A stretch of DNA of 64,000 nucleotides from Lepidostoma basale (taxonomy: Eukaryota; Arthropoda; Insecta; Trichoptera; Lepidostomatidae). A program made the translations under genes and the position numbers. Shown here in pieces: positions 1 to 64,000 of the stretch (position 1 is its first letter; each line of letters opens with the position of its first letter). The notes beneath the pieces were generated by a model. The model had not been told where the DNA came from. It saw only the letters and a list, made by a program, of their open reading frames with translations, and searched no databases. The DNA is taken from assembly GCA_022606425.2 (NCBI GenBank), contig JAHDVF020000726.1:585338-649337 (forward strand), given 5' to 3'.

Positions 1-208
1 AAGAAGAAGATGAATGTAGAAGAAGTTCGATAGTATCTCAGAACAGAGCAGTATGGCGGTCCACAATCGTTCGAAACCCATCACACCGCGTCTCTCGCTG
101 GGGCGAAAAGAGAAGGATGGAGTGCCGCATCGATTAAAGTGTGGCAGTCCATTCTTTCTGCCTACCCTCTCGGGGAAACGGCGTCATGGTTAGTTAGTTA
201 GTTAGTTA
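1..208 (+). mobile_element. K/LINE-A retroposon 3' end
   Basis: Ends with the LINE-A type terminus (a CTGCCTACCC stretch, then GGCGTCATGG and TTAG repeats at 185-208). About 60 bp of K-specific sequence (ACCCATCACACCGCGTCTC, 78-96) sits between LINE-A-like MNVEE-coding sequence and the terminus, so this copy mixes the two families. It continues off the left edge. Confidence 0.75.
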
Positions 209-540
209 GCTTGTGATCAATGCAATGTAGGAAAATAAAAGGTTGACGGCAACTAATCCAACTTATAAAATAAGCAGGTAGAAAAAAGTAAAGCCGGGCG
301 AGCTTTTCCGCCAAAAGTTCCGATATTTCACGCTAATCCAATTTGTACTAGAGATATCAGACGTATGCAGAATAATAATGGTGTACGAGTATGTGGGCGG
401 GGACTCGCAATTAAGAGGAGGTTGGATAGATGAAGCTACATCAAGCCACGTACTACAGATAGATAGACCTGAATAATTTAACAGAGAACATAAAAAAAAA
501 CTATTTAACAAACTTTGTTTCAATATTTTCACGAGGTTTT

Positions 541-1045
541 AAAGTAATAATCATCATCAGCCTATATCCAGCCACTCCCGAACGTAGGCCTCCTTCATCT
601 GCTTCCATATCTGTCGATCCTGCCCAACAAGCATCCATATCGTACCGGCGTTCTCTTTAATATCGTCCCTCTATCGAAGTTGGGGACATCCTGGATTTCG
701 GGCACAGCACAGAAAAGAAGACGTTTTGTCCATCTATCCTCAGAGCTGCGAGCGACATAGTCTGCTCAACGCAATTTTAGCGCTGCCACTTTTCCGATGA
801 TGTCCGACACTCCTGTTCTGGCTCTAATAGTGGTATTTCTCACCCTGTCCACTATGCTGATTCCCAACATCGCTCTTTCCATAGCTACTACTTTAAAATA
901 ATCATCATCATCGGCTGTCCCTCGTGTCCAAGGAAGATTGTCCTTCACGGTTGTGGGTCCGTATGTGACTGAAGAGCCCGATCCTGGACCCATATATTCT
1001 GGGGCATCTGGGGCAGGGGAAGTCACTTCTAATGGAGCCATCGAC
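541..1045 (-). mobile_element. RTE-like LINE fragment, family B
   Basis: Read on the minus strand, 766-1041 is open and ends in VRNTTIRARTGVSDII; after a frame break, 545-700 encodes a tail with DRQIWKQMKEAYVREW, the usual final exposed helix of RTE-type reverse-transcriptase proteins. The same peptide occurs at 33100-33330 on the other strand, which confirms a dispersed family. Frameshifted and 5'-truncated. Confidence 0.65.
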
Positions 1046-1049
1046 GTCT

Positions 1050-1500
1050 CCCAGTGGCTTGTATTTATTTAGACACTAAACTGATGAAGAAGAAAAATGT
1101 CGAATGACATTCGACATAGGACTCACTGGAATTAAGTCGATGTAGAATGTCATTCGACATAGGACTGGAAAGGGTTAAGCTCTAACGCTTAATAACAAAT
1201 GCAACACTATAACAGTATACGAAATCCCTTTTTGCTTCGAGTTTGGGGTTAACTAAAAAACTCAAGTCTGAAATTTGTATGACAAAAAGAGGAAAGCCTT
1301 ATCTCTTGTATACTATTGGGCAAATACAAAATTTTGAAATTGTTACTTCAGAACGCGATCAAGATAGACGTGAGGGTAGAGCCATAAAACAATGGAAAAT
1401 ATTATGATGATTCTTGCCATTTATGAGAAACTGGAGTAAAGTGCTGTCATGTGGAAGCATACAGAAAGAACTTTTTTTTAAACATTATACAATACATAAC
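1050..1500. other. No gene seen; short direct repeat
   Basis: AT-rich sequence without a coding signal. The 16-mer CATTCGACATAGGACT occurs at 1108-1123 and 1151-1166, each overlapping a short TGTCGAATGACATTCGACA-like palindrome. Confidence 0.5.
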
Positions 1501-1504
1501 TATC

Positions 1505-1650
1505 TTTAGTCTGTCGTAGAATTCACGCGACAATAAAATGGCGATAGATTAGCTACCTCATGAGAATCAATAATATAGCTATACCGTTTACATCGATTTG
1601 GCTCGCGCTGTTTAGATGTAAAAAGCTATTCAACAAAATAAAATAATAAA
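1505..1650 (+). mobile_element. SINE-P fragment (3' body)
   Basis: Carries the body shared by all SINE-P copies (GAATTCACGCGACAATAAAA, then GATAGATTAGCTACCT) but lacks the tRNA-like head. The end (ACATCGATTTGGCTCGC, then ATTCAACAAAAT) matches the copy at 13430-13665, so these two belong to one subfamily. Confidence 0.6.
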
Positions 1651-1669
1651 TATTTAATTGTTTAATTTG

Positions 1670-1765
1670 GAAAACTGTTATTAAATCAAAATAGATTTAT
1701 TGGCTAACCGATGTTACATACATCGGTTGGCGAAACAGCTGGCGCGACAATTACATAAAATTTAA
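1670..1765. repeat. HH3 hammerhead-like repeat, decayed
   Basis: TTGGCGAAACAGCTGGCGCG on the plus strand is the HH3 signature; the stem strand facing it is an inverted CCGATGT/ACATCGG pair. The CTGATGA half is lost. Confidence 0.5.
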
Positions 1766-1839
1766 ATAAATACATTGTGATATTATGTACTCGTATGAAA
1801 AGTGTTTCAAATCAAAAGGTTTTTTTTACGCAAATAAAA

Positions 1840-2050
1840 CACTGCAAATAATTAATACGAATAAAAACGTTTGTTTTCTAGAGGTTTTGTTATATTTTAT
1901 GGGAATGACATATTTCGAAGGCATTATCAAATGCGATAATGGCTAAGACAGGCGAAACATGTCATTCACATAATATAATAAGACTTGTACAAAAAGGACG
2001 TTTTAATTCTTTTATATTATTTAATATGGAGTTTTACATCATTGTTCAAG
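1840..2050. repeat. HH2 foldback repeat
   Basis: Two inverted arms. The left arm contains GAATGACATATTTCGAAGGC, the right arm ACAGGCGAAACATGTCATTC; the outer arms share the TTTTCTAGA/AAAACGTTTG and TATATTTTATG blocks seen in every HH2 copy. No coding potential. Confidence 0.65.
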
Positions 2051-2154
2051 AAGCAATAAACACGTGGCACCTTTAGGTTACTCGATCAGACGCATTTTAA
2101 CACGCTTTAAAGACAAACAAAAATAAGAAGAAGAAGATCTTTTGAAAATCTTGA

Positions 2155-2420
2155 GAGGGTTGTAATTGGATATTCTCTTCTCCTCAGTCGTATTCCTCAT
2201 GATTGAGGGATGGCTATCCTGTAAACCATTGACCATGGCATGCCATGCGCTCCTGTCACCCGTCAGTCTCCAGGCTGCAGCTAATGAGATACCAGTCAGC
2301 GCCCTGTTTTGGCCAGCGGCTTAGTGGTCGCCATTGTGATCGCTTATCCTCTACTTTGCCCATGATGATGAGCTTTTCAAGGTTGTCCTGATATCTCCGG
2401 GCTATTTGCAAAAATATTTT
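2155..2420 (-). mobile_element. RTE-like LINE fragment, family C
   Basis: Minus-strand translation follows the well-preserved copy at 27820-28080 (GRPPSRCSDQI, then AAWRLTCDRSAW). The C-terminal tail and a LIIMGK-like stretch are readable but stop codons intervene. Confidence 0.6.
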
Positions 2421-2489
2421 AACATCTCTGAAATCACATCCTCGAGAGTCTTGCCATGATACTCAGCTGGTCAATGATTGACTGGTGGT

Positions 2490-2885
2490 CAGAAAATATT
2501 GGCTCAACTTCTTCTCCGGTCTCAATCTAAAGATTGGCCTGCAGCAAGTCCGGTCTCAATCTAAGGATTAGTCTTCTCTTCCAATCCGCTCGATCCTCGG
2601 CAACTCTCTTCAACTCCGCATAAGAGGTGCAGCCCATATCTCGGCAAATCTGGTCTAGGTGCTCCTGGCGAGGTCTTCCTCTGCCAATCGATCCCTCGAC
2701 CATTCCCTCCAATACATCATGCAGGAAACATTCGTGTCGCAACACATGACCAATCCATCTCGCGCGCCTCTCCGCTATGGTGTTCAACATGTGCGTATTC
2801 TCTTCAACTCTGCTGAGAACCTCCTCATTTGTAACGTGGTCCCTCCATGAAACATGGGCAATTCGTCGGTAAGTCCACAAACAAA
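2490..2885 (-). mobile_element. RTE-like LINE C-terminal fragment, family N
   Basis: An open 117-codon stretch (2527-2880) reads RRIAHVSWRDHVTNEEVL, then AERRARWIGHVLRHE and GRGRPRQ, the usual post-RT C-terminal region of RTE-type LINEs. The RT core is missing. A second, plus-strand copy lies at 20310-20460. Confidence 0.75.
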
Positions 2886-3149
2886 ACTAAGCAAAAAGTC
2901 GAATATCACATCAATTCGGAAAAACAGTGTGTAGTTTGTACGTTTTTTACCCTATTCACTTTACCCTGGAATATTCTTTTTAGTCCTGAAGATAGCGGTA
3001 AATATGGAATAGAAATGTTAAGAATATAATAAAAATTATGATAAGACGCCCAGACAACAAAGAAGATTAAACATGGCACCAAATGAGAAGAAATAAAAAA
3101 CATTATTTCTAACAAATATGTAAATTAAATAATGACTAGATAAAAAAAA

Positions 3150-3445
3150 GTTAGAATGGCAGTGCACAATGGTGTTCTTCTATCGACCCTTGGGTATGGA
3201 AGCGAAGCATGGAACTGGCAAAAGAAGGATGAAAGTAGAATAAATGCAGTAGAAACGAGATCTCTTAGACGAATGTGTAGATACTCTGTGTATGATAGAG
3301 TGTCGAATGAAAATATAAAAAAGTGAATGCGGTGCGAATGATGGTGTTATGAACAAAATAATGAAAGGATCATGAAGATGGTTTGGACATATGGAAAGAA
3401 TGAATGAAGAAAGAATGGTAAAAACAATATATATATGTTAACGAT
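3150..3445 (+). mobile_element. LINE-A fragment, 3'-truncated
   Basis: Begins at the AVHNGVL block and runs through the INAVE and RWFGH-type blocks with two frameshifts; breaks off after the KNNI(Y) segment, without terminus or tail. Flanks show no recognisable element. Confidence 0.75.
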
Positions 3446-3694
3446 AACAAGACGTTCCTTGGACCAAAAAAATCAAATAACTTGGGGTTACCTTGGATTC
3501 TAAGCTGACATAAACTAACAACCCACCAAATCACCTTCCAACAATGTTCCCATCAGACGTAAGAGGAATAGCCACAGGAGCTGAACCTCTGTAAGCCAGA
3601 AGATCTATGTCCAAGATTGATTGATTGATGTCTATAACAATAATTCTGCTCTCATCCTTCTCCTGCTTTCTTCATCCATTTCATGGATCGCTTC

Positions 3695-4450
3695 CATTAT
3701 TTATTTATTTATTTATATATTATACACAAATGAGACATTACAAACGATAAAACATTTAGGCGACTCATTTGGACACAAAACGGTATTACAAAGATAAAAT
3801 AAAACAAAACAACATGAGACCAAAAAAATCATACATATCAGAAGGAATCCAAATATGTCGACGTCAGTGAGGCAGTACTCTTTCCAGAGTTTGCAATATT
3901 TTTTTTATGAATACTGCCTCACTGACACTGAAAATGTCCAAATCCGAGATGATTAGATTCAGCGTCCGAATTGCTCTTCCTACTGGCATCACCAAAGGCA
4001 GGTTAGTTCTGCGCGACGGAGTAAAAAACAATTGATGTCGGCGCTGTCGCAGGTAGTTATCAGGAACAAAAAGACCTATTTGCTTCAAAACATAGGGGTT
4101 CTCAATAGAGCTCCGAATCAGTTTGAAAAAATGTGTTGATAGTAATCCTTTCCTCCTCAGTTCGAGGGAGTTATACCCCAGCATACCCAAGAGAAATGCC
4201 GTTGGATAGAGCCAAGGATATACCCCGTACTCTCTCATGTAGAGGGCTCTCAAGAATTTCTTTTGAACCCTCTCCAACATGACAGAATACTGAGCCTCAT
4301 GAGGATTCCATATCACGGCACCTCCCTCGAGTCTGCTTCTGACTTAGGAGTTATACAGAGTTCTAAGGACCCGGGTACCTCTGAAAACCCTAACAGTTCG
4401 AAGAACAAAACCCAGGGATATACCATACAATGGATAGAACCAAAACTTCA
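3695..4450 (-). mobile_element. CR1/Jockey-like LINE fragment, family F
   Basis: The minus strand is open for 150 codons (3864-4316): WNPHEAQYSVMLERVQKKFL, YPWLYPTAFLLGMLGY, FVPDNYLRQRRHQLFF and RTNLPLVMPVGRAI, which is the C-terminal domain of CR1/Jockey-type ORF2 proteins. The 3' end is an ATTT repeat at 3700-3717. Only the last third of ORF2 is present, but with few breaks, so this is one of the younger F copies. Confidence 0.8.
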
Positions 4451-4939
4451 TAGCGAGCGGTGAACAAAACGACCCTTGCATTATAATTATAAATTTACAC
4501 TATGGGAATATGATCGCAGAAGAAAATTGTTGATTTTCGAATAATTAGCCGTTGATATCCGTTGAGCTCTTCCTGTCTTTCTAGAAGACTATTTCCCAGG
4601 GGGTGGCAAGATCATAAGTGAGCGGTTGAATGTAAATTATTAACAAAGTAATTACACCCCTTCCAATTCTCCCTTCCTCTCGGGAGAGAAAACTTTCACC
4701 AGACGAGGGTCGCTCCTGACGGACGCGAGGCCGCGACACGAATGAACATCTGACGGCCGAATCTTGAAGGTCCAGCAAGGGAAGGAATTAGCCTGATATC
4801 CTTATTAAACTAAGCGCACCTAATTGTATTAATAACACCGTCTACGTATAGGGTTTTGTGAGAAAAATAAGTTACATGTTAATATGCAACAATTAGTGAT
4901 TTTTTTTTCAAAACATAACAAATATAGACTTATATTATC

Positions 4940-5015
4940 AAATGTGGTGGTCTAGGGGATAGAACGCTTGGCTCCTGATCCAGGGGACATGGGTTCAAGC
5001 CTGGACACGACCAGA
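4940..5015 (+). mobile_element. SINE-Q head (tRNA-derived)
   Basis: TGGTCTAGGGGATAGAAC resembles an A box and GGGTTCAAGCC a B box, 33 bp apart, as in a tRNA-derived pol III promoter. A minus-strand relative lies at 24675-24745. It does not fold as a complete tRNA. Confidence 0.45.
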
Positions 5016-5084
5016 TTCCTTCTTCATAATAATGAGCTATTTTCTGCTCTCATTGAAGATTGTAAAATAAATTCTAATATCATT

Positions 5085-5275
5085 ATACAACATTTTGAAT
5101 GTATACAAATGCTTGTAGACGAATACTGGATTTTATTTACCCATTGCGGGTTATCAATTCAAGGATTAATTGTATCTGAACAATGACAAGTCGTAAGTCC
5201 TGTAAACACCTCGATCACCATATTCAGTTTCCAGTTTGCAAATTCGTCTCTATTGAGATACAATTAATCTAATAT
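5085..5275 (-). repeat. H repeat
   Basis: Contains GTCGTAAGTCCTGTAAACACC and CGTCTCTATTGAGATACAAT, the H hallmarks also found at 18790, 38430, 49520, 50670 and 54215. The GTATACAAATGCTTGTAGAC block left of it recurs beside other H copies. Confidence 0.6.
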
Positions 5276-5319
5276 CATTGATATAAATCCTTGATGTTAG
5301 TCTTTTAAATCAAAATAAA

Positions 5320-5835
5320 AATCTTTTGATAACGCCTTAGCAAGGGTCATGTCATTCACATAAAATATAATGAAAACGTCAGTTTTCTAGAAGTTTAATT
5401 ATATTTCATGTGAATGACATGTTTCGCCCTTTTAAGGCATTATCAAATGGCACGGAAAAATTGGCACGATCAAATCAATCAAATATTGAATGTCGGTCAC
5501 GTGAAGAGTCTGGGAAATCGACGTGCGTGCATGACACGATGTATGAATGTAGAGGAAGTGAGAGATGTATGTCAGGACAGAACAGTTTGGCGTCCATTCT
5601 TTCTGTCATCTAAACTAACTAACTAACTGTCTCCATCATTAGTTAGTTAGTTTAGATGGAATGACATGTTTCGCCGTTCCAAGACATTATCAAATGATAA
5701 TGATAAATCATTTGATAATGCCTTAGAAGGGCGAAACGTGTCATTTCATCTAAAATATAATAAAACTTCTAGAAAACTGACGTTTTCATTTATGTTAATT
5801 ATTGAATATGGAGTTTTACATCATTGACCAAGAAA
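5320..5835. repeat. HH2 foldback repeats split by a LINE-A fragment
   Basis: HH2 arms at 5325-5445 and 5661-5830 flank a LINE-A piece. The right part is well kept: TTGATAATGCCTTAGAAGGG then GCGAAACGTGTCATT near 5704-5743, with its inverted partner GAATGACATGTTTCGCCGTT at 5659-5678. Confidence 0.65.
5446..5605 (+). mobile_element. LINE-A fragment nested in HH2
   Basis: Encodes the WHDQINQILNVGHV block through the MTRCMNVEE block and stops just before the usual terminus. The tail is replaced by an inverted pair, AACTAACTAACT and AGTTAGTTAG (5614-5655), which looks like two opposed LINE-A tails fused. Confidence 0.65.
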
Positions 5836-6029
5836 CGATAAATACACATGAAATATTTATTAAACTCCAGAAAATAGATGTTTTCATTAGTATTAAAAAA
5901 AAAGTTTAAATAACGTAAACAAATGATTTCGTAATAGACGAATACTCGTACAGAAGAACATACGTCGGTATACAGATGAATACAGATGAATCTATGTCGA
6001 AAATTCAGCAGCACAGATATATGTATTTT

Positions 6030-6222
6030 GAGATCTTGGAAAAACCTAGTAGCTCGTCTTTCTGGACCAACATTTCGAAGATCTTTGCAGTCTCCGTCTT
6101 CAGGGTGGTTATGATTTATTAATATTAACCACCCTGATGATGCAGACTGCAACGATTTCCGAAACGTCGGTCCAGAAACACGAGCTACACGGATTTTCCC
6201 AAGATCCCAAAATACATATTGT
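6030..6222. repeat. HH6 inverted pair with intact hammerhead-like cores
   Basis: Plus arm: CTGATGA at 6134-6140 and GAAAC at 6161-6165 followed by GTC. Minus arm: CTGAAGA (complement of 6097-6103) and GAAA (complement of 6073-6076), with a 5-bp stem II including one G-U pair. Both arms have ACC directly before the core and GGT after the predicted cleavage point, which pair as helix I. Found once in this window. Confidence 0.55.
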
Positions 6223-6229
6223 TACCAAC

Positions 6230-6725
6230 CGTAATAGTCTACCCAATTATTAGTACAGATATACTCGTATAATACTAAAGCGCAAAGAAATGTGTAATTT
6301 TCTATTTTCCAGGGAACCAACTATAACATACACATAAATGAAACGTAGAAAATTACACATGCAATACGAACAAAACGTAAACCTTGTTCTAAATATCTCT
6401 AGTTATTATTGTCTTCATTTGAAGAACACTCAATATACTACAATTTGTGTAATGTTACAATGCAAGCAGAGGGGAAGAGCGCGTCCTTGGTTGGTCCTCT
6501 CGTCTCTAGTTTCCCACCCCGAGCTCCTGCCATACATCCTAGATTTCTCTCTACCGCCAACCCACCCCCGGGGAGGAAACTGAGTGCATTATTTCCTATT
6601 AGATTGTACGGTAGCGCACAGGTAGTGTTTGCAGGGGTGGATTAAATACAAGACTACGTCGGAACTGTTTGCCTTTGAGGGTGAATCCTAAGAGATACGA
6701 GGATAACACTCGGCTTACTTATATA
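6230..6725. other. No gene or known repeat seen
   Basis: Mixed composition with a GC-richer patch at 6470-6570 (CCAACCCACCCCCGGGGAGG). Short ORFs cross it but lack coding bias. Confidence 0.4.
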
Positions 6726-6727
6726 TT

Positions 6728-6800
6728 TACTGAGATGGTTTGGACATATGGAACGAACGGACGATAGAAGAATGATTAAAATATTGTATACTGTATCAAG
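6728..6800 (+). mobile_element. LINE-A scrap
   Basis: GAGATGGTTTGGACATATGG begins a 70-bp match to the RWFGHMER-coding block; both ends are broken. Confidence 0.6.
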
Positions 6801-8030
6801 ACAATGCACGCCCTCACTTAGCAAAAATGACCCGTGAAAAAATCCAAGATCTAGTGTAGAAGGTTATAAATACCTCACCCACCATATTCACCAAACCATG
6901 ATCCATCTGACTATTATCTATTTAGATCTATTGAGCACTCATTGAAAAAAAGAATAATCCAACATGTGTTTGATGTTGCAAATGACCTCATTCGAAATTT
7001 TAATTCAAAACCATAAAATGTATTATATATAAAAGCGGTATTGTAAATTTACAAAATAAATGGGAAGAGGCTATCAATAATATTGGCATTATAAATTTTA
7101 TTGTGACACTACAAAATAATGGTTTGATTCCTGGTTCATATAATAATTATAAGCGAAACATCTTATGTGCTCTTTTATTCTTAAAATAAAATGCGATTTG
7201 TTTAACCTAACTTAACTTGAACTAATGTAACATTTTGTTCTACTATACTTTCTAACCGATCGCGAAAATGAGATGCAGCGTTCACATTAATTTAGATTTT
7301 TAGATTTAAAACACGTCTTAATGCGCCCTTGAGGTGATTACATCACAAAAACGGCGCTTTAAAAGTTAGCATATTATCATTAGTTTCATCAAAATATATA
7401 ATTGCATTATCATAGCATTCGAATTTCGAAACACAGTGGAAAATTTGTAACGTCTGGGAACGTGATAGGTCCCCGCACGTGCAAATTTAATTAAGTTCCG
7501 CAAGTGCCACGGTCAGATTTCATAATGCACACGTGGGTGAATCTCGCTTGTAAAATGAGAGACGAATAATGTACAGAGATTGGATGCAACATGGCGCAGG
7601 ATTATAAGGGCAGATATATATTATAATATGTACTATTAAAGTATGAAAAAATCTTCACCTACTTTTCATCGATTTGGGGAAGGCCTTTGACTTTTGATCT
7701 AACAAAAAATCCGAAACCACTTTATACTCGTAACAATTAATTAAGATTTATAATGTCTGCTGCTTTTAAACGGGCAGAGATATGAAGTAGATGTCGTAAA
7801 AAGTAATGTAGAAGATTATGCCCTCTATAGTCCTTACTAAGTTTGGTTTTGACGTATCCACCTGATTCCGAAATAATTGAAAAAATCAGTTTTGCTTCGT
7901 ACAAAAAAAAACAACATTTTTTTTCTTGGAAATTAGCTGTTAGGTATATCAAAAAAAGTTTAAATAAAAAAGTAGTTTGGAATCACACAAAGGACCTAAT
8001 TTAAAAAAATCAGGGCAAAATTCGGAGTTC
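6801..8030. other. Low-copy AT-rich stretch without gene
   Basis: No LINE, SINE or HH signature found. 7270-7380 shares a GCGCCCTTGAGGTGATTA block with 34090-34140. 7465-7530 is less AT-rich and has two CACGTG E-boxes (near 7475 and 7530), a possible but untested regulatory patch. Confidence 0.4.
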
Positions 8031-8037
8031 GACCCCT

Positions 8038-8215
8038 AAGTCCATGTTTTTGCCAAATGGACCCAGTGTGCGAGGGCCCGGTAGAAGACAGATGTCCTGG
8101 CTGTGTCCGAAGTGTGAAGAAGCTGCTCCGAGCGGCGCAGGACAGGGACAGGTTCGCCGAGGTGATCGCCAACGTTGGGGGGACCCGATAGGGCACGTGA
8201 AGAAGAAGAAAAACT
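8038..8215 (+). mobile_element. RTE-like LINE 3' end, family I
   Basis: Plus-strand translation gives AAQDRDRFAEVIANVGGTR with a stop, the family I C-terminus, also seen at 16330-16890 and 31330-31765. About 50 codons are readable upstream. Confidence 0.6.
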
Positions 8216-8444
8216 AGTACGTATTAATTGTCGTCTATACTGTTTATTTTTTGCGATCTGTCCCCGGGGAATTGTAATATTGTAGATAGGTAAGGAAGAT
8301 GATATCGCATGTGTCACATGTGGCGGGATGATTGGTCACCGCACGACACCGCCGTATGAATGAATGAGCCCCACCACACCGCCACGGTAGCGGAGCAAGG
8401 CCGGGGGGCCAAGGTCGCGGCGGCGAAGACATCACCTAATTTGT

Positions 8445-8535
8445 TAGCTAAAGGTCGGTTCGCATTCGGACTGCAGCCGTTCGACGTTCACGCGCCGTTG
8501 ATACCGACGAATCCATGGATAGCCTAATTTAAAAC
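8445..8535. other. GC-rich low-copy island
   Basis: GGACTGCAGCCGTTCGACG and GTTCACGCGCCGTTGATACC stand out from the AT-rich surroundings. Not repeated elsewhere in the window; no splice-flanked frame is convincing. Could be conserved non-coding DNA or a repeat represented only once here. Confidence 0.3.
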
Positions 8536-8705
8536 TCGCCTTACGGTGAACATTTATCATTAACCCTGAAAATCCAGCTAAAAATGTGCTTTAACCCTTA
8601 CCACTCCATTATTTTTTGATATTGTTTGTCAGCCAACTACAATTTAAATAATGTCAAAATATTTTTATTGAAGGTAGTTACAAAAAAAAATCGTTAAAAA
8701 ATCAT

Positions 8706-9055
8706 TTGTAATGATAACTAACTTACTAACCATCACGCCGTCTCCCCGAAGGGGTAGGCAGAAAGAATGGACTGCCACACTTTTCTTTCCTGACATATCT
8801 CTCGCTTCCTCAACATTCATACATCGTGTCATGCACGCGCGTCGATTTCTGACTCCTCACATGGCCGACATTCAATATTTGATTTATTTGATCGTGCCAC
8901 GTTTTCCTCGGTCTTTCTCTATTTCTGGTTCCATTTACATCATTAACATATAATTTTTTTACCATTCATTCTTCATTCATTCTTTCCATATGTCCAAACC
9001 ATCTTAATGATCCTTTCATTATTTTGTTCATGACACCATCATTCGCACTTCGATA
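8706..9055 (-). mobile_element. LINE-A 3' end
   Basis: Opens with the reverse-complement tail (ACTAACTTACTAACCATC) and GCCGTCTCCCCGAAGGGG, then runs back to the RWFGH and GVMN blocks. 5'-truncated at about 9055. Confidence 0.85.
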
Positions 9056-9084
9056 TTTCAACAATATTAACTGCTTAAATTAAA

Positions 9085-9235
9085 ACACTGTTACAGAATA
9101 TCACGATTGATTATATTTCTTTCGAAATTGTCGCGACGGCTGTTTCGCTTGCCGATGTTAGCATCATCGGGTGTTACAATCAACATATTAATTATTAATA
9201 GTAAACACGATTGTTTAGTGGTTTTACTTGGATTA
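9085..9235. repeat. HH3 repeat with hammerhead-like core on minus strand
   Basis: Reverse complement of 9123-9180 has CCGATGA, a T, GCTAAC/GGCAAGC-type stem and GAAAC followed by AGCCGTC. Distal helix I is ATTGT/ACAAT around an AACAC/GCG internal loop. One core change (U4 to C). Confidence 0.55.
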
Positions 9236-9244
9236 TTATTAATT

Positions 9245-9380
9245 AAACCCATTAAGATGGTTTGATGGGACACGTGGAAAGAATGGATGAAATTGGTAAG
9301 CAAAGTACATATAAACAACGTGAACGAAACTAGAAATATCAAAAGACCGAGAAAAACGTGGCACATTCAAAACAAATCAA
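9245..9380 (+). mobile_element. LINE-A fragment
   Basis: Covers RWF-to-RKTWH coding blocks (AAGATGGTTTGATGGGACAC onwards), internally shortened, ending where the F element begins at 9381. Confidence 0.65.
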
Positions 9381-9865
9381 TTTTTTCAAATCAAATCAAA
9401 TCAGTTTATTTTCTCAATAGATATTACAAACATTTATTATAGTTTAAGACATCTATTGAGAACAGGTATATAATATAGATAATAAATATATAATACCAGG
9501 AACGCATGAGAGATGGTTCGACATTATGAATACAAGATACTCTCCAAAGTCAAGAGTATTTGTCTCCTGAACGTACTTTCACGAATATGAAAGAGATCGA
9601 TCTCCGAAGCGATCATGTTCCGCAGTTTGATTGCTCTCCCCACCAGCATCACCAGAGGCAGGTTTTTCAACTGATTTGACAATTATCCCCGTTTGTCCCC
9701 GACAATTATCTGCGACAAAGGCAACATAGATTATCTCACCTCCACTGTATAGAACCAATCTACCTAAGGTAATGCCCGCGGGCAGGGCAATAATTCTATT
9801 AATCCGCATCTCTTCGGATGTGGACATTTTTACGATAGTGCGGCTACCCTCAGAAAGCATCTATC
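9381..9865 (-). mobile_element. CR1/Jockey-like LINE fragment, F subfamily with (GATTT)n tail
   Basis: Starts with CAAATCAAATCAAATCAG, the complement of the pentameric tail at the end of the plus-strand copy 62500-62850. The C-terminal DNYLRQRQHRLFHL-type coding region is readable with many breaks. Confidence 0.7.
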
Positions 9866-10009
9866 TCTTTTATGTATTAAATTGCTATTTGCTTCTCTTC
9901 TTATTGTAAAACAATGTTTTTACTAAATTGTTCTCGAATATATATTTTTCAATTGTCTTCTGTTTGCTTTCTTATTATATTATTTGTATTTTTTTTTACT
10001 GTTCTTATT

Positions 10010-10310
10010 ATTTTGTATATTGAGATTAGGCGAGTTAGGAATACAGCAATCCGAGAAATCTGCGAGGTCGACGATGTGGTCAGATGGGGACGTCAAAGAC
10101 GGCGATACTAGCGTAAACACGTAGAAAGGATGAATTCCAATAGGATTCCACACATAGGTCTCCATGGAACGCCAAATGGACAACGCCGACCAGGAAGACC
10201 CCCGAAACGGTGGAGAGAAAGCTGGAGTTCAGCGTCTCAAGAGAACCCGCCTGAAATAACTCCTGAGTCTACCATAAGTGAAGAAGAAGAAGAAGAATAT
10301 ATTGAAATTA
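10010..10310 (+). mobile_element. RTE-like LINE 3' end, family D
   Basis: Translation gives VRNTAIREICEVDDVVRWGR then RHVERM- and PNGQRRPGRPPKRW-type stretches, as in the D copies at 15160, 19190 and 62895. Ends near GAAGAAGAAGAAGAA. Confidence 0.7.
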
Positions 10311-10359
10311 TAAACGATTTGGAATTAATATTAGTCAGTGTTTATAATTTTTTGATGAT

Positions 10360-11082
10360 TTTCGAAAAAGAAGGAAGCATGCAAGTCTACAACATTAGTG
10401 TAAACGGTGAACATCTGGAACAAGTGGATGAATTTGTTTATTTATGAAGTATGTTTACAAAGGATGGGAGGGTGGAGAAGGATATTGAAAGAAGGGTTGG
10501 GGCAGGCAACAGAATAAATGGTGCACTTAACAACAAAACAAAAGTCTATCCAAAAAAGCTAAGATGGCAGTGCACAATGGTGTTCTTGTGCCGACCCTTA
10601 TGTATGGAAGTGAAGCATGGAACTGGCAAAAGAAGGATGAAAGTAGAATAAATGCAGTAGAAATGAGATCTCTAAGACGAATGTGCGACAAATCTGTATA
10701 TGATAGAGTGACAAATGCAAGTATAAGAAGTGAATGTGGTGAATGTGAATGAAAGTGTTATGAACAAAATAAGGTAAGGGTCATTAAGATGGTTTGGACA
10801 CATGGAAAGAATGAGTGAAGACAGAATGATAAAGAAGGTATATGTAAACGGCGTGAACGGAGCTAGAAATAGAGGAAGGCCGAGGAAAACGTGGCACGAT
10901 CAAATCAATCAAATATAGAATGTCGGTCACGTGAGGAGTCGGAAAAATCGACGTGCGTGCATGACAAGATGTATGAATGTAGAGGAATCGAGAGAAGTAT
11001 GTCAGGACAGAACAGTGTGGCGTTCCATTCTTTCTGCCTACCCCTCCAGGGAGACGGCGTGATGGTAAATTAGTTAGTTAGT
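10360..11082 (+). mobile_element. LINE-A copy, 3' 720 bp
   Basis: One of the longer copies: starts downstream of the YADD box at the YNISVNGEHLEQVDEFVYL block, continues through IERRVGAGNR, AMVFLCRPL and RKTWHDQINQI to a terminus with TTAGTTAGTTAG at 11070-11081. Several frameshifts and stops. Adjacent to the D element, same strand. Confidence 0.85.
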
Positions 11083-11084
11083 TT

Positions 11085-11540
11085 TTATAATTTTTTTGAA
11101 TTCATTGAAAATTGAATAATGCGAACGGACCTTAAATCGGGCGGGAGTCCGATTACAAAGCAGATAACGTAATTTACGCGAGCTTTTGACATGCAACTTG
11201 ATTCGCAAATTAAACTAATTTTCATTACTGTTCCAAACTATCCGACCATCCATCTTTTGGGTTATGTTCCACATTCCGTTCCAGTGTTTCAAAAAACACA
11301 CCCATCCATCATTCAGGGGTGTTCCATTTACAAATTTTACGTGCTCGTGAAATGCGGAAATTCAAGTTTTCTGGGTCAATCGAACAAACAGAACACCTGT
11401 GTACAGTAGAGGTTAATTTGATTGTTGATTGAAACGAATTTTGAGATAAAATCGTCAATTATACCAGCGTTTATAAGTAAACACAGGGCATGCTAATATA
11501 ATTACAAGTTTTAATATGGAATTTGAAAACACAACACTAT
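11085..11540. other. No gene or repeat recognised
   Basis: AT-rich, unique within the window. A 72-codon open frame at 11191-11409 has no recognisable motif. Confidence 0.4.
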
Positions 11541-11546
11541 ATATTA

Positions 11547-11797
11547 TGAAGACTACAGGGGAAAAACAAGGAATGTCAGTTAAAATTCAAAATAAATGTA
11601 ATAATGCCATCTAGCGGTATTTGTACGTATCTATCCAAAGTAAAAATTTCATATTCAAAAATCATGTGTGTCATCGACTATGGCCAGATAATCGATTGCT
11701 AATTGCTAAGAAATATATAGACTTTGATTAGCTTTATTCTCAATTTATTCAAATTAACCTTCTGCTGACATTCCTTGTTTTTCCCCTGTAGTCTTCA
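11547..11797. mobile_element. MITE with 33-bp perfect terminal inverted repeats
   Basis: TGAAGACTACAGGGGAAAAA at 11547 onward is mirrored exactly at the right end (…CCCCTGTAGTCTTCA to 11797). The inverted match runs about 33 bp and TA dinucleotides flank both ends, which fits a Tc1/mariner-type non-autonomous element. The 185-bp interior is non-coding. Confidence 0.7.
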
Positions 11798-11811
11798 TAT
11801 CTATTCCAAAA

Positions 11812-12430
11812 AAACTAGTTAACCATCACGCCGTCTCCCCGTAGGCGTAGACAGAAAGAATGGACCGCCACACCACTGTTATGTTTTCTGTACTTTTCTC
11901 GCTTCCTCTACATTCATACATCTTGTCATGCACGCGCGTCGATTTCTCTGACTCCTCACGAGCCGACATTCAATATTTGATTTATTTGATAGTGCCACGT
12001 TTTCCTCGGTCTTCCTCTATATCTAGTTCCATTAACATCGTTAACATATACTTTTTTACCATTCTATCTTCATTCATTCTTTCCATGTGTCCAAACCATC
12101 TTAACGACCCTTTCATTATTCTGTACATAACACTTTCATTCGCTTCTTATACTTGCATTTGACACTCTATCGTATACAGATTTATCACACATTCGTCTCA
12201 TTTCTACTGCATTTATTCTACTTTCATATATCTTTTGGCAGTTCAATGCTTCATTTCTATACATAAGGGTCGGCACAAGAATATCAATATGCATTGCCAT
12301 CTTAGCTTTTTTGGATAAGCTTTTGCTTGCGATGACAACTTTCAGTGCACCATTTCCTCTGTTGCCTGCCCCAACCCTTCTTTCAATATCCTTCTCCACT
12401 CTCCCATCATTTTCTTTACAATAGTTTCGC
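11812..12430 (-). mobile_element. LINE-A copy
   Basis: Terminus at 11815-11850 (AACCATCACGCCGTCTCCCC), then all blocks back to VEKDIERRVGAG at the right end. 5'-truncated; reading frame broken several times. Confidence 0.85.
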
Positions 12431-12556
12431 GCTTTATGTATCGACAAATTCATTTTATTATAACATAATTTTCACGGTGTGCAATTATCATATTTTAAAT
12501 TGGTTTATTAAAGACAATGACATTTTATACAAGAAAATAAAAGTGGAAAAACCTAC

Positions 12557-12653
12557 CTTGCCGATCTTTGATCGAACTCGATCTGGCTGGTTGCTTGAAG
12601 GTAGGACCCTTTTGACTAGGTGGTCCCATGGGCGCGACCGAAACCGGTTGCCT
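12557..12653 (-). CDS. Candidate internal exon of host gene (third of three)
   Basis: A 97-bp open exon on the minus strand. The acceptor is TGCTATTTACAG just before 12653 and the donor CAAG|GTAGGT at 12557/12556. In phase 0 it reads 32 codons starting RQPVSVAPMGPPSQKGP and ending SSSIKDRQ plus one base (phase 1 out). Exon 44252-44651 leaves in phase 0, so the two can be spliced in frame, either directly across 31.6 kb or with exons between that lie outside my recognition. The product is Pro/Ser/Lys-rich and looks disordered. Caution: the last 15 bp resemble a sequence at 34443-34460, so part of it could be repeat-derived. Confidence 0.55.
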
Positions 12654-12744
12654 CTGTAAATAGCATAACATAATGGTTAAATTTAGACAATTTTAAATTA
12701 ATAAAACATTGTATGATCGTGAAGTAGAAACAAGCTATGCAGAA

Positions 12745-13360
12745 AGAAAATAGTAAGCGTGTATTTAGGTAGTATGTTTACAAGAGATGGGCGAGTGGAG
12801 AGGGATATTGAAAGAAGGGTTGGGGCAGGCAACAAAGTGAATGGTGCACTTAAAGTTGTCATCACAAACAAAAACCTATCCAAAAAAGCTGGAATGACAG
12901 TGCACAATGGTGTTCTTCTACCGACCCTTATGTATGGAAGCGAAGGATGAAAGTAGAATACATGCAGTAGAAATGAGATCTCTTAGATGAATGTGTGGAT
13001 ACTCTGTGTGAATGTGTGGTTACTCTGTGATGGTGTCATGAACAAAATAATGAAAGGATCATTAAGATGGTTTGGACATATGGAAAGAATGAATGAAGAA
13101 AGAATGGTAAAAAAATTATATGTTAATGATGTAAATGGAACCAGAAATAGAGAAAGACCGAGGAAAACGTGGCACGATCAAATAAATCAAATATTGAATG
13201 TCGGCCATGTGAGGAGTCAGAGAAATCTACCCGCGTGCATGACACAATGTATGTATGTTGAGGAAGCGACAGAAATATGTCAGGAAAGAAAAGTGTGGCA
13301 GTCCATCCTTTCTGCCTACCCCTTCGGGGAGACGGCGTGATGTTAGTTAGTTAGTTAGAA
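12745..13360 (+). mobile_element. LINE-A copy with internal deletion
   Basis: Starts at the YLGSMFTRDGRVERDIERR block and ends with the (TTAG)3 tail. A deletion joins the MCGYSV region to DGVMNKIMKGSLRW near 13005-13030, with a local duplication of GAATGTGTGG. The C-terminal 90 codons are open. Confidence 0.85.
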
Positions 13361-13429
13361 AGAAAATACAATATATAAAATAATAAATTCAAATAAAACA
13401 TAAGTTAATTAATTAAGTAAAGTATTTGA

Positions 13430-13665
13430 TGACAGCCTTCGTGGCAGAGAGACAACAGATAATTACTGCTACACCGAAGGTCTCGGGTTCGAATCCCGGC
13501 GGTGACAGTGTGAAAAAAAATCTTACGCCAACTTTGGTCTGGTATACTCTTTACATCGATTTAGCTTGCCCTGTAATGATGTAAACTTCGATTCAACAAA
13601 ATCATAATAATGATGAACGATTCAACAAAATAATAATAATAATAATAATAATAATCGTAATACAT
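13430..13665 (+). mobile_element. SINE-P copy, divergent subfamily
   Basis: tRNA-like head with an A-box-like CCTTCGTGGCAGAGAG and B box GGGTTCGAATCCC (13489-13501). The body then differs from the other copies and ends in ATTCAACAAAAT repeats and an (AAT)n run at 13630-13655. Confidence 0.7.
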
Positions 13666-13677
13666 TTATAGAAGTAA

Positions 13678-14195
13678 ACACTGGATGGCAGTACACAACG
13701 GAGTTCTAGTGCCAACCCTCATGTATGGAAGTGAAGCTTGGAGCTGGCAAAAGAAGGATGAAAGCAGGATAAACGCCGTAGAAATGAGATCACTAAGAAT
13801 AAAGTGCGGGAAAACGTTGTATGATAGAATACCGAACAATGAAAAAAGAAAGAAATGTAAGGCAGATGACTGCATCATGAATAAAATTAAAAAATGATCC
13901 CTGAGATGGTTTGGACATATGGAACGAATGGATGAGAGTAGAATGGTTAAAAAGTTGTACACAAGCAGCGTGAGTGGGAAAAGAAGCCGAGGACGACCGA
14001 GGAAAACATGGCATGACCAAATTAATCAATTACTAAAAGGCGGCCACATTCGAAGTCGTAATAATCGACGTGCGTGCATGGTACGATGTATGAATGTAGA
14101 TGAAGCCCGAGAGGTATGCCAGGACAGGCCATTGTGGCGATCCATTTTCACTGCCTACCCCTCCGGGGAAATGGCGTGATGGTTAGTTAGTTAGG
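13678..14195 (+). mobile_element. LINE-A copy, second subfamily
   Basis: Begins MAVHNGVLVPTLMYGSEAWS and belongs with 60145-60870: KKLYTSSVSGKRSRGRPRK replaces the KKLYVNDVNG of the first subfamily. Two long open segments (13685-13897 and 13919-14179) are separated by one stop at LKN*. The tail is GGTTAGTTAGTTAGG. Confidence 0.85.
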
Positions 14196-14339
14196 TAGTT
14201 AGTGAGTAGTAAACACGATTGTTTAGTGGTTTTACTTGGAGTTAATTTATTTAAATTAATAAAGGAGTTTTACAAATTCCTCAACCATCAACAATAATAA
14301 TTCACAGATTTTCACAAATCCGTTTAAGATATCTCATTT

Positions 14340-14755
14340 CTAACTAACTAACCATCACGCCTTCTCCCCGAAAGGGTAGGCAGAAAGAATGGACTGTCAC
14401 ACTTTTACTGATGTGGCACTCCATCCTTCTCTTTTCGCCCCGCGGGAGACGCGGTGTGATGGGTTGCGAACCTCATCGCCACCAATAGGCATCTCCCGCG
14501 CACACTTCGATCGTCGAACACCCACAAAATAAATCTAAAACAAATAATATAAAATACAATGATATAAAATAAAATAACAAAATAAAAATAATTTAACACA
14601 AAATCTTATTTTTAGACGGTGCACATATTGTCTATTTAAATTATGTTCCACGTATCCACTGTTTTTTAATTTAGCACATAATGTAATAACACATAATGTT
14701 TTTTTCGATGTTGCACATGTTGACATGGACGATCCGGACTTTTGTGTTCTCATTT
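14340..14755 (-). mobile_element. K retroposon fused to LINE-A
   Basis: From the left: LINE-A-type terminus (14345-14400), K-specific GATGCGGTGTGATGGG-like block, AT-rich body, and the CACAAAAGTCCGGATCG block at its 5' side (14738-14756). There it joins LINE-A coding sequence directly. Confidence 0.75.
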
Positions 14756-14870
14756 CTACTTCAATTATTCTACTTTCATCCTTCGTTTGCCAGTTCCATG
14801 CTTCACTTCCATACATAAGGTCGGTACAAGAACAACATTTAATACCAATAAATAATACTAGACCTACCAT
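14756..14870 (-). mobile_element. LINE-A segment joined to the 5' side of K
   Basis: Encodes LMYGSEAWNWQTKDESRI and EVEMR in the same orientation as the K copy with no gap, so it may have been inserted as one chimeric cDNA. Confidence 0.7.
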
Positions 14871-15160
14871 AATACCTTCAGCACTTTCTTACGATTGTGT
14901 TATCTAAACAAATGTAAATTGAAACAACTTCATGAAGATAGACTTCCATGAGCGCCCTTGGAGGAATTATAATGCCAGAGGTAAATGTGCCAAGAACGAG
15001 ATTACGTAAAACGAGGCGTATCTTTACTGCACTAGCGTTCCGTATAACGAATCGGTTCAAATCAATGTAAACATACATTTCAAATTTAAACAATATCTAG
15101 AACGAAATGATTAACAAGAAAATCTGATAGCTAATCTGTCAAAGTAACACAATTTAAATT
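14871..15160. other. No feature recognised
   Basis: Moderate GC at 14950-15060 (AACGAGATTACGTAAAACG) without coding or repeat signal. Confidence 0.35.
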
Positions 15161-15790
15161 AGTTAATACAAAAGTCTCACTATATCTAGGCAACCTACAA
15201 GGTGTAAGCTGACTGTTGATGATATACCTGTGGAGCAAGTAACGAGTTTCAGATATTTGGGAGTAGAGATCTGCAGCCACAATGACCTCTATACCGAAAT
15301 ACGAAAACAAGTCACTAAAGCCTCTTCCGTGTCAGAATGTCTGAAGCATCTGGTCTGGAAGAACAAGCACATGCATATCGACAGCAAGATCAGAATTTAT
15401 AAAACATACGTGCGACCTATCATGACGTACGCTGTAGAGACGCGGGCCGACACTGTGCGAACCAAGGGACTACTAAGAACATCGGAGATGAAGGTACAAG
15501 ATCAATTACTGGGAAAACTCCCCGAGATCGTGTTCGCAACATAGACATAAGAAAAACTTGCGAAATAGAGGATATCTTTCAGTGGAGTAGATCCAGAAGA
15601 AGATATTGGAGGGAACATGTACCCCGAATGGATGGTGACAGACTTGCATATTCAGCCGCTTATGGAATCCCCTCCGGACACCGCCCACCTGGAAAACCGC
15701 CTAAGAGATAGAAGGACAGCTGGACCTTATCATCCGACGAGACATGATTTCTGTGTCACAGATCGTCAGGTCTATAAAAAGAAGAAGAAG
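15160..15790 (+). mobile_element. RTE-like LINE fragment, family D (longest copy)
   Basis: The open frame 15230-15544 reads MEQVTSFRYLGVEICSHNDL, then TKASSVSECLKHLVWKNKHM and KTYVRPIMTYAVETRADT: the region just after the RT fingers/palm in RTE-type ORF2. Frameshifts follow (IRKTCEIEDI, then WREHVPRMDGDRL), ending in GAAGAAGAAG. Confidence 0.8.
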
Positions 15791-16009
15791 AATACGAATG
15801 AAAACGTTTGTTTTCTTTTCTTATTTGAGTGTAATGCTGAATCGCCTGGCGTCGACTATCATTTGAGTACATGTCCATTACTTGTGCAGTTCTAAACAGC
15901 GCAACGACTGTTCTAATCCCCGTTCAATAACGAATGTTCCGAAGCCAGGAGATTTGTCTTCTCCTCACACCTCGACGACCTTTTGTTTCTCTCCTATCTT
16001 AAGCAGCTG

Positions 16010-16185
16010 TTGTTGTCCACTGCTGGACATAGGCCTCCCCCATACATATCCAAGTATTGCTGTCGTATGCCCTTCGCATCTAATCACCAGCATATTTTCG
16101 AATATCTTTGGACCATCGTGTGGGGGATCTCCCTCTGTTTCTTTTGTCTTCGCGGGGTCTCCTTCCACCACCCTTTGTTTTACCT
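16010..16185 (-). mobile_element. LINE 3' end, family O
   Basis: TGCTGGACATAGGCCTCCCC at 16020-16039 is the complement of a GGLCPAVD-like C-terminus common to RTE-like elements of moths and butterflies. The minus frame reads GDPPHDGPKIFENMLVIRCE. Confidence 0.5.
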
Positions 16186-16329
16186 TTTATGATTAGGTGC
16201 AGCAGCTCGTACTTCTCTCCACTGAGCACATTACCCATGTATGTCACCTCTCTCTGTCCCTTCGTCTCTAACCCCTCTGAGGGTCTACTGATTGCCTCGC
16301 TAGGGTTGGGGGCTGCCTACAGAGCTGGA

Positions 16330-16890
16330 CCGCGCCCTCACCATCGCGGCGATTTCTTAATATTTATATATTTTTTTGAGATTTTTGTAATGTTCTGTTC
16401 CCTTGACCTGTCCTGTATCCGCTATATAATAACGTTGTGCGCACGTCGTCAGGTCCCCCCAACGTCGGCGAACACTATAACGAAGGCATCTCTGTCCTGC
16501 GCCACTTAGAACAAGTTTTGAACTCGGCTCACTCCTGTCCATTGCCTTATATTTCGCAGCCAGGACAACTGCTTTCTATCAACTCCCCGACGTCCCTCTA
16601 TTTTACCCATTAATATCAGCCGAAGGAAGTGGTATTTTTCCCCCCTTAGGACGTGACCCCAAATATGAGACCTTTCCAACATTCACACTCGACAAAAGCT
16701 CTATATTGACTCTGACTCTCTGTAGTACGTCTGCATTACTGACCCTATACGGAGCATTCTACGGTATATCAAAATCTCAAACGCCTCCAATCGGTTTACA
16801 TTCACATTCAGAGTCATTCTTTGTCGGAGTTTCAGATTAAGACTGTCGTTGCAAAATAAGGTTCTCATTTTATAAAATGCAACTCGTGCA
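16330..16890 (-). mobile_element. RTE-like LINE fragment, family I
   Basis: Complement of 16440-16505 gives the AQDRDAFVIVFADVGGT C-terminus. Further right, complement stretches read LRQRMTLNVNVNRLEAFEI and YRRMLR, the conserved EAFEMWVYRRMLR-like region. Frame broken near 16600. Confidence 0.6.
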
Positions 16891-16967
16891 AGAGGGTATA
16901 GGTACATTTATTTAGAGATTTTTTTTATCAAGAGATTTCAGTTAAATCAGTAGATGATATTATACTA

Positions 16968-17139
16968 ATAATTAAATAAAACGATGTTTTTTAACTACTT
17001 CCACTTTTTTCTTTATTTAGACAGCGACCGGTTTCGCCAGGCTCGCTGGCATCGATGCCAGCGAGCCTGGCGAAACCGGTCGCTGTCTAAATAAAGACAA
17101 AAGTGGAAGTAGTTAAAAAACATCGTTTTATTTAATTAT
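16968..17139. repeat. HH1 near-perfect 172-bp palindrome
   Basis: Two 86-bp arms, centre between 17053 and 17054, with a single noticed mismatch. Each arm holds GCCAGCGAGCCTGGCGAAAC followed by CGGTC (GAAAC at 17072-17076), i.e. a 5-bp stem II and the hammerhead-like GAAAC...GTC segment. A CAAGAGATTTCAG-containing 40-bp block is directly repeated outside it (16926-16966 and 17157-17200). Confidence 0.75.
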
Positions 17140-17249
17140 TATTTAAAATGAACTTCCATCAAGAGATTTCAGTAAAATCATTCGATTATGATATTATACT
17201 GTTTATGAAAACTACCTCACTGACACATAAAATGTTTAAATTCGAGGCG

Positions 17250-17330
17250 AATCAACGTTCATTCATTAATAGTGTGGCGGTTCATTATTTCTGCCTACCC
17301 CTCCGGGGAAACGGCGTGATAGTTTGTTGT
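17250..17330 (+). mobile_element. LINE-A terminus, TTTGTTG-tail subfamily
   Basis: GTGTGGCGGTTCATTATTTC through GGCGTGATAGTTTGTTG; only the last 70 bp are kept. Confidence 0.65.
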
Positions 17331-18000
17331 AATATTCGGTGTTTTGCTTTCATTATAGCATCGGGGGAGTTAAGTTAACCAATATAGGTACTCGTTTATA
17401 CTAAGTTGAAAGATGTCAGACATTCCCTCGGGAATACGGGAGACATAGGAAATAGCCATAAACATCGCTATACCCCCAGTCAGCTGAAAGTTCAATGTAT
17501 CCTGTCTGGTGCGATCAATACAATTTCACAGCCGATTATCCGTTGCGGCAATGCACACCCAACCGAGACTGGGCGACCAGAGAAGAAAATAAAATAATAA
17601 ACACGTTTTGATATCGAGCGATAGGAATGGCGTCGCTGTAAGTCTGCTCTGCCGCTGCAACGAAAAGCGAATAAAACACGAAAAACAGTATACGTGTATT
17701 GTATATGGAATATGCAACTGTGGAATAATACATTTGACGAAAATTCAACAAGCGCAATTTAATAACAAAAAGTTCAATTTGTTAAATCTATCGGTTAAAG
17801 ATGTACTTTCGTGAACTGTGTTACCGCGACAAAAATTCTTAATAAAAACAATAACAAAAAACTAGATTTCAATCAGTGAATTTATTATAATATAGAGTCC
17901 TATAAGTCATGGTTCTTTTTATCCAAATAATTTATTTTGTCATTGTTAAACTCGAATTCACAGAAAAACACAAAATTCAATTGTTTAAATAATAAAATAA
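17331..18000. other. No gene seen; low-copy
   Basis: 17405-17690 is less AT-rich than its surroundings (GGGAATACGGGAGACATAGG; GGCGTCGCTGTAAGTCTGC) and is not repeated in the window. No splice-bounded open frame. Confidence 0.35.
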
Positions 18001-18004
18001 GTTT

Positions 18005-18186
18005 AATATGGTTTGGTAATAATGAATGTAGAAAGAACGGTAGAGAAAATACATGTAAACGGCGTAAACGGAACTAGAAATAGATGAAAACCTAGCTAAA
18101 CATTGCATGATCAAATAAATCAAGACTAAATGTCCGTCAGGCGAGGAGTCGGAGAAATCGACATGTGTGCATGACACGATGTATGG
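18005..18186 (+). mobile_element. LINE-A fragment abutting an inverted one
   Basis: Decayed RWFG-to-MTRCM coding region in plus orientation; at 18186 it meets a minus-strand LINE-A segment with no spacer. Confidence 0.65.
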
Positions 18187-18760
18187 ATCTATCATACACA
18201 GTTTTCCCACACATTCGTCTAATAGATCTACGGTATTTTCTACTATTCATTTAATTTACTCGTACTCTCATCCTTCTTTTGCCAGTTCTATGCTTCAACA
18301 TTAGGGTCGGTACAATAACACCACTATGCACTGCCATTTAAACTTTTTTTAACAGGCTTTTTTTGCGATTACAACTTTAAGTGCACCATTCACTTTGTAG
18401 CCTGCCCCAATCCTTCTTTCAAGATCTCTCTCCACTCCCACATCATTTGTAAACATACTACCTAAATATACAAACTCATCTACTTGTTCCAGATTTTCAC
18501 CATTCACGCTAATGTTGTAGATTGTCATGATATCTTCTATTTCGAAAATCATTACTTTAGACTTATTCACATTCCTTATCAGATCGTTCCACATGCATAC
18601 CTCATACATACAATTCACCAGGACTTGTAGTTCATGCTCGTTGTCTTCAAGTAGGACAGCGTCGTCCGCATACAATATACAGCCTACTGACAGTTCGCTC
18701 ATTTTGGCACCGACAACCAACACTTTCTCTTTCATACACTTGTCTACATATAGATTATAA
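18187..18760 (-). mobile_element. LINE-A fragment including the RT YADD box
   Basis: The minus frame (18349-18735, 128 codons) reads MSELSVGCILYADDAVLLED, then VNKSKVMIF and YNISVNGENLEQVDEFVYLG. YADD is the metal-binding motif C of reverse transcriptase. Lacks 3' end and tail. Confidence 0.85.
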
Positions 18761-18784
18761 CCACGAGATCACTTCGCAATACAG

Positions 18785-19075
18785 TTTGAAACCTTTATTG
18801 ATTAATTGTATCTCAATAGAGACGAAGATGTAAATTATTTGGAAACTGAAGTAGTCGAGGCGTTTACAGGACTTATGACCTGTCATTGGTTGGGTTAAGC
18901 GATCACTTTATGTTAACAACATTCCCCATTACGCCCTTCTTACGACACAATATTTGACAAATTTTTGGAACTTGTATACATGTAACTATTTTTTGTACAT
19001 GTAACTTCACACGGGTAAAAATCCAGTATTTGTCTACAAGTATTTGTATACAAAAAAAAATCTAAAAAAAAACTT
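18785..19075 (+). repeat. H repeat, long copy
   Basis: From TTAATTGTATCTCAATAGAG through CAGGACTTATGACCTGTCAT and AATTTTTGGAACTTGTATAC to the TCCAGTATTTGTCTACAAG block; GGACTTATGACC... can form a short hairpin. Confidence 0.6.
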
Positions 19076-19189
19076 TATTGGTATCAAACCAGGCTGTGAA
19101 ATCCACATTTACTCTAACATTAGCAGTGCTCTTCGTGTATAGCGATTTAATTGCCGTGATCAGTTTTGTGCTTATTCCATATTCAGACA

Positions 19190-19625
19190 ATATTTTCTTT
19201 TACTTTCATAATCTATAAAGAATGCGTAAGACCAATAATAACATATGACGTTGAGGAAAGGGCAGATACAGTCAGGATCAAACAAGTTTTGAGGACTTCT
19301 GAGATGAAGGATGATAGCAGGCAAGACACTGAGAGGTTGCGTGAGAAACACCAGAATTAGAGAGATATGTGAGACTGAGGATATGTTAAGATGGCGTAGA
19401 CAGCGAAGAAGGGACTGGTATGATCATGTCCAAAGAATGGACACCACCAGACTCCTCTACATCGCACTACAAAATCAGCCTCACGGGACTCTTCCTCGTA
19501 GAAGACCTCCTAAAAGACGGAAAACATCTGGGAATCCACCTCACAGGAGGAACAACCTCCTGGATAACAGACCACATAGGTCTACAACAAGGAAGAAGTC
19601 TCTTGATGGAAGTTCATTTTAAATA
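19190..19625 (+). mobile_element. RTE-like LINE fragment, family D
   Basis: Reads KECVRPIITYDVEERADTVR, then a frame shift into TRIREICETEDMLRWRRQRR and RDWYDHVQRMD. Terminus runs into the HH1 element. Confidence 0.75.
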
Positions 19626-19856
19626 ATAATAAAACAATGTTTTTTTACTACGACCGGTTTCGCCAGGCTCGCTGGCATCAACAGACTGGTGAAGGTATGG
19701 CATCGACAGATTGGGCAGACAGGACATTGCTGGCATCGACAGACTGGTCCAGTCTGTCGATGCCAGCGAGCCTGGCGAAGCCGGTTGCTGTCGAAATAAA
19801 TACAAAAGTGGAAGTAGGTAAAAAGCATCGTTTTATTTAATTATTATTATTTAATA
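19622..19856. repeat. HH1 foldback with a spacer carrying extra partial motifs
   Basis: Arms at 19640-19680 and 19755-19850 as in 16968-17139. The 80-bp spacer contains three more GGCATCGACAGA-type partial copies (19698, 19731 and nearby), suggesting local amplification of the motif. Confidence 0.7.
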
Positions 19857-19864
19857 ATTTATTC

Positions 19865-19990
19865 TGAATTAATATGCTTTCATCCTTCTTTTCCATGTTC
19901 AACGCTTTACTTTTCTGCATAAGGGTCGACACAATGTGACCATTGTGCACTGCCATCTTAGCTTTTTTGGATAGAGTTTCATTACTGCAT
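19865..19990 (-). mobile_element. LINE-A fragment
   Basis: Complement encodes LSKKAKMAVHNGHIVSTLM and KKDES; about 120 bp. Confidence 0.7.
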
Positions 19991-20059
19991 AATATGTCTT
20001 CGTTATAATTTAATAATGCTTTCAGAAAATGCACTTTTTACTAAATATTAAATAAAATT

Positions 20060-20265
20060 CCGTCTGAGGGGGGCAATTATATCTGCAGTGGAAATGCATA
20101 CGATGCGAGCGCCGGGGTTCAGGGCGCGGGCAATGCCCCCGCTCGGAAGTCTAGTCTTAATTAAATACGTGCTGCCATTGTCCGGCGGCCGCACCTGTAA
20201 CCAGCGCTGTCCAGCGGCGCTCCTGGAAAAGAGCGCCCCCCAAAATGTCAAATGAATTGGAATTG
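20060..20265 (-). other. GC-rich coding-like island, unassigned
   Basis: On the minus strand an open stretch reads AAGQRWLQVRPPDNGST and GGIARALNPGARIV, preceded by an acceptor-like CTCTTTTCCAG and containing CAG|GTGCGG. No good donor fixes an exon end, and AATTAA-type motifs inside would also suit a conserved non-coding element. Same strand as the host exons and inside their largest predicted intron. Confidence 0.3.
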
Positions 20266-20309
20266 TTTTTGTTTTTAACTTGGGCCACAATATATTACTA
20301 TTAATATAG

Positions 20310-20460
20310 CAGGAACCGCAGAGACCGCCCAAGGGACGCCTATATGGACCAAGTGATAAGGCACATGCACTGTAGCAGCTACACAGAGCTAAAGAGACTG
20401 GCTGGAGACAGGACAGAGTGAAGCTTGTTGCAGACCAATCCTCAAGATTGTAACTATGAA
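20310..20460 (+). mobile_element. RTE-like LINE 3' end, family N
   Basis: Reads RRDRPRDAYMDQVIRHMHCS then YTELKRLAGDRTE, parallel to the minus copy at 2490-2885. Confidence 0.65.
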
Positions 20461-20654
20461 GAAAACGTTTAGTTTAATGGGGAATTATTTTTTTAGAAGA
20501 ATTTAATCAATTACAGGAAGAAAATATTTTATACTGTCAAATAAAAAAACTTTGTTTTATGTATCAGAATTGTATTTTTATTCTTTATAGTTTATAGAAT
20601 TAAATCAATTACAGGAAGAAAAAAAATTGTATTATACAATAATAGTTTTTTAAA

Positions 20655-21045
20655 AAACGATGTAATTTATTAACTACTTTTTATTTCGACAGCAGCCAGT
20701 TTCGCCAGGTTGGCTGGCCTCGACAAACTGATCTATCTGCACTTTTTTGCAATACGCATACATGTATCTGTTGAAAACGTTTGTTTTCTGGAAGTTTCAG
20801 CTTGCTAGGGCATTATCAAATGATTCACAAATTGTTACTCCCGGAGAAAATAATGCAACATTTAGAGAACGGACGTTTTCGGCAATATTTAATATGTAAT
20901 ATAAATTTTTCATTGCCTCTGCCGATTCCCTTTAAGTAAGTAACATTACGTTTAACAATTAATACAAATATAACGTCTGTTTTTATATTATATTTTATGT
21001 GATTAATATATTTCGCCTGACTAAGGTATCATATGATATTTTTTT
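20655..21045. repeat. Half HH1 followed by decayed HH2 repeats
   Basis: 20690-20735 has CAGTTTCGCCAGGTTGGCTG (HH1 left arm only). 20775-20830 and 20940-21035 carry HH2 outer blocks (GTTTGTTTTCTGGAAGTTT; TATTTCGCCTGACTAAGGTA). Confidence 0.5.
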
Positions 21046-21074
21046 AACGGGAACATCTCGAACATGGGAATTGA

Positions 21075-21110
21075 ATTTAAATTTAATTGGTTGTTTCAAC
21101 AACCAATTAA
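21075..21110. repeat. Short perfect hairpin
   Basis: TTTAATTGGTTG and CAACCAATTAAA are complementary around TTTCAA (about 21079-21108). Confidence 0.6.
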
Positions 21111-21639
21111 ATTAAAATGTATGTCTATGAAAAGTGTAACAAAGTGTTGTAAAAATTCGAAGTGTAGTTATATTTATTTCAAATATGAATCTACAACACA
21201 TAGTGAAGGCGAATATAGAAGAAAATCCTCTTCTCAATTCCATATGCCATTAAATAATATGTCGATCGCAATTTGGAGTTTGGTATTTTGCTCTCCTCTT
21301 TCATATGCTCCTGAGAATAAATTGTAATAAAATAAAATGAATTTGTAAACACGTCATTCTTGGAAGATTCGCATTAGCCACAGAGTCGTCATTAAGCCAT
21401 ACAGCCGCAATTGCTCGCGGGCCGCGGTTTGTTACCACAGACTCGAGCAAACGTTGATCTGGGATAGTACCTACGTAAGTATTGCGTAGCATTAAAGACA
21501 CGCAGAAATGTTTGCAATCTCTTTATGAAAATGCGAGATATTCCCACGAATTCCACAGTAAGAGCAATAGAATTACGCTGACGACCATAACGAGATCCTT
21601 ACATAAGTCTCCGTATAAGAAATTCTGGTTTAAAGAATA

Positions 21640-21835
21640 TTCGGGAATGCAAAAAAAATTGCGTGGTATTTTTGCTCCAGAGAGATATCACCGACAGCGC
21701 TGGCATAGGTTGTTTTATCTGCCGGCCGCCAGAACTAACCTGCCTCTGGTCAAGACGCTGGGTAGAGCAATAAACATAATCACTTCAGAAATCATCGACG
21801 TCTTGAATATTATTTATCAACTGCTGATTTTAACA
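21640..21835 (+). mobile_element. CR1/Jockey-like LINE fragment, family F
   Basis: Reads ERYHRQRWHRLFYLPAARTN and LPLVKTLGRAINIITSEIID in one open frame; flanked on the right by HH3. Confidence 0.7.
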
Positions 21836-22175
21836 CCTTAGGATGGCAACATCGGTTGGCGAAACAGCTGTCGCGACAATTTCAAAAGATATAAAATCAA
21901 TTGTGATATTCTATGACAACGTTTTAATTAAACGGTTAACATTATTTCCTTCCCATATAATAAAATACTTAAAAATTTTAGGACTGTTATGTTATCAAAA
22001 TTTTTAATATTCACTTTTTTAGTGTCGCAACAGCTGTTTCGCATCATCAGCATCAGGGGTTATAAACAGTTAATGATGCCAACATCGGTTGACGAAACAG
22101 CTGTCGCGACATTCAAAAAGTGAATAGTAAAAATTGTAATAACAAAACACTGTTATAAATTTTAAGAGTTCATAT
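21836..22175. repeat. HH3 repeats, three motif copies
   Basis: GGTTGGCGAAACAGCTGTCG at 21850-21869, an inverted AACAGCTGTTTCGCATCATC near 22030, and GGTTGACGAAACAGCTGTCG near 22086. Stem II GCCAAC/GTTGGC is kept in the first. Confidence 0.65.
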
Positions 22176-22184
22176 TTTATTATA

Positions 22185-22470
22185 TTTAACTAACTAACTA
22201 ACCATCACGCCGTCTCCCCGAAGGGGTAGGCAGAAAAAATGGACTGCCACACCTTTCTTTCCTGACATATTTCTCTCGCTTCCTCAACATTCATACATCG
22301 TGTCATGCGCGCGCGTCGATTTCTCTGACTCCTCACATGGCCGACATTCAATATTTGATTTATTTGATCGTGCCACGTTTTCCTTGGTCTTCCTCTATTT
22401 CTGGTACCATTTACATCATTAACATATAATTTTTTTACCATTCTTTCTTCATTCATTCTTTCCATATTAT
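22185..22470 (-). mobile_element. LINE-A 3' end
   Basis: Terminus plus an uninterrupted 92-codon C-terminus (22205-22483): MERMNEERMVKKLYVNDVNG, RPRKTWHDQI, MTRCMNVEEAREI. Very similar to 12987-13340, so probably recent. Confidence 0.85.
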
Positions 22471-22599
22471 ATTTTATTGACAATTTTTAATTCATATTAC
22501 TACTACGATGGAGATATACACAATTGTAGTAAAATTAATTTATTAATTTACAGTATAGCTAGTGAAATTAATTGATTAATTCTATTTAAAATTACTATA

Positions 22600-22710
22600 A
22601 TATTTTATAGATGTTTTGTAATATTAAATGGGAATAACATGTTTCTCCTTGGTTAGGCACTATCAAATGAGGCGAAAAATGACATTCCCGTATAATAAAA
22701 CAAAAATAGA
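22600..22710. repeat. HH2 foldback
   Basis: GGGAATAACATGTTTCTCC and GAGGCGAAAAATGACATTCC form the inverted arms; GAAAC has decayed. Confidence 0.5.
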
Positions 22711-22714
22711 GATT

Positions 22715-23055
22715 GATGTAGAGCGAAAGAAGGTATTATGAACAAAATTATGAAAGGAAACGCTGCGTTGGTTCGGACATATGGAGTGCATGGGTGAAGA
22801 AAGAATGGTTAAAAAAATATTCGTTAACGATGTAAATGGAGTACGGAGTTGAAGTAGACACAGGAAAACATGGCACTACCAAATTAATCAAATTTTAAAC
22901 GTTGGTCATGTCAGAAGCCGGAAGAATCGACGTGCGTGTATGACTCGCTGTATGAATGTGGAGGAAGCTAAATAGGTATGTCAGGATAGAGTAGTGTGGC
23001 GCTCTATTCTCTCTGCCTACCCTGCGGGAAACGACGTGATGGTTTATTGTTATTG
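22715..23055 (+). mobile_element. LINE-A copy, TTTGTTG-tail subfamily
   Basis: GCGAAAGAAGGTATTATGAA through the MTRCMNVEEA block to GACGTGATGGTTTATTG; matches the 56505-57555 copy with more breaks. Confidence 0.8.
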
Positions 23056-23089
23056 TATAAAACAAAAACTAACTAACTAAAAAAAGTAA

Positions 23090-23358
23090 ATCATAGTTTT
23101 AAGAACATTTTGTGTTAAATTATTTTTACGTTGTTATTTTATTTTATATCATTGAATTTTATATTATTTGTTTTAGATTTATTTCGTGGGTGTTGGACGA
23201 TCGAAGTGTGCGCGGGAGATGCCTATTGGTGGCGATGAGGTTCGCAACCCATCACACCGCGTCTCCCGCGGGGCGAAAAGAGAAAATGTGATCAGTAAAA
23301 ATGTGACAGTCCATTTTTTCTGCCTACCCTTTCGGGGAGACGGCGTGATGGTTAGTCA
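23090..23358 (+). mobile_element. K retroposon, 5'-truncated
   Basis: Starts in the AT-rich K body, then GTTGGACGATCGAAGTGTGC, GGTTCGCAACCCATCACACC and the LINE-A-type terminus with GGCGTGATGGTTAGTC. Confidence 0.75.
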
Positions 23359-23359
23359 G

Positions 23360-23500
23360 CTAGTTTTTTTTAGTTTTATTTTATGGGAATGCAATGTTTT
23401 GCCTCATTTGATAGTGCCCAAGTAAGGGGACACATGTCATTCCCATATAATAAAATAAAACTTCTATAAAACAGACGTTTCTATTAGAATTAATCAATTA
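23360..23500. repeat. HH2 foldback
   Basis: Inverted TTTTATGGGAATGCAATG and CATGTCATTCCCATATAA around a short centre; outer AAAACAGACGTTTC block on the right. Confidence 0.55.
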
Positions 23501-23516
23501 ATTGTAGTAGCGATAG

Positions 23517-23736
23517 TGACGTCATAATTGTTTCCAAACACCTGGCACAATGGCACCGCAGTGCAGTTCTCCCACATGCTGTTGTCACACTCTCACTCGC
23601 GCGCATTTCGTAACACAACTTACAATCTTCAGCTCTCTCTCTCTCTCTCACACGCTCACTCTCGTTACGTCTCCCCGGCGGAGGTGAGCGCGTTTATAGG
23701 TTAATGCGATAATTATTTAGCACAACGGTGACGTCA
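23517..23736. promoter_or_regulatory. Candidate promoter/enhancer with paired CRE sites
   Basis: Two perfect palindromic TGACGTCA sites (23517-23524, 23729-23736), the consensus bound by CREB/ATF-type bZIP proteins, frame a CpG-rich non-repetitive block with a (CT)n tract at about 23633-23652 (GAGA-factor-like), CACCTG/CAGTG boxes and a TTTATAG near 23690. It lies inside the predicted host intron. Function is inference; no transcript start can be seen. Confidence 0.45.
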
Positions 23737-23789
23737 CACCGCCGAAAAATACTATGACCCTGCACACGAAAAAAAGTAAGACATTAACT

Positions 23790-24295
23790 ATTATACTATT
23801 CTGCGATACCTCTATTTACCCGTGGCTCTTTCCAACTGATTTCTTGCTAGGGATGCTAGGCTACCAGTCACTCGAGAGGAGACGAGACATTCACTTGGGT
23901 GTCCATTTCTTTCGACTGATAGACGGTTGTATACACAACTCAGAAATCCCGAGTGATGTAGGTCTGTTCGTCCCTGATAATTATCTTCGACAAAGGGGCC
24001 ATAGATTGTTTTATCTCCCACGATGCAGAACCAACCTGCCGGTAGGTAGAGCAATATCTTTGCTTAATCGTATCACCTCGGAGTTTGACATATTTTGTGA
24101 TAGTTTGGCTCATCTGAGGGAAGTACTATCTTTATTATAATTGTATGGTATATTTATTTTATTAATTTGTCATGCATCTTATGCTTCTCGCTCTTTTTAT
24201 TAATACTTAATCTCTAACTTGTATCTTTAGTGTATTGGAAAAAAAACTGTAATGCTTTAGATATGTTTAAATTAAATAAATAAATAAATAAATGA
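23790..24295 (+). mobile_element. CR1/Jockey-like LINE fragment, family F
   Basis: Open frame 23754-24140: YPWLFPTDFLLGMLGYQSLE, HLGVHFFRLIDGCIHN, VGLFVPDNYLRQRGHRLFYL and VGRAISLLNRI. 3' end is an (AAAT)n run at 24278-24295. Confidence 0.8.
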
Positions 24296-24297
24296 AA

Positions 24298-24400
24298 TAC
24301 TATAATACAATAAGCTTTCTGAAATTTCAAAAAAATGATTGGAGCAACCTTTCGGTGTAGATGAGACCATAATCTAGACATAATATATTATTTTTATATT
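24298..24400 (+). mobile_element. M-type LINE 3' end
   Basis: AAAAATGATTGGAGCAACC through GGTGTAGATGAGACCATAAT matches the 3' untranslated part of the M copies at 43490 and 61090. Confidence 0.55.
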
Positions 24401-24439
24401 TTTATTTTTATTTCCAGTAATATTATTATTTTTAACTCT

Positions 24440-24562
24440 TAAATATTTTAAATAATAATTAAATAAAACGATGTTTTTTAACTACTTCCACTTTTGTCTT
24501 TATTTAGACAGCGACCGGTTTCGCCAGGCTCGCTGGCATCGACAGACTGTCGGTCTGTCGTC
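24440..24562. repeat. HH1 left arm
   Basis: AACGATGTTTTTTAACTACT through CGGTTTCGCCAGGCTCGCTG; the right arm is replaced by LINE-A sequence at 24565. Confidence 0.65.
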
Positions 24563-24564
24563 TG

Positions 24565-24674
24565 ACCAGTCATATTGAACGCATGGATGGAGAAAGAATG
24601 GTTAAGAAAGTATACGTTAATGATGTAAATGGAGTACTGAGTCGAGGCAGACCGAGGAAAGCATGGCATGACCG
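24565..24674 (+). mobile_element. LINE-A fragment
   Basis: Encodes ERMDGERMVKKVYVNDVNGV and SRGRPRKAWHD, then stops abruptly at SINE-Q. Confidence 0.7.
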
Positions 24675-24745
24675 TGTCCAGGCTTGATCCTACGTCCCCG
24701 GGAAGAGGATCCAAGCATTGTGTCCTTTCATCATCATCACCCGGT
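24675..24745 (-). mobile_element. SINE-Q head fragment
   Basis: Complement has CTTGGATCCTCTTCCCGGGG and a B-box-like ATCAAGCCTGG, parallel to 4940-5015. Confidence 0.45.
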
Positions 24746-24764
24746 TAGTGAAATAATGTATACC

Positions 24765-25060
24765 GTATTTTACAGACTATAAGACGCACTTTTTTCTTTA
24801 AAAAAATGCCTCCAAAATTTAGATGCGTCTTAATACTCGAAATTAATATAAATATGTCCAGTGTTTGATTTAAAATTCCGGCCAGTCTTAAAAATGGCTA
24901 TATATTCCATGCCGCGAGAAACTTATCTCTATCTGGCGACATTGGATTCTACTGGCAGCGGTAGTGCACCGATGCGACGAACATGAATTGCGGAAATATG
25001 AAGAGGACAACGATGAAGAGGAAGAAATAGAAAGTTCAGATGACGATTTTTAGGGATTTT
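24765..25060 (+). mobile_element. Remnant of a pogo/Tigger-like DNA transposon
   Basis: ACAGACTATAAGACGCAC (24771-24788) resembles the terminal repeat of elements widespread in animals, and a later frame ends RKYEEDNDEEEEIESSDDDF before a stop, an acidic tail typical of pogo/CENP-B-type transposases. The middle is lost, so class assignment is tentative. Confidence 0.35.
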
Positions 25061-25084
25061 AAAGATCAGTTCGGTTTTATGAAC

Positions 25085-25605
25085 TAAGATTGATTCAAAT
25101 TGTCATTGGAACAAATGAAAAATTTATTTTTACACCTGTCAAAATTCTTTATAAAAACGATAAAACTAATATAATTTTAACAGCAAAACAATACAAACGT
25201 ATTACGTGTCACAATTAACTATTAAATAAACACAAAAGTCCGGATCGTCCATGTCAACATGTGCAACATCGAAAAAAAACATTATTTGCTAAATTAAAAA
25301 AACGGTGGATTCGTGGAACATAAATTAAATAGACAATATGTGCACAATCTAAAATGAACATTTTGTGTTAAATTATTTTTATTTTGTTATTTTATTTTAT
25401 ATCACTGTATTTTATATTATTTGTTTTAGATTTATTTTGTGGGTGTTGGACGATCGAAGTGTGCGCGGGAGATGCCTATTGGTGGCGATGAGGTTCGCAA
25501 CCCATCACACCGCGTCAGTAAAAGTGTGACAGTCCATTCTTTCTGCCTACCCTTTCGGGGAGACGGCGTGATGGTTAGTTAGTTAGTTAGTTAGTAAGAT
25601 TGATT
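25085..25605 (+). mobile_element. K retroposon, 5'-inverted copy with target-site duplication
   Basis: Bounded by an exact 11-bp duplication, TAAGATTGATT (25085-25095 and 25595-25605). The 3' part (from about 25225) is K in plus orientation ending with five TTAG units; the 5' part (25096-25224) is K 5' sequence in opposite orientation compared with the copy at 51503-52269. This is the arrangement expected from twin priming during target-primed reverse transcription. Confidence 0.8.
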
Positions 25606-25850
25606 TTTTGTGATTTTTTTCCGTGTCTGCATATTATGACTAATAATTACATGGACTCACCAGCTTATGTTCTTGAAAATATATCCTCATTTTGTTGAAG
25701 ACTTCACTTCACTTTGAATTAGAAAAAAAACCAAATAAATTCATATAAAAGTATTATCACTCACACAAGAACACTTCAACAAATGAATAACTTTGAATTT
25801 CTTCAACAATCGCCTTCAGTTTGTGTTTAAAATTTATAATTTGATACACC
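25606..25850. other. No feature recognised
   Basis: AT-rich spacer between the K copy and LINE-A; contains a TTCTTGAAAAT/CTTCAACAA run without pattern. Confidence 0.35.
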
Positions 25851-25854
25851 ATAG

Positions 25855-26460
25855 AAAGGAGTGAACAGCGAAAGAAAGTATTGTGAACAAAATTATGAAA
25901 GAATCGCTGCGTTGGTTCAAAAAAGCTAAGATGTCAGTGCACAATGGTGTTATTGTGCTAACCCTTATGTGTGGAAGTGAATCATGGAACTGGCAAAAGA
26001 AAGATGAAATGAGAATAAATGCAGTATAAATTAGATATACGAGTATAAGACGAATGTCTGTCAAATCTGTATATAATAGATGTCAATGCAAATATAAGAA
26101 GTGAATACGGTGCAAATGAAAGTGTTATGAATAAAATAATGAAATGGTCGTTAAGATGGTTTGGATACATAAAAATAATGAATGAAGATAGAATAGTGAA
26201 AACGGTTTATGTAAACAACGTGAACGGAGCTTGAAGTAGCGGAAGACCAAGGAAAACGTGAAACGATTAAATCGACCAAATATTAAATGTCGATCACGCA
26301 AGGAGTCCGAGAAATCGACGTGCGTGTATGTCACGATGTATGAAGGTAGAGGATTCGAGAGAATTATGCCGGGAAAGAACAGTGTGACGTTCTATTCTTT
26401 CTGCCTACCCCTTTGGAGAGACGGCGCTATGGTTAGTTAGTTAGTTAGTAGAAGTGATAA
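25855..26460 (+). mobile_element. LINE-A copy, strongly decayed
   Basis: A piece of the TTTGTTG subfamily (GAAAGAAAGTATTGTGAACA to CGCTGCGTTGGTTC) joins out of order onto AAAAAAGCTAAGATGTCAG of the TTAG subfamily at 25918, then continues to the tail. This looks like a composite of two copies. Confidence 0.75.
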
Positions 26461-26720
26461 GATGGTAAATGGCAGTGGATCGGTCACACTCAGAGACGGA
26501 ACCCAGCCTGCATCGCTCAGGGCGCACTTGACTGGTCCCCTATGGGGGGAAAGAGGAAGCGAAGCAGACCTAGAGCTACCTGGAGGAGAGCCCTGCAGAA
26601 CGAGGTGAAGGCAGCAGGCCGCACTTGGGATGATATTAGGCATCAGGCATGCAATAGAGTCGGGTGTAGAAGGATCATTGAGGCCCTATTCACCACGGAG
26701 GTACGACAGGACAAGAAGAA
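26461..26720 (+). mobile_element. RTE-like LINE 3' end, family J
   Basis: Reads MGGKRKRSRPRATWRRALQN, EVKAAGRTWDDIRHQA and CRRIIEALFTTEVRQDKKKK in one frame (26542-26730). A second copy lies at 58940-59425. Confidence 0.75.
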
Positions 26721-26729
26721 AAAAATAAG

Positions 26730-26885
26730 TGATAAGAACGGTGTAGAAGTAATTAGGAATAATCAATTTGCGTGTATGACACGCTGTATGAATGTGGGGG
26801 AAGCTAGAGAGGTGTGTCAGGGTCGAATTGTGTGGCGATCCATTCTCTCTGCCCACCCCTCCAGATGGTTTGTTGTTGATTGAAA
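26730..26885 (+). mobile_element. LINE-A terminus, TTTGTTG-tail subfamily
   Basis: ACMTRCMNVGEAREVCQGRI and VWRSILSAHPS coding, then TGGTTTGTTGTTGATTG. Confidence 0.7.
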
Positions 26886-26889
26886 TTTG

Positions 26890-27220
26890 GGTCTCATTTT
26901 GATGTTTTTGGTTTTGGCTGCTTTCCACCGAGCCACGTCTTAATCTACAATTAATTGTAGTTTATAGGTATTGGGAGCGCAAGTAGTATAGAAAGTGGTC
27001 AGTAAGAGTGAGAATTATATGCAAAAACTTGATTTATTAGCTGATATGCTAGAAAAGTTGGCATGGCATAGTTTTTTTCGAGTTTTTCTGGTTCTATTTT
27101 AAAACCATGATTATTGAAAAAGAAAAGTTTTCCTCTGCTGTTTCACTTCCAATATATCACATTATTGAAAGTTAAGGCGTCAACACTGTGAAATTCCTTT
27201 GTAATTTTGAATAGTATAAA
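26890..27220. other. No gene or repeat recognised
   Basis: Unique AT-rich sequence with no splice-bounded frame. Confidence 0.35.
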
Positions 27221-27224
27221 ACTA

Positions 27225-27400
27225 ACTAACTAACCATCACGCCGTCTCCCCGAAGGGGTAGGCAGAAAGAATGGAATGCCACACTTTTCTTTCCTGACAT
27301 ATTTCTCTCGATTCTTCAACATTCATACATCGTGTCATACACGCGCGTCGATTTCTCTGACTCCTCACGTGGCCGACATTCAATATTTGATTGGATTAGA
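27225..27400 (-). mobile_element. LINE-A terminus
   Basis: Tail complement at 27223-27238, terminus and the NVGHV/MTRCMNVEE blocks; truncated after 160 bp. Confidence 0.8.
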
Positions 27401-27499
27401 TTTTATATACATATAAATAATAACAAATTAATAAACAATATGATCCAAGTGATTACGTAATCAATGAAAACATGGCGCAACTAAAATAATATCTATTTT

Positions 27500-27800
27500 T
27501 ATTTTCAGTCAGGCCTTGTGAAAAGATTACCTCATAAAAGTGTATGGGGATAGAATAGTGTGGCGTTTCATCCTATACCTCTTCCGGAGAAATGGCGAAA
27601 GATTGATTTATTGTTAAAAATCGTTTTAAAACAAGATAATCAATTGATTTTACAGAAATCTCTTGATGAAAGTTGATTTCTTTTAAAACTATGGAATAAA
27701 ATAATGATTTTTTAAATATCTACTTCCACTGGTTGTATTTATTTTGACAACAACGGGTATCTACTAGCTAGTTAGCATCGACATTATTTAAAAAAAAAAA
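27500..27800. repeat. Decayed LINE-A terminus and HH1 remnant
   Basis: 27555-27605 resembles the LINE-A terminus (GTGTGGCGTTTCATCCTA). 27700-27790 keeps the HH1 order (CTACTTCCAC, TTTATTTTGACAACAACGGG, GTTAGCATCGAC) but no GAAAC. Confidence 0.4.
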
Positions 27801-27819
27801 CATAGTTGTATTTAATAGG

Positions 27820-28080
27820 TATTGAAACAATATTTTGGCCACATAGCTCGGAGAGATCAGGACAACCTTGAAAAGCTCATCATCATGGGCAAAGAGGAGG
27901 GAAGGCGACCACAAGGACGACCACCGAGCCGCTGTTCCGATCAAATCAGAGTTGAGACTGGTCTATCATTAACTGCAGCCTGGAGACTGACGTGTGACAG
28001 GAGCGCATGGTGTGCCATGGTCAATAGTTTACAGGATGGACACGACCCTTAATCATGAGGAATACGACTGAGAAGATGAA
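27820..28080 (+). mobile_element. RTE-like LINE C-terminus, family C (best copy)
   Basis: A 76-codon open frame to the natural stop: FGHIARRDQDNLEKLIIMGK, then GRPPSRCSDQIRVETGLSLT, AAWRLTCDRSAW and NSLQDGHDP. 3' end in ATGAGGAATACGACTGAGAA. 5'-truncated. Confidence 0.75.
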
Positions 28081-28084
28081 GATC

Positions 28085-28228
28085 AAAACGACTTATTGAA
28101 TAATTAATACAAATGAATACTGAATACCTGTCTCGGGTATTATCAAATATTTGTCATTCCCAGAAAATATAATAAAACTTCTAGAAAATAGACGTTTACG
28201 TTCATATTAATTACTAATATGGAGAGGA
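28085..28228. repeat. HH2 repeat, single arm
   Basis: ATTATCAAATATTTGTCATTCCC and AATATAATAAAACTTCTAG follow the HH2 pattern; core decayed. Confidence 0.45.
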
Positions 28229-28745
28229 AAAGCTAAAATGGCAGTGCACAATGGTGTTCTTATAACGACCCTTATGTATGGAAGCGAAGCATGGAACTGG
28301 TAAAAAATAATGAAAGTAGAATAAATGCAGTAGAAATGAGATCTCTTAGACGCATGTGAGGAATACTCTGTGTATGATAGAGTGTCGAATGAACATATAA
28401 GAAGTGAGTGCGGTGCGAATGATGATGTTAGGAATAAAATAATGATATGATCATTTGGACGGTTTGGACACATGGAAATAATGAATGAAAAAATAATGGT
28501 AAAAAATTATATGTTAACGATGTAAATGGAACTAGAAATAGAGGAAGACCGAGGAAAATGTGGCACGGTCAAATTAATCAAATATTGAATGTCGGCTACG
28601 TGAGGAGTCAGAGAAATCGTCGCGAGGGCATGACACGATGTATGAATGTTGAGGAATTCAGAGAAATATGTCAGGAAAGAAAAGTGTGGCAGTCCATTCC
28701 TTCTGCCTTTCTCTTCGGGGAGACGGCGTGATGGTTAGTTAGAGT
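28229..28745 (+). mobile_element. LINE-A copy
   Basis: AVHNGVL block to the tail (GGCGTGATGGTTAGTTAG), about 515 bp with several stops and frameshifts. Confidence 0.85.
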
Positions 28746-28789
28746 TTTATATCATTATTTCTCTTTTTCTTTTTTTAAACACTTTGTTT

Positions 28790-29035
28790 ATACGACACTT
28801 ACATTAAATTTTTTTAATTACATAGACATGTTTCGGACAACCAGTCCTTCTCCAGTGACACATATTATAAATATACATATTTAAAATAATATTAAATTAT
28901 TTATATTATTTTAAATATGTATATTTATAATATGTATCACTGAAGAAGGAATGGTTGTCCGAAACATGTCTATGTAATTTTAATTTTTAATGTAAGTATT
29001 GTACAAACAAAGTGTATTAAAAAAGAAAAAGAGAA
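28790..29035. repeat. HH4 inverted pair with an intact hammerhead-like core
   Basis: Plus core: CTGAAGA (28940-28946), stem II GGA/TCC, GAAACATGTC (28961-28970). Minus core: CTGGAGA (complement of 28849-28855), stem II GGAC/GTCC, GAAACATGTC. The arms extend to ACACTTTGTTTATAC/GTACAAACAAAGTGT, about 240 bp in all, around a TATAAATATAC-rich centre. Confidence 0.6.
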
Positions 29036-29094
29036 ATAAAGCAATTACAACACAAAGTATGGCGAATATATAAGAAATTTTATATCATTGTAAG

Positions 29095-29640
29095 AAACTA
29101 ACTAACTAACTAACTAACCATCACGCCGTCTCCCCGAAGGGGTAGGCAGAAATAATGGACTGCCACAATTTTCTTTCCTGAAATATTTCTCTCGCTTCCT
29201 CAACATTCATACATCGTGTCATGCACGCGCGTCGATTTCTCTTTCACTCCTCACATGGCCGACATTCAATATTTGATTTATTTGATCGTGCCACGTTTTT
29301 TTTTTTTTTTTCATAAAACATTTGATTTATTATTTTGATAAAGATATTATATATATTTTCCTCGATCTTCCTCTATTTCTGGTTCCATTTACATCATTAA
29401 CATATAATTTTTTTTACCATTCTTTCTTCATTCATTCTTTCCATATGTCCAAACCATCTTAATGATCCTTTCATTATTTTGTTCATGACACCATCATTCG
29501 CACCGCATTCACTTCTTATATTTTCATTCGACGCTCTATCATACACAGAGTATCCACACATTCGTCTAAGAGATCTCATTTCTACTGCATTTATTCTACT
29601 TTCATCCTTATTTTGCCAGTTCCATGCTTCGCTTAATGTA
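29095..29640 (-). mobile_element. LINE-A copy with a nested insert
   Basis: Terminus at 29095-29150; 29397-29579 is open as MRSLRRMCGYSVYDRASNEN through MVKK. A 65-bp T-rich block (29297-29362) splits the RPRKTWH codons. Confidence 0.85.
29297..29362 (-). mobile_element. Poly(A)-tailed insert inside LINE-A
   Basis: About 15 T residues lead into CATAAAACATTTGATTTATT; read on the minus strand this is a short 3' end with a poly(A) tail. The interrupted word ACGTTTT/TTTTCCTCG suggests a small TTTT-containing duplication at the site. Confidence 0.5.
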
Positions 29641-29644
29641 TTTA

Positions 29645-30015
29645 TTTAATACAATTTATTTTATCAATGTTAAACAATATTCACTGCACTGTTTAATGAT
29701 CACAACTTCACCTTATTCCATTTCGGCACTAAAACATTAAACCGCGACAATTATTTCAACAGTACGTATGTTTGATTCGTGCATTATGTCAACGTATCGT
29801 CGGCACGACAACCCGCCGTTGTAACGTCGGCAAAACTGAGGCAGTTAATCACCCGGCACGGGTTCGAACCTCGAACCTGTCACCAGCAGTCAATGCAGCC
29901 ATGGTGGGGACGAACAGATCGCCCACAGATGGTGTCTGAGGTCGTGGTGCAGTGGTGGTGAACTGTCATTATCCAAAATATTTGCCAAGATAGCCTACAT
30001 ACTGACTAGAAATGT
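29645..30015. other. No gene seen; tRNA-like B box
   Basis: GCACGGGTTCGAACCTCG (29858-29875) looks like a B box of an otherwise unrecognised SINE fragment. No A box is clear. Confidence 0.3.
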
Positions 30016-30019
30016 AACA

Positions 30020-30340
30020 TATAGTTATGAAATACAATTCGGTTTCACGAGAGGTCGTGATAAATACCGGCTCCGGAGACCCCGACTTGAAAGTACAGAG
30101 AAAGGTGTTTTTTTATAGACGACTTAAGATATATAACGAATTGCCAAATGCGGTTAGAGATACCGATTTCTCGCGAACTTTCGTCGAAAATGCTTTCAAT
30201 TCGTTTGAAGTAACGATATTTAATGTTTTTGTTTTCCTCATTTGCGATTTTTATATTATTAATTGTTTACAAAATATTGTTTTATAAGTTGTAAAATATT
30301 CTTGTTTTTTTTTATAACTTTTTTAAATAAATATAAAAAA
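30020..30340 (+). mobile_element. CR1/Jockey-like LINE 3' end
   Basis: NTGSGDPDLKVQRKVFFYRR, LKIYNELPNAVRDTDF and FNSFEVTIF: the exposed YN.LP..(I/V)RD C-terminal motif of CR1/L2/Jockey ORF2. Ends in an AATAAATATAAAAAAATAA tail. Different from F and M. Confidence 0.65.
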
Positions 30341-30464
30341 ATAATAATATCATATTTTAAGAAGATGAATATTATAACTAACCAATTATACTGAAATCTC
30401 TTTGAAGGAAGTTATAATAATAATTTGACATAGTCCTTTGTTTTGGCCGAAACACTACGATACC

Positions 30465-30812
30465 TACTTCAACATTTCAACTGTTAAAATTTAAACGCTG
30501 TTATGTTATAACTCTATATTTAATTTTCACGGAAGCTGTTTCGCCAACCGGTGTTGGCATCATCAAGTGTTACAATCAATTTTTCGTTTATGTGGAGAGT
30601 TTCCACAACAGCTGTCGCAAAAAACAAATTAAATAATTGTGGTTTAAATTTTGACATGAAATAGTAATTTTACGTTTTATTTAATTGTGTGTTAATTATT
30701 ATGCATAAAAAGATCAGTCTGTCGACGACAGCCAGCCTGGTGAAACCGGCTGCTGTTAGATTTTAAGACAAATGTGAAAGCAGTTATTAAAAAATATTGT
30801 TTTATTTCAATT
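30465..30812. repeat. HH3 then HH1 half-repeats
   Basis: Complement of 30530-30580 has TTGATGA, stem GCCAAC/GGTTGGC, GAAACAGC (HH3, one core change). 30716-30755 has CTGTCGACGACAGCCAGCC and GGTGAAACCGGC (HH1). Confidence 0.55.
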
Positions 30813-30849
30813 TTTTTTTTTTTAATGTTTATGAAGCGATTTGTTACAG

Positions 30850-31030
30850 GCGCCTATGGTTGGCGATCCGCTAGCTCCAGCCGAAGGCCGCCGCCGGACA
30901 CCACAATGGATATTGTAATTCTTGCCCCAAAAAGAAAATTGACCTCCATCTTTGAAGCCGGCGCTTTCTTACCATTTACAGCGAAAGAAAATTTAAAGAG
31001 TCGGTGCCACGCCACTCTTGCATATTAAAA
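30850..31030. other. GC-rich coding-like island, unassigned
   Basis: Plus strand: GATTTGTTACAG acceptor followed by 22 codons (APMVGDPLAPAEGRRRTPQW) and a stop. Minus strand: a longer open frame with KMEVNFLFGARITIS and VVSGGGLRLELADRQP. The CGCCGCCGG core could be a last exon, or a repeat from lepidopteran genomes represented once here. Confidence 0.3.
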
Positions 31031-31079
31031 TGAAAAAAAAAAACAATTAAATTAACCAAAAAATTCTGTAACACTGTTT

Positions 31080-31250
31080 TAATTGAACTAATACAAATGA
31101 AAACATCTGGTTTCTAGATATTCTAATTATATTTTAATACGAAAATTTGACAATGCCTTGCGAAAAACGCCAATCTAAAAAAATTAATAAAACTATTAGA
31201 AAACCGATGTTTTCATTCGTATTAATTATGAAATATTGAGTTTTAAAATA
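31080..31250. repeat. HH2 foldback, decayed
   Basis: GAAAACATCTGGTTTCTAG and CTATTAGAAAACCGATGTTTTC are inverted outer blocks; TTTGACAATGCCTTGCG marks the lost core. Confidence 0.5.
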
Positions 31251-31329
31251 TTCAAGTAAAAATAAATACCTTAATCTATTGAATTATCAAAAATCACGAT
31301 AGAGAAATCGACAATCGAGGTTCGAATTG

Positions 31330-31765
31330 TCAGTAGGGTCGCGGCGAGTCAGATCTTACTGGAGGGTGTGATTCTATAAAATGCTGCGAAACGCCCAGTT
31401 GCATTCCACCGGCAACACTACTGACTAGTCCAACTCGTTAGCGTCCCTGTCGCGAGCCCCGGGCAATGGGGTCACACTCATAACCGTGTGATCACAGCAG
31501 ATAACGAGGGGGTTGAAGGGCGAGTTTCTGGCGCCTCCAAACCAGATCCAACCAGCTGAGGGAAGGTAACCCCGACAGAAAAATCCACCAGAGAAGGCAA
31601 CGGGAAACCACTTTGGTCACATTTTCCCAGGAATCACTATGGCGAGAGTGGACAGGAATAATAAGAGTTCAGAACCTGTTCTAAATGGCGCAGGATAGAG
31701 ATGGCTTTGCTGTAGTGATCGCCAACTTTGGGGGGGACCTGACACGGCACCGAAAGATGATGAAG
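31330..31765 (+). mobile_element. RTE-like LINE 3' end, family I
   Basis: Includes AACCAGATCCAACCAGCTGA, the PTEKSTREGNGKPLWSH-coding run and a C-terminus similar to AQDRDGFAVVIANFGG, with stops. The 3' end joins LINE-A directly. Confidence 0.65.
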
Positions 31766-31767
31766 AG

Positions 31768-31910
31768 AAATCGACGCGCGTGCATGACACGATGTATGTA
31801 CGAATGTTGAGGAATCGAGAGAAATATGTGAGGAAAGTAAAGTGTGGCAGTCCATTATTTCTGCCTACCCCTTCCGGGAGACGGCGTGATGGTTGGTTAG
31901 TTAGTTAAGA
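31768..31910 (+). mobile_element. LINE-A terminus
   Basis: RARMTRC-coding block to GGCGTGATGGTTGGTTAGTT. Confidence 0.75.
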
Positions 31911-32235
31911 ACATAAGTTGATATTTTTAATCTAAATACTTCAATAAACAATAAAGATTTAAAAAAAAACATGTGGCAAATATTGTATTTGTATATTTTT
32001 ATAATAGGCAATACTTTCACCTGCGGCTTTCAAAGACCACCCATAGATGGCGTTATATGATTAGACAGTGTTGTATATGGCTAGATATGACAGCTGCTCT
32101 CCAACGATAAATAATAAACAGCCGATGTGTGTATGTGTGTGTGCCAATTATTGTCATGACAACAAATCACACAGAGCAATCAGCGTCAAATTAGTATTCA
32201 AATAACAAATTGATTATATTATTATTACGTTGCGA

Positions 32236-32324
32236 AGTTAATAACAAAATACAGTCATGCAAATTCAAACTATACCTAACAAGAAGACTAAAATAAATAT
32301 TAAAAGCGTCAATATATCCAAACC
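32236..32324 (+). repeat. 89-bp direct repeat, left copy
   Basis: AGTTAATAACAAAATACAG to ATATATCCAAACC; recurs at 32574-32662 with only a few differences. SINE-P occupies the whole space between the copies. Confidence 0.8.
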
Positions 32325-32573
32325 TTTTTTTTTTTCGTTTACAACAGGTTGCTTGAACCCAATTACATAATACAATTTGATTTTTTTAAGCTGATATATT
32401 GATTCTCGTGACATGTGACAGGTAGCGAATCTATCGCCATTTTATTGTCACGTGAATTCTACACCAGACCAAAGACAGTGTGACAATCACAATGCCATCG
32501 CCGGGAATCGAACCCAGGACCTTCAACAAGGAAGTCAGAGCTCGTAACCACTCTGTCACGAAGGTCGTCAGAG
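32325..32573 (-). mobile_element. SINE-P, near full length
   Basis: On the minus strand: head with GGTTACGAGCTCTGACTTCC region, B box GGGTTCGATTCCC, body GTCTTTGGTCTGGTGTAG, GACAATAAAATGGCGATAG, GTCACGAGAATC, then a 3' end GTTTACAACAGGTTGC-type and a run of A (T on plus strand). Confidence 0.8.
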
Positions 32574-32662
32574 AGTTAATAACAAAATACAGTCATGCAA
32601 ATTCAAACTATACCTAACAAGAAGACTAAAATATATATTAAATGGGTCAATATATCCAAACC
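32574..32662 (+). repeat. 89-bp direct repeat, right copy
   Basis: Right partner of 32236-32324; it ends ATATATCCAAACC and then ATCTTAAT, so the end could overlap a LINE-A word. Confidence 0.8.
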
Positions 32663-32679
32663 ATCTTAATTATAAAACT

Positions 32680-32950
32680 AAATAACCAACACGTCGTCTC
32701 CTAGAGGGGTAGGCAGAAAGAATGGACTGCCACGTACATCTCTCGATTCATCCGCATTCATACATCGTTTCATGTACGCACGTCGATTTCGCCGACCTCG
32801 AACGTGGCCGCTTTTTAATGTTTGATTAATTTGATCATGCCATGCTTTCCTTGATATTCCACGGCTTCTCTTTCAACTCACACTCCTTACATACGATATT
32901 TTAACCATTCTCCTCTCGTCCATTCATTCCATGTGTCCAGACCATCTTTT
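32680..32950 (-). mobile_element. LINE-A 3' end, second subfamily
   Basis: AAATAACCAACACGTCGTCT terminus, then blocks to the FGHM(E)R region; CCACGGCTTCTCTTTCAAC corresponds to the SVSGKRSR-like segment. Confidence 0.75.
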
Positions 32951-33094
32951 ATATATCTTAGATATATTTATATACAACCCATTATTTATTTATTTATTTT
33001 GATAAAAAACATTTTAAAACAGTAATAGTAATAATTATTTTGCACATTATTAAAGCTAAGAGATAAGAATTGTCCAAAGAGCTATGAAAGTTGG

Positions 33095-33330
33095 GAATCA
33101 GTATAATGGACGGGGTAAGAAACACCACTATTAGAGCCAGAACAGGAGTGTCGGACATCATCGGAAGAGTGGCAGCGCTAAAATGGCATGCCGCTCGCAG
33201 CCCTGATGATAGATGAACTGCAACCCGAAACCCAGGACGTCCTCAACTTCGATGGAGGGACGACATTGAAGACATTGAAGCAGATGGAGGAGGCCTACGT
33301 CCAGGAGTGAACGGATATGAATTGTATATG
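33095..33330 (+). mobile_element. RTE-like LINE 3' end, family B
   Basis: VRNTTIRARTGVSDIIGRVA then NPGRPQLRWRDDIEDIE and a frameshifted end GGLRPGVNG. Confidence 0.65.
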
Positions 33331-33349
33331 TATGAATGTTTTATGCAAA

Positions 33350-33845
33350 TGTGATATAGTATATTTATTTGTTTTTTTTATTTCACTTAAAATATTAAGG
33401 AAAAAATTTAAGACTGGACGTTTAATGGTTTAAACATAAAGCTGAAAAAGATAAATATTAACTTTTTTTTGGGTGACATCTTTAGGGTAACGTTTGAACT
33501 ACACTATATTATTTAATCATAACGCGCTTTTGCACAGCTACGTTTAAGACCAATTGGCATCAAAAACTCATTTCAGACTTTTTGTAAACTTGCCACCTTG
33601 GTAATAATGTCCAGCCTTCAATTGTTCAATTCACATTAGTATTATTCAAGTTCACAGCAAGTTTGCTTGGATTAAAAAAATGTTTTAAAGATATGAACTG
33701 AATTAGGATACACACACTCTTGCACCTATACACATGTCATTTTATCCAATAAAATAATTGATATTGAACTTTTGTATTTCTTTAATATATATTGGGTGTA
33801 CTTAGGTGTAATCTAGCAATAGCGAAGCGTTGCCGGGTCAGCTAG
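33350..33845 (+). mobile_element. Possible Helitron-like 3' end
   Basis: The stretch ends AGCGAAGCGTTGCCGGGTC then AGCTAG|T at 33844/33845: a GC-rich near-terminal hairpin and a CTAG end before T fit non-autonomous Helitrons. The 5' TC end cannot be placed; only the last 50 bp support the call. Confidence 0.4.
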
Positions 33846-33879
33846 TAAGGAATAAACGTAAGGCATATGATGCAATCAT

Positions 33880-34390
33880 CATAAGTAAAATTAAAAAAAC
33901 GATCCGTGAGATGGTTTGGACATATGGAACGAATGGACGAGAGAAGAATGGTTAAAATCTTGTATACAAGTAAAGTTTTTTACAAAATGTTTATTTTAAC
34001 AAAACGTTTATTTTTAACAAAATGTTTATTCTGAACAAAAATGTTTATTTTAACTAAAAATTGTATCTTTAACTAGTTCATAAAATGGAGCTACAGCGCC
34101 CTTGAGATGATTAATTCATAAAAATGGCGCTCTATAAATCATCCAAATTATTATTATTATTATTTATAAGTGTGAGTGGAAAGAGAAGCCGTGTTAGATT
34201 AAGGAAAGCATGACATGACCAAATTAATGAATTACTGAAAGGCGGCCACGTTCGAAGTCGGAAAAATCGATGAGCCTGCATGATACGATGAATGATTGTG
34301 GAGGAAGCTAAAGAGGTATGTCAGGACAGGACGGTATGGCGGTCCGTCCTCTCTGCCTCCCCGTGATGGTTAGATAGTTAGTTAGTATTT
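33880..34390 (+). mobile_element. LINE-A copy, second subfamily, interrupted
   Basis: 33890-33972 and 34168-34390 together give the FGHMERMDERRMVK, SVSGKRSR and MNVEEAKEVCQDR blocks; 195 bp of foreign AT-rich DNA splits the SSVSG codons. Tail TTAGATAGTTAGTTAG. Confidence 0.75.
33973..34167. mobile_element. AT-rich insert in LINE-A
   Basis: Contains four TTTATTTTAACAAAA-like units and a GAGCTACAGCGCCCTTGAG block shared with 7270-7380 and partly 14950. ACAAGT/ATAAGT at the two borders may be a short target duplication. Confidence 0.5.
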
Positions 34391-34439
34391 AGATCATTAA
34401 ATAAGGAAGGATTAATAAATAAATGATTTATCAAAACAC

Positions 34440-34690
34440 AATGGCTACCTTGCCGACCTTTGAGAATCATAACTGGGCACATTTTTAAAACCGGGCAGCG
34501 AGTCCAGACCAAAACCTTGAGGTCGAATATTCACACGAACGAGCCATTTGCGTCCGAACTGTGCCGGTTTGGCACCATTTTTGGACATGCGTCTCGTCCA
34601 GTTGAACTTGGAAAGTCAGCGGTGCGAGCCGTGGAAAGTTTTGTTTGGAAAGACATTTGCCACAATTGCAATAAGAAGAAAAAAGGTTAT
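34440..34690. other. GC-richer island, unassigned
   Basis: Open on the plus strand for 80 codons (SNIHTNEPFASELCRFGTIF, then ASRPVELGKSAVRAVES) and partly on the minus strand. No family recognised and no clear splice sites; CCTTGCCGACCTTTGAGA resembles the 3' edge of the exon at 12557. Confidence 0.3.
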
Positions 34691-34744
34691 TATTGGATAT
34701 GAAAGGGGTATCTGGTAACTATCCGATACGATGATCACGATAGG

Positions 34745-34836
34745 CAACCTTCGTGACCAAGTGGTAAGTGCTTTGACTGCCACACCGAAATTCCCGGGTT
34801 CGATTCCCAGCGATGGCAGTGTAATTGTCACAAATT
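34745..34836 (+). mobile_element. SINE-P head
   Basis: CTTCGTGACCAAGTGGTAAG (A-box region) and GGGTTCGATTCCC (34796-34808); body lost. Confidence 0.7.
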
Positions 34837-34851
34837 GCATGCTATAGAGCA

Positions 34852-34905
34852 GCGGCTCTCAAAGTTTTTTGGTAATGGAACCCTTTTAAAACATTTTTTT
34901 AATTT
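34852..34905 (+). mobile_element. hAT-like terminal repeat fragment
   Basis: GCAGCGGCTCTCAAAGTTTT and GGAACCCTTTT resemble the CAGNGGTTCTCAAACTTTTT terminus of many animal hAT elements. No partner end seen. Confidence 0.35.
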
Positions 34906-35037
34906 TTTTATTTTCACATGAATTCTACACAAGAACAAGGACAGTGTGACAATTACACTGCCATCGCCGGGAATCGAACCTGGGACCTTCGGTATTACAG
35001 TCAGAGTTCTTACCGTTCTGCCACGGAAGTCGAGCAT
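34906..35037 (-). mobile_element. SINE-P copy
   Basis: GAATTCTACACAAGAACAAG, B-box complement GGGAATCGAACC and A-box complement; close to the inverted copy at 34745 and the tandem copy at 35065. Confidence 0.75.
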
Positions 35038-35064
35038 TTAAAAAGCAAAAACTGTTTTTTCCCT

Positions 35065-35300
35065 TGTATACATATTGTACTCGTATGAACCCAATTACTG
35101 TATACAATTTATTTTAGCTATTATATTGATTCTTATGACATGTGATAGGTAGCCAATCTATCGCCATTTTATTGTCAGAGAATTCTACACCAGACCAAAG
35201 ACAGTGTGACAATCACACTGCCATCGCCGGGAATCGAACCCGGGGCCTTCGATATGAAAGTCAGTGCTCTTACCACTCTGCCACGAAGGTCGACTTATGT
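35065..35300 (-). mobile_element. SINE-P, near full length
   Basis: From CATATTGTACTCGTATGAAC (3' part) through ATTCTTATGACATGTGATAG to the head complement GCCACGAAGGTCG. B-box complement GGGAATCGAACCC at 35230. Confidence 0.8.
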
Positions 35301-35324
35301 TGTCGTTTTATGTTCATTGTAAAA

Positions 35325-35385
35325 ATCCATATTCACTGGCTACCTCTACGCGGAAACGGCGTGATGGTTAAGTCAGTCGCCTATT
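35325..35385 (+). mobile_element. LINE-A terminus scrap
   Basis: GGCTACCTCTACGCGGAAAC and GGCGTGATGGTTAAGTCAG. Confidence 0.6.
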
Positions 35386-35389
35386 TATT

Positions 35390-35812
35390 CTTGTTTTGAC
35401 TTCTAGTATCGTTTCTAGATTGTGCAAAAGCGTAAAAAAGCGTCTAGCCGTTGGAAATGGTGCTTGCGCTCTTGAACGTCCAACCCGGCCGAAGAAGTCC
35501 TAATATGGTATGGCTGGTGGAGGCCTAGATTCAGGGGTCTCGAGGCCGCGGGCCGCGGTCGGATGACACGAGGAAGTGAAATGAGGAAACGGAACGAATA
35601 AACAATAATATTGATTCAAGTTTTTTTGTTAAGTTTATCTTATCTAAACGTCATCTATCGGTGACCCCAAACAATTTTTTATTTGTCAGATCTACACAAC
35701 GAGTTTCACGGTTAACTTGTTTTCTGTGGAAAAAAAAACTTATTTACACTTTTGACTCAAGAACTTAATTGGTAGTCTGACATTTTTAGATAAATGGTAA
35801 CACTTAAAAAAC
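35390..35812. other. No gene seen
   Basis: A GC-rich patch at 35480-35580 (GAGGCCGCGGGCCGCGGTCG) may be the 3' end of an unrecognised LINE; the rest is AT-rich. Confidence 0.35.
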
Positions 35813-35814
35813 AG

Positions 35815-36150
35815 AATGATGGTGTTATGAACAAAATAATGAAAGGATCATTAAGATGGTTTGAACACATGGTAAGAATAAATGAAGAAAGAATGGTAAA
35901 AGAAGTATATATGTTAACGATGAAAATGGAACCAGAAATAGAGGAAGACCGAGGAAAACGTGGCACGATAAAATAAATCAAATATTGAATGTCGGCCATG
36001 TGAGGAGCCGGAGAAATCGAAGCACGTGCATGACGCGATGTATGAATGTTGAGGAACGAGAGAAATATGTCAGGAAAGAAAAGTGTGGCAGTCCATTCTT
36101 TCTGCCTACTCCTTCGGGGAGACGCCGTGATGGTTAGTTAGTTAGTTAGA
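35815..36150 (+). mobile_element. LINE-A 3' end
   Basis: DGVMNKIMKGSLRWF block to TTAGTTAGTTAG; two frameshifts. Confidence 0.85.
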
Positions 36151-36154
36151 TATA

Positions 36155-36430
36155 ATTGCTAATTTTTCTATATTTTGGGGGTAAGCTTCGGCCAATCTCT
36201 TGAAAGATTTTTTTAGATGGTCGAAGGACCTCTTGACGTCAGCCAAAACATTGTAGTTAGTGCAATCAATGATGGCGTCGCCCACATGTTCCTCCTGTAG
36301 GATGGACGATTTTTTTTTTTAATTTTCTTAGTCGGGATTTCGGCGGAACACATGTTCCAGATCTTTCCTGACAAGGTTTAACTTTTCTCCTGGCCACATC
36401 AACGATTGTTTTTTTTATAACTTATATACA
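36155..36430 (-). pseudogene. Unassigned protein-coding-like segment
   Basis: On the minus strand one frame reads QSLMWPGEKLNLVRKDLEHV then FRRNPD and a stop; after an A-rich 20 bp another frame reads EEHVGDAIIDCTNYNVLADV, KRSFDHLKKSFKRLAEA, YPQNI. Both look like real protein, in the same orientation as the host exons. The second has CATCCTACAG in front (a poor acceptor) and no donor before the LINE-A tail. It may be an old gene fragment, an unknown transposase or a broken exon. Confidence 0.4.
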
Positions 36431-36502
36431 ATTTTATACGGTGCTAGTGTAGAGTGAACTTAAAAATGTAAAGATAAGCGCGGGATTCTAGCATATATAC
36501 AA

Positions 36503-38421
36503 TAGGGTGTCCCTTATATGGGCAAAAAAATTTTTTTTTGGATTATTGAAACGCATACCCCCTAATTGTGTTGAATAGTCTACTAGTTACCCAAATACCG
36601 AATTTCAACTTCCTACGTTAATTCTAACCCGTGCCGACTTGCCCTCAAACTTTTAGAAAATACCTGATTTATGTGTCTCTTAAATGGAGTTGTAGATAAT
36701 CACTTAAAACCATTATGTTTGATAAATATTGATGAAAACATATATTTATATAATGCTTTTCTTGTAATTATCAAAAAAGATACAACTTTATATTTATTTA
36801 TTTGGATATTTCCTTTTCAAAGTCTCTTTTTTACAGTCTGGGTAAATTTTTTTTATGTTCTTGTACACAACATTATATAAACTGCTTATGTCATGAACGT
36901 CTGTCATTAGATAAACAGCTCTTTTAGCTGTGTCTTGACTGCTTTTAAGCTAGTAACCTTCTTTTTAGCTTCCACAAACGCCGCGCTGTCTTTCTATGAA
37001 GATACAATTTCTTAGAGGAAACTACTATCAAGTTTCAGTCGTGAAAATAAATCTTTACTCTTGACAGAAACAAAATCACTCAAAGATTTCCATAAAACAA
37101 GATAACAAATACTTGAAGTACCTATAAATGTAACAAATAAGTTCTAAATTAAATACCAGATTAAACACTACTTACGTACCATATACAGAGCCAGACATCT
37201 GTTCCTTTGATGGAACATATCTCTTTCCCGAATCACCAAAACATTATTTTTGTAAGTTTTCTACAATGTTTCCTTTGGTCTGCTCATCAACGTTGTCATC
37301 AAAAATTAAAAGGACGGCTATTTCATCTGACAAGTACCACAAATGTTGACTGAACTTGTTTAAAGCCGCTTTGAAAATTGTCAACTTCTTCGTAATCTTT
37401 TAAGGTCTTTAAAAAACAAAAATCTTGATTCGGAGCTTTTATTGCCAAACTACATTCAAGTCAGGGCTTCACATAAACTGACACAATAAATAAACAAACA
37501 TCTCGTAAAGCTTGTTTGTCCTTAGCGCACATTTTAAACTGGGACTGCTGTACTGGACTGTAAATAGCTCTTGCCATCCATCGTGCATGATGCATTGGGC
37601 CAGCAGGTCTGATATTTATTTTATTTTCATTTGCCTCCACCCAGAAATACAATAGCAAGCTCAATGAGTTCGCTATAATCATCTCGTTCAATCGATTTTG
37701 CGATTCAAACGCATTTTTGAGCATCAGTTCGTATAAATGATGGCGCCAAGCAAAGAGTAACAAATCTCTCTCTAGTTTTTGCACACAAGTTCCGTTCGAG
37801 CATTCTGTATAAGATGATGTCGTATTACAGAACATTTAAAAGCATTGGCGTGTGCGATATCGAATAAATTATCTAATTCAAGTTGAAAGTTCTCATCTTC
37901 TTGCTATTTTTTGCAGTTCTCGTTATACCTGATAAAGATCCACTAACTTCTTAACAGAATTAAGAACAGCTCTGGTAGGTATTCTAGCCTTTTTTCAGAA
38001 TATATTGCACTCCAGAATGACAAGATTTGCGCTTTCATTAACAGTTAAATTAACTTCACGTATGTTGAAAAATAGAACTGCGGGAACATGACGATTAGAT
38101 GGTAGTTTACACCTGTTATTTGGTGATTTACTTCACCAACCAAGAAAATACTTTTTTAATTGCTTCTCAGTTCCACTGACATCTTCGAAATATAAAACAA
38201 TCCGCGCTTACTACCTGACAAGCTAGACTAAATGATGATAACAACGACAACGCGCCGTTCCTGTGACGAATTTGTATGGGACATCTTTGCGCGCAAGTCG
38301 GCACGGGTTACACTGTTCCGAATAAGGAAAAAAAATGGTTTCGGATGTTTTAGGCCTAAATGAATAAAACAATAGCCTATGCATCGTAAAATTAAAACTT
38401 TGAAAAATAAGGGACACCCTA
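36503..38421. mobile_element. 1.9-kb DNA transposon with 8-bp target duplication
   Basis: Ends TAGGGTGTCCCTTAT (36503 onward) and the exact complement ATAAGGGACACCCTA (to 38421), flanked by ATATACAA on both sides (36495-36502, 38422-38429). A second inverted block, TAACCCGTGCCGACTTGC, lies 100-130 bp inside each end. Eight-bp duplications and TAGGG-type ends are known for hAT elements, but the protein remnant does not look like hAT to me. Inserted into an H repeat. Confidence 0.8.
37255..37905 (-). pseudogene. Degenerate transposase of the 1.9-kb element
   Basis: The longest open part (37461-37835, 124 codons) has LERDLLLFAWRHHLYELML, GPMHHARWMARAIYS and DKQALRDVCLFIVSVYVKP; a separate frame upstream in coordinates reads KFSQHLWYLSDEIAVLLIF then DDNVDEQTKGNIVENL. 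The RHH, HHARWMA and WYLSDE words recall an arthropod repeat-protein family whose superfamily I cannot name. Many stops and frameshifts; not functional. Confidence 0.55.
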
Positions 38422-38429
38422 ATATACAA

Positions 38430-38640
38430 GTTCCAAAAATTTGTCAGAAGTGGTGGTCATAAGAAGGGCGGAATGGGGAATGTTGTTAAACATAAAGCGA
38501 TCGCTCAACCCAACCAATGACAGATCATAAGTCCTGTAAGCGCCTCGGCCACTACATTCCGTTTCCACTAGTTCCCAGAAAAACAATTTACATTTTCGTC
38601 TTAATTGAGATACAATTAAATCTTATAAAAAATAATTTAT
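38430..38640 (-). repeat. H repeat split by the 1.9-kb transposon
   Basis: TTCCAAAAATTTGTCAGAAG, GCGGAATGGGGAATGTTG, CATAAGTCCTGTAAGCGCC follow the H order seen at 49545-49720, where ATATACAACTTCCAAAATTT is uninterrupted. Confidence 0.7.
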
Positions 38641-39120
38641 CCGCAATGGGTAAAATCCAGTATTTGTCTACAAGAATTTGTATACATTCAAAATGTTATA
38701 TACATCCAAACAGTGTGATGGTTATTGGTTGTCACTCAAAGGTCGGGCATTATTCCCTTCTGTAAATGAAAAGAAGTGATGGTTAGTAAGTTGAAAAATA
38801 CGTTTGTTTGGTTGCGCTGAGTATCAAGGATTTTACATTCACCCGATCCGAAAACGGGCATCAACTGGCAGAGCATTGGGCAAAGTTTTGACCACAAACT
38901 GAAGTTTTATACACAAGTTGTATCTAAGCCGCAAGCAATTCTCCCCTCTGCGAACGTGTTTCCAGGGATTGGTTTGGTAAACCAAAAGTAACCACACAAT
39001 GGACGTGCATTTTCTTTGTCTATTAATTAATAGACGAAGAAAAATCTTTAAACCAAATTTATTATTTTCGATATCGAATAATAATACTATCTAATGCATT
39101 ACATCGTCCGGCAAAATGTG
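38640..39120. other. No gene seen
   Basis: Starts with the CCAGTATTTGTCTACAAG block that accompanies H; the remainder is unrecognised. Confidence 0.35.
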
Positions 39121-39124
39121 TTAT

Positions 39125-39700
39125 ATTAACTAATTAACTTACTAACCATCACGCCGTCTCCCCTAGGGATAGGCAGAAAGCATGGACCGCCACACTGTTC
39201 TTTTCCTCAACATTCCTACATCGTGTCATGCACGCACGTTGGTTTCTCACGTGGCTGACATTCAATATTTGATTTATTTGATAGTGTCACGTTTTTCTTG
39301 GTCTTGCGATTCTATTTCTAGTTCCATTTACTTCGTTATTATAAACTTTTTTACCATTCGTCATTCATTTCTTTTATGTGTCCAAACTATTGTAATGATC
39401 CTTTAATTATTTTGTTCATAATACTTTCATTCGCATTGCATTCACTTATTATTTTTTCATTCACAATTTTTCCACACATTCGTCAAAGATATCTCATTTC
39501 CAATGCATTTATTCTACTTTCATCTTTCTTTTGCCAGTTTCATGGTTCACTTACATACGAGTACATAAGGGTTGGAACAAGAACACAATTGTGTACTGCA
39601 ATTTTAGTTTTTTGATGGACTTTTGCTTGCGATGACAACTTTATGTGCACCAATCACTTTGTTGCCTGCCCCAACCCTTCATTCAATCCCGTTTTATTAT
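39125..39700 (-). mobile_element. LINE-A copy
   Basis: Terminus at 39135-39185 and blocks back to the VIGALK/NKVN region (AATCACTTTGTTGCCTGCCC). Many substitutions. Confidence 0.8.
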
Positions 39701-39761
39701 AAATTGGCTGTTTTATGATAGTTAGTTCACTTGATAGAATTTACTGCCTTTTATAAAAAAA

Positions 39762-40060
39762 TCTAATCAAATCTATTTATTTCACCAAATAGACATTAAA
39801 AATGTGACCGATTTGGAAAAATGCGTCGAAATAACACAAGAAAACCTACGACGCTAATGAGGCTGAATATTTTAGAATATTTGGTGTATTTTCCTTTTAA
39901 ATACTGTTTCATCAATACGAAAATTTTCGATCTCCGAAGTGATCATGTTCAGCAGTTTAATTGCTCTCCCCACCGGCGTCACCAGAGGCAGGTTGGTTCT
40001 GCATGTTAGGAGATAAAATAGCATGTGCTGAATTTGTCGAAGAAAATTGTAGGCTGGACA
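39762..40060 (-). mobile_element. CR1/Jockey-like LINE fragment, F subfamily
   Basis: AATCTAATCAAATCTATTTA tail complement, then GAAGTGATCATGTTCAGCAG and CCCCACCGGCGTCACCAGAG as in 9640 and 59255. Confidence 0.65.
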
Positions 40061-40119
40061 TTACAAAACTCATTTTCGACATTTTGTACACTTGTCACCT
40101 TTGTAATGTCCAGCCTTCA

Positions 40120-40480
40120 ACTATTTGGAACATAATGATGGAAAGTCTCCAAGATGAAAGAGATTCTCAAAAAATCCGTATAATAAATAGGTCTGAAGAA
40201 AATGGGCATGTGTAAAACTATCCCAACTTATCTGTAGACTATTGGTCCCCAGCATGCCCAAGGGGAATGCGGTGGGATAAAGCCACGGATAGCTACCAGA
40301 CTCCCTCATGTATAGATATCTGAAAAATCTTTTCAGAACCCATTCTAACATGAGCGATTATCTCGCCTCGTGGGGATTCCATATCACCGAACCACACTAG
40401 AGCCGGCTCCAGACCAATGAGTTATACAGTATTCTAAAATTGCATAGGGATTCCTGAAAACTATTAGTTCAGAGAATAAA
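40120..40480 (-). mobile_element. CR1/Jockey-like LINE fragment, family F
   Basis: Complement reads MLEWVLKRFFRYLYMRESGS, YPWLYPTAFPLGMLG and, to the right, SGSVIWNPHE-type sequence with breaks. Confidence 0.7.
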
Positions 40481-40561
40481 TCCCAACAAAAAAACATATC
40501 ACACTAACTAACCATCCCAGTAGGCACAAATAATGGACCGCCACACTGTTCATTTCGGACA

Positions 40562-40995
40562 TTCAATTCAATTCAATTTATTTTTTTTTAATCATAAACA
40601 TTACAGTGAATAACCAAAGCGCTTATGACTATACAGGTAGGTAAAAAAAAACTATTTTAAACAGTAAATACAATAAAGAAATTTAAAAATAGACAAAAAC
40701 ACAAAAAACACGAGATAATTAAAAAATAAAGACCAAATAAATAATTAGAAACAATAAGAAGAACAACACATTATTTAAGAGATAGATGTTTTCTGAGGGA
40801 AGCCTCACTATCGTGGAAGATGTCCAGATCCGAAGAGATGCGGTTTAGAAGGATTATTGCCCTGCCCACGGGCATAACTTTAGGTAAATTGGTTCTACAC
40901 AGTGGCAGGTGAAATAATCTATGTTGCCTTTGTCGCAGATAATTGTCAGAGACAAACAAAGTCAAGTCATTCAAAATATCCACTCCTTTCAATTC
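40562..40995 (-). mobile_element. CR1/Jockey-like LINE 3' end, family F
   Basis: (ATTCA)n tail complement at 40562-40580, AT-rich 3' untranslated part, then 73 open codons: LTLFVSDNYLRQRQHRLFHL, CRTNLPKVMPVGRAI, LLNRISSDLDIF. Nearly identical to the copy at 52995-53640. Confidence 0.8.
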
Positions 40996-41002
40996 CTCAA
41001 CA

Positions 41003-41668
41003 TTTATTAACTAACTAATTTACCATCACGCCGTCTTCACGAAGGGGTAGGCAGAAAGAATGGACTGCCACACATTTCTTTCCCGACATATTTCCCTCGC
41101 TACCTCAACATTCATTCATCGTGTCATGCACGCGCGTCGATTTCTGACTCCTCACGTGGCCGACATTCAATGTTAGATTAATTTGATCGTGCCACGTTTC
41201 CCTCGGTCTTCCTCTATTTCTAGTTCCATTTACATCGTTAACATATAATTTTTTTATCATTCTTTCTTAATTCGTTCTTTCCATGTGTCCAACCAATCTT
41301 AATGATCCTTTCATTATTTTATTCAAAACACCAACATTCGCACCGCATTCACTTCGTCTATTTTCATTTGACACTCTACCATACACAGAGTATTCACACA
41401 TTCGTCTAAGAGTTTTAATTTCTACTGCATTTATTCTACATTCTTTCTCTTTTGACAGATTCCATGCTTCTCTTCCATACATAAGGCTCGGTACAAGAAC
41501 ACCATTGTGCCCTGCCATTTTAGCTTTTTGGAAAAGTTTTTAGTTTGCGATGACAACTTTAAATGCAGCGTTCACTTTGTTGCCTGCCCCAACCCTTCTT
41601 TCAACCCTTTTTGGAAACATGCTACCCAAATACACGAACTCATCTACTTGCTCCAAATTTTCACCAGC
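41003..41668 (-). mobile_element. LINE-A copy
   Basis: Tail complement, terminus (GCCGTCTTCACGAAGGGG) and an 83-codon open block (41267-41518) with HNGVLVPSLMYGREAWNLS. Ends at the EFVYLGS region. Confidence 0.85.
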
Positions 41669-41740
41669 GCATCGTGTGCATTTCGATTTTTTCGAAATAC
41701 TTCAATTCTCTCCGAAAATAATCAAAAATGCACACGATGC
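41669..41740. repeat. Hairpin with 15-bp perfect arms
   Basis: GCATCGTGTGCATTT (41669-41683) and AAATGCACACGATGC (41726-41740). A CCCGAAACGTTC follows at 41747, so this might be a further, divergent HH-type repeat cut into LINE-A. Confidence 0.55.
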
Positions 41741-41924
41741 GAATGCCCGAAACGTTCTTGGATTATTTTGAAATTCGTTCTGATTATTTTTGTATGACAG
41801 TGTAAAAAACTAGTTAATAGTGAAATTTTTAACGTGTGTGAAAGAAAATTATTTACATCAAAAGTTAAAACTTATTACTGATTACGATTGTAGAGTGAAC
41901 CAAGTTTTTAAATAACTTACTAGC

Positions 41925-42080
41925 TAACTAACCATAACGCCGTCTCTCCGGAGGGGTAGGCAGAAATAATGGACGCCAAACTGTTCTGTCCTGACATACA
42001 TCTCTCGATTCATCTACATTCATACATCGTGTAATGCACGCACTCCGATTTCTCCTACTCCTCACGTGGCCAAGCTAAAA
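41925..42080 (-). mobile_element. LINE-A terminus
   Basis: CTAACTAACCATAACGCCGT, GGAGGGGTAGGCAG and about 90 bp of C-terminal coding sequence. Confidence 0.75.
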
Positions 42081-42349
42081 TATTATTTCACGAAATAGAA
42101 AAATATTTTAAAACGATATCATAATTGCTATAAGCCAGATACCATGCGATGATACAGCACGAGACAGTCAAATGACATCACCAATGCCGAAAAGATCACC
42201 GGCGAAGGTGAGTCAAAAGTCATAAATTTAAGACACTAAAATAATGTCCAATCATAACAATATGAAAACGATACAGACAACAGACAAAACATCGTAAATA
42301 TTGTTTCACAATCTTTATTTTAAAATTCTGCATTTGCAAAATGTAAAAA

Positions 42350-42550
42350 TGACGACTTCGTGGTAGAGTGGTAAGAGCTATGACATCCATACCGAAGGTC
42401 CCGGGTTCGATTCCCGGCGATGGCAGTGTGATTGTCACACTGTCTATGGTCTGGTGTAGAATTCACGTGACAATAAAATTGAGATAGATTGGCTACCTAT
42501 CACATGTCATAAGAATCAATATAATAGCTCAAATAAATTGTATACAGTGT
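42350..42550 (+). mobile_element. SINE-P, near full length (best head)
   Basis: A-box region GTGGTAGAGTGGTAAGAG, B box GGGTTCGATTCCC (42403-42415), body GTCTATGGTCTGGTGTAG, GACAATAAAATTGAGATAG, ACATGTCATAAGAATC, ending AAATAAATTGTATACAG. Expected to be transcribed by pol III and moved by a LINE; no protein. Confidence 0.85.
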
Positions 42551-42684
42551 TTGGCTTCAAACGACCTGTTGTATACGAGGAAAAAAAATAAGTGCGTTGA
42601 AAAATGTTGAAAATAAAAAAAACTTTTTTTAAGTACTCGACCGGTTTCGACTTTGTTAGGCTAATACAAAGGTACAGATTGACC

Positions 42685-42792
42685 TGAATAAATATGTTGG
42701 AATAACCTGGATGCAGTCTGCACAAGATAGAGTGACGTGGAAGCGAATCGAGAAGACCTTTGTATGGATAGGAATTAGTCTAAGAAGACACG
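42685..42792 (+). mobile_element. B-type LINE 3' scrap, inverted to its neighbour
   Basis: AACCTGGATGCAGTCTGCAC and GAGTGACGTGGAAGCGAAT match the complement of 42830-42910, so two copies face each other. Confidence 0.65.
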
Positions 42793-43335
42793 AAGAATAT
42801 GACACCTTCTTCTACTTCCTCAGCCTGTTCCCGTCCACTCCTGGACAAAGGCCTCCTCCATTCGCTTCCATGCCACTCTGTCTTGTGCAGACTGCATCCA
42901 GGTTATTCTGACGTGTCTGTTCAGATCATCTTTCCACCGTAGTTGCGGTCGCCCTGCACTTCTCTTCGCCGTCCACGGTCTCCAAGTCAGCAGTCTTCTT
43001 GTCCAATTTTCGTCCGAAATTCTGGCTACGTGACCTGCCCTTTGATTCGCTATCGTAGATGATGTCAGTGACATTTGTTTTTTCTTTCGCCGTATCGTTT
43101 CTGATTGTCTCTTAGGCTTATTCCTAATGTGGCTCTTTGGGTCACTCGTAGTTTCTCGGCACTTTGCTTGGACAATGTTATAGTTTCGAGTCCCAGAGTA
43201 ATAACTGGCAGAACACACACTTCATAAACTGTTATTTTCTGTCATGGACATGTTCATTTTGAGACCTTCTTTTGCCGCTTCCTCGTGAAGTCTACACAGC
43301 TTCTGCTCTGCATCCAACCGGTTTATCGAAAGCAA
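42793..43335 (-). mobile_element. RTE-like LINE C-terminus, B-type
   Basis: A 132-codon open minus frame (42820-43218): ETIRRKKKQMSLTSSTIANQ, RAGHVARISDENWTRRLLTW, SAGRPQLRWKDDLNRHVRIT and AWKRMEEAFVQEWTGTG to the stop. A plus-strand relative is at 54296-54430. Confidence 0.75.
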
Positions 43336-43339
43336 ACAT

Positions 43340-43485
43340 ACATTATATAGTCTATAAGATGGCATATTTTGGTCATATGATTAGGGGGAGATATGAATTG
43401 ATCACCTGATCATTTAGGGGAAAACATAAGGTCGACGAGATGCTGGCAGGAGACGAATCTCCTGGTTCCACAACAAGTCAAATGT
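43340..43485 (+). mobile_element. RTE-like LINE scrap
   Basis: AYFGHMIRGRYELIT-like coding (43350-43390) in plus orientation between two other LINE fragments. Confidence 0.45.
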
Positions 43486-43489
43486 CATT

Positions 43490-44135
43490 AATGTCAAAAT
43501 GTGCAGATCGTTTACAAATTATAATTCTGCCCTTAATTTTTTTTACTTAGACTCTCTCGAAAATAGGCGAACAATTAATGATATGATGTTGCTTCACAAA
43601 ATCATTCACTTCAAAATAGACAACTCCGAACTTCTTAGTAAATTATTACTGAATACCCCTATGCTTCGCACAAGACACACTGCGAACCAAATATTCCACC
43701 TTCCTGCTTATCGGACCAACTACGCTCAGAGTGCGGCGGTGTACCGGACGTGCGACATGTACAATAAGTGCTTTAATGACATCGATGTGTTCCATCTTAA
43801 TGAAAGTGATTTTTAAAAAATGGTTGGAGCAACCCTCCGGGGCGAATGAAGCTAGTTACTCTACTTTTTCTTTTCTTGTCTTTTTCTTTTTTTTACATTT
43901 TTAAATTATATTTCATCTTTAATTATTCATTATTACTAGTACTACTAGTTTTCTCTTTAACTTATCAAAGTATTACTTTATTCTTCTAACATATATAACC
44001 TTATGTCAGTTGTTATACATATAATATTTGTGGTAGCATGTAATTGGCCTTGTTTTGTTGTCTCTGTGTGTTTATATTTATATACTGTATTTGCTATTTG
44101 TTACCCTCAATAATAAAATAATAAAAATAAGTGAC
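43490..44135 (+). mobile_element. CR1/Jockey-like LINE 3' end, family M
   Basis: 105 open codons (43499-43816): LDSLENRRTINDMMLLHKII, LLLNTPMLRTRHTANQIFHL, AYRTNYAQSAAVYRTC, NDIDVFHLNESDF, then an AT-rich 3' untranslated part to about 44130. The minus copy at 61090-61560 shares both parts. Confidence 0.75.
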
Positions 44136-44251
44136 TGGACTGGCTTGAGGAGCGTCGAGAAGCAATTAGAAACTGGGTCAGAAACGATAGTCAACATCGC
44201 GGAGACCTGACATGGAAGAAGAAAAAAAAAGGAGAAGAAGAAATCACTTAC

Positions 44252-44651
44252 CGTGGTAGAACTGCCTCTAGAGGAAGCTCCTCCGGAAGAATTGGTCATC
44301 TTATCACTCATACTATCACAAACGGAGATCACAGTATCGGAGTTGGCACTCCTCACCATACTATCAGCATCACTGGTCACGGAGTCCGACATCAGGCGGA
44401 CACCATCACCCACGGGGTCACTAGTCTTAGGATCACAGGGAGTCTTCCGAACGCGCGTTTTCTCCGGCGACTTCCCGTCCTGGGTCTTGGAAGGATGATC
44501 TGGCACGGCCGCGGCAGCACGGAGGCGAGACGCCCTCGTCGTGCGGACTCTGAACGAAGAGCTTCCGGAAGGTGGGGATGCTTTTTGATCGGAAGGGTTG
44601 TTCTCTTCCGGGTTGTCTTTTGACGTTGATGTCGCCCGCGACGATGGAACC
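44252..44651 (-). CDS. Candidate internal exon of host gene (second of three)
   Basis: A 400-bp open exon on the minus strand: acceptor ATTATTTCAG before 44651, donor ACG|GTAAGTGATT at 44252/44251 (near-perfect consensus). Entered in phase 2 it encodes 133 codons: VPSSRATSTSKDNPEENNPS, SFRVRTTRASRLRAAAAVPD, PEKTRVRKTPCDPKTSDPV, SDADSMVRSANSDTVISVCD and ending GGASSRGSSTTV. Ser/Thr/Arg/Asp-rich and without predicted folded domain, as in cytoskeletal adaptor linkers. Its first base completes the AG|G codon left open by exon 48682-49420, so the join gives Arg with no frame change. The plus-strand open frame over the same place is a shadow. Confidence 0.75.
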
Positions 44652-44749
44652 CTGAAATAATACAAAATTAACACGACAAAATGTACCCTGACATACTCAT
44701 ATTTTTGTCATGCCAATTGGAACTTTAATGTAGTAGTTTCCCGCTGCTT

Positions 44750-44985
44750 TCCACATTTGTATACAGAAGGGTAATTTTAACCCTATTACTCTCTACAACT
44801 TTTTAATTGTTGATTTCTCATGATATGTGATAGGTAGATAATCTATCGCCATTTTATTGTCACATGAATTCTACACCAGACCAAAGACAGTGTGACAAAC
44901 ACACTGGCATTGCCGGGAATCGAACCCGGTACCTTCGGTGTGCCAGTCATAGCTCTTACCACTCTACCACGAAGGACTTAAATAG
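44750..44985 (-). mobile_element. SINE-P, near full length, in the host intron
   Basis: GTGATAGGTAGATAATCTAT, GAATTCTACACCAGACCAAA, B-box complement GGGAATCGAACCC and head complement TACCACGAAGG. Confidence 0.8.
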
Positions 44986-45334
44986 ACTATTATATGAACA
45001 TTCATGTATTTTTAAATATCACTTCTGGGCAGGATTATACGATATATCTGTGCAGAAACGCAAGACTGTGTATAATGCAATCATTCTCACCCATATAAAT
45101 TACTGTTACAGTATATTGTTTTTGACTAATGAAGAAGATATCTAAGAATAACCATTCTCCAAAAAGAGAATAATAAGAAGAGCATATATGGCAGGATTAG
45201 AGTGCTGCTGAGAAAGCTAAAAGTGATAATACTCGTATTTAAAGAAATCATTATTTGCAGTAATTAATACGAATGAAAATTTATGGTTTATAGAAGTTTT
45301 ATTATAGTCCATTGTTTTGGTCGAAACACTCTGA

Positions 45335-45595
45335 TACTTTAACATTTTATAACTGTTAATGAAAAAACTTTGTTTTTTATATCACAATTGTATTTTATTT
45401 ATGACAGCTGTTTCAAATTGACATAGGAACAAATACACATAAAGATTCGAAAAATCACTAAAATTTGACATTTTATAAATTATTGTAACACCTGATGGTG
45501 TCAACATTGGTTGATGAAACAGCTGTCGTAAAATAAAATACAATTGTGATATAAAAACAAAGTTTTTTCATTACCAGTTATAAAGTTTTATTATA
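45335..45595. repeat. HH3 foldback with hammerhead-like core
   Basis: Plus arm 45493-45535: CTGATGG, T, GTCAAC/GGTTGAT-type stem, GAAACAGCTGTC; one core change (A9 to G). Left arm GACAGCTGTTTC at 45412. Outer arms share ACAATTGTATTTTATTT and AAATAAAATACAATTGTG. Confidence 0.65.
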
Positions 45596-45775
45596 TTTTA
45601 TGTGAATGACACGTTTCGCCTGTCTATTGTCAAGTGTATTATATAACATTTGATAATGCCTCAAGCAGGCGAAACATGTCATTCAGCATTCACATAAAAT
45701 ATAATAAAACTTCAAAAAAATAGACCAGTACATTCGCATACATTATTTAATAAGGAGTTTTACATCATAGTTGAA
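45590..45775. repeat. HH2 foldback
   Basis: GAATGACACGTTTCGCCTG and TTGATAATGCCTCAAGCAGG then CGAAACATGTCATTC (45650-45684); stem II GCCT/AGGC intact; core C3 to T and G8 to A. Confidence 0.7.
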
Positions 45776-45779
45776 GTAA

Positions 45780-46000
45780 CAATAAGCAATGTTTTATTTC
45801 TAATCTTTAAAATTGACAGTGGGCACACCTCCCAAGAATTCTTAATAAGGAAGTTCAGAGTATACAAGCACGAACATTATCATGAAACAAGAAAGAAAAA
45901 TAAACCAAGACTACAAAAAACAAGAACAAATCACAAAAGTTGTGTGAGGCTGTTCCTGAGTTCAGAAACGGTGATAATTTTTACTAGTACCTGTACTATT
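45780..46000. other. No feature recognised
   Basis: AT-rich, unique in the window. Confidence 0.35.
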
Positions 46001-46330
46001 TTGAATTAATAAATAAAGAAATATATTTTTTTACTTTTCGCTCTGCCAGAAATCATATTTAGGAATACTTCTCGCTGCCGAGGGTCGTTGTGTCCATCCC
46101 GTAAACCATCCACCATGGCTCTCCATGCGCTCCTGTCACCCGTCAGTCTCCAGGCTGCAGCTATTGAGAGGCCAGTCAACGCCCTGATCGATCGCACCAA
46201 CGCGCAACGGCTTGGTGGTCGTTCCTATGGTCGCCTTTCCGTCGACTTTGCCCATTACTATAAGCCTTACGATGTTGTCTAGTCTCCAGGCACGGAGAGA
46301 TCTTCATAAGGTAGGTACGCAACATCCCGA
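46000..46330 (-). mobile_element. RTE-like LINE fragment, family C
   Basis: Complement reads VRSIRALTGLSIAAAWRLTG, DRSAWRAMVDGLRDGHND, and to the right QGRP-like and LVMGK-like words; ends CGAGGGTCG. Confidence 0.7.
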
Positions 46331-46595
46331 CTGAAGTTTTCCATGGTTCCCTCAGTTGTAAAACAAATGTTCGGACGTCAAATGGAAACACAAAACAGGT
46401 TCACATACAAGCACTTACAAGGAGAGGGCATGACATAGGGAAATAACTTCCGGGTGGAATTTTGCAGAATTGTAGTACCCTCTAAGAGTCGTTCATAGTC
46501 AAAGTAAGAAAGCGCAATGGTAAGCCAATTTCGAGAGATAACCCTACTAACTTTGAGCGTAGTTTATATAAGAAATTTCGCCAATTTTTCACAAT
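46331..46595. other. No feature recognised
   Basis: Unique sequence; TTTGAGCGTAGTTTATATAAG resembles a TATA context but there is no transcript evidence. Confidence 0.3.
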
Positions 46596-46599
46596 AAAA

Positions 46600-47600
46600 C
46601 ATACAACAACAACAAACCGCCAATGGACCGCCAACCTACTCTATCCTGGCACACCTCTCTAGTTTCCTCCACATTCATACGGCGAGTCATACGCGCCCGT
46701 TGATTCTTCCGACTTCTAACATTACCAACCTTTAAAATTTGATTAATTTGGTCATGCCATGTTTTCCTCGGTCTGCCTCGACTCCGTACTCCATTCACAT
46801 CATTAACGTATACTTTCTTAACCATTATTTTTCCATCCATGCGTTCCATATTTCCGAACCAACGCACCAATCCTTTCATAATTTTGTTCATAATACCTTC
46901 TTCCACTCTACATTCCTTTCTTATATCAGCATTTGAAATTCTGTCGTATATCGTCTTAGGGTCCTCATCTCTACCGCATTTATTCTGCTCTCGTCCTTCT
47001 TCTTCCAGTTCCATGCTTCGCTTCCATAGATTATGGTTGGGACCAGAACTCCATTGTGAACGGCCGTTTTCGCTTTCACTGATAAATTCTTGTTTCCAAT
47101 AACTGTAATTAAAGCTCCATTCACTTTGTTACCCGTACCCACCCTTCTTTCAACGTCACAATCCGTTCGGCCATCCGCTGTGAACATGCTACCTAAATAC
47201 ACAAATTCACTCACCTGCTCCAAATTCTTTTCGTTCACACTTATGTTACAAACTGTCATTTGCTCTTCCCTTTCAAAAACCATCACCTTTGACATTCCGA
47301 CATTCATCATCAAATCATTTGACTTCCATACCTCATACATTCTCGACACTAAGACTTGTAATTCGTCCGCACTCTCCGCAACGAGAACGGCATCGTCCGC
47401 ATAAAGCAGACAGTTTACAGGCAGATCACTCATCTTAGCACCAGCATTTATTCCTTTCAGTTATTTCATACACTTGTCCATATACAGATTGAACAACCGT
47501 GGAGACATCACGCAGCCCTGCTTAACAACCCTTTGTGATATCAAACCAAGGCGTGATGTCGCCATTTACCCTAACACTGGCAGTGCTTCCTTATGAAATC
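46600..47600 (-). mobile_element. LINE-A copy with RT core, TTTGTTG-tail subfamily
   Basis: Starts AACAACAACAAACCGCC (tail complement). Two open blocks: 46589-47014 (C-terminus, MERMDGKIMVKKVYVNDVNG) and 46921-47433 (MSDLPVNCLLYADDAVLVAE, EQVSEFVYLGSMFTADGRTD). At 47480-47600 the motif-B region is present with stops. 5'-truncated within the RT palm. Confidence 0.85.
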
Positions 47601-47833
47601 GTATATTTTTATATTCGATGATTCTCAGGGGGTAATACAACCCTGAAAAATCCCATCCCGAAGACAGTTTTCCATATCGAGCCCTCGTTAGTTAAACTCG
47701 GCAGAATCAATTTAAAAAAATACAAATATAATATTATATTATAAAAACAAAATCTCACGGATACATTTGTTAATTTTCTCATAAAGCAGTGTACCCTACA
47801 CTTTATTTTTGATACAATAGAATGAATGTCTTA

Positions 47834-48518
47834 AGTCTGGTAACTTAAGCCGATTTTCATGTCTTTTTTGGAGGGCGTTTTTTTGTAGGAAAATAAAAAT
47901 GAATCGTTTTGGAAATTTAGGATGTTTTTATTTACACATTAAAGATACAAAGTTTTTTTTTGATAAAATTTAATGGTATATTATTATTATTATTATTATT
48001 AATCGAAGTTGGCACCTCGAAAAAAAAGCGCGTGGGTGGCCCGGGTGATTTTGGCTCTTGATGTTATCTAAAATCAAAAATTCTTGAAAATTCTTAATCT
48101 GAAGACATGTCATTCCGGTCGGAACTACAGAAGTTAAATTTCATGGATAAATAACAAAATGGCGGACTTCAAAAAAAAAGTCAGCAATGAAGGGGTTGTA
48201 AAATAAAAAGTTGGGGGTGAAAAAATGTCTCGGTAGTTCCGCGAGAATGACATGTCTTTAGATTAAGAATTTTCAAAAAAAATTGATTTTAGATAACATC
48301 AAGAGCCAAAATCACCCGAGCCACCCACGCGCTTTTTTTTCGAGGTGCCAACTTCGATTAATAATAATAATAATAAACCATTAAATTTTATCAAAAAAAA
48401 ATTGTATCTTTAATGTGTAAATAAAAACATCCTAAATTTCCAAAATGATTCATTTTTATTTTCCTACAAAAAAACGCCCTTCAAAAAAGACATGAAAATT
48501 GGCTTAAGTTACCAGACT
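47834..48518. mobile_element. 685-bp foldback element with ~270-bp inverted repeats
   Basis: AGTCTGGTAACTTAAGCC (47834-47851) is mirrored at 48501-48518. The arms keep high identity through TGGAGGGCGTTTTTTTGTAG, (TTA)n, GAAGTTGGCACCTCG and CACGCGC; the 150-bp centre has AAATGGCGGACTTC. No coding. It lies in the 4-kb host intron, 160 bp from the exon. Confidence 0.85.
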
Positions 48519-48681
48519 ACTACCTTAAATCCGACGATTAACGGTCCACTACTCCTAGTTCCACGACCTCAGATACCATTTGTGGGCGTCTCTCCGCCTC
48601 CGCCATGACTGCAACGACTGCTGGTGACATATTACAGATTCTTTAGCAAGCTTACGAATGATGTATATACTGAATGCATAC

Positions 48682-49420
48682 CTTTGGATCTTGTTGACAA
48701 GCCCCTGATTTTGCAACTGTTGTTTCCTACGTTCCTCCTTATACTTCCTCATCCTCTCATCGCGTCCCGCCTCGCCGCCCATGGTTCCAGAACTCATTGT
48801 CCTATCGAATTCTTCAAAATCTTCAACATCCAAGTCACAAGATAACTCCCCGCCAGAGAGCGCACCGATACCCTCGCGATGTGCTATTGTATTGTATATA
48901 TCTAAATCTGGAGATCTGTCAACGGGAGAAATCGGGATAAAACTCTGAGGAGAATGTTTCAAATCACTTGTGTCTGGGATACGCGTCTCGATTCTATTGG
49001 CTTGTCCTTCGGTAGTTTGCACGGGGACTCTTCTGCCCTTCTTCTTGACCTTCTTGGCCCCCACGCGCCCGGCCGCAGCCTTCGTCAGGTCCTGTGACAG
49101 GCGGCTTCTCTTGGCGAGGCCGCTTCCCCAGCACGAGACCGCGCTGCCAGAATGCGGGTCATCGTCCTGCACGCATGCGCGCCGCTCGGGGAACTCTATG
49201 ATCTCCCCGAAGCCGCGGGCGATGATCTTGATATCCTCGAAGAAGGGGCGCTCCTTGATGACCCTGCTGGAGCTAGGGGGAGCAGCGGTCCGGAAGCGCC
49301 GCGGCTTGACCGGTCTGAACGCGGAGCATGGTCCGGACGAAACGCTGTTGAGCGCGGGTCTCCGCACGGGCGAGCGACGGCTCTCTTCACGTCGGTGGTC
49401 TGCGTGGTCTTGGACGTTTC
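48682..49420 (-). CDS. Candidate internal exon of host gene (first of three), possibly supervillin-like
   Basis: A 739-bp exon on the minus strand: acceptor TTTATTTTCCAG before 49420, donor CAAAG|GTATGC at 48682/48681. The long frame (about 245 codons) includes RPVKPRRFRTAAPPSSSRVI, KERPFFEDIKIIARGFGEII, GAKKVKKKGRRVPVQTTEG, LDVEDFEEFDRTMSSGTM and RMRKYKEERRKQQLQNQ. It is basic, low-complexity and probably disordered except the last charged helix. RMRKYKEERRKQ resembles the R-I-x-(R/K)-YK-x-ERR(R/K)Q element in supervillin N-termini; that is a weak family hint only. The first 30 codons are also open in another frame (ETSKTTQTTDVKR), so the incoming phase is uncertain. GC content is far above the surroundings. 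Confidence 0.75.
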
Positions 49421-49519
49421 CTGGAAAATAAACAACAATAATATAATTACAATTTTTTTTTTGTGAATGTATACTGTAATCAAAATCTTTATAGACGGTA
49501 CATTGAAACTGACATGTGA

Positions 49520-49730
49520 AATCTGGCATAGGACTTTAACATATATACAACTTCCAAAATTTGTCAGACATCGTCATAACAAAGGTGGAATGGGGAATGT
49601 TGTAATTACATAAAGCGTGCGCTTAACCCAACCAATGACAGGTCATAAGTCCTGTAAACACCTTAATCAACCATATTCAGTTTCCAATTTGCATCTTCGT
49701 CTCTATTGAGATACAATTAAATAATATAAT
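49520..49730 (-). repeat. H repeat, uninterrupted copy
   Basis: AACATATATACAACTTCC, GGAATGGGGAATGTTG, CCAACCAATGACAGGTCAT, TCTCTATTGAGATACAATT. It preserves the site into which the 1.9-kb element went at 36495. Confidence 0.7.
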
Positions 49731-49989
49731 GAATTAAAATTGATTTGAGTCCGAAGATTATGTCCATATGAAAGAGACCAAGAGGCAGACTATTTATTTA
49801 TTAAATGTAGGGAAACAAATTTATTAAATGTAGGGAAATAGACAAACATACAGTTTAATAAGACAAGGAGGTAACCCACCACTTACCCGAAGCCGTTATA
49901 GGACGCAGCGACGCCCTTTCGTCAGCTTCGCTCATACAAACCCTAGACCCGCCCCCGTCCACGCGGGACTTATGGGAACGCGGGAAAAC

Positions 49990-50650
49990 TAGGGCAAACA
50001 AACAAACCATCACGCCGTTTCCCCGCAGGGGAAGGCAGAGAGAATGGACCGCCACACTAATCTATCCTGGCAAACCTCTCTAGCTTCCTCCACATTCATA
50101 CAACGAGTCATATACGCACGTCGATTCCTCCGACTTCTAACATGACCAACCTTTAAAATTTTATTAATTTGGTCATGCCATGTTTTCCTCGGTCTGCCTC
50201 GACTTACATCATTAACGTATACTTTCTTAACCATTATTTCTCCATCCATACGTTCCATATGTCCGAACCAACGCAGCGATCCTTTCATAATTTTGTTCAT
50301 AATACCTTCTTCCGCTCTACATTCCTTTCTTATATCAGCTTTTGGGATTCTGTCGTATTTCGTTCTACCACACATACGTCTTAGGAAAACTAGAGAATGC
50401 AATAATAATAATAAAAAGCCAAAGGCAAAAGGGTCTACAGGCCACATTTAATCATCGCTTTCATTGAAAATTCTTATTTACAATAAGTACAATTAAACCT
50501 GCAATCACTTTGTTACTCGCACCAATTATTCTTTCGACGTCACTGACCGTTCGGTCAAACGCTGTGAACATGTTACCCAAATACACAAATTCAGTACACT
50601 GCTCCAGATTTTCCTCGTTCAAACGTATGTTTTACTGGGGAGGAAAGAGA
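49990..50650 (-). mobile_element. LINE-A copy, TTTGTTG-tail subfamily
   Basis: Tail complement AAACAAACAAACCATCACGC, then 50010-50395 mostly open (MERMDGEIMVKKVYVNDVSR, RKTWHDQINKILKVGHV). 50395-50470 is unrelated (AAAGCCAAAGGCAAAAGGGT); 50471-50640 resumes upstream blocks. Confidence 0.8.
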
Positions 50651-50664
50651 ACCAAAACGATATA

Positions 50665-50960
50665 AAGGATTTTTAATTGTATCTCAATAGAGACGAAGAT
50701 GCAAACTGGAAACTGAATATGGTTGATCAAGGTGTTTACAGGACTTATGACCTGTCATTGGTTGGGTTAAGCGCACGCTTTATGTAATTACAACATTCCC
50801 CATTCCACTTATTACTTTATGACCATGTAAGATAAATTTTTGGAGGTTGTATATATGTTACAAATCTATGCCTAACTTCACATGTCAGTTTCAATATGCC
50901 CTCTATGAAGATTTTGATTACATATGTTAATCTTTTTAAGATTAATCTATATAATCCAAA
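50665..50960 (+). repeat. H repeat
   Basis: Mirror of 49520-49730 in opposite orientation 1 kb away; the pair brackets the LINE-A copy. Confidence 0.7.
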
Positions 50961-51109
50961 CACTAACGCAATCTATGGAGATTAATTTTAAGCATTTAGC
51001 AGAACTACTTTATTAACACAATGTGACGGCTATCGCCATTAGCGAATTGCTAGAAGCCGCCTGGAGATGTCACTCCTATCTATATGCCAAAGAATTGACC
51101 AGAATGATT

Positions 51110-51265
51110 ACAATATTTTTTGTGAATGTATACTTATACGTGTGAAATCCAGTATTCGTATACAAGTATAAGTATACATTCACAAAAAATGATATAAAGG
51201 ATATAAGTATCATGTTGATTATCATGATATGTGATAGGTAGCTAATTAGTTAATCCACCGCCAGT
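51110..51265. repeat. GTATAC-rich inverted repeat and SINE-P scrap
   Basis: GTGAATGTATACTTATAC and GTATAAGTATACATTCAC are inverted (51124-51189). 51220-51245 (ATGATATGTGATAGGTAGC) is a SINE-P 3' scrap. Confidence 0.55.
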
Positions 51266-51502
51266 TAATGTATGTTCCATCATTATTGCAGATCGCAGAC
51301 GAGCTAGCCAAAAGCTTCTTAGAATCGCGAAAATAAGTGAAGAATAAACAATTTTGTTATTATAGTATACCGCATATTGCTTATTGAAACAACTCCAATA
51401 TACGAGGGTCATCCGGAAAGTCGTACGCGTTTGGAAATATAAAACAATCTAGTATATATAAACAAACATGAACGTTTTATTTGTAAAGAACATACCTTAA
51501 AC

Positions 51503-52269
51503 TAACTAACTAACTGACTAACTAACCATCACGCCATCTCCCTGAAAGGGTAGGCAGAAAGAATGGACTGTCACACTTTTACTGATGCGGCACTCCATCC
51601 TTCTCTTTTCGCTCCGCGGGAGACGCGGTGTGATGGGTTGCGAACCTCATCGCCACCAATAGGCATCTCCCGCGCACACTTCGATCGTGCAACACCCACA
51701 AAATAAATCTAAAACAAATAATATAAAATAAAATGATATAAAATAAAATAACAAAATAAAAATAATTGAACACAAAATGTTCTCTTTAGATGGTGCACAT
51801 ATTGTCTATTTAATTTATGTTCCACGAATCCACCGTTTTTTTAATTTAGCACATAATGTAATAACACATAATGTTTTTTTCGATGTTGCACATGTTGACA
51901 TAGACGATCCGGACTTTTGTGTTTATTTAATTTATGTTTCACGTATCCACCGTTTTTTAAATTAACTGTAAGTAGGCACTTAACCAGCAAGAACTTTGAA
52001 ATAATATTGAAGAAATTATTCAAATTGTCATTGGAACAAATGAAAAATTTATTTTTACACCTGTCAAAAATCTTTATAAAAACTTTAAAACTAATATAAT
52101 TTTAAGAGCAAAACAGCACAAACGTATTACGTGTCACAATTAACTATTATAAAGTGCGGCAACAGTTAAATTGACTAAAACAATTCACTTATACGCGAAA
52201 TATCTCCAAATTAACAGGAGCACCACATGAACCAAACCAAATTTTCAAAAAAAAAAAAAAAAACTACTT
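51503..52269 (-). mobile_element. K retroposon, longest copy, with 12-bp target duplication
   Basis: CATACCTTAAAC at 51491-51502 and 52270-52281 bounds a 767-bp insert. On the minus strand it runs: T-rich 5' end, GTGACACGTAATACGTTTG, a 45-bp AACGGTGGAT...AAATTAAATA unit twice (about 51815 and 51925), AT-rich body, GTTGCACGATCGAAGTGTGC, GAGTGCCGCATCAGTAAAAG and the LINE-A-type terminus and tail. No open frame, so it needs the LINE-A enzyme in trans. Confidence 0.85.
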
Positions 52270-52280
52270 CATACCTTAAA

Positions 52281-52480
52281 CTACTTCTCTATATAGTGAC
52301 CTTGCAAAGTTAAGTATTTGTCGTAACATGTGAAGAGATTTTGTATCCCAGCGTTGTATTCCTCTGCCGCCAGTGTATTGAGATACGTAGTCACAGCTGC
52401 TATCAGCTCTTTATCACTTTCAAATTTCTCTCCTACCAAAAAGTCATCGAGTTTTGTAAACATATGGTAATCCGATCTTT
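52281..52480 (-). pseudogene. Mariner transposase C-terminus
   Basis: Reads SDYHMFTKLDDFLVGEKFES, DKELIAAVTTYLNTLAAEEY, CYDKYLTLQGHYIEK to the stop. SDYH...L..(F/L)L.G..F.SD and the closing C...KGDY.EK-like end are typical of mariner-family transposases. The DD(34)D catalytic part is lost, replaced by the F fragment. Confidence 0.85.
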
Positions 52481-52484
52481 CTTA

Positions 52485-52690
52485 ACTAATTCGTCAATTG
52501 ACCGTTCACATATCGATAGGATGTGTGACACTGCACTAAGGATGCTGGGCTTCATCGTCCGGACCGGACCGAAAGAGTTTTCAGAGATCCCAATGTGCTC
52601 AGAGTCCTATACAACGGATTGGTTCAGAACAGACTCGAAAGTGGCGGCTACTGTATTTGCCAGCGCTCCGCACGGCGTAAACGGGTGCTA
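52485..52690 (+). mobile_element. CR1/Jockey-like LINE fragment, family F, upstream part
   Basis: Reads SHIDRMCDTALRMLGFIVRT, then in other frames EFSDPNVLRVLYNGLVQNR. This is the segment just before the WNPHEA block, so it complements the other F copies. Confidence 0.7.
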
Positions 52691-52994
52691 GTTCCGGATG
52701 ATCCTCGTATAATAACCACACATCAACATCTGTAAACATTTCTTGGAAAACACATATTTCTTTTTACACTCAATATGTTCATATCAATGCATTACAACTT
52801 AAATACGAAAGTAATGCACGAAGCTGGCAGAATATAGATAAATGAAAGATTAATGGCAGACTATTATTTATTAAAAACCATAAATTACGCGTAACCTCAA
52901 TTCTTCATCAGAGAACAGTAGTTCAACGTGATCTTCGTAAAACCTGCTAATATACAATGTAAAAACTAACTAACTAACCATCACAACGTATGCA

Positions 52995-53640
52995 GAATGA
53001 ATTATTATTCACAAATACAATTATGAAATTTAAAATATACAATGTAAAAAAACAATAGACATAAACACAAAACACAAGATAATTAAAAAATTAAGAATAA
53101 TAGAAGCAAATATCAAGTTTTTCTGAGGGTAGCCTCACTATCGTGGAAGATGTCCACATTCGAAGAGATGCGGTTTAGAAGGATTAGTGCCTTGTCTACG
53201 GGCATTACCTTAGGCAAATTGGTTCTGCACAGTGGCAGGTGAAATAATCTATGTTGTCTTTGTCGCAGATAATTGTCAGGGACAAACAATGTCAAGTCAT
53301 TCAAAATATCAGAGTTATGTATTCGACCACGAATCGGTTGAAAAAAATGAACACCCAAATGGATAGTTCGTCTAATTTCCAATGATTGGTAGTCCAGCAT
53401 ACCCAGCAAGAAATCAGTTGGGTACAGCCAGGGGTAATAACCGTTTTCTTTGAGGTACAAAAAACGTAAGAACTTTTTCTGTACCTTTTCAATCAACATG
53501 CAATGTTTAGCTTCATGCGGTGCCCACACCAGTGTACTAAATTCCAACCGACTTCTTACTAAAGAGTTATACAATAACTTCAGAACTTTTGAATTGGTAA
53601 AATCTTTCCCATTCCTAAGAACAAATCCCTAAATCTTATG
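52995..53640 (-). mobile_element. CR1/Jockey-like LINE 3' end, family F (best copy)
   Basis: 153 codons open (53113-53574): MYNSLVRSRLEFSTLVWAPH, EAKHCMLIEKVQKKFLRFLY, YPWLYPTDFLLGMLDYQSLE, LTLFVPDNYLRQRQHRLFHL, CRTNLPKVMPVDKALILLNR. Few lesions imply recent insertion. The RT core is absent. Confidence 0.85.
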
Positions 53641-53744
53641 GGAGTTATTACATGATGTAATATGAAGACTGAAAGATAATTAAGTATCGAATGTAACTCC
53701 CAAATCTTTCGAAGACGTATTTACATCATTACATCACGAGCCAA

Positions 53745-53945
53745 ATCAACGTAAAGGGTATAGCTATCTTTTTGATTCTCGTGACACGTGATAGGTAGCT
53801 AATCTATGGCCATTTTATTTTCATGTGAAATCTATACCAGACCAAAGACAGTGTGACAATCACACTGCCATCGCCGGGAATCAAACCCAGGACCTTCGGT
53901 ATGGCAGTCAAAGCACTTACCACTTTGTCACCAAGGTCGTCGAAT
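53745..53945 (-). mobile_element. SINE-P copy
   Basis: GTGACACGTGATAGGTAGC, AGACCAAAGACAGTGTGAC, B-box complement GGGAATCAAACCC (one change) and CCAAGGTCG. Confidence 0.8.
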
Positions 53946-54170
53946 GAACTGCAACACTTTTTTTACTGACATTCTTCTCTCGATTGCTCAATATTCATAC
54001 ATACAAGCACGTCGATATCTCTGACTCTTCGCGTGGCCGACATTCAATATTTGAATTATTTGATCGTGCTACGTTTTCTTCGACATTTCTCCATTTCTAG
54101 TTCCGTTTATTAATTATTTCCATGTGTACAAACCATCTTAATGTTCCTTTCGTTATTTTATAATACTAAT
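53946..54170 (-). mobile_element. LINE-A fragment, no terminus
   Basis: CTCGATTGCTCAATATTC, GACTCTTCGCGTGGCCGAC, CATCTTAATGTTCCTTTCG; decayed. Confidence 0.65.
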
Positions 54171-54214
54171 ATACAAGGTATAGTTTTATAAAATTACTAA
54201 GTAACTATTAAGAA

Positions 54215-54430
54215 TTAATTGTATCTCAATAGAGACGAAGATGTAAATTATTTGGAAACAGAATACGGTGGTCGAGGCGTTTACAGGACTTATGACCTGT
54301 GGCGACTACGGTGGACGGATGATCTGAACAGACACGTCGGGATACCCTGGATGCAGTCTGCACAGGACAGAGTGACATAGAAGCGAATGGAGGAGGCCTT
54401 TGTACAGGAGTGGACGGGAATATGCTGAGG
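54215..54430 (+). repeat. H fragment fused to B-type LINE scrap
   Basis: 54215-54300 is the 5' half of H; at CTTATGACCTGT|GGCGACTACGG it switches to the B-type C-terminus (RHVGIPWMQSAQDRVT-like). Confidence 0.6.
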
Positions 54431-54442
54431 GAAAAGAAGAAG

Positions 54443-54585
54443 AGACATGTTTCGACGGCTTACAGCTTCGTCATCGGAAGAACGATATAAACTGTTTATA
54501 TCGTTCTCCCGATGATGAAGGTATTAGCCTTCGAAACATGTCGAGAAAAATAAACTCAAAAGTGGAAAAAACAGTGTTTTAATTC
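54443..54585. repeat. HH5 inverted pair with perfect helix I
   Basis: Plus arm: TTCTC (54504-54508), CCGATGA (54509-54515), T, stem II GAAGG/CCTTC, GAAACATGTC, then GAGAA (54543-54547), which pairs exactly with TTCTC. Minus arm has CCGATGA, GAAAC and ATGTC. The centre is the palindrome GATATAAACTGTTTATATC. Confidence 0.6.
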
Positions 54586-54589
54586 ATAA

Positions 54590-54950
54590 AATTCGTCATT
54601 ATGGAATTTTGACAAATTAAAAAAAAAATTAAGAAATTAAATTAAATTGCGCGGCAATCGTACGACATTACCGCGTAATTGAATAACTTCAAAAGAGCTA
54701 GATTTGCGAGTGTTATTTTACGACATCACTGTCACATCCTACTCGTTTTATATATGGCAGAATGACTAGGGAAACGAAGAAGATTCTGAGGGGGGCGCGG
54801 GGTGACGGCGATATCGGAGCCTGTCATAACTCCAGCGCTGTCCGTGGGCGAATGATCTCATTATAATATAGAAAAGGACCTATCTCAGGCTTGAGACGAG
54901 AGGCGCTAAAAATAATACGCCATAACCCCTAGCGAGATCATCGCATGCCT
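54590..54950. other. Low-copy non-repetitive stretch
   Basis: AAGATTCTGAGGGGGGCGCG and GATCTCATTATAATATAG lie in mixed-composition DNA not repeated in the window. No splice-bounded frame. May be conserved non-coding sequence. Confidence 0.3.
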
Positions 54951-54952
54951 GT

Positions 54953-56427
54953 TTAACCCTTAACGTACCGTGTTCAAAACAAAACGCTCGCTCCCATGTG
55001 GTAAGTTCAGTTTACCGCTAACTTTATCTAAATATCAAGCATATGACTAGATGAATAAAAATTTAATTTATGTCATCTTGTAGGGAATTTCATTAGGAAT
55101 AGATCGATATCTATAACATACATGGATTATTTGAAAAACATATCATTATTAATTTTTTCTGGAACCATGCGATTTCTGATATGTAATGCGTCACAGCATA
55201 CGAGCAACTGGACACCAAGTATAACTTGTCTCGCGCAGCGGCCGGCGGGGCGAGGATAAAGGCACCTAGGCAAAATGTATAGTACGTTCAAGACAACGAG
55301 TACGTATTAATATTTGTCCCTTTTGGTAAAGTGTTAATATTTTCACAGTTCTGATATTATTAAGTTGCGTCCTGCGTTTCCGTCCACAGTGGTATTATTA
55401 CGTACATATTGAAAAGGTCAAAGATATAATTTATAATACGTTCAAAACAGCGAGTAAGTATTTGTCACTTTTGATAAAGTTGTAAATATTAGCAAAACAA
55501 ATTCTACCTTAACACGAATGAAGGTGAGGGCAGTCTTAGAAAATATTTTTTTTTGGGATGAAGGAAGTAATTTTTTGCTTTTTTTTTTATTACGAAATAT
55601 TGAAAACACTTCAATGGAGGATTACAATTTTTTTTATAATATTAGGGTCCATAGGTTTTAACCCTTAACGTACCGTGTTCAAAACAAAACGCTTGCTCCC
55701 ATGTGGTAAGTTCAGTTTACCGCTAACTTTATCTAAATATCAAGCATATGACTAGATGAATCAAAATTTAATTTATGTCATCTTGTAGGGAATTTCATTA
55801 GGAATAGATCGATATCTATAACATACATGGATTATTTGAAAAACATATCATTATTAATTTTTTTCTGGAACCATGCGATTTCTGATATGTAATGCGTCAT
55901 AGCATACGACCGACTAAACATCAGGAATAAACTTGTCTACGCGCCGCGGCCGGCGGGGCGAAGATAAAGGCACCTAGGCAAAATGTATAGTACGTTCAAG
56001 ACAACGAGTACGTATTAATATTTGTCCCTTTTGGTAAAGTGTTAATATTTTCACAGTTCTGATATTATTAAGTTGCGTCCTGCGTTTCCGTCCACAGTGG
56101 TATTATTACGTACATATTGAAAAGGTCAAAATATAATTTATAATACGTTCAAAACAGCGAGTAAGTATTTGTCACTTTTGATAAAGTTGTAAATATTAGC
56201 AAAACAAATTCTACCTTAACACGAATGAAGGTGAGGGCAGTCTTAGAAAATATTTTTTTGGGATGAAGGAAGTAATTTTTTGCTTTTTTTTTTATTACGA
56301 AATATTGAAAACACTTCAATGGAGGATTACAATTTTTTTTATAATATTAGGGTCCATAGGTTTTAAGAAAATCAACCTTAAATTGGCAGTGGAAACTCAA
56401 TTTACCACATGGCAACGCGACGGTTAA
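54953..56427. mobile_element. piggyBac-like non-autonomous element
   Basis: TTAA at 54953-54956 and 56424-56427. Inside the ends, CCATGTGGTAAGTTCAGTTT (left) and the complement of AAACTCAATTTACCACATGG (right) form subterminal inverted repeats, and the left end begins CCCTTAACG. TTAA targets and CCC-type ends are typical of piggyBac. No transposase. Confidence 0.55.
54955..56365 (+). repeat. Tandem duplication, two units of ~705 bp
   Basis: AACCCTTAACGTACCGTG starts at 54955 and 55660; the second unit ends at GGGTCCATAGGTTTTA (56350-56365). Identity is very high, with a divergent patch at 55208-55245 versus 55915-55950. Each unit also has a weaker internal duplication (ACGTTCAAGACAACGAGTAC and ACGTTCAAAACAGCGAGTAA). 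Confidence 0.9.
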
Positions 56428-56504
56428 AAAAAAAAATTCCAGTCGAACTCGGTTATTACGATCACGGAAAAGGCGAGATTCCGGAAGTAACGAGGAAATA
56501 TTCA

Positions 56505-57555
56505 TTGACATTTAATTTATGATTTTCTCCATACACGTTAGGGTAAATGGGGACATCACGCCCTGGTTTGATATCACGAAGGGTGTTAAGCAGGGCTGCG
56601 TGATGTCCCCTTGGTTGTTCAATCTGTATATGGACAAGTGTATGAAAGAACTTAAAGGTATAAATACTGGTGCTAAGATGAGTGATCTGTCTGTTAACTG
56701 TCTGCTTTACGCGGACGACGCCGTTCTCGTTGCGGATAGTGCGGACGAATTATAAGTCTTGGTGTCGAGAATGTATGAGGTATGCAAGTCGAACGATTTA
56801 ATGATGAATGTCGGAAAGTCAAAGGTGTTAGTTTTTGAAAGTGAAGAGCAAATGACAGTTTGTAATATAAGTGTAAATGAAGAGAACTTGGAACAGGTGA
56901 GGGAATTTTTGTATTTAGGTAGCATGTTCACAGCGGATGGCCGAGCGGACAGTGATATTGAAAGAAGGGTTGGTGCGGATAACAAAGTGAATGGAGCTTT
57001 AAAAGTAGTTATTGGAAACAAGAATTTATCAATGAAAGCGAAAATGGCCGTTCACAATGGAGTTCTGGTCCCAACACTTATGTATGGAAGCGAAGCATGG
57101 AACTGGCAGAAGAAAGATGAGAGCAGAATAAATGCGGTAGAGATGAAGTCCCTAAGACGTATGTGTGGTAGAACGATGTACGACAGAATCTCAAATGCTG
57201 ATATTAGGAAGGAATGTAGAGCGAAAGAAGGTATTATGAACAAAATTATGAAAGGTTCGCTGCGTTGGTTCGGACATATGGAGCGCATGGGTGAAGAAAG
57301 AATGGTTAAAAAAGTATACGTTAACGATGTACATGGAGTAAGGAGTCGAGGTAGACCGAGGAAAACATGTATACAAAACAATCAAATATTAAAAGTTGGT
57401 CATGTCAGAAGCCGGAAGAATCGACGTGCGTGTATGACTCGATGTATGAATGTGGAGGAAGCTAGAGAGGTGTGCCAGGATAGAGTAGTGTGGCGGTTCA
57501 TTCTCTCTGCCTACCCCTGCGGGGAAACGGCGTGATGGTTTGTTGTTTTGTTGTT
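56505..57555 (+). mobile_element. LINE-A copy with RT motifs (best preserved)
   Basis: One frame from 56519 to 57535 with a single nonsense codon (TAA at 56753-56755). First block: VRVNGDITPWFDITKGVKQG, CVMSPWLFNLYMDKCMKEL (RT motif B) and NCLLYADDAVLVADSADEL (motif C, YADD). Second block of 258 codons: EQVREFLYLGSMFTADGRAD, HNGVLVPTLMYGSEAWNWQK, RWFGHMERM, SRGRPRKT and a stop inside the terminus. Endonuclease and RT fingers are missing. Tail GGTTTGTTGTTTTGTTGTTG. Confidence 0.9.
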
Positions 57556-57624
57556 GTCCATACACGTTTTTTTTTATTGTCTACAACAGGTCTTTACAAC
57601 CCAATCATTGTATACATTTTACAT

Positions 57625-58255
57625 ACCGTAGAAAGGGGATACTTTGCTCCTACGGGGTATAAATTGCTCCAAAATAAAAAAAAAGTTTCTATTTCGTCCA
57701 GCCGGTAATCACCTCAGATTTGAGAGATTCTAAAAATATTATCAGGTAACACTAATCATGCTCTACCAAATGCCATGTGAATTGATTGTCTACGGTCAGC
57801 CATTTGGACAGTAGCAGTCAAATAAACCACAACCTCGTAGCAAGCTCAACGGAATTAAATCTGTTTACATCTTGGACATTAATCGTTAGACCCTGGTGAG
57901 TGATATATAATTTGAAAGGATATTTTATAATAAAGTAGTGGACATGATAATTTTTACATCGCTGTTAGAGTTTCCGAGATATTTAAGATTTAAAAAAACG
58001 GGGATACTTTGCTCCGGTTTTGGGGAAACATTGCTCCAAGAACAATGTTTCCCCAATATACAATTTATTATAAATGTTCGTATTTATTTTAGATCATCAT
58101 GCCCAGAACATACGTAAAAAGAGCAGATTCCCGTAATTATAGAGCTTATACTCAAGAAAAGTTGGAAGAATGTCTCCTGGCTGTAAGATCCGGGGTCATG
58201 ACTCAAAGGAAAACCTCTGAGTATTTCAAAATACCTAGGCGCACAATAATACTCC
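57625..58255 (+). mobile_element. 5' end of a pogo/Tigger-like transposon with spliced leader
   Basis: AGAAAGGGGATACTTTGCTC (57629-57648) marks the terminal region; GGGATACTTTGCTCC recurs at 58001. CCCTG|GTGAGTGATA (57892) and TTATTTTAG|ATCATC (58093) could remove a 200-bp intron in front of the start codon at 58099. The 3' part is lost. Confidence 0.5.
58099..58250 (+). pseudogene. psq/CENP-B-type DNA-binding domain, truncated
   Basis: MPRTYVKRADSRNYRAYTQE, KLEECLLAVRSGVMTQRKTS, EYFKIPRRTI: a helix-turn-helix of the pipsqueak/pogo kind (…AV..G....R.AS..Y.IPR.T) that starts many pogo-like transposases. After about 50 residues it runs into unrelated sequence. Confidence 0.65.
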
Positions 58256-58640
58256 GTACTCCGTTCCAATACTTCTTAAAAAAATTGACGTTTTCATTTG
58301 TATTAATTGTCTTAGAATAAATAACACATAATGTATTTAGAGAGCACACGAAAAACTCAATCTCCTTTCATAGATTACACCAAGTTCGTTCATCGATGAA
58401 ACCATTATAGCGATGATCAGTCCATATAGACTTGGGGCGGGATTAAACCAGTATTCACAGAGAAAATCTTGAGCTCAACTCATGTTTAACTCATTATAAA
58501 TTGAATGAAATTATCGTTGGTGGCATCTTTTATATTCGTTTTCTTATTCCCAACGATCGTGACGACCCCTGTCGATTAACTCCATTCAGGTGACTTTATC
58601 CGTAGTCTTTCATAAGTACTAAATATATTATTATATTAAT
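58256..58640. other. No gene seen; HH2-like block
   Basis: TTGACGTTTTCATTTGTATT at 58285 resembles the HH2 outer arm; the remainder is unrecognised. Confidence 0.35.
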
Positions 58641-58644
58641 TTTA

Positions 58645-58935
58645 TTTTACGAACAAAATTATGAAAGGATCGCTGCGTTGGTTCGGACATATGGAACGCA
58701 TGGAAGGAGAAAGAATGGTTAAGAATGTATACGTTAATTATGTAAATGGGGTACGAAGTCGAGGCAGACCGAGGAAAACATGGCATGACCAAATTAATCA
58801 AATTTTAAAGGTTGGTCATGTTAGAAGTCGGAGAAATCGACGTGCGTGTATGACTCGTTGTATGAATGTGAAGGAAAAAAAAGGTTTGCCAGGATAGAGT
58901 AGTGTGGCGGTCCATTCTCTCTGCCTACCCCTGAA
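58645..58935 (+). mobile_element. LINE-A fragment
   Basis: MKGSLRWFGHMERMEGERMV, VYVNYVNGVRSRGRPRKT, VRSRRNRRACMTRCMNVK open for 78 codons; cut at TGCCTACCCCTG before the tail, where J begins. Confidence 0.8.
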
Positions 58936-59425
58936 ATATTGCTTCTTACTCTCCCTCGCTTCCTCTTTCCCCTAAAGGGGGGAAGCAAGGCAGACCTAGA
59001 GCCACCTGGAGATCAATCAATCAATCAAATCAGTTCATTAACTCGACATTACAAACAGGAAAATGTTTAAGGCATCTATTAAGTACAGGTAAAATATCAT
59101 AAAAATACAACAAAGTACCAGGAACGTATTAGAGATGGTTCGACATTAGGAATACAAGATACTTTCTAAAGTCAATAGTATTTGTCCCCTGAACGTACTT
59201 TCACTAACATGAAAGACGTCGATCTCCGAGGAGACCGCGTTCAGCAGACTAATTGCTCTTCCCACCGGTGTCACCAGAGGCAGATTGGAGATGAACCCTG
59301 CAGCACGAGGTTAAAGTAGCAGGCCTCACTTGGGATGATGTTAGGCATCAGGCATGCGATAGAGTCGGGTGGAGAAGGTTCATTGAGGCCCTATGCATCA
59401 CGGAGGTGTGACAGGACAGAAAGAC
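58936..59425 (+). mobile_element. RTE-like LINE 3' end, family J, split by F
   Basis: 58960-59013 and 59286-59425 align consecutively with 26540-26720; 272 bp of F lies between, bounded by a 7-bp duplication. Confidence 0.75.
59014..59285 (-). mobile_element. CR1/Jockey-like F insertion with target duplication
   Basis: TGGAGAT at 59007-59013 and 59286-59292. Tail complement CAATCAATCAATCAAATC at the left, 5'-truncated at the right within CACCGGTGTCACCAGAGGC. Confidence 0.8.
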
Positions 59426-59427
59426 TC

Positions 59428-59600
59428 TCCCTCGAAAATAAACATTTCGTAATGTCCTAGTAAGGCGAAACCTGTCACTATCATGAAATTTAATTCAAAT
59501 TCTTAAATGTTATGATTTTAAAACACAATTAATTACATGTATCATACACTTTCTTTACATTTTTTTTAGATAGTCGCAACAGCTATTTCGCTTTTTTTTT
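59428..59600. repeat. HH2 and HH3 remnants
   Basis: AAGGCGAAACCTGTCACTAT (HH2-like) and ATAGTCGCAACAGCTATTTC (HH3 left arm) with their outer blocks decayed. Confidence 0.5.
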
Positions 59601-59790
59601 CGAGGTGCCAACTTCGATAAATAATAATAAACTATTACATTTTTTAATTTTTTTTGTATCATTAATATGTAAATAAAAACATCCTAAATTTCCAAAACGA
59701 TTCATTTTTATTTTCCTACAAAAAAACGCCCTCCAAAAAAGACATGAAAATCGGCTTAAGTTACCAGACTACTTACTACCTTAAATAACG
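59595..59790. mobile_element. Half of the 685-bp foldback element
   Basis: TTTTTTTTCGAGGTGCCAAC through GGCTTAAGTTACCAGACTAC matches the right arm at 48335-48522 only; ACTACCTTAAAT follows both copies, so the true end may lie a little further right. Confidence 0.75.
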
Positions 59791-59794
59791 GAGG

Positions 59795-60135
59795 TTTTCA
59801 TGTATATGAACTTCATTACAGGAGCTCAAGTAATACTTGCGGCGGTTCAAGCGAGGTGTCGTAATTCGGTCTCTAATCTGTCTGCCGGGTCACTCTATTA
59901 TCTGTCATTGTTGGCTCTATATTTAGAAGCGAACGCTAAAATAATAGCAGTCTGACCTCCCAGCGGATCGGGCAGCGGGCATTGCTCGTTTAACAAAGAG
60001 GCCGATTAGTAAATAGCCCATTCGCTGAGAAGGTGAGATGCCCTCCAATCTGAATGTCACTATAGGTTAACACTCGCTCTACGGTGCTAAGATCATCCTT
60101 TACCCGCCGTGCTGGACTCCAAGTATCCTATGTGT
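59795..60135. other. Low-copy stretch, no gene seen
   Basis: Balanced base composition (CTGACCTCCCAGCGGATCGG; AAGAGGCCGATTAGTAAATAG), not repeated here and without long frames. Candidate conserved non-coding DNA. Confidence 0.3.
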
Positions 60136-60144
60136 TTTAATTAG

Positions 60145-60870
60145 GACTAACTAACTAACTAACTAACTAACTAACCATCACGCCATTTCCCCGGAGGGGT
60201 AGGCAGAGAGGGTGGATCGCCACAATGCTCTGTCCTGGCATACCTCTCGGGCTTCCTCTACATTCATACATCGTACCATGCACGCACGTCGATTATTCCG
60301 AATTCGAATGTGAGCGCCTTTTAGTAATTGATTAATTTGGTCATGCCATGTTTTCCTCGGTCGTTCTCGGCTTCTTTTCCCACTCACGCTGCTTGTGTAC
60401 AACTTTTTAACCATTCTACTCTCATCCATTCTTTCCATATGTCCAAACCATCTCAGGGATACTTTTTTAATTTTATTCATGATGCAGTCATTTGCCTTAC
60501 ATTTCTTTCTTATTTCATGGTTCGGTATTCTATCATACAACGTTTTCCCGCACATTCTTCTTAGTGATCTCATTTCTACGGCATTTATCCTGCTTTCATC
60601 CTTCTTTTGCCAGCTCCAAGCTTCACTTCCATTCATGAGGGTTGGCACTAGAACTCCATTGTGTACTGCCATCTTTGCTTCTGTGGATATATTTCTATTT
60701 GCAGTAATGACTTTGAGTGCGCCATTTATTTTGTTCCCAGCACCAACCCTTCTTTCGATGTCTTTCTCCATTTTTCCGTCTCTTTTAAATATGCTTCCCA
60801 GATACGTAAATTCAGTAACTTGCTCCAATTTCTCGCCCGGACGAAAACAACAATTATAAAACAGGTCCAT
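60145..60870 (-). mobile_element. LINE-A copy, second subfamily, intact 230-codon frame
   Basis: (TTAG)7-type tail complement at 60146-60175, terminus, then an unbroken frame 60178-60870: EKLEQVTEFTYLGSIFKRDG, IERRVGAGNKINGALKV, HNGVLVPTLMNGSEAWSWQK, RWFGHMERMDESRMVKKLYT, MVRCMNVEEAREVCQD. Begins just after the YADD region, so it lacks the catalytic core; the open frame and long tail suggest the most recent LINE-A insertion here. Confidence 0.9.
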
Positions 60871-61085
60871 ATCATTTAAAAAGTAATATTAGCGTCCTTT
60901 CCCGAAGACAGCCCACCGTTACCACACTCCTTTGGTACATCGGAATACTGCGACTCCAGCTCTATTATTCCTTGCACTACTCCAACTTCATCTCTTTCAT
61001 TTCCAGATCACGACCTAAATTAATGAAAAAATGAACCTTCTATCTATGAAAAGGGGATTTTTGTAGAAGTCGAGCTTTAGTTAAA
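60871..61085. other. No feature recognised
   Basis: CCCGAAGACAGCCCACCGTT region, unique in the window. Confidence 0.35.
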
Positions 61086-61089
61086 ATTT

Positions 61090-61560
61090 ATGGTGAGATT
61101 GATATTTATTTATTTATTCATTCAGTAAGGGTAGCATACAGCGATATCAATATATTGATTAAGAAACATTAAGAAAAATAATAAAAAAAGCCAATTACAT
61201 GCTACCACAAATACAATAAACAGAATTGAATTTAAGCTAAGGCAAAATATGGTCAAACATAATGATTGAGAGTTAAACATAATAGTAGTAGAAATAAGAA
61301 CAAAATTAAAAATAAAAATAAAAGTAACATATTATAGTATCATGTAACATTATGGTCTCATCCACGCCGAAAGGTTCCTCCTATCGTTTTTTTTTAGTTT
61401 CGTTCATTCAAATGGAAAACATCAATGTCTCCAAAATACTTATTGTAGTTGGCACAAATCCTGTACATTGCCGCGCTTTAAGCGTAGTTAGTGCGATAAA
61501 CAAGGAGATGGAAAACTTGGCTTGCGGTGTGTCTTGTGCGAGATGAAGAGGTATTGAGTG
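61090..61560 (-). mobile_element. CR1/Jockey-like LINE 3' end, family M
   Basis: Tail complement TTTATTTATTTATTCATTC; complement coding TRHTASQVFHLLVYRTNYA, then AAMYRICANYNKYFGDIDVF and HLNERN. Confidence 0.7.
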
Positions 61561-62495
61561 TCAATTTGCAAAGAAGTTCAGAGTTATAAGGGATCAAAAG
61601 GATATCACTTGAAATAATTGAATTTCAAGTGATAATAGACAGAGAGTGATACAACATTCTTTGATTTTTTAATGTTTGCTTTCAATAAATATTTTTTTAT
61701 AAAAATGTAAAAAATAGGTATATTTATTTATGCTTGTGACAACCCTGAAAGAAAAATTAAATATAGGAAATATCGATAATGCAACTTGAAAATTTTAAAC
61801 TTGATATATCATTTTATAGGTAAACTTTAAACATAATGCGTAAAATCCATTAGCCCTATTTTTTTATTAATAATTAAAAACATGCGGTATGCGAGTGTTC
61901 CTAACCTTAAAACATTACGGTACTAAAACGGTTGATCGTTAATTTAAGATGAATAATATAAAATGAATGCGAAAAAATTACATATGTGCACACGTCTTGC
62001 CCGCGCGACAGTCCTAGTAGAAATTTAAAACCGACACTTCGCGCTTCTAGATATGAACAAGCAAAAAAAAAACGCTAGTAGAATGTGTGTGGCATCAGAA
62101 TGAATTATGAAAAAGATTTCAAATAATTAAACAAGCGTAGAAATGCAAAATTAATTGAAATGTCTTTTAAGATTTTCGGGTCTTGATTGAGCCCAGCGAA
62201 ATGAAAATGTCGAAATGAGTCAAATTTCCCGAGGAAAGGACTCAATTAAAAGGAAAGTTTCCGAGCAATTAATCGTCAATTGAAAAGGAAAATCGACGAA
62301 TCGAAAACAATTTAAAACAATCATCTAGATTATAACTGTCATTGCGTTCTAAGAATAAAATTAATTAAAACTACCAAAAAAAGGGTCTCATAAAAAATCC
62401 TCAAGTTGCTTGAGTAATTACGTAAAAGTTCATTAAAACAAGAATAAAATAATTGTATCTCAATAGAAAAATCTGTCTACCATAATAGTTATACT
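61561..62495. other. AT-rich unique stretch, no gene seen
   Basis: No repeat family recognised. 61603-61634 is a perfect 32-bp hairpin (ATCACTTGAAAT / ATTTCAAGTGAT). 62450-62475 has the first 18 bp of H. Confidence 0.45.
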
Positions 62496-62499
62496 AAAT

Positions 62500-62850
62500 A
62501 TTTAAAAAGACATCGACATATATTCGACAGCGTCAGCACAGACTGTTTTATCTCCCAGCATGCAGAAACAACCTGCCTCTGGTGATGCCGGTGGGGAGAG
62601 CAATCAAAGTGCTGAACTTGATCGTTTCGGTGATCGATGTCTTTCATATTCGTGAAAGTACGTTCAGAAGACAAATACTCTTGACTTTGGAGAGTATCTT
62701 GTATTCCTAATGTCGAACCATCTCTCATGCGTTCCTGGTATTGTATATTTATTATATTTTACCTATTCTCAATAGATGTCTTAAACTATATAAAATGTTT
62801 GTAATATCTTTTGAGAAAATAAACTGATTTGATTTGATTTGAAAAAGTGT
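62500..62850 (+). mobile_element. CR1/Jockey-like LINE 3' end, F subfamily
   Basis: RQRQHRLFYLPACRNNLPLV-like coding with a frameshift, then GTACGTTCAGAAGACAAATA and the tail TGATTTGATTTGATTTG (62826-62842). Confidence 0.75.
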
Positions 62851-62894
62851 TGCACATTCTACGAGTATATTATATATATTTATTAATCGAAACA

Positions 62895-63215
62895 TTCTGT
62901 GATGAAGGTCCTAAGATCAATTACTGGGAAAACTCTCCGAGATCATGTTAGTAACCCTGACATTAGAAAAATTCCGAAATAGAGGATATCGTTCGGTGGA
63001 GTAGATCCAGAAGAAGATACTGGAGAGACCATGTACCCAGAATGGATAGTGACAGACTCGCAAGTACAGCCGCATACTAAATCCCCTCCGAATACCGTTT
63101 ACCTAGAAGACCACCTAAGAGATGGAGGGACAGCTGGATCCCACCATCCCAGGAAACATGATTCCTGTGCCAAAGATCGTCAGATCTATTAAAAGAAGTA
63201 GAAGAAAAAGAAACA
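62895..63215 (+). mobile_element. RTE-like LINE 3' end, family D
   Basis: GTCCTAAGATCAATTACTGG, WRDHVPRMDSDRLASTA-like and RPPKRWRDSWIPPSQET-like coding, ending AGAAGTAGAAGAAAAAG. Confidence 0.7.
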
Positions 63216-63265
63216 TGCTTGATTGTATGAATAGCGTCTTTGCTAAACAACTTTTAGAGACTTAA

Positions 63266-63463
63266 ATAATAATTAAATAAAACAATGTTTTTTAACTACT
63301 TTCACTTTTGTCTTTATTTCGACAGCGACCGGTTTCGCCAGGCTTGCTGGCATCGACAGACATCGACGTACTGATGCCAGCGAACCTGGCGAAACCGGTC
63401 GCTGTCTAAATAAAGACAAAAGTGGAAGTAGTTAAAAAAACATCGTTTTATTTAATTATTATT
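63266..63463. repeat. HH1 foldback, both arms
   Basis: CGACCGGTTTCGCCAGGC (63326) and GCCAGCGAACCTGGCGAAAC then CGGTC (63379-63404) with full outer arms; right flank repeats the CAAGAGATTTCAG block seen at 17160. Confidence 0.7.
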
Positions 63464-63544
63464 TAAAATGAACTTCCATCAAGAGATTTCAGTAAAATCA
63501 TTTGATTATCTATTGTATAGACTTGCCTACAATGGTAGTTTTGT

Positions 63545-63780
63545 ATAGTGTTATGAACAAAATAATGAAAGGGTCATTAAGATGGTTTGGATACATGGAA
63601 AGAATGAATGAAGAAAATATGGTAAGGAAAGTGATCGATGTAAATGGAACAAGAAATAGAGGAATATCGAGAAAAACGTGGCACCTTCAAATATACAAAA
63701 TATAAGTGTCGAATAAGTGAGGTGTTGGAGAAATCGACGTACGTGTTCACAATAATGTGGGGGTCCATTATTATTATTAT
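63545..63780 (+). mobile_element. LINE-A fragment, 3'-truncated
   Basis: SVMNKIMKGSLRWFGYMERM, NEENMVRKV, then decayed sequence, cut before the terminus by an (ATT)n run at 63768-63785. Confidence 0.75.
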
Positions 63781-63789
63781 TATTTTGAA

Positions 63790-64000
63790 TCGCTCTTTAC
63801 ATCATTACAGCATGAGCCAAATCGATAGAAAGGGTATTATAGTTATCATAGTGATTCTCGTGACATGTGATAGGTAGCTAATCTATCGCCATTTTACCGT
63901 CACGTGAATTCTACACCAGACCAAAGACAGCGTGACAATCACACTGCCCTCGCCGGGAATCGAACCCGGAACCTTCGGGGTGGCAGTCAATGCACTTACC
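63790..64000 (-). mobile_element. SINE-P, running off the right edge
   Basis: GTGACATGTGATAGGTAGC, GAATTCTACACCAGACCAAA, B-box complement GGGAATCGAACCC (63955-63967); the A-box part is beyond the window. Confidence 0.8.

Follow-up and report, generated by a model that had tools for sequence, protein, structure and literature searches.

The HH4 repeat is a foldback insertion in a 64-kb stretch of Lepidostoma basale DNA, here called the window, from a host genome of 768.8 Mb in 1,572 contigs. It is a head-to-head pair of inverted arms, each with a hammerhead-like ribozyme motif, and belongs to family F1 of the Penelope-like element (PLE) repeats described below. Its limits follow from the two copies of TTTTATATCATT at its outer ends (Table 1), and the pair entered as a whole, creating a target duplication of 12 bp. 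The left arm is short, without a tail, and its motif carries A6 to G. The right arm is long, with a helix I of only 1 bp beside its core and a tail that resembles the start of an open reading frame (ORF); in this copy the frame closes four codons after its ATG.

Table 1. Repeat features of the window, in window positions; E is the E value of the motif match
Feature	Position	Strand	Description
HH4 left target-site duplication, TTTTATATCATT	28745..28756		12-nt exact repeat at the outer ends
HH4 insertion (F1)	28757..29077		head-to-head pair of 5'-truncated Penelope-like 3' ends; inverted arms, symmetric centre, target-site duplication on both sides
HH4 left-arm hammerhead-like motif	28825..28855	-	CTGGAGA A GGAC..GTCC GAAACATGTC; model match 28817-28863, E 7e-9
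HH4 right-arm hammerhead-like motif	28940..28970	+	CTGAAGA A GGA..TCC GAAACATGTC; CTGAAGA 28940-28946, GAAACATGTC 28961-28970; model match 28932-28978, E 5.6e-10
HH4 right (long) arm, ORF-start tail	29047..29077	+	tail score 54 (left arm 16); ATG 29059-29061
HH4 right target-site duplication, TTTTATATCATT	29078..29089		12-nt exact repeat
HH6 (F7) pair	6057..6176		palindromic centre; motif of the minus arm at 6103 (E 0.58), of the plus arm at 6134 (E 0.0046); helix I ACC/GGT
HH3 (F4)	9127..9178	-	CCGATGA (9170, -), GAAACAGCCGTC; E 6.3e-6
HH5 (F3) pair	54444..54550		plus motif at 54509, CCGATGA (one change), helix I TTCTC/GAGAA, 6-bp stem II, E 1.6e-11; minus motif partial, E 0.04
F12 pair, U3-A8 core (TTGATAA)	5655..5750		motifs at 5693 (-) and 5712 (+); right arm long
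F5 pair	19644..19794		core CTGTTGA in the minus motif; covariance model
F5 motif	24505..24553	-	core CTGTCGA; helix I 6 bp; E 1.2e-8
F5 motif	63319..63408		core CTGTCGA; overlapping weaker plus-strand match
F4 motif (45492, +) beside an F12 pair	45484..45688		covariance model; F12 pair at 45600-45641 (-), E 0.064, and 45642-45688 (+), E 2.1e-9
F5 near-perfect palindrome	17026..17081		partial motifs on both strands (model positions 14-40)
F4-type motif, TTGATGA core	30523..30574	-	E 5.6e-6
F4-type motif, CTTAGGA core	21829..21880	+	E 1.9e-5

A non-LTR retrotransposon of very high abundance, with a 3' tail of (TTAG)n and a C-terminal peptide containing GRPRKTWHDQINQIL, recurs in the window (for example at 28500-28742, 29101-29400, 27226-27392, and 22187-22331), and its tails flank HH4 on both sides in inverted orientation. 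A preference of the PLEs for inserting into such tails is not convincing: an antisense tail lies within 300 nt on the 3' side of 5/85 motifs and one in the other orientation of 0/85, with about 3% expected per strand. The F5 palindrome lies within 16966-17141, where 88-bp F5 arms face each other without a spacer at 99% complementarity; the same stretch draws a match to a bacterial sRNA model below its cut-off, presumably spurious. The window also holds a tRNA-like sequence on the minus strand (35219-35290, 33.4 bits, above the Rfam cut-off), and one of its ORFs, used as a protein query, matched just three unnamed proteins.

An earlier note on this DNA had described six repeat families, HH1 to HH6, that share one order of hammerhead-like elements. 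The cores that it named in HH3, HH4, HH5, and HH6 stand in the window sequence at the positions it gave, and the shared order holds for these four; HH1 and HH2 came without coordinates and lie outside this check by name. A relaxed descriptor search of the kind it suggested (one mismatch or none in the core, a single extra base, at least 4 bp of stem II, GAAA[CT] N0-4 GTH) returns 7 matches in the window, whereas 100 order-2 shuffles give a mean of 0.22 and a maximum of 1. Descriptors with 0 or 2 extra bases give no excess over shuffles in the window, and a looser scan allowing one mismatch finds 9 window matches where 2.1 are expected. Across the genome, the exact pattern CTGANGA..GAAACNTGTC has 14,794 matches, some of them nested or due to chance, as compared with 16 for the reversed pattern.

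The extra residue after A9 that the note had pointed out is a regular part of the motif. Among 51 exact-pattern matches from the fetched loci and the window, for which pairing was not required, stem II begins at offset 1 in 41 and is absent in 10, and no match has it at any other offset. Counted over distinct inserts, 23/33 have a stem II of at least three closing pairs at offset 1, compared with 7% of shuffled inserts. One extra base follows A9 in 71 of 73 sites under a score that favoured one extra base; the offset-1 scan, the relaxed descriptor, and the looser scan with at most one mismatch were scored without that bias.

A covariance model of our own, built without any window sequence, finds 28 window matches at E ≤ 1, the best at 44.5 bits. 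Fourteen of these score above 24.4 bits. That is the top score in a control of viral contigs chosen for holding the pattern (80 of 120 stretches, 670,948 bases), in which 29 matches reach E ≤ 1. Chance resemblance is ruled out by the shuffle counts together with this viral control. Neither the window nor any of nine fetched loci gives a match at E ≤ 10 to the Rfam hammerhead models, whose use the note had also proposed.

Clustering of 101 motif sites from the fetched loci and the window by their flanks, in which about ten single rows look like chance, distinguishes 13 families, F1 to F13; HH4 falls into F1, HH5 into F3, HH3 into F4, and HH6 into F7. Their common layout is a short helix I, CUGANGA or its U3-A8 form, one unpaired extra base, stem II, GAAAC, 0-4 nt, and GUC. 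Helix I, which was no selection criterion in choosing motifs, pairs at 37/52 positions over the 13 family majorities, compared with 21.0 when partners are shuffled between families, a level reached by 0/20,000 shuffles. F4, F6, and F10 lack, in their family majorities, a helix I of two adjacent pairs beside the core. Stem II pairs at 52/52 positions of the family majorities, where the scan had demanded at least three of the first four pairs. The 0-4-nt stretch in the place of helix III is palindromic in 10/13 families (ACATGT, ACCGGT, ACAGCTGT, ACGT).

True covariation in a hammerhead-like fold, as claimed in the earlier note, is borne out by an alignment of 23 sequences from the 13 families (23 of 28 listed, with four window rows and one decayed row dropped). 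Its covariation score is 0.638, as compared with 0.166 (sd 0.025) after shuffling and at most 0.191 when the structure is slid along the alignment, and it spans helix I, stem II, and the C3-G8 core pair. Since the sequences were partly chosen by stem-II pairing, GAAAC, and GT, only helix I and C3-G8 are free of selection bias. The covariance model used on the window was built from these same 23 sequences.

C3 and G8 are paired in the active hammerhead, and a natural U3-A8 covariation with activity in vitro has already been reported, according to the available part of PMC3088659. Sorted by the bases at positions 3 and 8, genome copies number 14,794 for C-G, 22,636 for U-A, 1,240 for C-A, and 1,536 for U-G, with 16, 54, 12, and 32 for the respective reversed-pattern controls. 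The corresponding odds ratio is 176, where the counts are of copies and not of independent changes. At least two families whose stem II is unrelated, F12 and F13, have the U3-A8 form. Most families have the core CUGANGA ... GAAA ... UH with either C3-G8 or U3-A8, of which GAAAC and GT were demanded by the motif scans. The exceptions are F5, in which A6 is U in each of the 8 cluster rows and in one window motif (window_19684), and F6, with U4 to A in both rows assigned to it.

The note had linked these repeats to Penelope-type retroelements and suggested a search for a Penelope-type reverse transcriptase (RT) with a GIY-YIG domain; both adjoin the motif. A young inverted pair (L017) with 662-nt arms, 99.8% identical, encodes GIY-YIG (23.3 bits), and its motif lies about 110 nt after the stop codon. 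In F5, two loci (L049, L051) hold 758-codon frames between inverted motif-bearing arms, and a third (L050) is a pair with 1,433-nt arms, again 99.8% identical. The L051 frame scores 51.6 bits for RVT_1 and 24.0 bits for GIY-YIG, and L050 scores 52.0 and 26.7 bits, against cut-offs of 29.6 and 22.6 bits. The L049 and L051 frames start inside the inverted arm and presumably lack the true N-terminus, which would make them 5'-truncated. RVT_1 was scored in F5 only; F9 has GIY-YIG at 23.3 and 24.8 bits, and in F1 and F2 the domain is recognised by similarity to that of F9. Endonuclease fragments also occur within other F1 pairs and next to an F2 motif. A genome search for GIY-YIG gives at least 62 matches with 150 of 541 candidates scored.

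A 743-aa stretch of the PLE protein has 1,379 relatives at E ≤ 0.001 among 7,994 scored, and the named ones among the 120 listed of these come from moths and butterflies, locusts, beetles, and a psyllid. The insect relatives carry the same Pfam domains. No relative of the protein was confirmed in the viral contigs, and a PDB sequence search with the L017 frame gave no match.

The motif lies just upstream of an ORF start, with the ATG 65-92 nt after GUC in 7/7 arms measured. The tail peptides are MANIEEV/I (F1, F9), MEFHSVNAF (F2; a string merged from copies, with the ATG proper seen in L032), MNFYSTVQET (F4), MNFHQEISVKSF (F5), and MEFYIIVQET (F12). Except for that of F1/F9, they resemble by eye the N-termini of relatives (MEFHQV, MFYQE, MNFDHV); MANIEEV has no clear counterpart among these. 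A conserved tail motif resembling AGTGG..ACAAAGT is present in just 28/91 sites. This arm layout is that of the known PLE junction between pseudo-LTR (pLTR) and ORF, with an optional tail.

The F1 (HH4), F2, F5, and F9 repeats are thus 5'-truncated 3' ends of autonomous PLEs that encode RT and/or GIY-YIG, and the separate non-autonomous class proposed in the earlier note falls away for these families. The fetched loci show no coding arm for F3, F4, F6-F8, or F10-F13. F4 and F12 have an ORF-like start 3' of the motif, whereas F3 (HH5) and F7 (HH6) show neither this start nor a coding arm. HH3, HH5, and HH6 are therefore assigned to PLEs by analogy: the same motif and layout suggest that they, too, are pLTR/ORF-start regions.

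The head-to-head arrangement that the note had inferred is the prevailing one. Within 2.5 kb, an inverted copy lies on the 5' side of the motif at 43/60 sites and on the 3' side at 6/60, direct copies lie on the 5' side at 9/60 and the 3' side at 6/60, and 16/60 have no partner copy; the 60 sites are motifs with wide context, and both arms of a pair are counted. Neighbouring model hits less than 200 nt apart in the window (26 of 28 hits, E ≤ 0.1) are minus-plus in 8 cases, plus-plus in 1, and plus-minus in 1, although of the 8, two overlap and could represent a single palindrome counted double. All 5/5 close GIY-YIG pairs are minus-then-plus.

Target-site duplications (TSDs) bound whole pairs. 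Exact direct repeats of at least 10 nt at the outer ends are found in 12/31 pairs, compared with 10.9% of 914 mismatched combinations. Seven of the 12, 11-13 nt long, sit exactly at the expected short and long ends (L011, L012, L029, L046, L050, L054, and HH4), that of L046 within a CTAA repeat. In the other five the repeat is off the expected ends (L049, in a TA run, L013 775/822, L043, L044, and L053). In 24/31 pairs there is no exact TSD of at least 10 nt at the expected ends. In some pairs (HH4, HH6, L009, L032, L034 5684/5723, L041, and L055) the centre is palindromic and leaves no more than one base unmatched; several pairs have unequal arms and an unmatched centre.

The two arms of a pair differ at their 3' ends. 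In seven clear pairs the short arm ends 55-70 nt and the long arm 94-109 nt 3' of the motif. The ORF-start tail is present on one arm in 27/32 typed pairs, on neither in 5/32, and on both in 0/32. Typed pairs are those of families with a known tail (F1/F9, F2, F5, and F12); pairs of F3, F4, F7, and F8, with tails unknown or unseen, were left untyped. The first 27 typed pairs comprise 23 with one tail, 4 with none, and none with two, while shuffling arms within families gives 14.2 mixed pairs (permutation p 0.00066, which covers these 27 alone). Five added pairs (L014, L026, L051, L058, and L061) comprise 4 with one tail and 1 with none. The one-tail idea arose from part of the same pairs; among the 10 typed pairs fetched after it, 8 have one tail and 2 have none.

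These observations make it probable that the HH repeats are the pLTR/ORF-start region of PLE families, inserted by two-strand priming, with a hammerhead that most likely processes multimer RNA. The PLE assignment is established for F1, F2, F5, and F9 and extends to the remaining families by likeness of motif and layout. A PLE protein is known to cut and extend both target strands and to use two internal RT start sites in vitro; no strand difference in the start site is reported (PMC11167929). In the proposed route, the protein would cut the strands of an AT-rich target about 12 bp apart, a stagger suggested by the TSDs at the outer ends of whole pairs. Each exposed 3' end would then prime reverse transcription on uncut PLE RNA, one strand starting at the distal site, which would yield the tailed arm, and the other at the proximal site. 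This assignment of start sites follows from the finding that most pairs have one tail and none has two. Both cDNAs would end early and be joined 5' to 5'.

All 32 arms inspected run through the predicted cut site of the hammerhead-like motif, so that their templates were either uncut there or re-ligated. Both this and the near-identical F5 copies that carry A6U suggest that insertion can proceed without cleavage, as it does in vitro (PMC11167929). The changes A6 to U in F5 and U4 to A in F6 make the predicted catalysis doubtful and are expected to weaken it in these two families. Past selection on the core fold is suggested by the U3-A8 covariation. The motif most likely serves the protein-assisted processing of read-through multimer RNA. 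Where elements are not in tandem, this may perhaps involve a trans-dimer formed through the palindromic helix III.

The main rival to this role, rather unlikely on balance, holds that the PLE protein uses the fold as an RNA landmark, for binding or for positioning the RT start, and that the fold is retained for this and not for cleavage. Such a role agrees with A6U in 8/8 rows of F5, whose copies have near-identical arms and long open frames, and with a natural A6C variant that is slow (k_obs <0.1/min) according to the available part of PMC3088659. In PMC11167929, catalytic mutants leave insertion unaffected, and RNA-seq gave no reads with ends at the cut site. The replacement of C3-G8 by U3-A8 in F12 and F13, with their unrelated stem II, is what one would expect if the catalytic core fold matters, and it speaks against the landmark role.

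The insertion route has its own competitor in self-priming, in which one cDNA folds back to form the inverted pair with an antisense template, as proposed for rotifer PLEs. Head-to-head is the most frequent arrangement in those rotifer elements, where inverted pLTRs carry a tail on one of the two and self-priming is favoured, according to the available text of PMC3846280. Palindromic centres with at most one unmatched base support this explanation in some of our pairs and keep it alive. Self-priming should, however, give both arms the same 3' end, which is at odds with the one-tailed majority, and the unequal arms and unmatched centres of several pairs speak against it as well; we regard it as unlikely. 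The one-tail counts favour two-strand priming and fit a reaction in which each cut target strand primes reverse transcription at a different start site.

A bolder form of two-strand priming can be offered only tentatively. Within one ribonucleoprotein, the two cut target strands would prime at different RNA start sites, a distal one that gives the tail and a proximal one, and this asymmetric integration would normally yield head-to-head pairs with a single tail. From its place a little upstream of the two start sites, the hammerhead would then be mainly architectural or trans-dimerising and free to lose catalysis, as in the A6U and U4A families.

Non-autonomous retrozymes, small circular-RNA hammerhead elements independent of any PLE frame, are a very improbable source of the repeats. 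Their small size and hammerheads would suit, and co-existence of retrozymes with PLEs is described in the available part of PMC7229834. Retrozymes would nevertheless be at odds with the scarcity of direct copies relative to inverted 5' partners, with F1, F2, F5, and F9 arms that run into coding sequence, and with long arms that end in ORF-start codons. The retrozyme trait of tandem fixed-length monomers without coding sequence is not borne out, as direct copies are few and four families hold coding remnants.

Ordinary MITEs or foldback DNA transposons with a chance hammerhead likeness are hardly credible: short inverted repeats flanked by TSDs do match them, and one insect genome study, in its available part, classed TIR repeats without protein homology as DNA/TIR (PMC8576890), but RT and GIY-YIG in longer arms, 5' truncation, asymmetric 3' ends, and covariation all oppose this explanation, which is already contradicted for four families.

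PLE families with truncated, two-strand-primed copies thus remain the preferred source of the repeats, and their parts have precedents. Two of these come from the literature: minimal type-I hammerheads in PLE pLTRs were reportedly described by Cervera and De la Pena in 2014, and small hammerhead variants in PLEs are said to cleave as dimers (Lunse, Weinberg and Breaker, 2017). The available parts of PMC6155905 and PMC7761336 describe minimal type-I hammerheads with no real helix III in the pLTRs of elements with RT and GIY-YIG, and the same holds here. The elements studied here differ from those in being mostly head-to-head and in having a very large U3-A8 group. They may also differ in the extra base after A9, which nearly all sites scanned here possess. 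Dimer-cleaving PLE hammerheads have a short palindromic helix III in review accounts, like 10/13 families here. The reviews, in their available parts, connect palindromic helix III with dimeric hammerheads and link cleavage as a dimer with tandem copies. Each transcript of a head-to-head pair would hold one sense motif, so a dimer would have to form in trans.

Two further close systems are Poseidon PAc of Anolis and the Penelope elements of Adineta vaga. Poseidon PAc (PMC11167929) shares the hammerhead at the pLTR-ORF junction, an RT start downstream in the ORF start, a tail between two start sites, and the cutting and extension of both target strands. It differs in being tandem, with a cut site 26 bp inside the ORF, whereas the motif here lies wholly upstream of the ATG. 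The Adineta vaga element has few copies in the available text of PMC3846280, as compared with thousands of motif copies here, along with 11-13-nt TSDs in seven clear pairs and a counted one-tail rule. A word search of that available text finds no mention of a hammerhead.

Minimal PLE hammerheads, dimeric cleavage, inverted pLTRs, and one-sided tails are already published. New here are the HH4 pair as one unit with a 12-bp TSD and the counted one-tail rule; neither this rule nor its link to TSDs turned up in searches of openly licensed papers. The mirrored layout hints at the insertion route of the poorly understood PLEs, and with tens of thousands of motif copies, many of them paired and with readable ends, that route can be tested by counting. 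Short inverted repeats labelled as MITEs in insect genomes may also be PLE ends.

Several pairs have features of their own. Seven F12 foldbacks have only 4-19 bases between their motifs (L034 1560/1567, L036, L053, L055, L056, L057, and window 5693/5712), as if the template RNA often started just 5' of the hammerhead; a transcription start at that point would explain the spacing. Two F1 pairs (L038 4714-5002 and L043 4684-4973) apparently lie within F12 elements, with an F12/F4-type ORF-start tail directly after the short arm, which points to nested insertion at the 3' end of an older element. The F5 loci L049 and L051 agree in their 5' truncation and in the inverted arm joined to it, and each borders a (TA)n run; their likeness reflects either one unit copied whole or a duplication.
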